A DNA stretch of 39,401 nt, taken from assembly GCA_030427595.1 (NCBI GenBank), contig JAUIBX010000008.1, forward strand, positions 1 to 39,401, in the 5' to 3' direction. Every line of letters starts with the position of its first letter. Position 1 is the stretch's first letter. The DNA comes from Bacteriovoracia bacterium (GTDB taxonomy: Bacteria > Bdellovibrionota > Bacteriovoracia > Bacteriovoracales > Bacteriovoracaceae). The notes under the pieces are model-generated. The model made no database searches. It saw nothing but the letters and a program-made list of their open reading frames with translations, and had not been told where the DNA came from. This document shows, in pieces, positions 1 to 39,401 of this stretch. The translations under genes were made by a program, and so were the position numbers.

Positions 1-2
1 TT

Positions 3-911
3 GATAATAAGAGTAACTATGTCCTGATTGCTGCGAGCTGGAATGATAGACCAACTTCTGTTTATCTTTTTGATGAAAAGCTGAAACAAGTAAAAGAGCT
101 TGTATCTGAAAACCCCGCTATTAAAAAGCTGGCTACTCACCCAACGAGGCTTTTAAAACTAAAGGCAAAGGACCAGACTAAATACTATGCCTACTATACC
201 ACTCCCAAAAAACAAAAAGGTCCCTTTCCCCTTGTCGTTAAAGTTCATGGTGGCCCCTTTGGAGTAGAAGAAAGGTGGGGTTTTGATAAAGAGTCTCAAT
301 TCTTTGCAAGTCATGGGTTTGCAGTCTTAAGAGTAAACTACAGAGGCTCTGGTCTTCTCGGCCATCACTTTGAAAGCCTTGGAAAATATCAGATCCATAA
401 AGGTATCCAAAATGATATTGCTGATGCTGTAAGAAGACTCAATAAAATGGGTGTCACGACCAAAGGTAATGCTTGCCTATGGGGAGGAAGCTTTGGTGCC
501 TATGCTTCGGTTATGAATGCCCTTCTTTTCCCAGAGCTTTATAAGTGCTCTGCTGCTTTTGGTGGCATATATGATTGGTCTACATTTCTTAAAGAGGGTG
601 ATATTAGGGCCAACGAATGGGCAAAGAACTATTGGAAAGAATATCTACCTAAGAATAATGAAATTAAAAGGGCAAGCCCTATCTACCGCATATCAGAAAT
701 TTCAAAACCAATTCTTCTCTTACACGGGACAGATGATTTTCGTTGTGATGTCTCCCAATCGAGAAGACTAAAAGAAAAGCTCGAGATGGCCAACAAACCC
801 GTTACTTACATTGAGTTTCCTAATACTGGACATGGCTTCACCAATATTCCAGATAAGAAAAGGATGTTTAGTGAGGTCCTAAACTTTTTCAAGAGACACC
901 TGCAAATCTAA
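3..911 (+). CDS. S9 family (prolyl oligopeptidase-like) serine peptidase, C-terminal part
   Basis: The frame is open from the left edge of the window, so the N-terminus (normally a beta-propeller) is missing. About 302 residues are visible and look like an S9 alpha/beta-hydrolase domain. Seen in the sequence: an HGGPFG oxyanion-hole motif, the nucleophile elbow GGSFGAYA with its Ser codon at 489-491, an acidic DD pair at 732-737 after LLLHGT, and the catalytic His in GHGF at 831-833. The family cleaves short peptides, usually after proline or in acyl-peptides, in the cytoplasm or periplasm; location cannot be told without the N-terminus. An internal ATG at 447 lies well inside the domain and is not the start. 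The next gene follows after 50 bases on the same strand. The family call is secure; the substrate is unknown. Confidence 0.9.
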   Translation, partial: DNKSNYVLIAASWNDRPTSVYLFDEKLKQVKELVSENPAIKKLATHPTRLLKLKAKDQTKYYAYYTTPKKQKGPFPLVVKVHGGPFGVEERWGFDKESQFFASHGFAVLRVNYRGSGLLGHHFESLGKYQIHKGIQNDIADAVRRLNKMGVTTKGNACLWGGSFGAYASVMNALLFPELYKCSAAFGGIYDWSTFLKEGDIRANEWAKNYWKEYLPKNNEIKRASPIYRISEISKPILLLHGTDDFRCDVSQSRRLKEKLEMANKPVTYIEFPNTGHGFTNIPDKKRMFSEVLNFFKRHLQI

Positions 912-961
912 GGAAAAGATTATATGATTGCTATTAAATCTTAAATTGAGAGAGGAACCCC

Positions 962-2413
962 ATGACCAAATCCTTCACCGAACTGACGAGAGAGAAAATG
1001 AATGCCGTGGTGCAGATTTATGCGGAGGGGTATGCGGGTGAGGAAGTGAAGTCGATTTTGAATCCGCGGCTTGGAGACCTTAAAGATTGGTCGGGTTCGG
1101 GCTTCTTTGTGGAATCGCCCTATGGCGAGGGCATCATTATCACCAATGCTCATGTGGCGAAAAATGCTAAGAGTCTTGAGATCATGACCATGCTGACCTC
1201 AGAAGAAACCTTTCAGGTCGAAGTTTTGGGCCTAGTGAAAAACCTTGAGCCCGATATCGCCATCCTCAAACTTAAAGACGGCGAACTTGAAAGACTTAAG
1301 GCCACCATCAGCCCTCGCTTTAGGGAACTGCCCAAACTCGCCCTCAAAAAAGAAGCAGTCGTCACTCGCGGAACAGAGATTCGCGCCATTGGCTATCCCA
1401 TGGGTATGACAGAGCCCAATATCACCGGAGGCGAGATCACCAACTTCATGTCCGGTGAGCGCATGATTGCAGAAAAATATGTCACTGATGCGGCCATTAA
1501 CCCTGGAAACTCAGGGGGACCGGCCATCGACGAAGAAGGACTTGTGATCGGCATCAACACCTCCATCTATCAAGACGCGGACAATATTGGCTTCATCACC
1601 CCCTCTCGCTTCATAGAAATCATTCTCGCCAACCTCTTTGAAAATGACTCCATCTGCCTAGCCGATATTGGCGGCACCTTTCAAAAAAACTCCACCGAAG
1701 TAGCGACCGCATTGAAGATGGATCAGCCCCTTGGTCTCATCGTACGCTCCTTAGATCAGGGCGGCTTTCTTGATCAGGCCGGCGTTAAGAAAGAGGACGT
1801 CCTTCTCTCCCTTAGCTATGAAAATGGTCATGGCAAAAAAGTGAAAGAGGCCTTCGATCGCCATGGCATCCTTATGGCCGAGGACCACTACCACAGAAGA
1901 AATATTTTTGATCTCTTTAAACTTATCCCCCTCGATAGGAAAGTCACAGTAGAAGTGTGGCGAGAGGGCAAGCTAGTGGAACTCGAAGGGGCTGCAGCTC
2001 CCCTTATTGAAAATAAAATCGAGTCTAACCCTATCATTGAAGAGCGCTGTTTTATTGATGCCTGGGGTCTCACCATTCAAACTCTAAGCTACGAGATTAT
2101 CGAGTCCTTTAACCTCACGGACACTTACTGGTTTTATCAAATCCTCAATAAGTTCAACCCGCAAAAAGAGCGCCTCATTGTCACCCATGTGGAAAAGGAG
2201 TCCCCTGCCTATCATCAAGACTGGAGCTTAGGCGAAGTCATCGAATCGGTGAACGGCATGGAAGTCAAAGGCCTCACTCACCTTCTTGAGATCTTGCAAG
2301 AAAAGTCACAGCACTACAAACTTGTGAGCGAGTCGGGAACAATTGGCATCTTTAAAGGAAAAGAGCTTAAGAAGAATATTAAGCTTCTCAACCCCTCTCA
2401 TTTCTTAAAGTAA
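962..2413 (+). CDS. HtrA/Deg-like serine protease with two PDZ-like regions, no signal peptide
   Basis: This 483-residue protein has a chymotrypsin-fold S1C protease domain with a complete triad: His64 in TNAHV, Asp98 in PDIAIL and Ser184 in NPGNSGGPA. A PDZ-like region follows at about 255-345, and a second near 410-460 (LIVTHVEKESPAY, then GEVIESVNG). The N-terminus is hydrophilic with no signal peptide or membrane anchor, unlike classical DegP/DegQ and unlike the second HtrA of this window at 30443. That fits cytoplasmic action, as proposed for Deg proteases with divergent PDZ domains. The ATG is preceded by GAGAGG at a normal distance. The first ~150 bases of the gene are visibly richer in G than the flanking genes. 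It converges with the gene at 2418, leaving only four bases between stops. Family call is firm; substrate and cell location are inferred. Confidence 0.88.
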   Translation: MTKSFTELTREKMNAVVQIYAEGYAGEEVKSILNPRLGDLKDWSGSGFFVESPYGEGIIITNAHVAKNAKSLEIMTMLTSEETFQVEVLGLVKNLEPDIAILKLKDGELERLKATISPRFRELPKLALKKEAVVTRGTEIRAIGYPMGMTEPNITGGEITNFMSGERMIAEKYVTDAAINPGNSGGPAIDEEGLVIGINTSIYQDADNIGFITPSRFIEIILANLFENDSICLADIGGTFQKNSTEVATALKMDQPLGLIVRSLDQGGFLDQAGVKKEDVLLSLSYENGHGKKVKEAFDRHGILMAEDHYHRRNIFDLFKLIPLDRKVTVEVWREGKLVELEGAAAPLIENKIESNPIIEERCFIDAWGLTIQTLSYEIIESFNLTDTYWFYQILNKFNPQKERLIVTHVEKESPAYHQDWSLGEVIESVNGMEVKGLTHLLEILQEKSQHYKLVSESGTIGIFKGKELKKNIKLLNPSHFLK

Positions 2414-2417
2414 AGTT

Positions 2418-3179
2418 TTAAAGAGTTCGCCAAGAGAAACCAATGGCGATATATTCCTGATGAGTGTTCTCTTCAAGGTCGACCCCAAAGGCAATGTCGT
2501 ACATCAGGTCTTTATTGGCGAGATAGGAAAAGCCTGTATCGATAGCATGACTCCATTCACTTGAGCTTGTCCCTCTTGAAGGTGTGTAAGTAGCATATTC
2601 TTCAATAAAGGCTCCCCATTGGTCGGTAAAATTATAGCCCCAGGCCACTGTATAACCGTGATTTGAATCTGAAAAAGATCCATTGTAATCATTGATATAA
2701 TTGACAGTCAGACCACCTAGGTCTCCTAGACCTTTAACGGCAGAAATGATGGTCACTGCACCAGTATCAGAGCGTTTAAAATCACCGCTTCCCTTAAAGC
2801 GTACTCGAGATTGAATACAGAGTGTCGGAAACCAATCCGATTCATCTGGATTTAAAAGGTTAATACGCCCACCGAGTTGGTAATTATCAAGACCCGAACC
2901 AACAGAATCTTGCATGCGGTAATCAAGAACGCCGCTCAATTCAATTTCCTCATTGAGACCAAAGCGAACCACATTATTATTGATCCAACTTTCATCTTCA
3001 GAACTACCCGTGTCGACACGGTTAAGTTCAATACCACTTTGAAGCTGTAAAACCTTTGTACCCACGACATTGGCACCAATAGACTGGCCCGGTCTTCCGG
3101 TTGCAATGGTTGGGTTTGTTTGGGCATAAATGATATTGGAGATAAGAAGAAGAGAAGAAAAAAGAATTTTTAAAAAGAT
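2418..3179 (-). CDS. Outer-membrane beta-barrel protein, Phenol_MetA_deg-like; start codon non-canonical
   Basis: About 253 residues. The C-terminal half shows the repeated pattern of barrel strands in the Phenol_MetA_deg family (PF13557): a DTGFSYLANKDLMYDIAFG segment and a final strand IAIGFSWRTL. The first GTG (3065) would delete a clear signal peptide. Reading upstream in frame gives a typical leader (FLKILFSSLLLISNIIYAQ) directly behind an AGGAG at 3187-3191. Between that Shine-Dalgarno and the leader there is no ATG, GTG, TTG or CTG; the frame upstream closes with TGA inside the previous gene. An ATC at 3177-3179 sits 7 nt after AGGAG, and an ATT at 3183-3185 only 1 nt after it. I placed the start at the ATC as best guess. 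The gene lies directly after mscS and is probably co-transcribed. The protein likely sits in the outer membrane; its substrate is unknown. Confidence 0.7.
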   Translation of the reverse strand: MFLKILFSSLLLISNIIYAQTNPTIATGRPGQSIGANVVGTKVLQLQSGIELNRVDTGSSEDESWINNNVVRFGLNEEIELSGVLDYRMQDSVGSGLDNYQLGGRINLLNPDESDWFPTLCIQSRVRFKGSGDFKRSDTGAVTIISAVKGLGDLGGLTVNYINDYNGSFSDSNHGYTVAWGYNFTDQWGAFIEEYATYTPSRGTSSSEWSHAIDTGFSYLANKDLMYDIAFGVDLEENTHQEYIAIGFSWRTL

Positions 3180-3208
3180 AGAAATACTCCTGTTAAGTTT
3201 ATCCTTAT

Positions 3209-4006
3209 TTAGGGTCTTTCAATACTTTCGGCGTTAAAGACTTCATTCACTCTTGTAACGATATCAGTTTCAAACGCCTTTTCATAGCGCACGTCTAACA
3301 CATAACTTTTAACTGAAAATTTTAAAGCAAGCTTCATGGCCACTTCACATTCCTTCACCGTGACAACCACAGGCTTGGCCAAGTAAACATAGCGTGAAGT
3401 CACAACCACCTCATGAAGGATCTCACTGATACGATCAATATTTACTCCAAGGGCCGTATGAAATTGGACCACCACCATCATATCAAGTGCACCAAAGTTA
3501 CCTGAGCTTACTTGTTCAGAAACCAGTTTGGTGTTGGGGATCGTCACCACATTATCATCTAAGGTCACAAGTCTAACGGCCCTTAGACCAATGGACTTCA
3601 CCTCACCATAAATGTCACCAACCGAAATACGATCCCCCACCTGAGCAGGACGATCAAAGAGCATCACCACACCCGAAACAAAAGAGGCCACAATATCTTT
3701 AATGGCAAAACCAAGAGCAACGGCAATAGAACCCCCAAGGGCCAGTAGAAGCTCTTTAGGTGGTCTCAGGGTTGAATAAATAAGGAGAGGAACGCCACCA
3801 ATATAGATGAGAAAACTCAAAATGGTGGTCACCTGAAGAATAAGGAGACGACGGTTATTAAAGCGTTCCCCTAAATTTTCGGCAAGTCTGTAGAGTCCCC
3901 GTGAAATAAAGAACAGCACAGCAAGCCCAATTAGGAGCAAGAGTATGCTATCAAAGCGAATCAAATCGATGATTTGACCTATTTGGTTAAGCTGTCCTTC
4001 ATTCAT
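3209..4006 (-). CDS. mscS: MscS-family mechanosensitive ion channel
   Basis: This 265-residue inner-membrane protein has two N-terminal membrane helices (about 17-37 and 53-78) followed by the MscS pore helix and beta domain: LGGSIAVALGFAIKDI, then FDRPAQVGDRI, GEVKSIGLRAV and VVTIPNTKL. The pore helix is rich in Gly and Ala as in MscS. MscS channels open on membrane tension and release small solutes in hypo-osmotic shock. The ATG at 4004-4006 overlaps the end of the upstream ATPase gene by 8 nt (stop TGA at 3999-4001), so the two are translationally linked and likely work together. Upstream Shine-Dalgarno is weak (GAAGAA), again pointing to coupling. The length is close to E. coli MscS (286). 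The call is firm; its functional link to the ATPase is inferred from gene overlap only. Confidence 0.92.
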   Translation of the reverse strand: MNEGQLNQIGQIIDLIRFDSILLLLIGLAVLFFISRGLYRLAENLGERFNNRRLLILQVTTILSFLIYIGGVPLLIYSTLRPPKELLLALGGSIAVALGFAIKDIVASFVSGVVMLFDRPAQVGDRISVGDIYGEVKSIGLRAVRLVTLDDNVVTIPNTKLVSEQVSSGNFGALDMMVVVQFHTALGVNIDRISEILHEVVVTSRYVYLAKPVVVTVKECEVAMKLALKFSVKSYVLDVRYEKAFETDIVTRVNEVFNAESIERP

Positions 4007-5858
4007 AAATAAAGTTCTTCGCCTTTAGGTGGTTAAGTACAGAATATTGGCCTTCAACAGTAAATCGATATCTCCTGTCAGACTCACTTCTTGTTAAAAA
4101 TTCATTTTCTAGACCAAGCCTGAGAGCGTACCTTACGGCCCCCTCCTTCATATCCGTCACTTGAATAATTTCTCTGGCCGTGAGGTTTTCATGACGAACG
4201 AGGGCCGAATAAACAAAGAAAGGTTCATCTGAAAGTTTTGTAAGAAGTGTATAGTTCTTAATTAGCGGAAGACCGACCTTAAGGCGCTTACCAAACATGG
4301 GCTTAAGGGCCTTGAGCCATAGCTTTTCCGCTAGCTCTGGGTTTCCTTGAGACTGCTCCCAAAGAAGTCTAAAGAACATATTTTCGACATAGGTGACTTC
4401 ATCTGTCGTATTTCTAGTTTTAACCGCTCGAATAATATCGCCATAACTTAGGAGATAACCACTTCTTTCGTGTCGCCTTAAAATATAGTCTTGAAGCTCT
4501 TCATCAGAAAAGCCACGGATTTTAAAAACAGTTCTGAAGTATTTATTCTTTGAGTAGACTTGGTTGAGATAAACCCAGCTGTAGGTATTAAAACTCGTCA
4601 CCCAAAAGATATTATCTGTTCTAACATTTAGGGCCTCAAAGAAGACTTCAATTCCTCTAAAGCCTCCAAAGTGAGTAAGAAAGAGGTTATGAGTGTCATC
4701 TAAAATGATCACCTTCTTTTTCATGTCTTTATCAATGTCTAGTAGCTCAAAGACATCGGAAATTTCTTGTCCTGCAATAACCTGACCGAGATATTTTAAT
4801 ACCTCCGATCGACTGGTCATCTTAGGAGGAACATTGGCAATTGTTACTTCTGGTTTTTCAGGGTGATCAAGGAGGTACTTTTCCACATGACGGAGAACCT
4901 GAGTTTTTCCAATGCCCTTGTCTCCGTAAATGGCCAATGAATGCTCTTCGCTGGTGTCATTTAACCATTCATCAATTTCAACTTTAATCTCTTCAATCCT
5001 CTGACCTTTAGAGCTTATCCAAAGACCAGAATCATCGTCCTTTTCATGAGAAAACCAGGCACGATAGTCTTCAGGAAGCTCACTTGAGGCGTGCTCAGTG
5101 AGAGTCTCATTGGTCTCAAGCTTTCTTTGAAAGAACTTGGCCACAATGGACTTACCAATGGAGAGATCAAAGAATCTCGTTTTGATTGCCGAGTAAAAAG
5201 GGTGAATGAGAACAATAAGAAAGGAAATTGTCCTACTTAAAAAGGAAAGAAGAGTGATTTCGGTGAGGCGTTTATAAAAATCAAAGGCACCACTATAGAA
5301 AATCTTCTTTACATAGGAGTCAATTTCAAAAGACCAAGAATGAACGAGCCAAAGATAGAGAATTACCCCAACTCCTGAGAAGATATAGTACATCTCCTCA
5401 TAGAGTAGACCTTTCCCCGCTACACTTGAGACCAAGTGAAGAGCAACAAGTGCCGTAAAAAAGAAGATCCCCAGAAGTCTAGTACTTTTAAAAATTTTGA
5501 CCTTGGCATCGTGACTCTTTCCGATCTTTACATATTCAGCAAAGACAATGAGGAAGTTGATCACGGCCTGACGAAAAATTTTGTAATAGAGGTAATAGAG
5601 AATAAAAGGAATCAAAAGATCTAATTCATTAAGAATGGTCTTTTGAATGACCTGAGAGAAAATCTTAAGAGCAAAGATGGATAAGATAAAAGGAATAAAG
5701 GGACCGAGACGCTGAACAGAAAGGGCCAGCCTTTGTCTTTGCCTCGTCATTTTGTAGGGGTTACTAAGATTGTCTCTTAGGTCATTAACTTTTCTTAAAA
5801 GAAATTGATTTAAGCGAATGACAAAGTAAGGCAAGAGAAAGAAGAGGAGAAGCCCCAA
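3999..5858 (-). CDS. Polytopic membrane protein with cytoplasmic P-loop (AAA-like) NTPase domain
   Basis: 619 residues from a TTG start. The N-terminal ~240 residues hold about six hydrophobic segments (roughly 1-16, 50-70, 80-105, 127-147, 155-175, 203-223). A soluble P-loop NTPase follows: Walker A GDKGIGKT (residues 312-319) and Walker B VIILDD (383-388). The C-terminal part (about 545-600) looks like a winged-helix fold, as in AAA/STAND NTPases. I do not recognise a named family. It overlaps mscS downstream by 8 nt. Upstream, the same frame runs back through TGG CCT GAG TTC to the TAA that ends the 5871-6284 gene. No ATG/GTG start and no convincing Shine-Dalgarno exist between that TAA and the first membrane segment, so this TTG is a forced choice. 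The protein may really be the continuation of the upstream ORF. NTPase and membrane calls are firm, the function is not known. Confidence 0.75.
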   Translation of the reverse strand: MGLLLFFLLPYFVIRLNQFLLRKVNDLRDNLSNPYKMTRQRQRLALSVQRLGPFIPFILSIFALKIFSQVIQKTILNELDLLIPFILYYLYYKIFRQAVINFLIVFAEYVKIGKSHDAKVKIFKSTRLLGIFFFTALVALHLVSSVAGKGLLYEEMYYIFSGVGVILYLWLVHSWSFEIDSYVKKIFYSGAFDFYKRLTEITLLSFLSRTISFLIVLIHPFYSAIKTRFFDLSIGKSIVAKFFQRKLETNETLTEHASSELPEDYRAWFSHEKDDDSGLWISSKGQRIEEIKVEIDEWLNDTSEEHSLAIYGDKGIGKTQVLRHVEKYLLDHPEKPEVTIANVPPKMTSRSEVLKYLGQVIAGQEISDVFELLDIDKDMKKKVIILDDTHNLFLTHFGGFRGIEVFFEALNVRTDNIFWVTSFNTYSWVYLNQVYSKNKYFRTVFKIRGFSDEELQDYILRRHERSGYLLSYGDIIRAVKTRNTTDEVTYVENMFFRLLWEQSQGNPELAEKLWLKALKPMFGKRLKVGLPLIKNYTLLTKLSDEPFFVYSALVRHENLTAREIIQVTDMKEGAVRYALRLGLENEFLTRSESDRRYRFTVEGQYSVLNHLKAKNFIYE

Positions 5859-5870
5859 GAACTCAGGCCA

Positions 5871-5873
5871 TTA
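5871..5873 (-). other. In-frame TAA joining two collinear reading frames
   Basis: This TAA ends the secreted 137-residue ORF (5871-6284) and lies in the same frame as the 619-residue membrane NTPase (3999-5858). Translated through, the protein would read GHLFF-stop-WPEFLGLLLFFLLPYF, that is, a continuous hydrophobic membrane helix. The joined frame (6284 down to 3999, 762 codons) would give signal peptide, periplasmic domain, membrane helices and cytoplasmic NTPase, a sensible topology. Whether this is a real gene boundary, a nonsense mutation, readthrough or a base error cannot be decided from sequence. Confidence 0.6.
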
Positions 5874-6284
5874 AAAGAAGAGATGACCCGAATCCATCTT
5901 AAGCTTGGCCTTAATTTCAAGATACTTTACCTCAAAGAGAGAAATCCAACGTTTAGGAATAATTTGAATTTCAAAGAGCGAGTCCTCAAAGAAACTTCTC
6001 TGGGTAAGCTTTAGGCCATTACTTTGAATGACTTGATAGCGAAACTCCCCCACTTCCATAAGAAGCTTATTCTTCCTATCGGCCCAAACCCGAAGAGGAA
6101 GATTCTCCTCCTCGCTATGCTCAAGCTTGGCCACGCCTTTCCATAGGCGCGTGATCTCACTATAGCTCACTTCCTGCGGTGCAACTACTTTGAGGGAATT
6201 CAAGTCATCTTCTAGCTTTTGCAGCTGAGAGGCCCAAGAAAAGGGCCCCATAAATAAAAGGATTAGAAGTGAGATAAGTTTCAT
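5871..6284 (-). CDS. Small secreted protein, possibly the N-terminal part of the downstream membrane NTPase
   Basis: 137 residues with a clear signal peptide (MKLISLLILLFMGPFSWA, cut near residue 18-19), then a mostly polar, charged domain of about 115 residues with alternating hydrophobic residues (FRYQVIQ, FEIQIIPKRWISLFEV, KYLEIKAKLKM) suggesting a beta-rich periplasmic fold. No family recognised. The ATG is at 6282-6284, with no strong Shine-Dalgarno ahead. Its TAA is followed in the same frame by the 619-residue NTPase. The operon order is this gene, NTPase, mscS, then the barrel protein. A periplasmic sensor domain feeding a membrane NTPase that is coupled to an MscS channel would make sense, but this is inference from gene order. 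Confidence 0.72.
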   Translation of the reverse strand: MKLISLLILLFMGPFSWASQLQKLEDDLNSLKVVAPQEVSYSEITRLWKGVAKLEHSEEENLPLRVWADRKNKLLMEVGEFRYQVIQSNGLKLTQRSFFEDSLFEIQIIPKRWISLFEVKYLEIKAKLKMDSGHLFF

Positions 6285-6377
6285 TTACTAAAATGATAAC
6301 GTATCAGAACAACAATCAAACGCTTTTTTTACACAACTCATCAAAAGACATCGAGTACGTCTTGCGTTAATTGAATA

Positions 6378-6776
6378 TTAAGGAAAGCAGGACTGTTTTT
6401 TGAGGACAACGAAGTCATTAGGGATTTTAAGAAGGGTTTGACCGACCTCTGTTTTGGTACCTGTAACGTACTTATTCCCGCCATCAATTTGATAAACGAT
6501 TTTTGACAAGGACTCTTCGGGAGTGAGTTCTGCTTTTAATTCTTGATGAGTAAACTTTCCCATGATGTGAACCAGTTTCTTTTGATAGCGCTTGAGATTG
6601 TGCTCATTGCACTTCGCTCTTTTAATACTTAAGTGCATACGTGGTGACTTCAAACGAAACTCGCCTTCAGAGGCCTTAAAATTGTACTTTCTCAGGCCAT
6701 AAGCATAATCAAGCTCAAAGGCGTTCACTAAGAATGAGGAGCTAAAAAGAAGAAGAGCTACAAGGAGTCTATGCAT
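6378..6776 (-). CDS. Small secreted protein of unknown function
   Basis: 132 residues with a signal peptide (MHRLLVALLLFSSSFLVNA, cleavage near residue 19-20) and a mature domain of about 112 residues with two cysteines (Cys56 and the Cys near the C-terminus, SCFP), which could form a disulfide in the periplasm. I recognise no family. The ATG at 6774-6776 lies within the last codons of the metalloprotease-like gene upstream (overlap of 19 nt), so the two are almost certainly translated from one mRNA. A role as partner, inhibitor or chaperone of that protein is possible but rests only on the overlap. A 93-base gap without a gene separates it from the next minus-strand gene. Confidence 0.7.
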   Translation of the reverse strand: MHRLLVALLLFSSSFLVNAFELDYAYGLRKYNFKASEGEFRLKSPRMHLSIKRAKCNEHNLKRYQKKLVHIMGKFTHQELKAELTPEESLSKIVYQIDGGNKYVTGTKTEVGQTLLKIPNDFVVLKKQSCFP

Positions 6777-8716
6777 TGAACCTCCTCAAAATCATCTCCC
6801 ACTTCATCAAGATAACGACGACAACTTTCTGATAGTGCTTTCTTCTTTTGAATGGCCTCATTAAGTACCCTAAAGTGAACGAGAGAATGAACACTCATGT
6901 CATGAGGTTTCTCCTGCAGGTCAAAACCTCCTTCTTGACCAGGCGCCAGCATCGAACAAGTGAAAAGGTCTTCACTATCTCTGTAAGCAGCAAAGGCGAG
7001 AAGATCCGCAGTGTCTTCCTCCGTAGTTCTCTTATCACCCTCATGAAAAAAGGGTGTCATGCCATTATGATTGTTATTTTTCGCATTTTCATAAGTTTTT
7101 AAAGCACAACTTCTCAGAGACTTAAAATGTTCTTTACTTTCTTTAGAACCATCATCCTTGGTAAAGAGGTAGCTCACAAAGTGAGAAAGCTCATGAGAGA
7201 CCACATCTTCACCATGATGGGCATGCTCACAAGAAAAGGGTGACACATTGATATTATTCTTTTCAAAATCAAGACTACGGTCCATAAACATGGCCTCATC
7301 TGAAGAAAAGGCCTCCAAAGGAACAAAGTAATCACTGCCGGTAACATAAGGGCCAGGCTCACATACTTGTTCAACAGGAAGAAAAGGGTTGTGAAGATCA
7401 TTTTCATCCAAGTTAGACTGATACCAAGTCAGTAAGAAGACATCATCAATTTGCTCAATTCTGTCCATATAAGGCAGGCTTCTTTCAGCATTAGAAATTC
7501 TATTAAAAAGCTCACCATCGAAGTTTTGAATACCTGCTTCAATATTAGGAAAAAGAAAATTGAGGTCATTATCAATGGCGCGCCCTAACTCACGGGCCGT
7601 TCTTTGGGAGAACTTTTTAAGGACTTTATTCTTATAATTTTCAATAATCTTTGGAAGGCGTTCTTTAAAGTTTTGAATGCCAGACTCACTTCCAAAACTC
7701 TTACTCACTATAAGGTCTTGGCAATTTCGTATAGCAGAGTAGGGATTAAAGTCCTCATTTCTTTGACGAAAGCCTTTCAATGAATCCTTTAAATTTAATT
7801 GGGAAAGCTCTTTTCTTACATAGGATAAACAAGGACCACTTTGACAGCTAGGTTTAATGGCCTCATTGCCACCACCATCACTTGGAGAAAGATTATCCTC
7901 TAAGCCGATGATCGCGCCGGCAAGTCTCTGGGCATCTTCAAGATAAGCATCGCCCTCGCGATCTCTGATAAACTCCTCAACATAATCGATCATTCTTTGG
8001 CTTTCATCATAGAGAAGGCCATCACTTCCGCTTCTCTCAAGCTCTTCTTTTAGCTCACGAATTCTCATGCGCGCTTTTTCAAATACTTCAGCTGGCGTTA
8101 AAACCCCATTATAGGCTTGTATAGTCCAAGGACCACTGATTACACTTTGCCGGTACTTTTCTTGAAAGTCAGACAGGGCCTTTGAAAACTCCTCCCCCCT
8201 CTCGTGGGGCAAAGTCGAAACAGTTAACCTCTCCTCTAATGGTTTACTCAAGTCAACTGAGGTTCTTAAGAGAGGTTGAAATATAGCTTGGGCATATTTT
8301 TGTTGAAGCTCAGTATTAGTGTTTATGGAGTTAAGACCTGAGCTCTCTCTATTCAAACGTCTTTCTATTTCATCCGCTAAAATTTCATTGGTATCTTGAA
8401 AATAATTTCCTAGAGAGGAGATGTCCTCTTCAAGATGAGGGAAGCGCTCAAGCACACTCGAATCTGTTGCCTCACTAAAGTTTTCATCCGTTAAGTAAAC
8501 ACTATCTACCTGATCAGCAGTACCGCAAAGATCAACCATACATTGCTGGAGGTTTTCTTTTTTAAAGCTCACTTGATTATTACGACATTTATTTTCCATC
8601 TCCCCATGAGGAGCGGAATTTAGTTGCAAAAGTTGATAGACGGGATCTGTTAGGTTTTGGGCCCAAAGACCTGGTGTCAGAAGTGTCATGAGGAGGATAA
8701 TTTTAGTCATTTTCAC
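6758..8716 (-). CDS. Secreted putative zinc metallopeptidase (HExxH)
   Basis: 652 residues with a signal peptide (MKMTKIILLMTLLTPGLWA). The C-terminal third carries HELSH (His508, Glu509, His512), the zinc-binding HExxH motif, set in VVSHELSHFVSYLF. About 55 residues later comes EEDTADLLAFAAY, whose acidic residues (566-571) could supply the third zinc ligand as in gluzincin-type peptidases. The N-terminal ~430 residues are mainly predicted helical with a charged, coiled-coil-like run around 200-250, and there are ten or more cysteines, suggesting disulfides in the exported protein. No named family recognised. The gene overlaps the small secreted protein at 6378-6776. Peptidase activity is inferred from the motif; the export signal is clear. 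Confidence 0.75.
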   Translation of the reverse strand: MKMTKIILLMTLLTPGLWAQNLTDPVYQLLQLNSAPHGEMENKCRNNQVSFKKENLQQCMVDLCGTADQVDSVYLTDENFSEATDSSVLERFPHLEEDISSLGNYFQDTNEILADEIERRLNRESSGLNSINTNTELQQKYAQAIFQPLLRTSVDLSKPLEERLTVSTLPHERGEEFSKALSDFQEKYRQSVISGPWTIQAYNGVLTPAEVFEKARMRIRELKEELERSGSDGLLYDESQRMIDYVEEFIRDREGDAYLEDAQRLAGAIIGLEDNLSPSDGGGNEAIKPSCQSGPCLSYVRKELSQLNLKDSLKGFRQRNEDFNPYSAIRNCQDLIVSKSFGSESGIQNFKERLPKIIENYKNKVLKKFSQRTARELGRAIDNDLNFLFPNIEAGIQNFDGELFNRISNAERSLPYMDRIEQIDDVFLLTWYQSNLDENDLHNPFLPVEQVCEPGPYVTGSDYFVPLEAFSSDEAMFMDRSLDFEKNNINVSPFSCEHAHHGEDVVSHELSHFVSYLFTKDDGSKESKEHFKSLRSCALKTYENAKNNNHNGMTPFFHEGDKRTTEEDTADLLAFAAYRDSEDLFTCSMLAPGQEGGFDLQEKPHDMSVHSLVHFRVLNEAIQKKKALSESCRRYLDEVGDDFEEVQCIDSL

Positions 8717-8763
8717 CTTGGTCTATTCGGTAAAAACCAAGGAAAACATAAGGTCTTTATCAT

Positions 8764-8793
8764 AAAAAACCCCCGTGATTTCGGGGGTTTTTT
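8764..8793 (-). terminator. Intrinsic (Rho-independent) terminator, structurally bidirectional
   Basis: A perfect 6-bp GC stem (CCCCCG at 8770-8775 with CGGGGG at 8782-8787) and a 6-base loop is flanked by six A on one side (8764-8769) and six T on the other (8788-8793). It therefore works as a terminator read from either strand. Placed after the DUF2892 gene (stop at 8849) on the minus strand, it most likely ends that transcript and insulates the metalloprotease gene starting at 8716. Confidence 0.93.
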
Positions 8794-8848
8794 CATGGTG
8801 GGACAAGGGTATGTAGGGATTGGGAAGTAGGCGTCCCCCCATAAATTG

Positions 8849-9040
8849 TTACTTTTTGAGGGGACAGGTGGAAATTCCCATAAGGGAATATAGCGGGCAG
8901 TACCCCACAAGTCCGGTTAACAAAGGAATCACTCCGATGTAGCCCAGTGGACTTTGAGGACCAATGAAGGCGAGAGAAAGAACGCCTAGCCCCACCGCTA
9001 TCCTGATCGTTCGATCAAGACTTCCTTCGTTTTTCGTCAT
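8849..9040 (-). CDS. DUF2892 (YgaP-like) small inner-membrane protein
   Basis: 63 residues: a short charged N-terminus (MTKNEGSLDRTIRIAVG), then two hydrophobic helices separated by a short loop (SPLGYIG), and GYCPLYSLMGISTCPLKK at the end. This is the typical pattern of the DUF2892 / YgaP transmembrane domain (PF11127), including the C-P-L-Y and TCP cysteines. The start is the ATG at 9038-9040, because a strong AAGGAGGT (9045-9052) sits 4 nt ahead of it. A longer frame beginning at 9079 would run through this Shine-Dalgarno and is unlikely. It is monocistronic, with the terminator at 8764-8793 downstream. The family's function is not well defined; in YgaP it anchors a rhodanese domain, which is absent here. 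Confidence 0.9.
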   Translation of the reverse strand: MTKNEGSLDRTIRIAVGLGVLSLAFIGPQSPLGYIGVIPLLTGLVGYCPLYSLMGISTCPLKK

Positions 9041-9125
9041 TAAGACCTCCTTTGGAAATGTCTTATTTATCTGACACATTCATCATAAGGTTTTAGTATC
9101 TATTGGAATCTGATTTGGCTCATGT

Positions 9126-9154
9126 TTGGACAATAATTTAGTCATATTTATAAG
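9126..9154 (+). promoter_or_regulatory. Candidate sigma70 promoter for the RND permease
   Basis: TTGGAC (9126-9131) and TATAAG (9149-9154) are separated by exactly 17 nt, upstream of the RND gene at 9249. This gives a leader of roughly 90 nt. Matches to consensus are 4 of 6 in each box. It is a pattern match only. Confidence 0.4.
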
Positions 9155-9248
9155 GTTACTCCGCTTAGAATCATGACCTTCATCAAATAAAAAAGACCGA
9201 ATTCGTGGAATAATAAATGTCAGGAAACTTGCTAAAGGGCAGTGAATT

Positions 9249-12200
9249 ATGAATTGGACTGGAAATCTTGCATACTTCTTTATCAAAAAAGGAAAACTCA
9301 CTTTTCTGATTCTCATTTCCCTCTTTCTTTGGGGCTATATGAGCTTCTTGGCCACCCCAAAGAAGTATAACCCCACTATTGTTGCCCCCGCTTTCCAGGT
9401 GACAGTTAAGGCCCCTGGCTCTAGCCAAGAAGAAGTTCTCGAACAAATCACCAAACCTCTTGAAAATGTCATCACTGATATTGACGGCGTTGAAGATATT
9501 TACTCCGTAACTTTTGAAGGGGGAATGGTTGTCATCAATGTCAATTTCTACGTGGGAGAAGACCTCAATCAAGCTAAGGTCTCTCTTTCTGATCGCCTAA
9601 GAAGTGATCAGTCCCTCGCCCCACTTGGTATTATGGAACCAGAGATCGTCACTCTTAATCCGGAAGAGGTTCCCGTTCTTACCATTGCTCTCACTTCTGA
9701 TAAGCTTGACCCTATTGATTTGCGAAAGAAGGCATGGTTGGTGCGCGATCAACTTTCTCAAGTAGACGGCACTAGTCGCATCTCCGTCTATGGTGGCCTT
9801 AGAAGAGAGCTGCAAATCGAAGTGGACCCAAGAAAGCTTAAAGATTACGGTGTATCTCTAGATCATATTGAAGGTGCCCTTAAGCAAAATAATGCCTACC
9901 TTCCAAGTGGTGTCATTAAAGGGGCGAACGAATACCACCCAGTAGAGGTTAATGCTTGGGTGAAAAACCCCAACGAAATAAAAGACATTATTCTCATTAC
10001 AAATGACACCATTGATATTAAGTTAGCTGACGTTGCCACCATCAAGGAAACGCCTCAAGAAAGAGAGAGTTTCATTCGTCACCTCTCAAAAAACAAAGAT
10101 ATCGTAAAAGAAGTTGAAGATGTCGTCCTCCTAGCGGTTTCAAAGCTTCAAGGAGAAAATATCTCAGATGTGACAAGTAAGGTTGATGAGCATCTAAAAA
10201 AGAATAAAAGCCTCTTTTCTAACCAAGGATTTAAGGCAGAAGTCATCGTTGATAAAGGCCAAACCGCTAAAGAAGAAATTGATGGGCTTCTTATCAATCT
10301 CATTAGTTCAATTGTCATTGTTATCATTGTTCTCTTTTTCTTTCTCAACATTAAGGCCGCGGCCCTAGTTGCCATCGCCATTCCCCTCACCTTGGCCTCC
10401 GTATTTGGTTTTGCCTTCCTCTTTGATCAAACAATCAATCGTATTACCCTTTTTGCGCTTATTCTCTCGCTTGGGATGCTAGTTGATAACGCCACTGTCG
10501 TTATTGAAAATATCGTTCGTATGGCAGGCTCAAAGAAGAAATTAACTGAGTTAGATTTTGCTGAAGCCGTTAATGAAGTTGGCCCTGGGCTTTTCATGTC
10601 CACCGTAACAACTGTTTTGGCCTTCATCCCCATGGCCTTTATTACAGGAATGATGGGTCCCTATATGGGTCCCATTCCCTTCTTTATACCCGTTGCCTTG
10701 GTGATGGCCCTTTTTATCAGTTACTCCATCAACCCTTGGATGGCCTCAGTTCTCATAAAAAGACCACCAGAGGATGATCACTCTAAAGGGCATAAGCCTA
10801 ACTCCCTTGAAGTGGCAGGTAAAAAGTTTCTCCACAGTTATCGTGTCCTCATAAGAAAGCTTATTAGCTCCACCAAAGCACGAGTTGGCTTTCTTTTGAC
10901 TATCTTCTTCATTCTTTTAGGTGTCAGTACATTTCCTTTCGTCAAACTTTTAAAATTTCGCATGCTTCCTAAGGCCAATGTTGATCAGTTTTTTCTCTAT
11001 GTGGATCTTCCGGAGAACTCCCCACTAGAGAAGACCTATGATGTGGCAAAAGTTTTAGAAAAGAAGCTTCTCAAATTTAAAGAAGTGAAAATGGTTCAGT
11101 CCTACGTAGGAGCTCCTCCAGTCATTGACTTCAATGGGCTTTTTAAAGGGGTTTCAGCACGCATGAACCCCTATCAGGCGACAATGCGAGTAGGACTCCT
11201 GCCAGATGATCAAAGAGAGGCGACAAGTGAAGAGCTGGTTCTTAAGTGGCGCCCCCTTCTTAATGACATTGTATCGGATGAGGTCACTCTACAACTTATT
11301 GAAGACCCTCCAGGCCCTCCTGTTCTTTCAACTGTTCTTATGAGGATACAAGGGGATCGTGGCGTCGATCTTGTTAAAGAAGCTAAGGCCCTTAACCCCT
11401 TCTTTACCAGTGTAGAAGAAGTTGTCGACACCGATGTCAGCAGACCTCTTGAGGAAGACAAATACCTCACTCAAGAGTTGGTTGTTAATCATTATGAGGC
11501 TTCAAGAGTTCGTATTCCACCGGCCCAAATTATCCAAACCCTAAGAAGTCTCTATTCAGGTCGAGTCATTGGCGTCTATCACAACCCTGAAAATATTGAA
11601 CAAGAAGTCATTTCGTTGAGAATTCCAAGAGATTATCGTAACAAAATAGAACAATTAAAGAACATTAGCTTGAGAAACCCGTTACGAATTTCTGTGCCAC
11701 TCAGTCGCTTGGTGAGCTTTAAAGAAAAGCCTACGACCTTCCCATTAAGAAGAGAGAATCATCGCAATACCATCTACCTTACGGGAGAGATGGGAGCACG
11801 TTCAGTGACTTACGCAGGTATCGATCTTCTTCTTAAGCTTGTTGATCATCGCCTAGCCGACGGCAACGGAACTCTAAAGTCATGGAACCTCTTTGGTGCC
11901 CATTACCAAACTCCAGAGGGCAAGAATGTTTACCTCAATATTGGTGGTGAGTGGGAGCTAACCCTAGAAGTCTTTAGAGATCTCATGCTTGCCATGGCCG
12001 TAGCGATCGTCATTATTTACATTGTTCTTGTGGCCCAATTTAATTCCTTTAAGGAGCCCTTAATTATTATGTCGACCATTCCCCTATCGGTTATTGGGGT
12101 CTTTCCGGGCTTTGCTATTCTCAATGCCATTAATGGAGAATACTTCACAGCGACAAGTATGATCGGCGTGATTGCCCTTGCCGGAATTGCGGTTAATAAT

Positions 12201-12488
12201 TCAATTATTCTGCTCGAATACCTCAATTCTTTAAAAATTAAAGAGCTCGATTTAGTCGATGCCTTAGTGGAAGCGTGTGCGACTCGTCTGCGTCCTATTG
12301 CTCTTACCACTATTACTACAATGCTAGGCTCTATGACGATCCTAGGTGACCCGGTTTGGTCAGGTTTGGCCTGGGCCATTATTCTTGGACTAGGTATGAG
12401 CTCAACTCTCATCCTCTTTGTCTTTCCCCTTCTCTACTACTCATTGGGGAAAAAGACATGGCCGAACTTCCATAATGATGTAAACTAA
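9249..12488 (+). CDS. RND-type efflux transporter permease subunit (AcrB-like)
   Basis: 1079 residues, the usual size of a full RND pump subunit. The N-terminal membrane helix (about 15-33) is followed by the porter domain (FQVTVKAPGSSQEEVLEQITKP is the usual start), then helices 2-6, a second periplasmic loop, and helices 8-12 at the C-terminus. In helix 4 the proton-relay motif reads LGMLVDNATVVIEN with Asp413 followed by Asn414; AcrB has two Asp here. Such VDN variants occur in other RND branches. The ATG is preceded by AAAGGG at 9 nt. No periplasmic adaptor (MFP) or TolC-like gene lies beside it; the next gene is a porin-like barrel, 7 nt after the stop. Proton-driven export is the family role; substrate is unknown. 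Confidence 0.93.
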   Translation: MNWTGNLAYFFIKKGKLTFLILISLFLWGYMSFLATPKKYNPTIVAPAFQVTVKAPGSSQEEVLEQITKPLENVITDIDGVEDIYSVTFEGGMVVINVNFYVGEDLNQAKVSLSDRLRSDQSLAPLGIMEPEIVTLNPEEVPVLTIALTSDKLDPIDLRKKAWLVRDQLSQVDGTSRISVYGGLRRELQIEVDPRKLKDYGVSLDHIEGALKQNNAYLPSGVIKGANEYHPVEVNAWVKNPNEIKDIILITNDTIDIKLADVATIKETPQERESFIRHLSKNKDIVKEVEDVVLLAVSKLQGENISDVTSKVDEHLKKNKSLFSNQGFKAEVIVDKGQTAKEEIDGLLINLISSIVIVIIVLFFFLNIKAAALVAIAIPLTLASVFGFAFLFDQTINRITLFALILSLGMLVDNATVVIENIVRMAGSKKKLTELDFAEAVNEVGPGLFMSTVTTVLAFIPMAFITGMMGPYMGPIPFFIPVALVMALFISYSINPWMASVLIKRPPEDDHSKGHKPNSLEVAGKKFLHSYRVLIRKLISSTKARVGFLLTIFFILLGVSTFPFVKLLKFRMLPKANVDQFFLYVDLPENSPLEKTYDVAKVLEKKLLKFKEVKMVQSYVGAPPVIDFNGLFKGVSARMNPYQATMRVGLLPDDQREATSEELVLKWRPLLNDIVSDEVTLQLIEDPPGPPVLSTVLMRIQGDRGVDLVKEAKALNPFFTSVEEVVDTDVSRPLEEDKYLTQELVVNHYEASRVRIPPAQIIQTLRSLYSGRVIGVYHNPENIEQEVISLRIPRDYRNKIEQLKNISLRNPLRISVPLSRLVSFKEKPTTFPLRRENHRNTIYLTGEMGARSVTYAGIDLLLKLVDHRLADGNGTLKSWNLFGAHYQTPEGKNVYLNIGGEWELTLEVFRDLMLAMAVAIVIIYIVLVAQFNSFKEPLIIMSTIPLSVIGVFPGFAILNAINGEYFTATSMIGVIALAGIAVNNSIILLEYLNSLKIKELDLVDALVEACATRLRPIALTTITTMLGSMTILGDPVWSGLAWAIILGLGMSSTLILFVFPLLYYSLGKKTWPNFHNDVN

Positions 12489-12495
12489 TTAGTTG

Positions 12496-13629
12496 ATGAA
12501 TCAACTTAAGAAAGTCTGTCTTTTATTATTTTTTCTTTGCTCCTCCCTGACCTCGTTTTCTAAAGAAGAGAGAAAGGGATGGGGCCTTTCCTTAGGCGAA
12601 GGTACCGCCAATATTCGTATTGGTGGTCGCCTGCAAGGTATTGGATCTTATAACCCGGGAAGTGGTTTTAAAGACCTTTATTTGAGACGCGCACGAGTCA
12701 ATCTTCAGTATCAAACTCAAAATTTTCATATGATTTATGTGGAGCTTCGAAATGATAACTCCACCCGTGAGGATCGAGGCGAAGGAAGCCTTTTTATTGG
12801 CGATGCTTTTTACGAAATTCCTATCGACATACCTTTCATTGACGACCTCACCCTCTTTCGCTCAAAAGTTGATGTCTCTTACTCCCAAACCTCAAGCTCC
12901 AAAAACCTCATTCACCCCAACCGCTCACGGGTAAGTGACTACGCCGCCAACTTTGTGGTCCACAATAGACGGGCCAATAATATCCAAATTAATGGTGGCA
13001 ACGATTGGATGACCTACCAACTTGTCATTAGTGACGGCATTCAAAATGAAGAGGTTGAAGAGGCCTTTGGCAATGTCACTGTTTCGGGTATTGCTCAACA
13101 AAAGCTTACGATTGGGGCCAAAGCCCGTTTCTATTTATGGGGAGAAAAAGCTGAACTTCAAGAAACCTTTTATGGGGCCAAGAAAACCTTAAGTTTTGGC
13201 CTTGGAGCCTTCACCAATTCAGACATCCGCTACACCCTAAGTAATGGCGAAGAGATTGCCCACTCAAGAAGCCTCTATAATGCTGAACTCTCCTTTGCCT
13301 GGGATAATTTTCGCTTTCTTGCTGAGGGACTCTACTTTCAGGGGGACACTCTTAACCCAAGTCAGAGACGCTTCGGCGATGCCTGGGGAACTTACATGAG
13401 AAGTGAATATATCATGGGCAAGATCGCTCCCTACATAGGCCTAAGTTACTTACGAAGAGACAAAGAAAATAGTGATACAAATGAATCGAGCCAGCTTGTT
13501 GGCATCAATTACTACGCTCAAAATAAAACGCGACGCTATGGTGTATCCTTTCAAAATCTTGAGTATGGAAACATTCTAAGTAGCCGAAATAAAAAGGAAG
13601 TCATGACCTACATCATGATGGATTATTAG
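12496..13629 (+). CDS. Outer-membrane porin, OprO/OprP-like (Porin_O_P)
   Basis: 377 residues from the ATG at 12496; a TTG three bases upstream would only add one residue. The signal peptide is MNQLKKVCLLLFFLCSSLTSFS. The mature N-terminus has the Porin_O_P pattern (PF07396): IRIGGRLQ, then LYLRRARVNLQYQ and a following acidic strand, as in phosphate/polyphosphate-selective porins. Alternating aromatic strands continue to the C-terminus, which ends in MTYIMMDY. The gene begins 7 nt after the RND stop with no obvious Shine-Dalgarno of its own, so translation is probably coupled to the pump gene. It is not a TolC-type channel, so a direct role as pump exit duct is doubtful. Barrel call is firm; the subfamily is likely; substrate is unknown. 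Confidence 0.8.
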   Translation: MNQLKKVCLLLFFLCSSLTSFSKEERKGWGLSLGEGTANIRIGGRLQGIGSYNPGSGFKDLYLRRARVNLQYQTQNFHMIYVELRNDNSTREDRGEGSLFIGDAFYEIPIDIPFIDDLTLFRSKVDVSYSQTSSSKNLIHPNRSRVSDYAANFVVHNRRANNIQINGGNDWMTYQLVISDGIQNEEVEEAFGNVTVSGIAQQKLTIGAKARFYLWGEKAELQETFYGAKKTLSFGLGAFTNSDIRYTLSNGEEIAHSRSLYNAELSFAWDNFRFLAEGLYFQGDTLNPSQRRFGDAWGTYMRSEYIMGKIAPYIGLSYLRRDKENSDTNESSQLVGINYYAQNKTRRYGVSFQNLEYGNILSSRNKKEVMTYIMMDY

Positions 13630-13665
13630 GTAAGTTTTTCAAAAAGCTCGCTTCCACTTTGCACA

Positions 13666-13717
13666 TAGTCCTGAAATTACTAAATTTCTCCTACCCTTAA
13701 AAACAAACTCAGGACTA
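13666..13717 (+). promoter_or_regulatory. Inverted repeat that would hide the Shine-Dalgarno of the 13721 gene
   Basis: TAGTCCTGA (13666-13674) and TCAGGACTA (13709-13717) are perfect 9-nt complements around a 34-nt loop. The right arm contains the AGGA (13711-13714) that serves as Shine-Dalgarno for the ATG at 13721. In RNA the stem would close the ribosome site. It could equally be a DNA operator; no regulator is identified. Confidence 0.45.
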
Positions 13718-13720
13718 ATA

Positions 13721-14653
13721 ATGAAACCAATTCTTTCTTTTCTTATCCTCTTCTTAATGAGTGCACCTCTCCTTGCTCAATACAAAGGCGAAGTTTCCTT
13801 TTCTCAAGAAGAGATTGACCATCATGCAAAGACAATAAAAGACCTCACTGAAACATCACGAAACTGTCTGCTTCGCTACAAGAGAGAGCATGAAGAATTC
13901 TATCAAAGAACTTGCATCAAAAATTTTTGGGGCAAGAAGAAATGCCTTTCAAAATTCTATGGAGAAAGACGCTATACCAAAGTTAAGGGTTCACGCCGCT
14001 CTGATGGAAAGAAGCTTGATTACCTCCCCCGTGAACTCGAAAAAGAAGGATTCAATCCTGAACTTGTCAATTATATGGAGGCCACAAGTTGTGTCGGCCT
14101 CGCTCTTCAATGCCTAAAAGAAGGCTTTCAATCAACAGGGCAAAAAGAACAGTGGGATCGCATTATGACCTTTGTTCGTGCCAATAATGTCGGTGGAACT
14201 GCCCTACAGGATGCTCTTCAAAAAATTGGCTGGAAAATTTATTACTGGAACCCCGTGCCCCACACCAATCTTGTTGAAGCCGCAAAGGAATGGGACAAGG
14301 AAGAGAGAAATTGGCTTTCTAAAGGCTGGCATGCTTTTCGTTATGCCAAGGTCATGAATGAAGGAACCTATTGGTTTAATGTGGTTGATGATGCCAATGA
14401 TTTGGTTGGTTTTGGTGACCAAATCCCCAATAAACTGTATGACTTCCCCTTCTGGGTAGGAACAGCAAATACGGGTTATCACGTTTTTCCAGGTACCTTT
14501 GAGAAGGTGGTTGAGGCCCATAGTACCCGCCATATCACGGCCTTTGATAACCTAGAATTCAGTGATTTCAACCCCTTCGCCGAGGGTGGTGGCCCACGCT
14601 GGACCAATTCTGAGAAATATCGCTCAGGTCTTTTTGCCCTACCTCCTCTTTAA
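13721..14653 (+). CDS. Secreted protein of unknown function, possible cysteine-hydrolase fold
   Basis: 310 residues with a signal peptide (MKPILSFLILFLMSAPLLAQ). A basic, cysteine-bearing segment (Cys49, 65, 75) precedes a domain with Cys124 in ATSCVGLALQCL and later His254 (GYHVFPG) and His267 (VVEAHST). Cys at the start of a helix with a distant His resembles NlpC/P60- or CHAP-like hydrolases, but the similarity is thin and I would not assign the family. The ATG has AGGA 6 nt ahead, within the inverted repeat described separately. The next gene is also secreted and on the same strand, 44 nt downstream. The protein most likely acts in the periplasm or outside the cell. Confidence 0.75.
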   Translation: MKPILSFLILFLMSAPLLAQYKGEVSFSQEEIDHHAKTIKDLTETSRNCLLRYKREHEEFYQRTCIKNFWGKKKCLSKFYGERRYTKVKGSRRSDGKKLDYLPRELEKEGFNPELVNYMEATSCVGLALQCLKEGFQSTGQKEQWDRIMTFVRANNVGGTALQDALQKIGWKIYYWNPVPHTNLVEAAKEWDKEERNWLSKGWHAFRYAKVMNEGTYWFNVVDDANDLVGFGDQIPNKLYDFPFWVGTANTGYHVFPGTFEKVVEAHSTRHITAFDNLEFSDFNPFAEGGGPRWTNSEKYRSGLFALPPL

Positions 14654-14697
14654 ATAAACCCTTAATTTTTCTCAATTAATAGTCCGAAAAGAGCCTT

Positions 14698-15066
14698 ATG
14701 AAAAAGACTCTTTTCTTTATTTTTGTCTTCACAATTTTTCCCTCCCTTATGGCCAACGAGGACCTTGAAAGGCTGGTGACCTTAGCTGAAGATTCACGCG
14801 ATGTCGTTGTTGAACTTGAAGACCCTCAAGACGAATTTGTCCTTGATGAAGAAACCTCTGACTTCATTTTTTCTCTTCAAGAACTTGATAAGGAAATTGC
14901 GGCCATTGTCCCAGACTCTTTAATCGATCCCAACCAAGAAAACCCAGGTCCGGGAAGTGCTATGCCTCACGATCCCTGTGCCGATCAGTATTCTATTGAT
15001 CAGGCCCTTCCCGATCGTATTCAAGGTCGTAAGTTTCAACTCTACTTCACAGCGACTTTTAGTTAA
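14698..15066 (+). CDS. Secreted N-terminal fragment, collinear with the 15124 gene
   Basis: 122 residues with a signal peptide (MKKTLFFIFVFTIFPSLMA) followed by an unusually acidic stretch (many Glu and Asp between residues 20 and 65) and a short proline-rich segment (NPGPGSAMPHDPC). It ends at TAA 15064-15066, just after a strand-like FQLYFTATFS. The frame continues past the stop without interruption into the 544-residue ORF at 15124. On its own it has no recognisable domain. It most likely is the leader and first domain of a single protein of about 686 codons rather than an independent gene. If the stop is real, the product would be a small exported acidic protein. Confidence 0.6.
   Translation: MKKTLFFIFVFTIFPSLMANEDLERLVTLAEDSRDVVVELEDPQDEFVLDEETSDFIFSLQELDKEIAAIVPDSLIDPNQENPGPGSAMPHDPCADQYSIDQALPDRIQGRKFQLYFTATFS
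15064..15066 (+). other. In-frame TAA splitting one long secreted-protein frame
   Basis: The frame opened at 14698 reads FTATFS-stop-GAELGLNPGFAGKNNY and then on through ATG 15124 to 16758. The 19 codons between the TAA and the next ATG are open and coding-like. The downstream part ends as an outer-membrane barrel but has no signal peptide of its own. This makes the TAA look like an interruption of one gene. Confidence 0.65.
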
Positions 15067-15123
15067 GGTGCTGAGCTTGGCTTAAACCCAGGCTTTGCGG
15101 GAAAAAATAATTATCGCAACTTT

Positions 15124-16758
15124 ATGTTGGGAGAAAGTCAAAGTGGTCACCCCAATGCATATCAAATTAGAACTCTTACCGGACTAGAAAATCGTTACCT
15201 CAACACGGAAAGGCCTAGTGATTGGGATGATTTGAGTCTTTTAGAAAGAGCACAACGTCTACAAAGCTTTGCCCAAAGCTATTCTGGAGCTGAGCCTAGC
15301 CTAGGACTTATTCTCAGTGAATATGCTATCGCTGATATGACCGCCAATCCTAGTGAATGGCGAAATAGCCTCAATGAAATTAAAGATCATCTGACCTTTG
15401 AAGAGAAACTTAAAGTTGCCTCCCATTTTGGAGGCCGCTTTAGTGACAACTATAATTACGATCGAGCAAATGGTGAAGGTCCTAGAGCTGGTGGCATTGT
15501 CACTATTGAAGAGATGCTTGAGAGTGTACGAGATAGTACACCTGGTGGTGTCTGTCGCGACGTCTCCCAAGCTCAAAGCCTTATGCTTCAAGAGCTTGGT
15601 GTTTCTTCGGACGATATTTACCAAGTGTCTTATAGAACAGCTTCTGGTGGCCACGTCGTACTTGCAGTTAAGGACCCTGATAATCCCAAGCGTATTGTTA
15701 AAATTAATTATGATTACACAGATGAAACCGATGACCGCACAGGTGGTGCCGCTCTCATGCAAAACTCTAGTCTGCCTGAATTTGGGATGCAGTATCGTAT
15801 TTATGATGCTGACGGAAAGCCGGTGGCCACAGTCCCCACTGAGATGGGTGAAGTCTTAAGAGATGTCACTAGAGGCAGAAGATTGAGCGATGGCATCAGT
15901 CAAAATCATAATTTGCAAAGAGTTTATATGGACACCCCCTATGGCGTTGGCTCCCTTTTTACTGGAACAACGACCTCGGGAGATAATTTAGTTGGGGTTG
16001 CTTTTAGTCGCCGCGGTGACGAGGATCAAACGATCAGCACTGACTTTGGTGTTGCTGCGGTTAAAAGAGATGGAGAAAGGGCAACAGTAACGGTTAGTGA
16101 AACTGCGCTTTATAGCTATCTTCGCCAAAATATTCGCTCACCAAGAGTAGAGGCCGGAAACTTCTCCGTAGGCGTCAATGGTGGAGTTAATAGTGAGATG
16201 ATCATCTCTGACAATACTGCAGCCTATGACTGGGGTGGTGAAAGAACGGGCACTAATTTTGATGCTCGCTTCGGTGTCTTTACTGGAGCAGACCTTCGCT
16301 TTGAATCTGATGACGGCAAAACCAGAGCAAGAAGTTCAATTGTGGCCGAAGGCTTTTTAAATCATCGAGAAGAACAAGTTGGACCAGACAGTGGCTATAT
16401 GCTGGCCTTAGACCGGGTGGAATGGACCACTACTATGGAGAGGGATATTTCTCCGGATATGGTGATCGCAGGAGAAAGTGCCATCGTCTTAAGAAATATA
16501 GGAAATACCGCTGCCTTTAGAGGACGCATTATTGATGGTGATCATAACTTTTCTGGAGAGCTCTCCTATCAAGGACCCCTAGGTGATGCCGCCGCATTTA
16601 ATCCCATGTCCGGTGAACAATTAGGTCTTGGCGTTCAAAAGACATGGGAAAGTCGTAGTGATGGTTTTTTTCAAGACCCCCACTTCAGACTCGATTATGT
16701 GAGGGACCTTGATTTTGATCGAGATGCTGTTACAGCAACGTTTGGTCTTAAGTTCTAA
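15124..16758 (+). CDS. Transglutaminase-like domain plus C-terminal beta-barrel-like region, leaderless part of a split gene
   Basis: 544 residues from the first ATG after the TAA at 15064-15066; coding probably begins further upstream at 14698. Around residues 135-200 there is a transglutaminase-like core: GGVCRDVSQAQSL with Cys144 at a helix start, GGHVVLAVKDP with His177, and acidic residues after it. The pattern GxC-helix-LG, then H, matches the papain-like transglutaminase fold. From about residue 260 on, strands with alternating polar/hydrophobic residues dominate and the protein ends VTATFGLKF, a typical barrel C-terminus with final Phe. Such a protein needs export, but this ORF lacks a signal peptide, and no clear Shine-Dalgarno precedes the ATG. 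The stop is separated by one base from the convergent gene at 16760. Domain call is moderate. Confidence 0.7.
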   Translation: MLGESQSGHPNAYQIRTLTGLENRYLNTERPSDWDDLSLLERAQRLQSFAQSYSGAEPSLGLILSEYAIADMTANPSEWRNSLNEIKDHLTFEEKLKVASHFGGRFSDNYNYDRANGEGPRAGGIVTIEEMLESVRDSTPGGVCRDVSQAQSLMLQELGVSSDDIYQVSYRTASGGHVVLAVKDPDNPKRIVKINYDYTDETDDRTGGAALMQNSSLPEFGMQYRIYDADGKPVATVPTEMGEVLRDVTRGRRLSDGISQNHNLQRVYMDTPYGVGSLFTGTTTSGDNLVGVAFSRRGDEDQTISTDFGVAAVKRDGERATVTVSETALYSYLRQNIRSPRVEAGNFSVGVNGGVNSEMIISDNTAAYDWGGERTGTNFDARFGVFTGADLRFESDDGKTRARSSIVAEGFLNHREEQVGPDSGYMLALDRVEWTTTMERDISPDMVIAGESAIVLRNIGNTAAFRGRIIDGDHNFSGELSYQGPLGDAAAFNPMSGEQLGLGVQKTWESRSDGFFQDPHFRLDYVRDLDFDRDAVTATFGLKF

Positions 16759-16759
16759 A

Positions 16760-17395
16760 TTAGAAACTCACACCCAATTGAAGGTTTAGCCCGGTAAAAT
16801 AGGTGCGATCGACTTCATCAAGATCTGGACCTGAAGAGCCAAGATCAGCAATTTGTACCCCAGCTCCAATCCAAGTAACGCCGAAGGTGAAGTTTTCCCA
16901 TTGCCACTGATTACCAATACCAATTTGAGCACCAAGCTTTTTAAATTGAGTTACCTCAATGGCCTCAGAGCTGTTAAAGAAATTATTGTAACCATCACGA
17001 TATTCACTATCGAGATAGAAGAGATTAGAATCCATATAGAAAGAGTTTCCTGTAAAGAGACGAATACCACCTGAGATGGCCGTACCTTCATACTGATCAT
17101 AGTAATCATCGGGATCTTCAAGTTGAGAAATACTCAGAGTCACCACGCGATTTTGACCTAGGTAATAACCGGCCTTAACAGAAGTCGCACCATAATCAAG
17201 AATAACTCCACGATCTAAGGTCATCATATATTTTTTGTCTGAGCGGTTTGCTTCGGATTCATTCCCAACTGAAATCTTCACACCCTTTTCGGCTGCAAAC
17301 TTCTTCACTTCAGCGACATTTTCTGGTGTGTTGGCATAGAGCCCGAAAGAATAAACGGCTGCCATTGCCACAGCTGTGAGCTGGTTCCATTTCAT
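16760..17395 (-). CDS. Small outer-membrane beta-barrel protein of unknown function
   Basis: 211 residues with a signal peptide (MKWNQLTAVAMAAVYSFGLYA) and a short lysine-rich segment (about 27-45), then alternating strands such as VVTLSISQLED, AISGGIRLFTG and FTFGVTWIGAGVQIA, ending LNLQLGVSF with the terminal Phe typical of outer-membrane barrels. Family not recognised. The ATG is preceded by AGGAG at a good distance. It is transcribed divergently from the ExbB-like gene at 17590, with a 194-base intergenic region, and converges on the 15124 gene. Probably a monocistronic unit. Confidence 0.75.
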   Translation of the reverse strand: MKWNQLTAVAMAAVYSFGLYANTPENVAEVKKFAAEKGVKISVGNESEANRSDKKYMMTLDRGVILDYGATSVKAGYYLGQNRVVTLSISQLEDPDDYYDQYEGTAISGGIRLFTGNSFYMDSNLFYLDSEYRDGYNNFFNSSEAIEVTQFKKLGAQIGIGNQWQWENFTFGVTWIGAGVQIADLGSSGPDLDEVDRTYFTGLNLQLGVSF

Positions 17396-17468
17396 GATTT
17401 TCTCCTCAAATGATTTGTTTTAACCTGCCCAAAATACCCTAAAATTCTGAAGACTTGGGTCCTTTGGT

Positions 17469-17517
17469 AAAGATTACAACGCGCTGCCCACAACCAAGAG
17501 AAAAGGCCGTAATCTTT
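17469..17517. repeat. Inverted repeat in the divergent promoter region
   Basis: AAAGATTAC (17469-17477) and GTAATCTTT (17509-17517) are perfect complements 31 nt apart; with one mismatch the arms extend to 12 nt (GGTAAAGATTAC against GTAATCTTTGCC). It lies between two divergent genes (16760-17395 and 17590), so an operator for both is possible. No binding protein is known. Confidence 0.4.
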
Positions 17518-17589
17518 GCCTACATAGCTATTTATTTTCAAGGGGTTACAATTAATTAAACCCTTATTTTTACATGCTAGGAGACAAGC

Positions 17590-18234
17590 GTGGACTCATC
17601 TCTCATTCAAAGCCTCTTTCAAATAATCACCAATAATATCTTTGTGATTATTTACCTCTTTGTTGCTGTGGAAACCTTCTTGGCCGTCAGTATTTTCCTT
17701 CTTATGAAAAAACATGAGCTCGCACTTCAAGATGTTTCGACCAACCTCCTCAAAGGTTTTAGAGACGCTCCAGATAAAGACTCAACGGCCAATGTTCACG
17801 ATAACTTTCAACGCTCACTCGATTTTATGAGGTATAAAATTGCTGGAGACGCTTCCCTTAAGAAGGCCTTTTCGGAAAACGCTAAAGGCCTAGGTCAAAG
17901 AGGAATTCTTGGCGCCTACTATAAGATCGAAGTCATAGCGAGTTTGATGTCGACCATCGTTCAAATCTTTCCCCTCCTAGGAATTCTTGGAACTATCTTG
18001 GCGATCGCCCAAACTGCTTTTCAAAATAGTGGTCAGGTTGATGTCTCCTCTCTTTCAAATGCCTTTGTCCTTGCGATGGACACCACCATCCTTGGCATCT
18101 TCTTTTCGATCCTCTTTATGATTATTGAAAGTAGCCTGGCGCCAAAGATTGAGAGAATTATTAATGAAAGCTTAGAGTTCAGAAAGATTCTCGCTAATAT
18201 CCAACTCACAACAAATGATGAGGGTCAGGCCTAA
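17590..18234 (+). CDS. MotA/TolQ/ExbB family proton channel subunit
   Basis: 214 residues, the usual size for ExbB/TolQ. One hydrophobic helix is near 14-37; a cytoplasmic region follows; two more helices lie around 118-145 and 155-180. The family signature is visible: FPLLGILGTILAIAQTAF followed by LSNAFVLAMDTTILGIFFSIL. Family members form the pentameric ring that, with an ExbD/TolR-type partner, converts proton motive force into motion or force across the envelope. Start is GTG 17590 with AGGAG 6 nt upstream; there is no better start. The stop overlaps the next gene's ATG by one base (TAATG), so the pair is co-translated. Which process it energises is unknown. Confidence 0.9.
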   Translation: MDSSLIQSLFQIITNNIFVIIYLFVAVETFLAVSIFLLMKKHELALQDVSTNLLKGFRDAPDKDSTANVHDNFQRSLDFMRYKIAGDASLKKAFSENAKGLGQRGILGAYYKIEVIASLMSTIVQIFPLLGILGTILAIAQTAFQNSGQVDVSSLSNAFVLAMDTTILGIFFSILFMIIESSLAPKIERIINESLEFRKILANIQLTTNDEGQA

Positions 18235-18746
18235 TGGAACGCCCTTACAGGAAACCAAAGAGACAGGCCGTTTCACTAACTTCTTTGTTAGATCTTCTCT
18301 TTGTCATGATTTTTGTTTCTTTGATTCAACAAAAGACCGTTGCTCCTGAAAAGAAACCTGTTGTGGCGAAAAAAACACCTCAAGCAAAGCCCGTTCAAAC
18401 TCAATTTGATATTAAGGCGACTTTTAATTTCTATGGTACACAAGCGAACCCTAACCTTCCTTCTGGTAAGTACATCATGACAGGAAGGTATAATAAGAAA
18501 GATGGCGCCCTCAATCTTGGCGGTCTTGCTTGGATTGAAAGACCGGCACGCTACGATATGGTCCCTCTATCAGGGAAAATTGATGCGCAAACAGGTAAAT
18601 TTATCGGAAGAGTCGAGGCCATTGGCTGTAAGGAATTTACTCTAGAGAGAAAACTTAAAAGAGATAAAACGCCAATAAGTGGCGAATGGGTTGGTTTCTA
18701 TTCTTGCTCACAAGGAAAAACGGGTCTCACCCTCACTATAGAATAA
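18234..18746 (+). CDS. ExbD/TolR-like membrane anchor with an atypical periplasmic domain
   Basis: 170 residues. The N-terminus has a short basic cytoplasmic tail and one membrane helix, SLTSLLDLLFVMIFVSLI, with Asp20 in the place of the essential proton-carrying Asp of ExbD/TolR. After a Lys/Pro-rich linker (about 36-58) comes a domain unlike the usual ExbD/TolR periplasmic fold: a beta-rich stretch (IKATFNFYG, YIMTGRYNKKDGALNLGG, WIERPARYDMVPLSG, ISGEWVGFYSCSQG) with two cysteines (Cys138 and Cys159 by my count) that could pair. It overlaps the exbB-like gene by one base. The helix call is good; the domain's function is not recognised. It converges with cysQ, with three bases between stops. 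Confidence 0.78.
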   Translation: MERPYRKPKRQAVSLTSLLDLLFVMIFVSLIQQKTVAPEKKPVVAKKTPQAKPVQTQFDIKATFNFYGTQANPNLPSGKYIMTGRYNKKDGALNLGGLAWIERPARYDMVPLSGKIDAQTGKFIGRVEAIGCKEFTLERKLKRDKTPISGEWVGFYSCSQGKTGLTLTIE

Positions 18747-18749
18747 GCC

Positions 18750-19565
18750 TTATAAATCTAGCGTGTGATAGAGCTCTTTTCTTTTGGCTTCATACTCAGG
18801 GTTTAGAAGAACGTCCTTATTATAAGTAACAATTTTTCTAGTCCCAAGCTCGACAACTTGGCCACCTGCTCCCATTAAGACAGCATGGGCTGCAGCGATA
18901 TCCCACTCCTTGGTTCCTTGCCCAAGTCTCGGGTTAAGATCAGCGACCCCTTCAGCAACTTTACAAATTTTTAAAGAAGATCCAAAGGTCTTGGCCTCAA
19001 CTTTTCCATACTTATCTTTTAAAGCGCTAATATAGTCTTCGGTCTCTTGATTTTTGTGAGACTTACTTGAGACCACACGGATAACGCCTTCCTTATAGGG
19101 ATCAAGAGGAAGTTTAAATTCCATGCCTTGGCGGCTTACATAACTTTCCGTGGCCATTCCATAGTAGGTTTCATTTAGTGCAGGACAATCAACAACTCCT
19201 GCCAAAACCTTATGATCTTCAATATAGGCGATATTAACTGTGAACTCATGGCTCTTTTTGATAAATTCTTTAGTGCCATCAAGGGGATCAATAAGAAAGA
19301 ATTTATCCCAGCTCTTTCTCTGATTGAAAACCTCTTGAGGAGACTCTTCGGAAAGTGATGGAATATTTGGAAAGGCCTCCTTCAAACGGCTGACAATATG
19401 TTCACTGGCCTTGAAGTCTGCTTCAGTGACAGGGCTAGAGTCCATTTTACTTTGAACAGCTACATCTTTTTTGTAGTAGTTCATAATAATTTGGCCTGCC
19501 TCTTGGGCAATTTGCGACAGCGTATAGAGAAACTCGATGTCGATAGCTGGTGACTTTGAGGACAT
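18750..19565 (-). CDS. cysQ: 3'(2'),5'-bisphosphate nucleotidase (CysQ-like), inositol monophosphatase family
   Basis: 271 residues from the ATG at 19563-19565; an earlier in-frame Met adds six residues inside galE and is unlikely. Metal-binding motifs of the family are all present: a SEE motif after PSL, DPLDGTKEF, and KEWDIAAAHAVLMGAGG near the C-terminus. The GTKEF version of the loop and this C-terminal signature favour CysQ, which hydrolyses 3'-phosphoadenosine 5'-phosphate to AMP. General inositol-phosphatase activity cannot be excluded. The start codon overlaps the galE stop as TAATG, so translation is coupled to galE. Mg2+-dependent, probably membrane-associated or cytoplasmic. Confidence 0.88.
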   Translation of the reverse strand: MSSKSPAIDIEFLYTLSQIAQEAGQIIMNYYKKDVAVQSKMDSSPVTEADFKASEHIVSRLKEAFPNIPSLSEESPQEVFNQRKSWDKFFLIDPLDGTKEFIKKSHEFTVNIAYIEDHKVLAGVVDCPALNETYYGMATESYVSRQGMEFKLPLDPYKEGVIRVVSSKSHKNQETEDYISALKDKYGKVEAKTFGSSLKICKVAEGVADLNPRLGQGTKEWDIAAAHAVLMGAGGQVVELGTRKIVTYNKDVLLNPEYEAKRKELYHTLDL

Positions 19566-20536
19566 TAGAGCTTCTTCTCCCACTCATAGGCAGTTCTCAC
19601 GATGAGATCAAGATCATCATACTTTGGCTTCCAGCCTAGGACTTCCCTGATTTTTTCTGCTTTGCTTATTAAAATAGCAGCATCACCTGCACGACGTCCG
19701 ACCTCTGCAGCTGGGAAGTCTTTACCCGTCACTCTTTTTACGGTTTCAACAACTTCTCTTACCGTATAGCCATGACCGTAACCACAATTGAGAACGGCAC
19801 TTTCTTTATCTTTTTCTAAAAATGTTAAAGCGTCCACATGGGCCTGAGCCAAATCATCAACGTGAATGTAATCGCGAATACAAGTGCCATCTTTTGTGTC
19901 ATAGTCCGTGCCAAAGATCGCCATTTTATCACGCTTACCTGTGGCACATTCTGAAGCAATCTTAATAAGATGAGTCGCATTAGGTGAACATTGACCAACT
20001 TTAAGATCAACATTGGCACCCGCCACATTAAAGTATCTCAAAGCAACGTAATTTAATGCAGTCGCCTTGGCCGTATCTTCCAACATAAACTCAGTCATCA
20101 TTTTAGAGCGGCCATAAGGATTAATAGGGGCCACCATAGTTTCTTCAGTGCAAATTCCATTGGGTGCAGAGTCACCATAGAGGGCAGCCGTAGATGAAAA
20201 GATGAAGCGGTTGACTCCATGTTTTACACACAATTCAATGAGGTTCACTGAATTGGTCGTATTATTTTGATAATATTTTAGAGGTTTTTCCACAGACTCA
20301 GGAACAACGATGGAACCTGCAAAGTGAAGACACGCCTCAAAGTTTTCTTTGGCCATCAGCTGATCAAGCTTTTCCACTTCTTCTAAATTAAATTGTTCAT
20401 GTCGACCATAAAGAAGAGATTCTTTTCTCCCCGTTGAAAGGTTATCAACGACGACGATGTCATGACCTTGCTGGCCTAAGAGGTTTAAAACGTGAGAGCC
20501 AATATAGCCTGCTCCGCCAGTGATTAAGATTTTCAT
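19565..20536 (-). CDS. galE: UDP-glucose 4-epimerase
   Basis: 323 residues, the usual GalE length. Seen: the NAD-binding GGAGYIGSH at residues 7-15, FSSTAALYG with the catalytic Ser/Thr, and PYGRSKMM with the YxxxK pair. LRYFNVAGA and the C-terminal RRAGDAA are standard for GalE. It interconverts UDP-glucose and UDP-galactose for envelope sugar synthesis. It overlaps the glycosyltransferase gene upstream by 4 nt (ATGA) and cysQ downstream by 1 nt, so the three genes form a tight operon. The substrate could also be UDP-GlcNAc/GalNAc, since both types share these motifs. Confidence 0.93.
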   Translation of the reverse strand: MKILITGGAGYIGSHVLNLLGQQGHDIVVVDNLSTGRKESLLYGRHEQFNLEEVEKLDQLMAKENFEACLHFAGSIVVPESVEKPLKYYQNNTTNSVNLIELCVKHGVNRFIFSSTAALYGDSAPNGICTEETMVAPINPYGRSKMMTEFMLEDTAKATALNYVALRYFNVAGANVDLKVGQCSPNATHLIKIASECATGKRDKMAIFGTDYDTKDGTCIRDYIHVDDLAQAHVDALTFLEKDKESAVLNCGYGHGYTVREVVETVKRVTGKDFPAAEVGRRAGDAAILISKAEKIREVLGWKPKYDDLDLIVRTAYEWEKKL

Positions 20537-21633
20537 TTCTTCTCCAGTGAACTCTTCACTACTTTTAATATATTTTCTTTAAACTGCTCTTTACTAAAAG
20601 ATTCCGCTCTTTTTAAAAGATCTTCTCTCTTATAATCCTTCTTTTCATGGGCATGAATGGCCGAAATCAAGGCCTCTACTGTGGGTTCTTCAAAGAAAGT
20701 CGCCACGTCTTCATTTAAGGTCTCAAGGACACCGCCAATTTTTCTTGCAATGACCGGGGTACTAGATGCCAAGGATTCTAGTGGCGTAATGCCAAAGTCT
20801 TCAACACCGGGAAAAACAAATCCACGGGCACGGGAAAAGTGATCGATCACTTCTTCACGACTTAAATTGCCAAGAAACTCAATGGTATTTCCCGCCATCA
20901 ATTTAAGTTCAGCCTCTTGTTGACCACCACCAATAATTTTTAAGGTCTTTCCCATTTGATTAAAAGCCTTTATAGCGAGGTCAACCTTCTTGTTGGGAGC
21001 AAAGGCCGTCACCATCAAATAAAAATCTTCTTTAGCTGGTGGGTTTTTCTGGATAGAACGAAAGTCAGCAAGATCAACAAAGGGATGAATCACATCGGCA
21101 TCAATGCCGTAGTACTTTTGAATTCGCTGACGCACGAAGGCCGAGTTTGCAATAGGAATATCTACATTAGAGTTCGATGCCTTATCCCAAGTGGTAAGAG
21201 AATCTCTAAAGACCTTCATGCCCAAGCGCTGATACCAAGGGGCATCTGGCCCAAAGTAATTATCATATTGGTCATAGAGGTAGCGCATAGGTGAATGAAT
21301 ATAACTAATATGCTGACTTCCCTGAGGCTTCTTCACTCCCTTAATCACACAGTGACTTGAACTTAAAACCACATCCGCATCATGGTGAATCTTCAAAGCA
21401 TCAGCAGCCTTAGGAAAAAGGGGCAGAAATTTTCGGTAGTGCTTATGCACACCGGGAATGTCTTGCAAAAAACTTGTGACAATTTCTCGGTCCTCAATAG
21501 ATTTTGGAACGCTTCCATGGTCATGGATCAGAGTATAGAGAGGGGCCTCAGGAAAGAGTTCGCAAAAGACCTCAAGAACCCTTTCGCCTCCTCTAAAACC
21601 GGTTAACCAATCGTGCATTAAAATAACTTTCAT
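20533..21633 (-). CDS. Group 1 (GT4) glycosyltransferase, WbaZ-like
   Basis: 366 residues, GT-B fold. The N-terminus (MKVILMHDWLTGFRGGERV) has the Gly-rich acceptor loop of GT4 enzymes. The C-terminal nucleotide-sugar domain shows YLMVTAFAPNKKVD, then FVFPGVEDFGITPLE with the E-x7-E motif, and STPVIA. The sequence resembles WbaZ-type mannosyltransferases of O-antigen or capsule synthesis, but the donor sugar cannot be read from the sequence. First gene of the operon with galE and cysQ; the 191-base divergent region to metF holds its promoter. Likely cytoplasmic, membrane-associated, building a surface glycan. No other polysaccharide genes are in the window. Confidence 0.88.
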   Translation of the reverse strand: MKVILMHDWLTGFRGGERVLEVFCELFPEAPLYTLIHDHGSVPKSIEDREIVTSFLQDIPGVHKHYRKFLPLFPKAADALKIHHDADVVLSSSHCVIKGVKKPQGSQHISYIHSPMRYLYDQYDNYFGPDAPWYQRLGMKVFRDSLTTWDKASNSNVDIPIANSAFVRQRIQKYYGIDADVIHPFVDLADFRSIQKNPPAKEDFYLMVTAFAPNKKVDLAIKAFNQMGKTLKIIGGGQQEAELKLMAGNTIEFLGNLSREEVIDHFSRARGFVFPGVEDFGITPLESLASSTPVIARKIGGVLETLNEDVATFFEEPTVEALISAIHAHEKKDYKREDLLKRAESFSKEQFKENILKVVKSSLEKK

Positions 21634-21824
21634 TGCCGCAAGTGTAATAAAACGTAAACAACCTGAAAAATAATAAGTTTGTCGTTATAAAGGGGCTTTT
21701 AGCTCTAGTCCTTCTGTATTTTAGCCCTTAAAATATAGTGTATTATTTGTTTAATAAAAGATGTTTAGCCTCTCTTAAACGGCGCGCAAAAAGCATCAAA
21801 AAATACCCACCAGCATAGGACGCT

Positions 21825-22763
21825 ATGAAAGTTGTTGAACACCTAGAACTTAAAAAAACCAATCCCCTTTTTAGTTACGAAATAGTTCCTCCTCCACGAG
21901 GAAAAACTGCTCAAGAAGTTATCGACATCGTTAAGAAGCTTGCCCCCTTTGATCCTCCATGGATTGATGTGACGGCCCATTCTGCCGGCGCTTTCTATAA
22001 CGAGAAAAAAGATGGAACCGTTGAAAGAAGAATTTATAAGAAGCGCCCAGGGACCATTGGTATCTGTGGCATTATTCAAAACCGCTTTAAGATTGATACC
22101 GTTACCCACCTTCTGTGTAATGGTTTCACCAAAGAAGAAACAGAAGACGCTCTTATCGAGCTTCAATACCTAGGTATTCATAATGTTCTCGCCTTAAGAG
22201 GCGACGGTCTCAACTATTCAAAGAAGGTTGATAAGTCCCGCTCAGTTAATCGCTACGCCATTGACCTCGTTGAGCAAATTGAAGACATGAAGCATGGTCG
22301 CTTTCTTGATGAGCTTTCAGGAGCCGAGCCACTGCACTTTTGTACAGGCGTTGCAGGTTATCCTGAAAAACATTTTGAAGCTCCCAATATGAAGCTAGAT
22401 CTTCACTGGCTCAAAAAGAAAGTTGAAGCCGGTGCTGAGTATGTTGGCACCCAGATGTTCTACGATAATAAGCACTATTGGAGTTATGTAGAAGCCTGTA
22501 AGGACGAGGGCATTGAGGTGCCTATTATTCCAGGCCTAAAAATTCTTAAGTCTGTTCGCCAATTGCAATCCATTCCCAAGCACTTCTACATCAACTTTCC
22601 TGACGAGCTTGTTGATGAAAACCCTGATCATGTTAAAGAGATTGGTATTCGCTGGGCGATCAAGCAAACCGAAGACCTCATTAATGGTGGCGCCCCTTGC
22701 GTTCACTTTTACATTATGAACGACACAGAAAGTGTTCTCGAAGTCGTTAAACATTTCCGCTAA
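21825..22763 (+). CDS. metF: 5,10-methylenetetrahydrofolate reductase
   Basis: 312 residues, a TIM-barrel FAD enzyme close in length to MetF (296). Seen: [11 protein letters not shown] at the N-terminus (Glu of the EIxPP motif is catalytic in MetF), [18 protein letters not shown] (folate/FAD-binding loop), and [13 protein letters not shown] at the C-terminus. It reduces 5,10-methylene-THF to 5-methyl-THF, the methyl donor for MetH, which starts 14 nt downstream; the two form an operon. Shine-Dalgarno is AGGA 4 nt before the ATG. I found no SAM riboswitch in the 191-base leader. The arm pair AAGGGGCT (21690-21697) and AGCCCTT (21723-21729) upstream may form a bulged stem. Confidence 0.93.
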
Positions 22764-22777
22764 ACCGGGTATCGACC

Positions 22778-25700
22778 ATGAATTATGAAAAGACGGAAGC
22801 TTTTAAAAAGCTTCAATCCCTATTAGAAGAGCGTATTGTTTTTATGGATGGTGCTATGGGCACCATGATTCAGCAACATAAGCTTGAAGAGGAAGACTTT
22901 AGAGGAGAGCGCTTTAAAGATCATCAAGGCGACCTCAAAGGCAATAACGATCTTCTTAGTATCACCCGCCCTGATATTATTGAAGAAATTCACTACGAAT
23001 ACCTTAAGGCCGGCTCTGATATCATTGAAACCAACACCTTTTCAGGCACCCGTATTGCTCAAGCTGATTACAATCTTCAAGAAATTGTGCCCGAGCTTAA
23101 TCGCGAGTCGGCAAGGCTTGCGAAGAGGGCCTGTGAGCGCATTGAAAAAGAAGAAGGAAGACCATGCTTTGTCGCTGGGGCCATGGGACCTACGAATAGA
23201 ACCGCTTCCATGAGTCCTGATGTGAATAACCCCGCCTTTCGTGCTGTCACTTTTGATGAACTCAAAGCAGACTACTATGAGCAGGCTAAAGCTCTTATTG
23301 AAGGCGGAGCTGATATTCTCCTGCCTGAAACTACTTTTGATACCCTAAACCTAAAAGCCGGTCTCTTTGCGATCGCCGACCTTAAAAACGAGCTCAAAAA
23401 AGATATTCCAGTAATGATCTCCATTACCATTACTGATCAATCAGGAAGAACCCTTTCAGGTCAAACAGTAGAGGCCTGCTGGAACTCTATTCGCCACGCG
23501 AACCCTGTCAGTGTGGGAATCAACTGTGCCCTTGGCGCTAGAGAAATGCGCCCCTTTATGGCCGAGCTTTCTCGCATTGCCCCCATTTATACCTCTTGTT
23601 ACCCCAATGCAGGACTTCCTAACCCCCTTGCCCCGACTGGCTATGATGAGACTCCTGATATTACTGGAAAGCTCATGCAGGAATTTGCTGAGGAAGGTCT
23701 TATTAATATTGTGGGTGGCTGTTGTGGAACAACTCCAGGTCACATCGCTTCCATTGTTAAGCATGTTAAAGATGTTAGCCCAAGAAAGAAGCCCGTGGCC
23801 CTGCCTGCTATGCGCCTCTCTGGTCTTGAGCCTCTTAATATTGGTGATGAAAGAGCAACTAAGTTCTTTATGGTGGGAGAAAGAACTAATGTAACGGGTT
23901 CTCCTAAATTTGCCCGCCTGATTAAAGAAGGTAAATTTGAAGAGGCCCTCGATGTGGCCAGAAGCCAGGTGGAAAATGGTGCCAATATTATCGATATCAA
24001 CTTTGATGAGGGACTTATCGATGGCATCGAATGCATGACTAAGTTTTTAAACCTCATTGCCGCAGAACCTGATATCAGCCGCGTCCCTATCATGATCGAC
24101 TCCTCAAAATGGGAAGTTATTGAAGCTGGCCTCAAATGCATTCAAGGTAAAGGCATTGTGAACTCCATCTCTCTTAAAGATGGAGAAGAAGCCTTTCTTG
24201 AAAAAGCACGTCTTATTAAAACTTATGGTGCAGCGACAGTTGTTATGGCCTTTGATGAAAAAGGTCAGGCCGCTGAAAAAGACGATAAGGTTCGAATTTG
24301 TAAGCGCGCCTATGATCTACTTGTAGAAAAAGTAGACTTTGATCCCCGCGATATTATTTTTGATCCCAATATCCTCACTGTGGCCACAGGCATGGAAGAG
24401 CATAATAACTACGGCGTCGATTTTATTGAGGCCGTAAGAGAGATCAAAAAGGTCTGTCCCGGCGCCCTCACTTCAGGCGGGGTTTCTAACCTTTCGTTTA
24501 GCTTTAGAGGAAATAATATTGTTCGCGAGGCGATGCACTCGTGCTTTCTCTATCACGCTATTGATGCTGGTCTTGATATGGGGATCGTCAATGCGGGCAT
24601 GCTTGAAATTTATGAGGACATCAAACCTGACCTCAAAGAAAAGGTTGAAAATGTCCTCTTTAATCGTAGTCCTGAGGCCACGGACGACCTCATTGAGTTT
24701 TCCGAGCAATTTAAAGGCAAGTCAAATAAGAAAGACCGCAATGACCTTTCTTGGCGTGAAAAACCTCTTCAAGAGCGAATTACTTACTCTCTCGTTCAAG
24801 GGATTACTGAATTTATTGAAAAAGATACTGAGGAAGCCAGAAAAGAACTTGGTCGCCCCCTTGATGTTATCGAAGGTCCTCTCATGGCCGGTATGAGGGT
24901 TGTTGGTGACCTCTTCGGTTCGGGGAAAATGTTCCTTCCCCAAGTGGTAAAGTCGGCAAGAGTCATGAAAAAGGCCGTGGCTTATCTTGAGCCCTATATG
25001 GAAGAAGAGAAAAAGGCCAATCCCAATCAAAAAGAACAGGGAACCTTTCTTATTGCTACTGTAAAAGGTGACGTTCACGATATTGGTAAGAATATCGTAG
25101 CGGTTGTCCTCGCCTGTAATGGCTATAAAGTTGAAGATATGGGCGTCATGGTATCTTGCGATCAAATACTTAAGAAAGCCGAAGAGATTGGTGCTGACAT
25201 CATTGGTCTTTCAGGTCTTATCACCCCCTCACTTGATGAAATGATCTTCAATGCCCAGGAAATGGAAAAGAAGGGCATGACAACACCCCTTCTCATTGGT
25301 GGCGCTACAACCTCAAAAATGCATACGGCCGTAAAGATAGCCCCTCACTACTCTGGTCCTATTGTTCAAGTTGGTGATGCCTCACTTGTTGTTGATGTTT
25401 GCTCTAAGCTTCTTAGTGATAAAGAAGGGGAAAATTATAGAGCTGAAATTAAAGACTCCCAGGCCAAGCTTGTTGAGCGGTTTAATCAAGGAAGTGACAA
25501 TAAGAAACTTCTCTCACTTGAAGAAGCGCGCCAAAAGGCTCCCAAAATTGACTGGGATAAGATTAAGCTTGAAAGCCCAGACAAAACAGGGATCAGTACA
25601 TGGGACAATATTCCCCTTGATCAGATTGTTCCCTATATCGACTGGTCACCTTTCTTTTGGACCTGGGAGATGAAAGGCACTTACCCAAAAATTTTAGAAT

Positions 25701-26467
25701 CAGAAAAATACGGCACAGAAGCCAAGAAGCTCTATAAAGACGCCTCTAAGATGCTTAATGACATTGTTAAGAATAATCGTTTCCGCGCGCAGGCCGTGTG
25801 GGGACTGTGGCCAGCCAACTCGGAAGGTGATGATATTCGCCTTTATAAAGACGAAAAAAGAGAAGATACACTTGAGGTCTTTCACTTCCTACGTCAACAA
25901 AAGCAAAATGATGAAGAAAGGCCATATCGTTCCCTTGCTGACTTTGTTGCGCCTAAAGGATACCAAGACTATTGCGGTGCCTTTGTTGTGACTATGGGTA
26001 AAGAAGTTGAGGCCTATGCCAAAACTTTTGAAGAGGCAGGTGACGACTATTCTTCCATCATGGTTAAGGCCATTGGCGACCGCTTGGCCGAAGCTCTCGC
26101 TGAAATGCTCCACAAGAAAGTCAGAGACAATTGGAAGTTTGGTTTAAAAGAAGAGCTTACTCAAGAAGATCTCGTTAAAGAGAAGTATCGAGGTGTCAGG
26201 CCAGCTCCTGGCTATCCAGCATGTCCTGATCACACCGAAAAAGAAATCATCTGGCGCTTATTAGAGGCCCAAAAGAATACTGGAGCAACTCTAACTGAAA
26301 ACTTTGCCATGTATCCAGCAAGTTCTGTGTCTGGCTTTTATATGCAATACCCAGACTCCAAGTACTTTAACTTGGGAACAATTGGCGAAGATCAGCTTGA
26401 GGAATACGCCAAGAGAAAGGGTAAAACCGTAGAAGAAATGAGAAGGTGGTTAGCGCCAAATCTCTAA
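22778..26467 (+). CDS. metH: Cobalamin-dependent methionine synthase
   Basis: 1229 residues, full-length MetH (E. coli 1227). Domains in order: homocysteine-binding (1-340) with zinc ligands Cys250 (NCALG) and Cys315/Cys316 (GGCCGT); methyl-THF-binding (about 355-640, starting at [10 protein letters not shown]); cobalamin cap and Rossmann domain, with the DVHDIGKN loop whose His767 coordinates cobalt; and the AdoMet reactivation domain with [12 protein letters not shown]. These positions match E. coli (Cys247, 310, 311; His759). It transfers the methyl of 5-methyl-THF to homocysteine through B12. Follows metF by 14 nt. No metE is in the window, and the B12 uptake operon at 31569-36075 would supply its cofactor. 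No missing key residue seen. Confidence 0.98.
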
Positions 26468-26481
26468 GAGTCTTTTTTAGA

Positions 26482-27594
26482 TCATTTTTTTGAAAAGTTA
26501 TGGCCAACTTGTTTGGCCATTTCTTTTGCTAGCGCAGGAGCTGCGGTAAGACCGGGAGACTCTATGCCAAGGAATTCAAAGTAACCTTCCACACCATGCT
26601 CTAAAGAGGTCCCCAACCAAAAGTCACTAAAGAGCTCACCGTGACGCTTAATTTTAGCGCGAATACCACAGTAGTCCTGTTGCAAGTCCTCTCTTTCAAT
26701 GCCTTTAAAGAGTTTTGAAATGGCAGGGTACATCTCCTCGACAAGGTTTTCATTAAGACTATGCTCGTAACCTTTAGGGCATTCTTGGGTATCGGGGCCA
26801 AAGCGAACAACACCACCGTCAAAATCAAAACTCGTATGAACACCAAGCCCTTTGAGACCTTTTGGAGGTACTGGATAAATCAGAGAGTCCGTATAAAACT
26901 TCTTATTTAATTTAAGATAATTTCCTTTAACCCAATAGGCCTCAAAGTCATCTAGCCCAAGTTGTCTTCTTAACGAGGGCGCAAAGGCCCCCGTAGCATT
27001 GATAAAAATATCACAGGTAAAGGTCTCTCTATTGGTTCTAATCTCAAAAACATTTCCTACTTTAGAAACTCCAGTGACTTCATAATCATTCATTAAGGGA
27101 ATATTTTTTTTGAAAAGAACATCGCGAATAGCGGCAGTGGCCGCACTTGGAGAAATAAAGCCACTTTGAGGTGAGAAAAAGGCTTCCTCTACAAAACAGT
27201 AATTCTCTAGAGTGCTTAACTCGTCTCCCTTAACCCATCTAAGACCTTGGACGCCATTTGTCTTTGCATGGTCAAAGAGCTCATCTAAGACCTCAACCTC
27301 ATCAACAGTTGCGGCCACCAGGTATTTTCCACAACGAGAAAAGGGAATATTGAGTTCATGCGCGAGCTCTTCCCACAGGGAATTACCTTCTAGACAAAAT
27401 TTGAGTTTAAGAGAATCCGAGGGATAGTAGAGTCCAGCATGCATCACACCACTATTTCTTCCGCTAGCGGCATCGCCAAAGTAATGGCCCTTCTCAAGAA
27501 GGGCCTTGTCCGCATCAGGAAAGATCTTGTGAATTTCTCTTAAGGTCAGCAGGCCAACGATACCGCCACCTGCAACGAGAATAGGTATATGCAT
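26482..27594 (-). CDS. lhgO: FAD-dependent L-2-hydroxyglutarate oxidase/dehydrogenase (LhgO-like)
   Basis: 370 residues of the DAO flavoprotein family. The dinucleotide-binding GGGIVGL is at residues 9-15; ASGRNSGVMHAGLYYPSDSLK is the LhgO hallmark (RNSGV-H-G-YY-P-SLK), and INATGAFA and FLGIESPGLTAAPALA close the FAD site. The enzyme oxidises L-2-hydroxyglutarate to 2-oxoglutarate, passing electrons to the quinone pool at the inner membrane, as a metabolite-repair reaction. Related glycerol-3-phosphate oxidases lack this hallmark. Starts 8 nt after the stop of the 27603 gene, so it is likely co-transcribed with the two small proteins upstream. Converges with metH. Confidence 0.87.
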   Translation of the reverse strand: MHIPILVAGGGIVGLLTLREIHKIFPDADKALLEKGHYFGDAASGRNSGVMHAGLYYPSDSLKLKFCLEGNSLWEELAHELNIPFSRCGKYLVAATVDEVEVLDELFDHAKTNGVQGLRWVKGDELSTLENYCFVEEAFFSPQSGFISPSAATAAIRDVLFKKNIPLMNDYEVTGVSKVGNVFEIRTNRETFTCDIFINATGAFAPSLRRQLGLDDFEAYWVKGNYLKLNKKFYTDSLIYPVPPKGLKGLGVHTSFDFDGGVVRFGPDTQECPKGYEHSLNENLVEEMYPAISKLFKGIEREDLQQDYCGIRAKIKRHGELFSDFWLGTSLEHGVEGYFEFLGIESPGLTAAPALAKEMAKQVGHNFSKK

Positions 27595-27602
27595 GCCTCA
27601 TC

Positions 27603-28106
27603 TTAACCCACCTGCAAAAGAGAGTCGACTAGGCTTTCATAGGGAGAATGACCATAGAAGAGCACCTGTTTTCCTTTGGTGACTTCTTTGACTGGCCTAG
27701 TTGTTCTCTTTTTTTGAATATTTTCTAAAAAGAGGTCAATTTCTCTTAGTTTAATATTTAGAACCTCCTGCTCTTCAGGCTCAAGCCAGATCTTCTTCAT
27801 GCGAAGAGTGGCACCAGGGTGACGCTCAAAGCGCACATTAACGAGAGAAGAAAAAAGCTCTTTGATTTCTGCTTTCGTTCCCTCACGACAGGTAAGAAGG
27901 GGAAGCCACTTCTCTCTTTGTTGCCAATTGAGTTCATAAAAACCTTTGTCATAGGTCAAAATCTCTTGATCCAAAAGCTTGCGACAAACCGCTTTTAAAA
28001 GAGCTTCTTTAAGACCAGTTTGCTCTTCAAGCTCTTTTAAGAAAAGTCCTCTTTTTTCAAGGGCTTCGATAACAATTCTTTCTACTATTAAAATACTTCC
28101 TTTCAT
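27603..28106 (-). CDS. Putative winged-helix protein of unknown function
   Basis: 167 residues, no signal peptide. The first ~65 residues look like a winged helix: an N-terminal helix, LKELEEQTGLKEALLKAV as helix-turn-helix, then KLLDQEILTYDKGFYEL as wing. The rest holds a helix-rich region (LEPEEQEVLNIKLREIDLFLENIQKK) that loosely recalls the C-terminal part of the TIGR02147 regulators of Bdellovibrio relatives; this is a weak impression. Shine-Dalgarno AGGAT lies 4 nt before the ATG. Lies between another small putative DNA-binding gene and lhgO on the same strand. Likely a cytoplasmic regulator. Confidence 0.65.
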   Translation of the reverse strand: MKGSILIVERIVIEALEKRGLFLKELEEQTGLKEALLKAVCRKLLDQEILTYDKGFYELNWQQREKWLPLLTCREGTKAEIKELFSSLVNVRFERHPGATLRMKKIWLEPEEQEVLNIKLREIDLFLENIQKKRTTRPVKEVTKGKQVLFYGHSPYESLVDSLLQVG

Positions 28107-28124
28107 TTCTATCCTAAGCTTAAA

Positions 28125-28439
28125 TTAAGCAGCTGAGTTGAGATATTCTTTAAGACGACGGTCACGATCAAACTGAACTCTTAAGTCTCTTTTGGCGACC
28201 ACGCCAGTTCTTTGGCTATTTATATCGTCAAAGACATCGCCCCAATCAATAGTGCGAGCATGACCTTCCCTTAGGTAACATTGAAAGGCCTCAAACTCTT
28301 TAAGCTTCATTTCAGCGCCATGAAAAAGACGAAAGAGACGCGTTCTTTCGATTCCTGTCATGTCCGAGTATTGATCAAAGGTCTTCTTGCCTACGCACTC
28401 GATAAACGCTTTTATTGTTTCTTCTTGTAACCTCGTCAC
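28125..28439 (-). CDS. Small putative helix-turn-helix protein
   Basis: 104 residues. I place the start at GTG 28437-28439, because AGGAGG at 28446-28451 sits 6 nt ahead; the TTG two codons upstream abuts the Shine-Dalgarno and cannot be used. The N-terminal half has a predicted HTH: KKTFDQYSDMTGIERTRLFRLF, similar in shape to Cro/XRE recognition helices. The C-terminal half is charged (RDLRVQFDRDRRLKEYL). I do not recognise a family. Followed after 18 nt by another small putative regulator, then lhgO. Probably a transcription factor acting on this or another operon. Confidence 0.65.
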   Translation of the reverse strand: MTRLQEETIKAFIECVGKKTFDQYSDMTGIERTRLFRLFHGAEMKLKEFEAFQCYLREGHARTIDWGDVFDDINSQRTGVVAKRDLRVQFDRDRRLKEYLNSAA

Positions 28440-28597
28440 ATTCAACCTCCTGGTTATTCATCATCGTTCTATTGCTAAAATGAACTAAGCAAAGCCCATG
28501 CCTACTTTTTTATTGGCCAAAGTATTAGAATTTCATGCTCCGCGCTGGGACGGCCTGAAATTTTGGTCTAAAATGGACTGAAGTTAAGGAGATTTAA

Positions 28598-29377
28598 ATG
28601 CTTTGTGTCATGAGCACGAATATTCGTTTCGCCAATCCCCATGATGGAGAAAATGATTGGGTCCACCGAAAGACCTTTCTCACGGATCTTATAAAGCGGG
28701 AGAACCCTGCACTTTTGGGCACACAAGAAGGGCGTGAGCCTCAACTTAGAGAAATGGCCGAACTCCTTAGCGAGTATCACCTGGTTGACCAACATAGAGA
28801 TTGGATTACCGAGCGAATGTATCCTTGCATCTTTATTAAGAAAGAGCGCTTTGAGGTAAAGGGCTCAGGAGATATTTGGCTTTCTGAAACTCCTGATATC
28901 CCAGGCTCTAAATCCTTCGATTCGGCCTTTCCTCGTCTTTGCACCTACGCTCACTTATATGACAAAGAATTAGACCTCGACCTTACTTATGCCAATTGTC
29001 ACTTAGATCATATGGAAGAGAGTACCAGAATTGAGCAGGCCAAGGTTCTCTGTCGTGAAATAAAGAAAATTAAAAAGGAAGGTCAACCACTAATTCTCTC
29101 TGGTGACTTTAATACCTCACCAAAAGGACCAGTGAGAAAGATTTTTGAAAGTGAAGTGTGTCACCTGCAAGACCCATGGTTTCTCCTCAATAAAGAAGAA
29201 GAAACTAGCTTTCATAAATTTGATGGCGTAGACCCCGATGGTTCAAAGACTCGTATTGATTGGATTCTTCACGAGGCACCACTCAAGCATCAGGATATTT
29301 ATCTTGTAAAGGACCATAAAGAAGGTCGCTATCCATCAGACCACTTCTTTGTGGTTTCTCACCTTATTAAAGGCTAA
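28598..29377 (+). CDS. Endonuclease/exonuclease/phosphatase (EEP) family hydrolase
   Basis: 259 residues, single EEP fold. Motifs in order: MSTNIRFAN (metal-site Asn), TQEG with the metal-binding Glu, ANCHLDH, LSGDFNTSP (catalytic Asp/Asn), RIDWIL, and SDHFFVVSHL with the catalytic Asp-His. The family includes nucleases and phosphoesterases; the substrate cannot be told. No signal peptide, so it acts in the cytoplasm. Start ATG with AAGGAG 6 nt ahead. Its stop overlaps the psd stop on the opposite strand. Confidence 0.9.
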   Translation: MLCVMSTNIRFANPHDGENDWVHRKTFLTDLIKRENPALLGTQEGREPQLREMAELLSEYHLVDQHRDWITERMYPCIFIKKERFEVKGSGDIWLSETPDIPGSKSFDSAFPRLCTYAHLYDKELDLDLTYANCHLDHMEESTRIEQAKVLCREIKKIKKEGQPLILSGDFNTSPKGPVRKIFESEVCHLQDPWFLLNKEEETSFHKFDGVDPDGSKTRIDWILHEAPLKHQDIYLVKDHKEGRYPSDHFFVVSHLIKG

Positions 29378-30279
29378 GAAATCTTTTCTGCGATTCGGGT
29401 TCCCAGCTTTTGATAAACTTCCATGCCCTGCTTTGTTTTTTCTAAGAGAACAGAATCAGGCGCCCACTTTCCTTTTTCTCCTAAGACAATGACAGTGGAT
29501 CCTCCGAAAAGAAAGTAGCCCTTCTCCTCTCCTCTTTTAAAACTTCCCGACATAGGACGACTTTGTACAATTTTACCGACACAAATCGCCCCCACTTCTA
29601 CATAAGCGAGCTTTCCAAAGTTTTTCGTTTCAAGGATGGTTACCTGTCTTTCATTCACGGCAAAAATCTCAGGATTTTCCTTGAGAGCAATGGGATTAAC
29701 AGAATGAAGAACACCAGGAACACGGTAATGGTCTAGAATTTCACCATCATCTGGAAAATGAAAACGATGGTAATCAACAGGACAAAGTCGTGCGAGAAGA
29801 CAAGGTCCATGTTCAAAGTCTTTGGCCCACTTTTCATTTGAAAGAAGTGCCTGACCACCCAAGAGATCACCCTTAACGGGCACATGATCCTCTGGCCCTA
29901 AGCTATCATAGCCAAAGTAGCGGGCCTCACAAAAGGCCGGCATTAGACCATCACTGGCCTCAAATGGTCTAAAGCCATTTCGAAAACGTCTGATAAAAAA
30001 GCTATTGAAAGAACCGTAGGGGTTATCTTCAGACCTCCCCTCTTCCGGTAAATATTCTTCTATCTTGATATTAAAGTCGCGAATGAAGGGCTTCACTTTC
30101 TTTTGCGACCAAGAGCTTTCTTGGGCCATGCCATAGAGAACACTTAAGGGTCTTTTGATCAGCCACTTGGATAGGCCCTTGCCGGGAGTGCTTTGGTAAA
30201 GCCAGCGCACCGCCTTATCTCCGTAGACTTTCTCTGTTTCAACCTTATCTAACTCTCTATTAAAGTACTTTATTTCCAA
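29374..30279 (-). CDS. psd: Phosphatidylserine decarboxylase proenzyme
   Basis: 301 residues. The key feature is FGGST with Gly260-Ser261, the self-cleavage site that makes the pyruvoyl group. Also seen: YHRFHFPDDG with the conserved His/Asp of the PSD family, and HSVNPIAL. The FGGST form of the site resembles PSDs of Chlamydia/Clostridium type rather than the LGST of the E. coli enzyme. It decarboxylates phosphatidylserine to phosphatidylethanolamine at the inner membrane. The start is TTG 30277-30279 with AAGGGG 8 nt upstream; no ATG start is near. No pssA is in the window. The gene overlaps the stop of the convergent EEP gene by 4 nt. Confidence 0.92.
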   Translation of the reverse strand: MEIKYFNRELDKVETEKVYGDKAVRWLYQSTPGKGLSKWLIKRPLSVLYGMAQESSWSQKKVKPFIRDFNIKIEEYLPEEGRSEDNPYGSFNSFFIRRFRNGFRPFEASDGLMPAFCEARYFGYDSLGPEDHVPVKGDLLGGQALLSNEKWAKDFEHGPCLLARLCPVDYHRFHFPDDGEILDHYRVPGVLHSVNPIALKENPEIFAVNERQVTILETKNFGKLAYVEVGAICVGKIVQSRPMSGSFKRGEEKGYFLFGGSTVIVLGEKGKWAPDSVLLEKTKQGMEVYQKLGTRIAEKIS

Positions 30280-30321
30280 GGACTTAGCCCCTTTTTGACC
30301 AGAAGTTTACAAATAACTTTC

Positions 30322-30350
30322 TTGAATAAAATCTTCTGAGAAATTATACC
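30322..30350 (+). promoter_or_regulatory. Candidate sigma70 promoter of htrA
   Basis: TTGAAT (30322-30327) and TATACC (30345-30350) with a 17-nt spacer precede the htrA gene at 30443. The transcript would start near 30357, exactly where a small GC stem begins (AGGGG 30357-30361 with CCCCT 30371-30375). Shine-Dalgarno GGAGGT is at 30428-30433, 9 nt ahead of the ATG. Pattern match only. Confidence 0.5.
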
Positions 30351-30442
30351 TATAGTAGGGGTTTTTGGCCCCCCTCAACGCTTCCTTAAATGAAAAAGTA
30401 CAACATTTGCGCATTTTAAGATCTTTCGGAGGTTGGTAGCTC

Positions 30443-31561
30443 ATGAACAAATTAAAGTTGATCACTGCACTTTCTACTTTCGCTGTAGCACTTAATGCCT
30501 ACGCCCTCTTCGGTATGGGTGAGGAAGAAGAAAAGAAGAAAGCCCCCATCCCAACAGACCTAATAACGACCGAAAGGCTCAATCTCCTTGAGAGCGAGAA
30601 AAATACTATTAACGTTTTTGAAAATAATGTGAAGTCTGTTGTTAACGTGAGCAATATCCGTATCGCGCGCACAGGCTGGTGGTTTCACTCAGAAGAGATG
30701 GAAGTTCCCGCTGGGGCTGGCTCTGGTTTTGTATGGGATGATGATGGTCATATCGTTACGAACTATCACGTTATTGCTAATGGTGACTCGTTTGTTATTT
30801 CCTTTCATAAGGACAAAGAAACTTATGAAGCTGAAGTTGTGGGCGTTTACCCTCAAAAAGATATTGCTGTACTAAAACTCAAGAAGAAACCGAAGAAACT
30901 TTATCCTATTAGACCTGGCGTATCTAAGAGCTTAAGAGTTGGCCAAAAGGCGCTCGCTATTGGAAACCCCTTTGGTCTTGATCACACTATGACCTCGGGA
31001 ATTGTTTCAGCAACCGACAGAAAAATCCGCGGGGTCGCCAATGTCACCATTCACGGCATGATTCAAACCGACTGCTCCATTAATCCAGGTAACTCAGGTG
31101 GTCCCCTCTATGACTCCCAAGGTAAGGTCATTGGTATGAATACTATGATTTATTCGGCCTCTGGTTCATCTGCTGGGGTTGGGTTCTCAGTTCCCATTGA
31201 TATTATCAAAAGCATCGTGCCTCAAATCATCAAGCATGGAAAAGTAAAAAGACCAGGCCTTGGTATTCAACTTCTTGAAGAGCGACTCAAGTATCACTTT
31301 GGTATTGAGGAAGGAATTGTTATCAAATACGTCGACCCCAAAAGCCCTGCCGCTAAAGCCGGTTTAGAGGGAATGAGCCGCGACCGTAGAGGACGCTATC
31401 TACTAGGAGATATTCTCCTTAAAATTGATGGCAAAGAAGTAAATAACTATGACGAAATTTTTAATGTTCTTGATAACTACAATGTCGGAGACGAGGTTAA
31501 GATTACCTTTTTAAGAGGTGATGAAAAGAAAACTACGACTCTTAAGTTAATGGAGCTCTAA
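30443..31561 (+). CDS. htrA: Periplasmic HtrA/DegP-type serine protease
   Basis: 372 residues with a signal peptide (MNKLKLITALSTFAVALNAYA). S1C catalytic triad: His109 (TNYHV), Asp140 (KDIAVLKL) and Ser218 (NPGNSGGP). One PDZ domain follows (about 270-370; GIVIKYVDPKSPAAKAGLEG, then GDILLKIDG). Degrades or refolds misfolded envelope proteins, especially outer-membrane barrels. The size and single PDZ resemble DegS/HtrA-like types, but there is no membrane anchor after the leader except the signal peptide itself, which could be uncleaved. Start ATG has GGAGGT 9 nt ahead. This is the second Deg-family protease of the window; the one at 962 has no export signal. Confidence 0.94.
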   Translation: MNKLKLITALSTFAVALNAYALFGMGEEEEKKKAPIPTDLITTERLNLLESEKNTINVFENNVKSVVNVSNIRIARTGWWFHSEEMEVPAGAGSGFVWDDDGHIVTNYHVIANGDSFVISFHKDKETYEAEVVGVYPQKDIAVLKLKKKPKKLYPIRPGVSKSLRVGQKALAIGNPFGLDHTMTSGIVSATDRKIRGVANVTIHGMIQTDCSINPGNSGGPLYDSQGKVIGMNTMIYSASGSSAGVGFSVPIDIIKSIVPQIIKHGKVKRPGLGIQLLEERLKYHFGIEEGIVIKYVDPKSPAAKAGLEGMSRDRRGRYLLGDILLKIDGKEVNNYDEIFNVLDNYNVGDEVKITFLRGDEKKTTTLKLMEL

Positions 31562-31570
31562 CTTAGAGCT
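31554..31570. repeat. Perfect 17-nt palindrome across convergent stop codons
   Basis: AGCTCTAA (31554-31561) and TTAGAGCT (31563-31570) around one C. It covers the htrA stop (31559-31561) and reaches the btuC stop (31569-31571). As RNA it makes a short hairpin without a T-tract, so it is at most a weak terminator or mRNA-end element. Confidence 0.5.
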
Positions 31571-32558
31571 ACGAGAGGTCCTTCTTTCTCAAAATAAGAA
31601 AGAGAAAGAATGGGCCTCCTAAAAATGAGGTCACAACGCCTACAGGTAAAACGAGCCCTGCCATTAAGACCTGAGAAACCAGGTCACAAAGGACAAGAAA
31701 AGCTCCTGAAGCGAGGAAGGTAGGAAAGAGCGCCTCTTTAAAGTCGACTCCCCATAGCTTTTTAACGAGATGGGGAACGATGAGACCAATAAAAGCGATT
31801 GGTCCAGAAAAGGAAATCACCAAGCTCACGGCCAAACTCAAAAGAACAAAGACCTCTAACCTAAAACGCTCTATATTAAGCCCACGGGCGATGGCAAAGG
31901 TATCGCCAATGGCCAAAGTATTTAAGGCCAAGGAACGCTTATTTAGGTAGATCAGGGTCATAAAAGTTAAAGGAATCAATAGGCCAAAGGCTTCATATCC
32001 AACAACAGACAAATCCCCCAAAGTCCATTGGATGATTTTCTTTGTGTTAAAGCTGTCATTGATAAAGTGAAGAAAAACAATACAGCTTGAAAAGAAAAAA
32101 CTCGCTACAACTCCAGAGAGGAGAAGAAGGTGAGGATGGAAACTCCACTTGGTGCGGGCAATTAAGTAAATGATAAAGATCGTAAGAAGCGCTCCCAAGA
32201 AGGCAAAGAGCCCTGTCACTCCCATGCTTAAAAAATTTATTGAAAAGGTTATCCCTAAATAGCCCGTTAAGGTAATCGCTAAGCTTGCCCCAAAGGCGGC
32301 TCCAGCTGATACGCCAAGGGTGTAGGGGCTTGCAAGATCATTTCTAAAGAGATTCTGAAAGACTAGCCCAGTAAGGCCCAAAATAGCTCCTGCGCAAAGT
32401 CCCATAAAGACTCGTGGCAACCTCAAATCGAAGAGGATAATCTTGTCAACGTCACTTTCGGTGAGAGGACTAATCAGACCTTCTTGGCCAACAAAAACCC
32501 CTAAGAAGATGGCCAATACCCAAATAAAGAGAAGAAGAGATCCTTTAAGGCCCTTCAC
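31569..32558 (-). CDS. btuC: FecCD-family ABC permease, cobalamin (BtuC-like)
   Basis: 329 residues from GTG 32556-32558, chosen because GGAGG lies 6 nt upstream; a longer frame (to 32615) would begin far inside the ATPase gene. About nine to ten hydrophobic helices; family signatures LRLPRVFMGLCAGAILGLTGLVFQ near the N-terminus, ASPYTLGVSAGAAFGA, and PIAFIGLIVPHLVKKLWG. These belong to the FecCD/BtuC permeases that carry B12, siderophores or heme. Substrate is assigned as cobalamin because the operon is headed by a B12 riboswitch and btuB. Overlaps btuD by 14 nt. Confidence 0.92.
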   Translation of the reverse strand: MKGLKGSLLLFIWVLAIFLGVFVGQEGLISPLTESDVDKIILFDLRLPRVFMGLCAGAILGLTGLVFQNLFRNDLASPYTLGVSAGAAFGASLAITLTGYLGITFSINFLSMGVTGLFAFLGALLTIFIIYLIARTKWSFHPHLLLLSGVVASFFFSSCIVFLHFINDSFNTKKIIQWTLGDLSVVGYEAFGLLIPLTFMTLIYLNKRSLALNTLAIGDTFAIARGLNIERFRLEVFVLLSLAVSLVISFSGPIAFIGLIVPHLVKKLWGVDFKEALFPTFLASGAFLVLCDLVSQVLMAGLVLPVGVVTSFLGGPFFLFLILRKKDLS

Positions 32559-33372
32559 TAAGAACCTCCCCTCTTTGTGTACTGAGAGGCAAAAAGAAAC
32601 CTTCATCCCCCTCAATGTCTACCCATTTAAAATCTATATCGTACGTCTCTTTTAGATGATCCGAAGTAAAAATCTTTTCTCTTTCACCATAAAAGAGAAC
32701 TTCTCCCTTCTTAAGGAAGAGGGCCTTGTCAGCGATTTTATAACTCCAATAGAAGTCATGACTTGAAATGATAAAAGAACAATTCTTTTTCTTTTGCCAG
32801 GATAGTAAGAAATGGGCGATAGAATCTTTTACTCGTGGGTCTAATGCCTGAAAGGGTTCATCAAAAATAATCAGAGGAACATTCTGATAGAGTGCTGCCG
32901 CTAGAGCGACGCGCTTTAATTCTCCCCCACTGAGATACTCCATAGGTCGATTAAGAAGGTTTTCTAGATTAAGACCTTCCACAATCTCACCGAGAAGACC
33001 TTCGTCTTCACCATGGCCTAGTTTTAAAAGGTTGTAGCGGCTATAACTCAAATATTTTCTAACGGGTAAGCCGACTTGAAACTCCGGAAACTGAGGAACG
33101 ATCGTCATAAGCTCCGCTCGCTTTTCAGAACTTAGATGAAGAAGATCATGACCATCAATTTGGAATTGAAAAGGAGGGATACTTAACTGTGAGTTCTGAG
33201 CTCCCGCCAAAGTCATTAAGAGAGTACTCTTGCCACTGCCATTGGGTCCCATAAGAACCAATGTCTCCCCCTTTTCTAAAGAGAAGGAAATCTCTTTTAT
33301 AATGGGACAACTTTCAATTTGAACACTAAGGGCATCTAAGGCCAGCCATCTTTGACTTTCATTAGAGGACAT
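32545..33372 (-). CDS. btuD: ABC transporter ATPase, cobalamin (BtuD-like)
   Basis: 275 residues from the ATG at 33370-33372; the earlier ATG at 33381 abuts GGAGG directly and has no spacing. Walker A GPNGSGKST, signature LSGGELKRVALAAAL, Walker B LIIFDEPFQALD and the switch His in IISSHD are all present. The FecE/BtuD family energises FecCD permeases in the inner membrane. Overlaps btuF by 11 nt upstream and btuC by 14 nt downstream, so translation is coupled along the operon. Confidence 0.93.
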   Translation of the reverse strand: MSSNESQRWLALDALSVQIESCPIIKEISFSLEKGETLVLMGPNGSGKSTLLMTLAGAQNSQLSIPPFQFQIDGHDLLHLSSEKRAELMTIVPQFPEFQVGLPVRKYLSYSRYNLLKLGHGEDEGLLGEIVEGLNLENLLNRPMEYLSGGELKRVALAAALYQNVPLIIFDEPFQALDPRVKDSIAHFLLSWQKKKNCSFIISSHDFYWSYKIADKALFLKKGEVLFYGEREKIFTSDHLKETYDIDFKWVDIEGDEGFFLPLSTQRGEVLSEGP

Positions 33373-34156
33373 TGGCCACATCCTCCATCAGCTTGAGAAC
33401 ATCTGGACCGGGAATAACGGTATACTTTTTATTGAAGACTATTACTTGAGGAAGCTTCTTCATTTTTAGCTTCTTCCTTAAAAGATCCCTAATTGCCCCA
33501 GGCTTAAGTTCAGGTGAGCGATTAAAGAAAATAAGATAATCCACGTCACTTTTTAGAAAGGTCTCTGCACTAATCTCTTTATAGCCTTTTTTAAAGGGGG
33601 CGATATTCTTAAGACCAGTGAACTCAATGACATCACTAAGATAGGAGTCCTCAGCTCCGATAACAAAGCCCTTAAATTGATCTAGACTACCTTTCAGGTC
33701 TAAAACAGCATAGAAGCTGCCCTCAATGGCCTTCTTCTCTAAGATTTTTCGATTCTTATTAAGAAGAGTTTTAAAATGAGAACCTCTATCAGATTTAAAC
33801 TCAGTCCCTAACTTTATTATAGAAGACTCAATATCATCTATGCCATTAAAGGGATATTCCTTTACTTGAAGATTCAGCTTCTTGGCAAAATTATAGAACT
33901 TTGAACCTTTGATAGGCTGAGAAAGAATAATTTTTGGTTTTAACTTTACGATCTTCTCATAAGAGGGAGTAAAAGGTGTTCCAAGCCGAGGAAGACCTGC
34001 TCCACGGTCATCACAGAACTGACTAATGCCAACGAGTTTCTTTTGCACCTTAAGAAAGTGCAGTGTCTCAGTAATGGCCGGGGACATAGAGACAACTTGA
34101 GCAAAAGAGCTCACTTGAAAGAGGAGAAGAAAAAATAAGGTCTTAAAAGGAATCAC
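33362..34156 (-). CDS. btuF: Periplasmic cobalamin-binding protein (BtuF-like)
   Basis: 264 residues from GTG 34154-34156, which overlaps the btuB TGA as GTGA and has GGGAGAG 9 nt upstream; an ATG six codons earlier has no Shine-Dalgarno. Signal peptide: MIPFKTLFFLLLFQVSSFAQ. The mature part has the BtuF/FecB fold markers: VVSMSPAITETLHFL at the N-terminus, LVGISQFCD, then KIVKLKPKIILS, and a long connecting helix near residues 130-150. Binds cobalamin in the periplasm and hands it to BtuCD. Substrate assigned from riboswitch and btuB context. Confidence 0.9.
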   Translation of the reverse strand: MIPFKTLFFLLLFQVSSFAQVVSMSPAITETLHFLKVQKKLVGISQFCDDRGAGLPRLGTPFTPSYEKIVKLKPKIILSQPIKGSKFYNFAKKLNLQVKEYPFNGIDDIESSIIKLGTEFKSDRGSHFKTLLNKNRKILEKKAIEGSFYAVLDLKGSLDQFKGFVIGAEDSYLSDVIEFTGLKNIAPFKKGYKEISAETFLKSDVDYLIFFNRSPELKPGAIRDLLRKKLKMKKLPQVIVFNKKYTVIPGPDVLKLMEDVANVL

Positions 34157-35940
34157 TGAAAACTTCTCTCCCATGTCAGGAGTAAATTACGATCAGGAGT
34201 ACCAAAGTTTCTTATCTCTTCGTATTCACGATTCATTATATTTTTCACCTGCAAAAGGAATTTATCTCGACTTTCAGTATAACCTATCGAGGTATCAAAG
34301 GTTAAATAGCTCGGCATCCTGACCTGATTGGTGTCATTCCTTGAACCCACATAGAGCCCTTCAAGGTCTAGATAAAGATTGGAACGTAATTGGTACCTTA
34401 CATTTCCATTGAAGCGAACTCGTGGTCTTCTTAGAGCATAACTTCCTGTATTGGGATTATAGGCCCTTAAAAAATTACTCCCTAACCTGAAATTAAAACT
34501 TTGATATCGAAGAGAACCCTCCCACTCTAAGCCTCTATTTTCTTGAGCTCCAAGATTTACATAGCGATTAGAGCTGCTGTCATAGTCGACAAAATTGGTA
34601 TAGCGAATACGAAAGAGGCTGATCTCACTACTTAAGTTTCCCTCTTGATAAAGAAGACTCAGCTCCTGAGAAATCGAATCTTCAACCTTTAGGTTACGAT
34701 TCCCGATATTTGAAAAGGTTTGATAGAGACTTGGCACCTTAAAGCCTGTTGCCTGATGGGCCTTGAGAGTAAAATTTCCAAAGGACTTTCCTAGGGCTAG
34801 ACGATAAAGTCCTTTGGTTTCAACAGATTGAACTTTTTCAACTCGGCCACCAAGTTCTGAAAAATAGCCCGCCCTTTCATAACGTAGGTGCGAATAAAGT
34901 GAAAGTCTTTCTCTACCAATAGCATCCCTTAGCTCACTATCTAGGGCGACCGCGACTTCTTCTTCTAAACTTAATCCCGAAGCAAGCTCAATACTATTAC
35001 CTATATAAGAAAGGTTATTCAGCTCTAGTCTTCGATTCTCACCTTCATAGATGTAGTTGGTTGTACCTACTAGTGAGTTTGATTTAACTTGGCGCCACTC
35101 TCCATTTAATTTCAAATTTAAGAGATTATGAAGAGACTTCTTCCAATAGGCACCAATGAGGCTTGTTTCATAATTGGTTTCATTTCCTCTGACATCTCTT
35201 GAGGAATTATCAAATTCTGAGAAAGAATCTTGATAACGTCCAATAATCCCTACTTCACTATTTTTCCATTTTGTGGAGGCCTTCAACTTAAGAGTCGAAG
35301 TTTCATGACCATCGGCTTCGGCATTGACTGTTTTCTTTTCGTTAAAACTCGATATTCCCGTAGAGCTTTCTGTAGAAAAGTTAAAGAGAATAAGGTGATC
35401 ATCTTTCCTATGACCCGTATTTCCCGACAGGCCCATTTGGCCAAAAGAACCCACTTGTGCGCGTGCCTGATGGTTTAAACGACCTTTAGTTGTGATATTG
35501 ATGACACCACCAATGGCCTCAGCCCCATAGAGAACCCCTTGAGAACCTTTAAGAATTTCAATGGACTCAATATCCGAAGTATTAAGAAACTCAAGCCTAG
35601 CTCCGCCTCCAATGGCCGTAAGATCAGTTACTCGTACACCATCAATAAGTATCAAAGTATGCCTATTGGAAGTTCCTCTTAAGAAGAGAGAACTCGCCTT
35701 ACCAAAGGCTCCACTTGTAAAAAGATTGAGACCGGCCTGTTTCTTAAGAAGGTCGGCCACATTTCCTGCCCCACTCTCTTGAATGGTCTTCTCGTCAATT
35801 TTGAGAATACTTGAAGTACTTTTAGGGTATTCACGCTCAAAACGTTCAGCCTTCACAATGATGGGTTGCTCAGTCTGCTCATCTGCCTGTAAAGGCAAAA
35901 GAAAGAAAGAGCTCAGAATCAAAAGGGAGAAAGGTCTCAT
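34153..35940 (-). CDS. btuB: TonB-dependent outer-membrane receptor, vitamin B12 (BtuB-like)
   Basis: 595 residues, close to E. coli BtuB (614). Signal peptide MRPFSLLILSSFFLLPLQA. A TonB-box-like PIIVKAERF sits at about 26-34. The plug domain shows NVADLLKKQAGLNL, FLRGTSNRHTLILIDGVRV (typical of BtuB), IESIEILKGSQGVLYGAEAIGGVINI, then a 22-strand barrel ending LLLTWERSFQ. Imports cobalamin across the outer membrane using TonB energy; no tonB gene here, but an ExbB/ExbD-like pair is at 17590. Shine-Dalgarno AAGGA 6 nt ahead of ATG. Preceded by a cobalamin riboswitch. Confidence 0.94.
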   Translation of the reverse strand: MRPFSLLILSSFFLLPLQADEQTEQPIIVKAERFEREYPKSTSSILKIDEKTIQESGAGNVADLLKKQAGLNLFTSGAFGKASSLFLRGTSNRHTLILIDGVRVTDLTAIGGGARLEFLNTSDIESIEILKGSQGVLYGAEAIGGVINITTKGRLNHQARAQVGSFGQMGLSGNTGHRKDDHLILFNFSTESSTGISSFNEKKTVNAEADGHETSTLKLKASTKWKNSEVGIIGRYQDSFSEFDNSSRDVRGNETNYETSLIGAYWKKSLHNLLNLKLNGEWRQVKSNSLVGTTNYIYEGENRRLELNNLSYIGNSIELASGLSLEEEVAVALDSELRDAIGRERLSLYSHLRYERAGYFSELGGRVEKVQSVETKGLYRLALGKSFGNFTLKAHQATGFKVPSLYQTFSNIGNRNLKVEDSISQELSLLYQEGNLSSEISLFRIRYTNFVDYDSSSNRYVNLGAQENRGLEWEGSLRYQSFNFRLGSNFLRAYNPNTGSYALRRPRVRFNGNVRYQLRSNLYLDLEGLYVGSRNDTNQVRMPSYLTFDTSIGYTESRDKFLLQVKNIMNREYEEIRNFGTPDRNLLLTWERSFQ

Positions 35941-35963
35941 AAGAATTCCTTACGCGGGATAGG

Positions 35964-35987
35964 CTTTCCCTTCTAGTGAAGAGAAAG
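35964..35987 (-). promoter_or_regulatory. Expression-platform hairpin of the cobalamin riboswitch
   Basis: On the minus-strand RNA, CUUUCUCUUC and GAAGGGAAAG form a 10-bp hairpin (one G-U pair) with loop ACUA. It lies one nucleotide after the aptamer P1 stem and 24 nt before the btuB ATG. No U-tract follows. It could be the L13-type kissing hairpin of cobalamin riboswitches or a switch in ribosome access; not decided. Confidence 0.65.
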
Positions 35988-35988
35988 G

Positions 35989-36075
35989 GTGAGAAGGATC
36001 GGACTTATGAGAGACTCTTTATCTCAAATACCGTTGCGCGACAGTGCTGGATTCACACCAGACTTCACTTCTCAC
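35989..36075 (-). ncRNA. Cobalamin riboswitch aptamer upstream of btuB
   Basis: Read on the minus strand, the RNA has the cobalamin riboswitch core: GGTGTGAATCCAGCACTGTC, then CGCAACGGTA, and AAGTCCGA (35999-36006). The ends GTGAGAAG (36068-36075) and CTTCTCAC (35989-35996) form a perfect 8-bp P1 stem, which fixes the 87-nt aptamer. It is short, like the smaller cobalamin classes. It should repress btuB-btuF-btuD-btuC when B12 is plentiful. It begins 7 nt after the yejE stop. Confidence 0.93.
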
Positions 36076-36082
36076 AATTCAT

Positions 36083-37102
36083 TTATGTCATATTGGGATC
36101 CATTGCATCCCGGACTCCTTCTCCAATAAGATTGAGAAGAGTTAATGTAGAAAAGAGGGCTCCTGCAGGATAAACGGCCAACCACCAAGCAACTGTGAAG
36201 TGCTTTTGCGCCTGGGCCAAGAGTTCACCCCATGATGGAGTAGGAACTGGAAGACCAAAGCCAAGGTAATCAAGCATGGAGAGCGAAATAACATTATTAG
36301 AAATAACGAAAGGAGCAAAGGTAATGACCGGAACCATCGAGTTTGGCAAAATATGCTTAAAGATAATGACTCTATTTCTGGCACCCATTGACCTGGCCGC
36401 TTCAACAAACTCGCGCTTACGATTTTTTAAGAACTCCCCTCTCACATAGTAGCTGATAGGTACCCAGCCAAAGACAGAAGAGATGGTCACAAGAAGGAGC
36501 ATGTTAGGGGTAAAGATACTAATCAAAATAAGAAGGAGGAAGAATGTTGGAATGGTACTAAAAACCTCGACCAGTCTTTGACCTACCATATCCACTCGAC
36601 CACCAAAGTAGCCCATCACACCACCAAAGCTAACCCCTAAAATCAAACTCAGAAGCCACACCAAGAAGGCGTAGGAAATAGAGTACTTAAAGCCATAGAG
36701 AATACGAGCAAAGACATCTCTACCCGACTCATCGGTTCCCATAATATTGGTACCTGTTGGCTTTGATGGGTATGAATAAACTTCTTCATTTGACTCAAAT
36801 GGATTCCAACGAATGATTGGCCAAAGGGCCCCATCGTCTTCAGAGAGCTGAAGCTTTTTGTAGTTCACTACCAAAGTATTCGAGATACCAAAGTCTTTAG
36901 GATGGTAATCCACAAATACCGGGAAATAGCTATTACCCTCATAAGACAAGTAAATTGGCTTATTATTGGCAATCATCGGTGCAGTAAGAGTGGCGAAAAC
37001 CATCAAAAGAAAAGCGATCAAAGAATAAAACGCTGACTTACGGGCCTTAAATCGGCGCCATCTCTTAAGTGTAAGGTCGTTAGATATAAGACGTTCTATC
37101 AT
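36083..37102 (-). CDS. yejE: Oligopeptide/microcin C-type ABC permease (YejE-like)
   Basis: 339 residues. N-terminal helix near 24-44 after a basic tail, then a large periplasmic loop (about 45-130) characteristic of YejE, then LGTDESGRDVFAR-like motif (MGTDESGRDVFARILYG), four to five helices, and the permease EAA loop EAARSMGARNRVIIFKHILPN. Ends GEGVRDAMDPNMT, the OppC/DppC end. Carries oligopeptides across the inner membrane. The ATG overlaps the stop of yejB by 4 nt (ATGA). The ATPase partner (YejF) is not in the window; the next gene downstream is the B12 riboswitch and btuB. Confidence 0.92.
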   Translation of the reverse strand: MIERLISNDLTLKRWRRFKARKSAFYSLIAFLLMVFATLTAPMIANNKPIYLSYEGNSYFPVFVDYHPKDFGISNTLVVNYKKLQLSEDDGALWPIIRWNPFESNEEVYSYPSKPTGTNIMGTDESGRDVFARILYGFKYSISYAFLVWLLSLILGVSFGGVMGYFGGRVDMVGQRLVEVFSTIPTFFLLLILISIFTPNMLLLVTISSVFGWVPISYYVRGEFLKNRKREFVEAARSMGARNRVIIFKHILPNSMVPVITFAPFVISNNVISLSMLDYLGFGLPVPTPSWGELLAQAQKHFTVAWWLAVYPAGALFSTLTLLNLIGEGVRDAMDPNMT

Positions 37103-38133
37103 TTGAAATCAATCCTTGGATCAACGAGGACATAGGCAAGGTCACTAATCAGGTTACCCACAAGCATGAGGATAGACTGAATAAAAGTAAGACCCATAAT
37201 TACGTTGTAGTCACGCTCAAGAACTGACTGATAACCAAGTAGCCCCATACCATCGAGGTTGAAAATGGTTTCAATCAAAAGAGAGCCCGCAAAGAAGATT
37301 GAAAGGAAACTGCCGATTCCTGTCACAATAGGAATAAGCGCATTTCTCAATGCGTGCTTAAGGTAGACTACTTTTTCAGAAAGACCCTTGGCCCTCGCTG
37401 TTCTAATGTAATCTTTCTTAATCTCCTCAAGAAGGGAGTTCTTCTGAAGCATGGTGAGAACAGTAAACTGGCCAATCATGTACGAAATACAGGGCAGGAT
37501 AAAGTGGTGGATACGGTCCGCCACTTTTCCCCAAAAGCCATAATAAGCGTAGTCATCTGAATAAAGCTCACCGGCAGGGAACCAATCAAAGAATTGGCCG
37601 CCAGCGAAGAAAACAATCAAAAGAATCCCCAACATAAACCCGGGGATGGAGTACATCGCCATGATCACAAAACTCGAGCCGTAATCAAACTTAGAGCCAT
37701 TGAAAATGGCCTTAGAAACCCCTAAAGGAATACAGATAAGATAGGACAAGAGAAGTGAAATAATCCCAAACTGTAACGATACAGGAAATTTACTCATGAT
37801 GACGTCAGTAACAGGCTCTTCGTAGGTAAAACTCTCTCCGAAGTCGAATTTTGTGAGATTCTTAAGCCAAATCCAGTAGCGCACGTGCATTGGCTTATCA
37901 AAGCCATACTGTTTCTTAAGCGCTTCAATAACCTCTTCAGAAATTGCCGAAGAGTCATTAGAGCTGCCAACGCTAGCGGCATCACCAGCACCTGCACCTC
38001 CAAACTGAAGTTCCTGAAGCTTTCTTTCCACAGGAGAACCCGGGGCAAGGTTGATGATGACGAATACAATGAGAGTCACCCCAAAAAGCGTAGGGATCAT
38101 CAAAAGGATACGTCTGAGAATATACTGTAACAA
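37099..38133 (-). CDS. yejB: Oligopeptide/microcin C-type ABC permease (YejB-like)
   Basis: 344 residues. Start is TTG 38131-38133 with AGGAG (38140-38144) 6 nt ahead; no ATG suits. Six helices; N-terminus MLQYILRRILLMIPTLFGVTLIVF is the standard DppB/YejB start. The periplasmic insert LQFGGAGAGD and following region are typical of YejB. The EAA loop reads RTARAKGLSEKVVYLKHALRNALIP. Ends DLAYVLVDPRIDFK as in the family. Works with yejE and the binding protein upstream. Confidence 0.93.
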   Translation of the reverse strand: MLQYILRRILLMIPTLFGVTLIVFVIINLAPGSPVERKLQELQFGGAGAGDAASVGSSNDSSAISEEVIEALKKQYGFDKPMHVRYWIWLKNLTKFDFGESFTYEEPVTDVIMSKFPVSLQFGIISLLLSYLICIPLGVSKAIFNGSKFDYGSSFVIMAMYSIPGFMLGILLIVFFAGGQFFDWFPAGELYSDDYAYYGFWGKVADRIHHFILPCISYMIGQFTVLTMLQKNSLLEEIKKDYIRTARAKGLSEKVVYLKHALRNALIPIVTGIGSFLSIFFAGSLLIETIFNLDGMGLLGYQSVLERDYNVIMGLTFIQSILMLVGNLISDLAYVLVDPRIDFK

Positions 38134-38173
38134 GGTTTTCTCCTGTCTTTACTCGTCTTTGCTCTACATGGAC

Positions 38174-39401
38174 TTACTTAGAGATCGTCCAGTACTCAGT
38201 CCCAATACCAAACTTAAAAGTGTCCTTTGGTCTTTGAATGCGGTCGTTATATCCATAGAAGCCAAACTTACTGTTAAATAGGAAGGCGTAAGGTACATCT
38301 TCAGCGATGATCTTATAAACTTCACGTAGGATGGGAATCCTCTTCTCACGATCAAGAGTCGTTCTGGCCTTGTCGATCAACTCATCAACGCGATCATTTT
38401 TGTAACTAACAAAGTTTGATCCTTTATTAGTCGCAGAAGCAGAATGCCAAATTTGCTTGGGGTCATAATCAACAGCTCCACCAGACCAGCCAAGGCGAAC
38501 AGCTTCAAATTTTCTTTCATTAAGTAGTGTAATGAAGGTGTTCCACTCAACAACTTTAATCTGAACATCAATACCGGCCTTCTTAGCATCTTGTTGAAAA
38601 GTCACAAGATACTTCGTGAACTCTTTATTGGGCTCAAGGATAGTAAAACTAAAGGGAGTTTTCTTGCCATTGATCACCTTATCGAGGACTTGGTCACCAT
38701 CCGTATCTTTCCACCCATGCTTTCTTAGAAGTTCTAGAGCCTTCTTAGGATCAAAAGGAATGGGCTTCACATCAGGGTTTGCATAAATAGACTGCTGATA
38801 CCAAGGACCTGTGGCAGGAAGACGAAGACCATAATCATACTTTTCAATCATCTTCTCGCGATCAACCAAGTGGTAAAGCGCCATACGGACATCTTTTTCT
38901 TTAAAGAGGTCATTCTTCAGGTTCCAGCCAATGAAGCCATAACCCTTGGGCGCACTATTTTGGTACTTAACTTTTTTAACAGATTTCCCCCACTTCTTTC
39001 CTCCAGTTTTCTTTACAAATTCTTCAGCAGTAAGAGCGTTGAAATCGAGGTCACCTTTTTCAAGTCTTTGGATGGCAATATTGCCTTCCTTAATGAAGCG
39101 CATGCGAAGACGCTTAAACTTATTCTGCTTGGGATAAACAGTATTACCCCACCAGTCAGCATTCTTTTCAAGAACGATATACTTACCTCTTCTCCACTCT
39201 TTGAGAGTGTAGGCACCAGTTCCCACAAGAGTTTTATTAAGTTCTTTTTCTTGATCCTCTGATGGGTTTTCATAGAGGTGCTTAGGAACGATAGTCATCC
39301 CGGCAACAACATCAAAGTTAGCAAAGTACTTTCTCTTGGCCTTAAATTGAACCTTCTTACCGTCCTCAAGAATGCTACATGATTCAATATTTTCAAAGTA
39401 A
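38174..39401 (-). CDS. yejA: Extracellular solute-binding protein family 5 (YejA-like), C-terminal part
   Basis: The frame stays open to the right edge of the window (translation upstream reads RKYFANFDVVAGMTIVPKHLY), so the N-terminus and signal peptide are missing. About 408 residues are visible. Family-5 (SBP_bac_5) features: GTGAYTLKEWRRGKYIVLEKNADWWG, KDVRMALYHLVDREKMIEKY, and the C-terminal YKIIAEDVPYAFLFNSKFGFYG. YejA-type proteins bind peptides in the periplasm and feed YejBE. Stop at 38174-38176, followed after 40 nt by yejB on the same strand. Confidence 0.92.
   Translation of the reverse strand, partial: YFENIESCSILEDGKKVQFKAKRKYFANFDVVAGMTIVPKHLYENPSEDQEKELNKTLVGTGAYTLKEWRRGKYIVLEKNADWWGNTVYPKQNKFKRLRMRFIKEGNIAIQRLEKGDLDFNALTAEEFVKKTGGKKWGKSVKKVKYQNSAPKGYGFIGWNLKNDLFKEKDVRMALYHLVDREKMIEKYDYGLRLPATGPWYQQSIYANPDVKPIPFDPKKALELLRKHGWKDTDGDQVLDKVINGKKTPFSFTILEPNKEFTKYLVTFQQDAKKAGIDVQIKVVEWNTFITLLNERKFEAVRLGWSGGAVDYDPKQIWHSASATNKGSNFVSYKNDRVDELIDKARTTLDREKRIPILREVYKIIAEDVPYAFLFNSKFGFYGYNDRIQRPKDTFKFGIGTEYWTISK

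Follow-up and report, generated by a model that had tools for sequence, protein, structure and literature searches.

The frame at 14698-16758 (+) is very probably one ordinary gene for an exported outer-membrane protein with a LapG-like domain, interrupted by a single, private stop of the substitution type, which would be either a wrong base or a recent nonsense mutation, with no programmed device involved. A possible recoding event is resolved, in this way, as an ordinary private stop. The window, that is, the whole stretch of DNA analysed here, is a single contig of 39401 bases from a draft genome of the family Bacteriovoracaceae/Halobacteriovoraceae (360 contigs, 3.82 Mb in total; completeness 99.8%, contamination 2.6%). 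The genome-wide scans cover a sample of 524 kb, equivalent to 14% of the genome.

The interrupted frame and its relatives

The preliminary description reported a long secreted frame cut by one TAA, and this is borne out, given that the interval forms one reading frame with exactly one internal stop, at 15064-15066. The frame starts at the ATG at 14698, and the 122 residues that precede the stop open with a signal-peptide-like stretch, followed by an acidic region, as described. Inspection of the sequence also agrees that the first ATG past the stop (15124) has no Shine-Dalgarno-like sequence before it and no leader behind it. The parts of the gene are as follows:

14698-15063 (+): N-terminal part of 122 codons, with the signal-peptide-like leader, the acidic region and the first predicted beta-strand (from the frame and the relatives)
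15064-15066 (+): in-frame TAA, aligned with a sense codon in the relatives
15067-16758 (+): remainder of the gene, 563 codons and the terminal TAA, 63% identical to the copy in the related genome G001
15124-15126 (+): first ATG past the stop, with the Met kept in 7/7 aligned relatives, inside a helix

The 563 codons downstream are a real coding frame, since relatives match them at up to 63% identity. Over the same stretch, the other two forward frames contain 22 and 73 stops, and not one of 2001 sequences generated by a Markov model with matching dinucleotide composition remains open.

The relatives of the gene that carry names come from metagenome assemblies of the Bacteriovoracaceae and Halobacteriovoraceae. 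The alignment with homologues proposed in the preliminary description recovers the intact, one-piece gene, with both halves in a single intact frame, which is about 630-700 codons long in the six closest homologues, and longer in all the others. The downstream part is matched in 14 of 39 genomes, none with an internal stop, while 52 of the 129 genomes of the family match the gene, in about 70 matches, without a stop inside any of them. The comparison of the N-terminal part was limited to the closest relatives, where it is similar enough to be detected (33-66% identity), and here the N-terminal half matches in the frame of the downstream half, and ends one codon before the latter begins. The codon aligned with the TAA encodes Glu or Asp in the five closest relatives. 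Because the relatives hold uninterrupted single frames, both pieces represent one gene, and the stop at 15064-15066 is private to the assembly of the window.

The surrounding gene order is conserved in the G001 genome. Directly upstream, at 13721-14653 (+), lies a leader-bearing protein of 310 amino acids, with no Pfam match, which is a conserved neighbour of the gene in its two closest relatives as well. No second intact copy of the gene was found in the same genome, and the plasmid records searched with the gene returned no match. A contig titled uncultured Vibrio (L022) holds a homologue that shares 37% identity with the window protein; this record may carry the wrong label, or the gene may have been transferred.

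The sequence that follows the stop is conserved as in the intact relatives. Of the columns common to the four closest relatives, 169 of 182 downstream of the stop (93%, with 71-96% in the others) and 19 of 21 upstream of it are retained in the window copy, as in the intact relatives, while the length of its tip branch is 0.31 downstream and 0.33 upstream of the stop. The first and second codon positions downstream change somewhat more in the window (a ratio of 0.44 vs 0.18-0.29), but the window is the outgroup of the trio, and the ratio is no clean test. The window copy retains each of the putative catalytic residues, Cys, His and Asn, and there is no second lesion within the gene. Neither the conservation of the columns nor the branch lengths reveal any relaxation of constraint after the stop, and a very recent mutation would reveal none either. 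Since the downstream half is conserved as in the intact relatives, the stop is either young or not real.

The origin of the stop

Other interrupted frames were sought in the 524 kb sample by scanning codon usage for pairs of coding halves parted by one stop, which gave several candidates. The following cases are considered here:

Window 6284-3999 (-): protein with a leader, membrane/AAA-ATPase-like, with a TAA at 5873-5871; one frame of 761-781 codons in G004, G005 and G006
L049 14473-17634 (-): frame cut by a TAA at 15171; G003 and G006 align across the site without a break
L044 5020-5022: PAS/histidine kinase with a single TAA, likely interruption
L102 5330-5332: M4-type peptidase with a single TAA, likely interruption
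L023 4675-4677 (-), in the related genome G001: family 2 glycosyltransferase with one TAA; the halves match consecutive parts of the same Pfam family

Alignment with the relatives confirms the sites at 5871-5873 of the window and at 15171 of L049 as single-TAA interruptions, while those of L044 and L102 are likely. The frame at 6284-3999 (-) is probably the "first" interrupted frame implied by the preliminary description, which counted the present one as the second. Two further candidates were rejected, the apparent stop in L091, where the alignment merely runs into the upstream gene, and the match in L041, which is situated upstream of the start of the gene. All the interruptions are TAA, the most frequent stop here and one to which A+T-rich codons readily give rise. 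Across 124 orthologous pairs with G001 (37,462 residues), the only clear internal stop is that of the frame at 14698-16758, and there are no frameshifts. With at least one such case in G001, together with those found here, single-stop interruptions have a modest rate in these draft genomes. Internal stops without frameshifts fit either base errors or recent nonsense alleles.

There is about an even chance that the base is wrong, or derived from a minority strain, in which case the gene would be intact in the cell, and the draft assembly in error. The fragmentation of the draft genome into 360 contigs is consistent with this, as is the lack of decay downstream, and the presence, in the 14% sample, of two or more further genes with a confirmed interruption, yet no frameshifts in the 124 orthologue pairs. 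Many of the internal-stop pseudogenes in bacterial assemblies stem from base miscalls where coverage is low, and low-quality reads raise the number of internal stops, but not that of frameshifts (Cooley and Wright 2024; PMC11017572). The confirmed interruptions nevertheless sit in accessory genes, in what is a small sample, which argues against an error of this kind.

A real and recent nonsense mutation, which would make the gene a young pseudogene in this strain, is a serious contender, with a chance that falls somewhat short of even. The gene is missing from many relatives, and the genome has no second intact copy. Given that a match is found in only 52 of the 129 genomes of the family, and is missing even from the congener G005, assessed as 100% complete, the gene is dispensable. 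Nonsense alleles would also predict interruptions mostly in accessory genes, as seen here, as well as ABC-transporter genes free of stops, as seen among the matches listed, in both cases in numbers too small to exclude uniform errors. Against this, no relaxation of constraint is visible, so that a very recent origin is needed, and the gene has no second lesion. Overall, the evidence leans slightly towards a base error rather than a real mutation.

In the sequence as assembled, translation would stop after 122 residues. A working downstream protein has no apparent source, because none of the internal starts has a ribosome site or an export leader, and no functional protein would be expected from this version of the gene.

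The preliminary description offered three options, a broken gene, a wrong base, and a stop that is read through, of which the first two both stand, while readthrough has found no support. Readthrough of the stop to give a little full-length protein, whether through recoding or by means of a suppressor tRNA, is very unlikely. The intact and conserved downstream frame and the single TAAs in several genes of the same genome speak for readthrough, but termination at TAA is normal here. This codon terminates 113 of the 203 long frames in the 524 kb sample and, in the TAA-ended orthologues, 34 of 34 end no more than 10 codons from the end of the relative, which indicates that TAA is a working stop. 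None of the 32 tRNAs found has a UAA-reading anticodon, although one could be missing from a draft genome, and no relative carries a TAA at the site. The residues found in the relatives at the three best-aligned interrupted sites differ (Glu/Asp; Ala/Leu/Ile; Asn/Thr), so that the insertion of one and the same residue would suit them poorly.

A general suppressor or a changed code is rejected on the basis of the tRNAs and the gene ends at TAA, as is an RNA signal past the stop, where the RNA folds no better than shuffled sequences (z = 0.37), with no unusual structure. The more specific proposal, that UAA in envelope and accessory genes is read at a low, and perhaps regulated rate, which would keep the LapG-like outer-membrane protein scarce, has a slimmer chance still. 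The stop at 15064-15066 is not a programmed device, and readthrough should not be inferred from the present genome without reads.

The least probable reading is that of two separate genes, the second from the ATG at 15124, which draws on the fact that each piece is an open frame, but is ruled out by the single frame of all the relatives, with one codon between the halves (in place of the separate genes, each with its own start and export signal, named in the preliminary description as the counter-evidence to look for), and is further opposed by an ATG without a ribosome site or leader and a C-terminal barrel that requires export.

The intact protein and its closest known counterparts

Structures were modelled for the intact G001 copy and for the uninterrupted domain of the window. 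The features of the downstream part are as follows:

15094-15888 (+): LapG-like domain with a transglutaminase / cysteine-protease fold (model mean pLDDT 89.6; best PDB matches LapG 4u65_E and 4fgq)
15553-15555 (+): invariant Cys of the putative catalytic triad, in the motif GGVCRD (alignment)
15652-15654 (+): invariant His of the putative catalytic triad (alignment)
15706-15708 (+): candidate third residue of the triad, Asn (Asp in one relative; alignment)
15907-16755 (+): C-terminal predicted outer-membrane beta-barrel (start approximate, via alignment to the G001 model)

The transglutaminase-like domain and the barrel-like C-terminus, which were both proposed from the sequence in the preliminary description, are each supported here. 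The best PDB match of the window's own middle domain is LapG (Foldseek E 2.8e-4, probability 1.00, target-normalised TM 0.54), and the best-matching Pfam family is PF04473 (DUF553, transglutaminase-like), which is found in 16 of 25 members (best E 1.2e-7), but the window copy itself, at 16.0 bits, is under the curated cut-off of 20.5. The Pfam scans returned DUF553 and a weak Transglut_core, and not the C93 family profile, that of LapG proper. The invariant Cys and His and the nearly invariant Asn would suit an active site of the papain/transglutaminase type.

The model of the G001 copy is confident (mean pLDDT 86.3, pTM 0.81), and consists of an N-terminal helix, a short strand right before the site of the stop, a domain of helices and sheets, and a C-terminal beta-barrel, which matches the barrels of OmpG, CymA and the autotransporters. 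No autotransporter Pfam domain was found in the protein. The family is predicted, from these models, to consist of outer-membrane beta-barrel proteins with an export leader, and the best-supported view of the intact relatives is that of an exported protease or transglutaminase-like enzyme held at the outer membrane, with a putative activity and substrate.

Proteins of the family occur in the 52 genomes with up to six matches per genome. The copy at 1147-3189 of L002 is one example, with a LapG-like domain, an outer-membrane barrel and, as the candidate third residue, Asn instead of the usual Asp. This exported combination of a LapG-like domain and a barrel has no dedicated Pfam or NCBIfam model that passes the cut-off, and the collection of papers searched contains none on a transglutaminase in the Bacteriovoracaceae. 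The intact family is perhaps worth functional study, independent of the stop.

With regard to known systems, the interruption itself resembles the internal-stop pseudogenes of draft genomes (PMC11017572), which likewise have a frame that is intact but for one internal stop, full-length copies among the relatives, and a draft assembly, with no difference shown between the two. The C-terminal antiparallel beta-barrel is the feature in common with OmpG, CymA and the autotransporter translocators, but with low TM-scores and only 8-12% identity. The predicted fold and the invariant Cys and His are like those of LapG, a periplasmic bacterial transglutaminase-like cysteine protease (4fgq, 4fgo and 4u65), although the identity to the window domain across the fold match is just 14-18%. 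In LapG, the third residue of the triad is Asp, whereas the candidate is Asn in nearly all the members of the present family. LapG also lacks the N-terminal extension and the C-terminal beta-barrel, both of which are present in the family described here.
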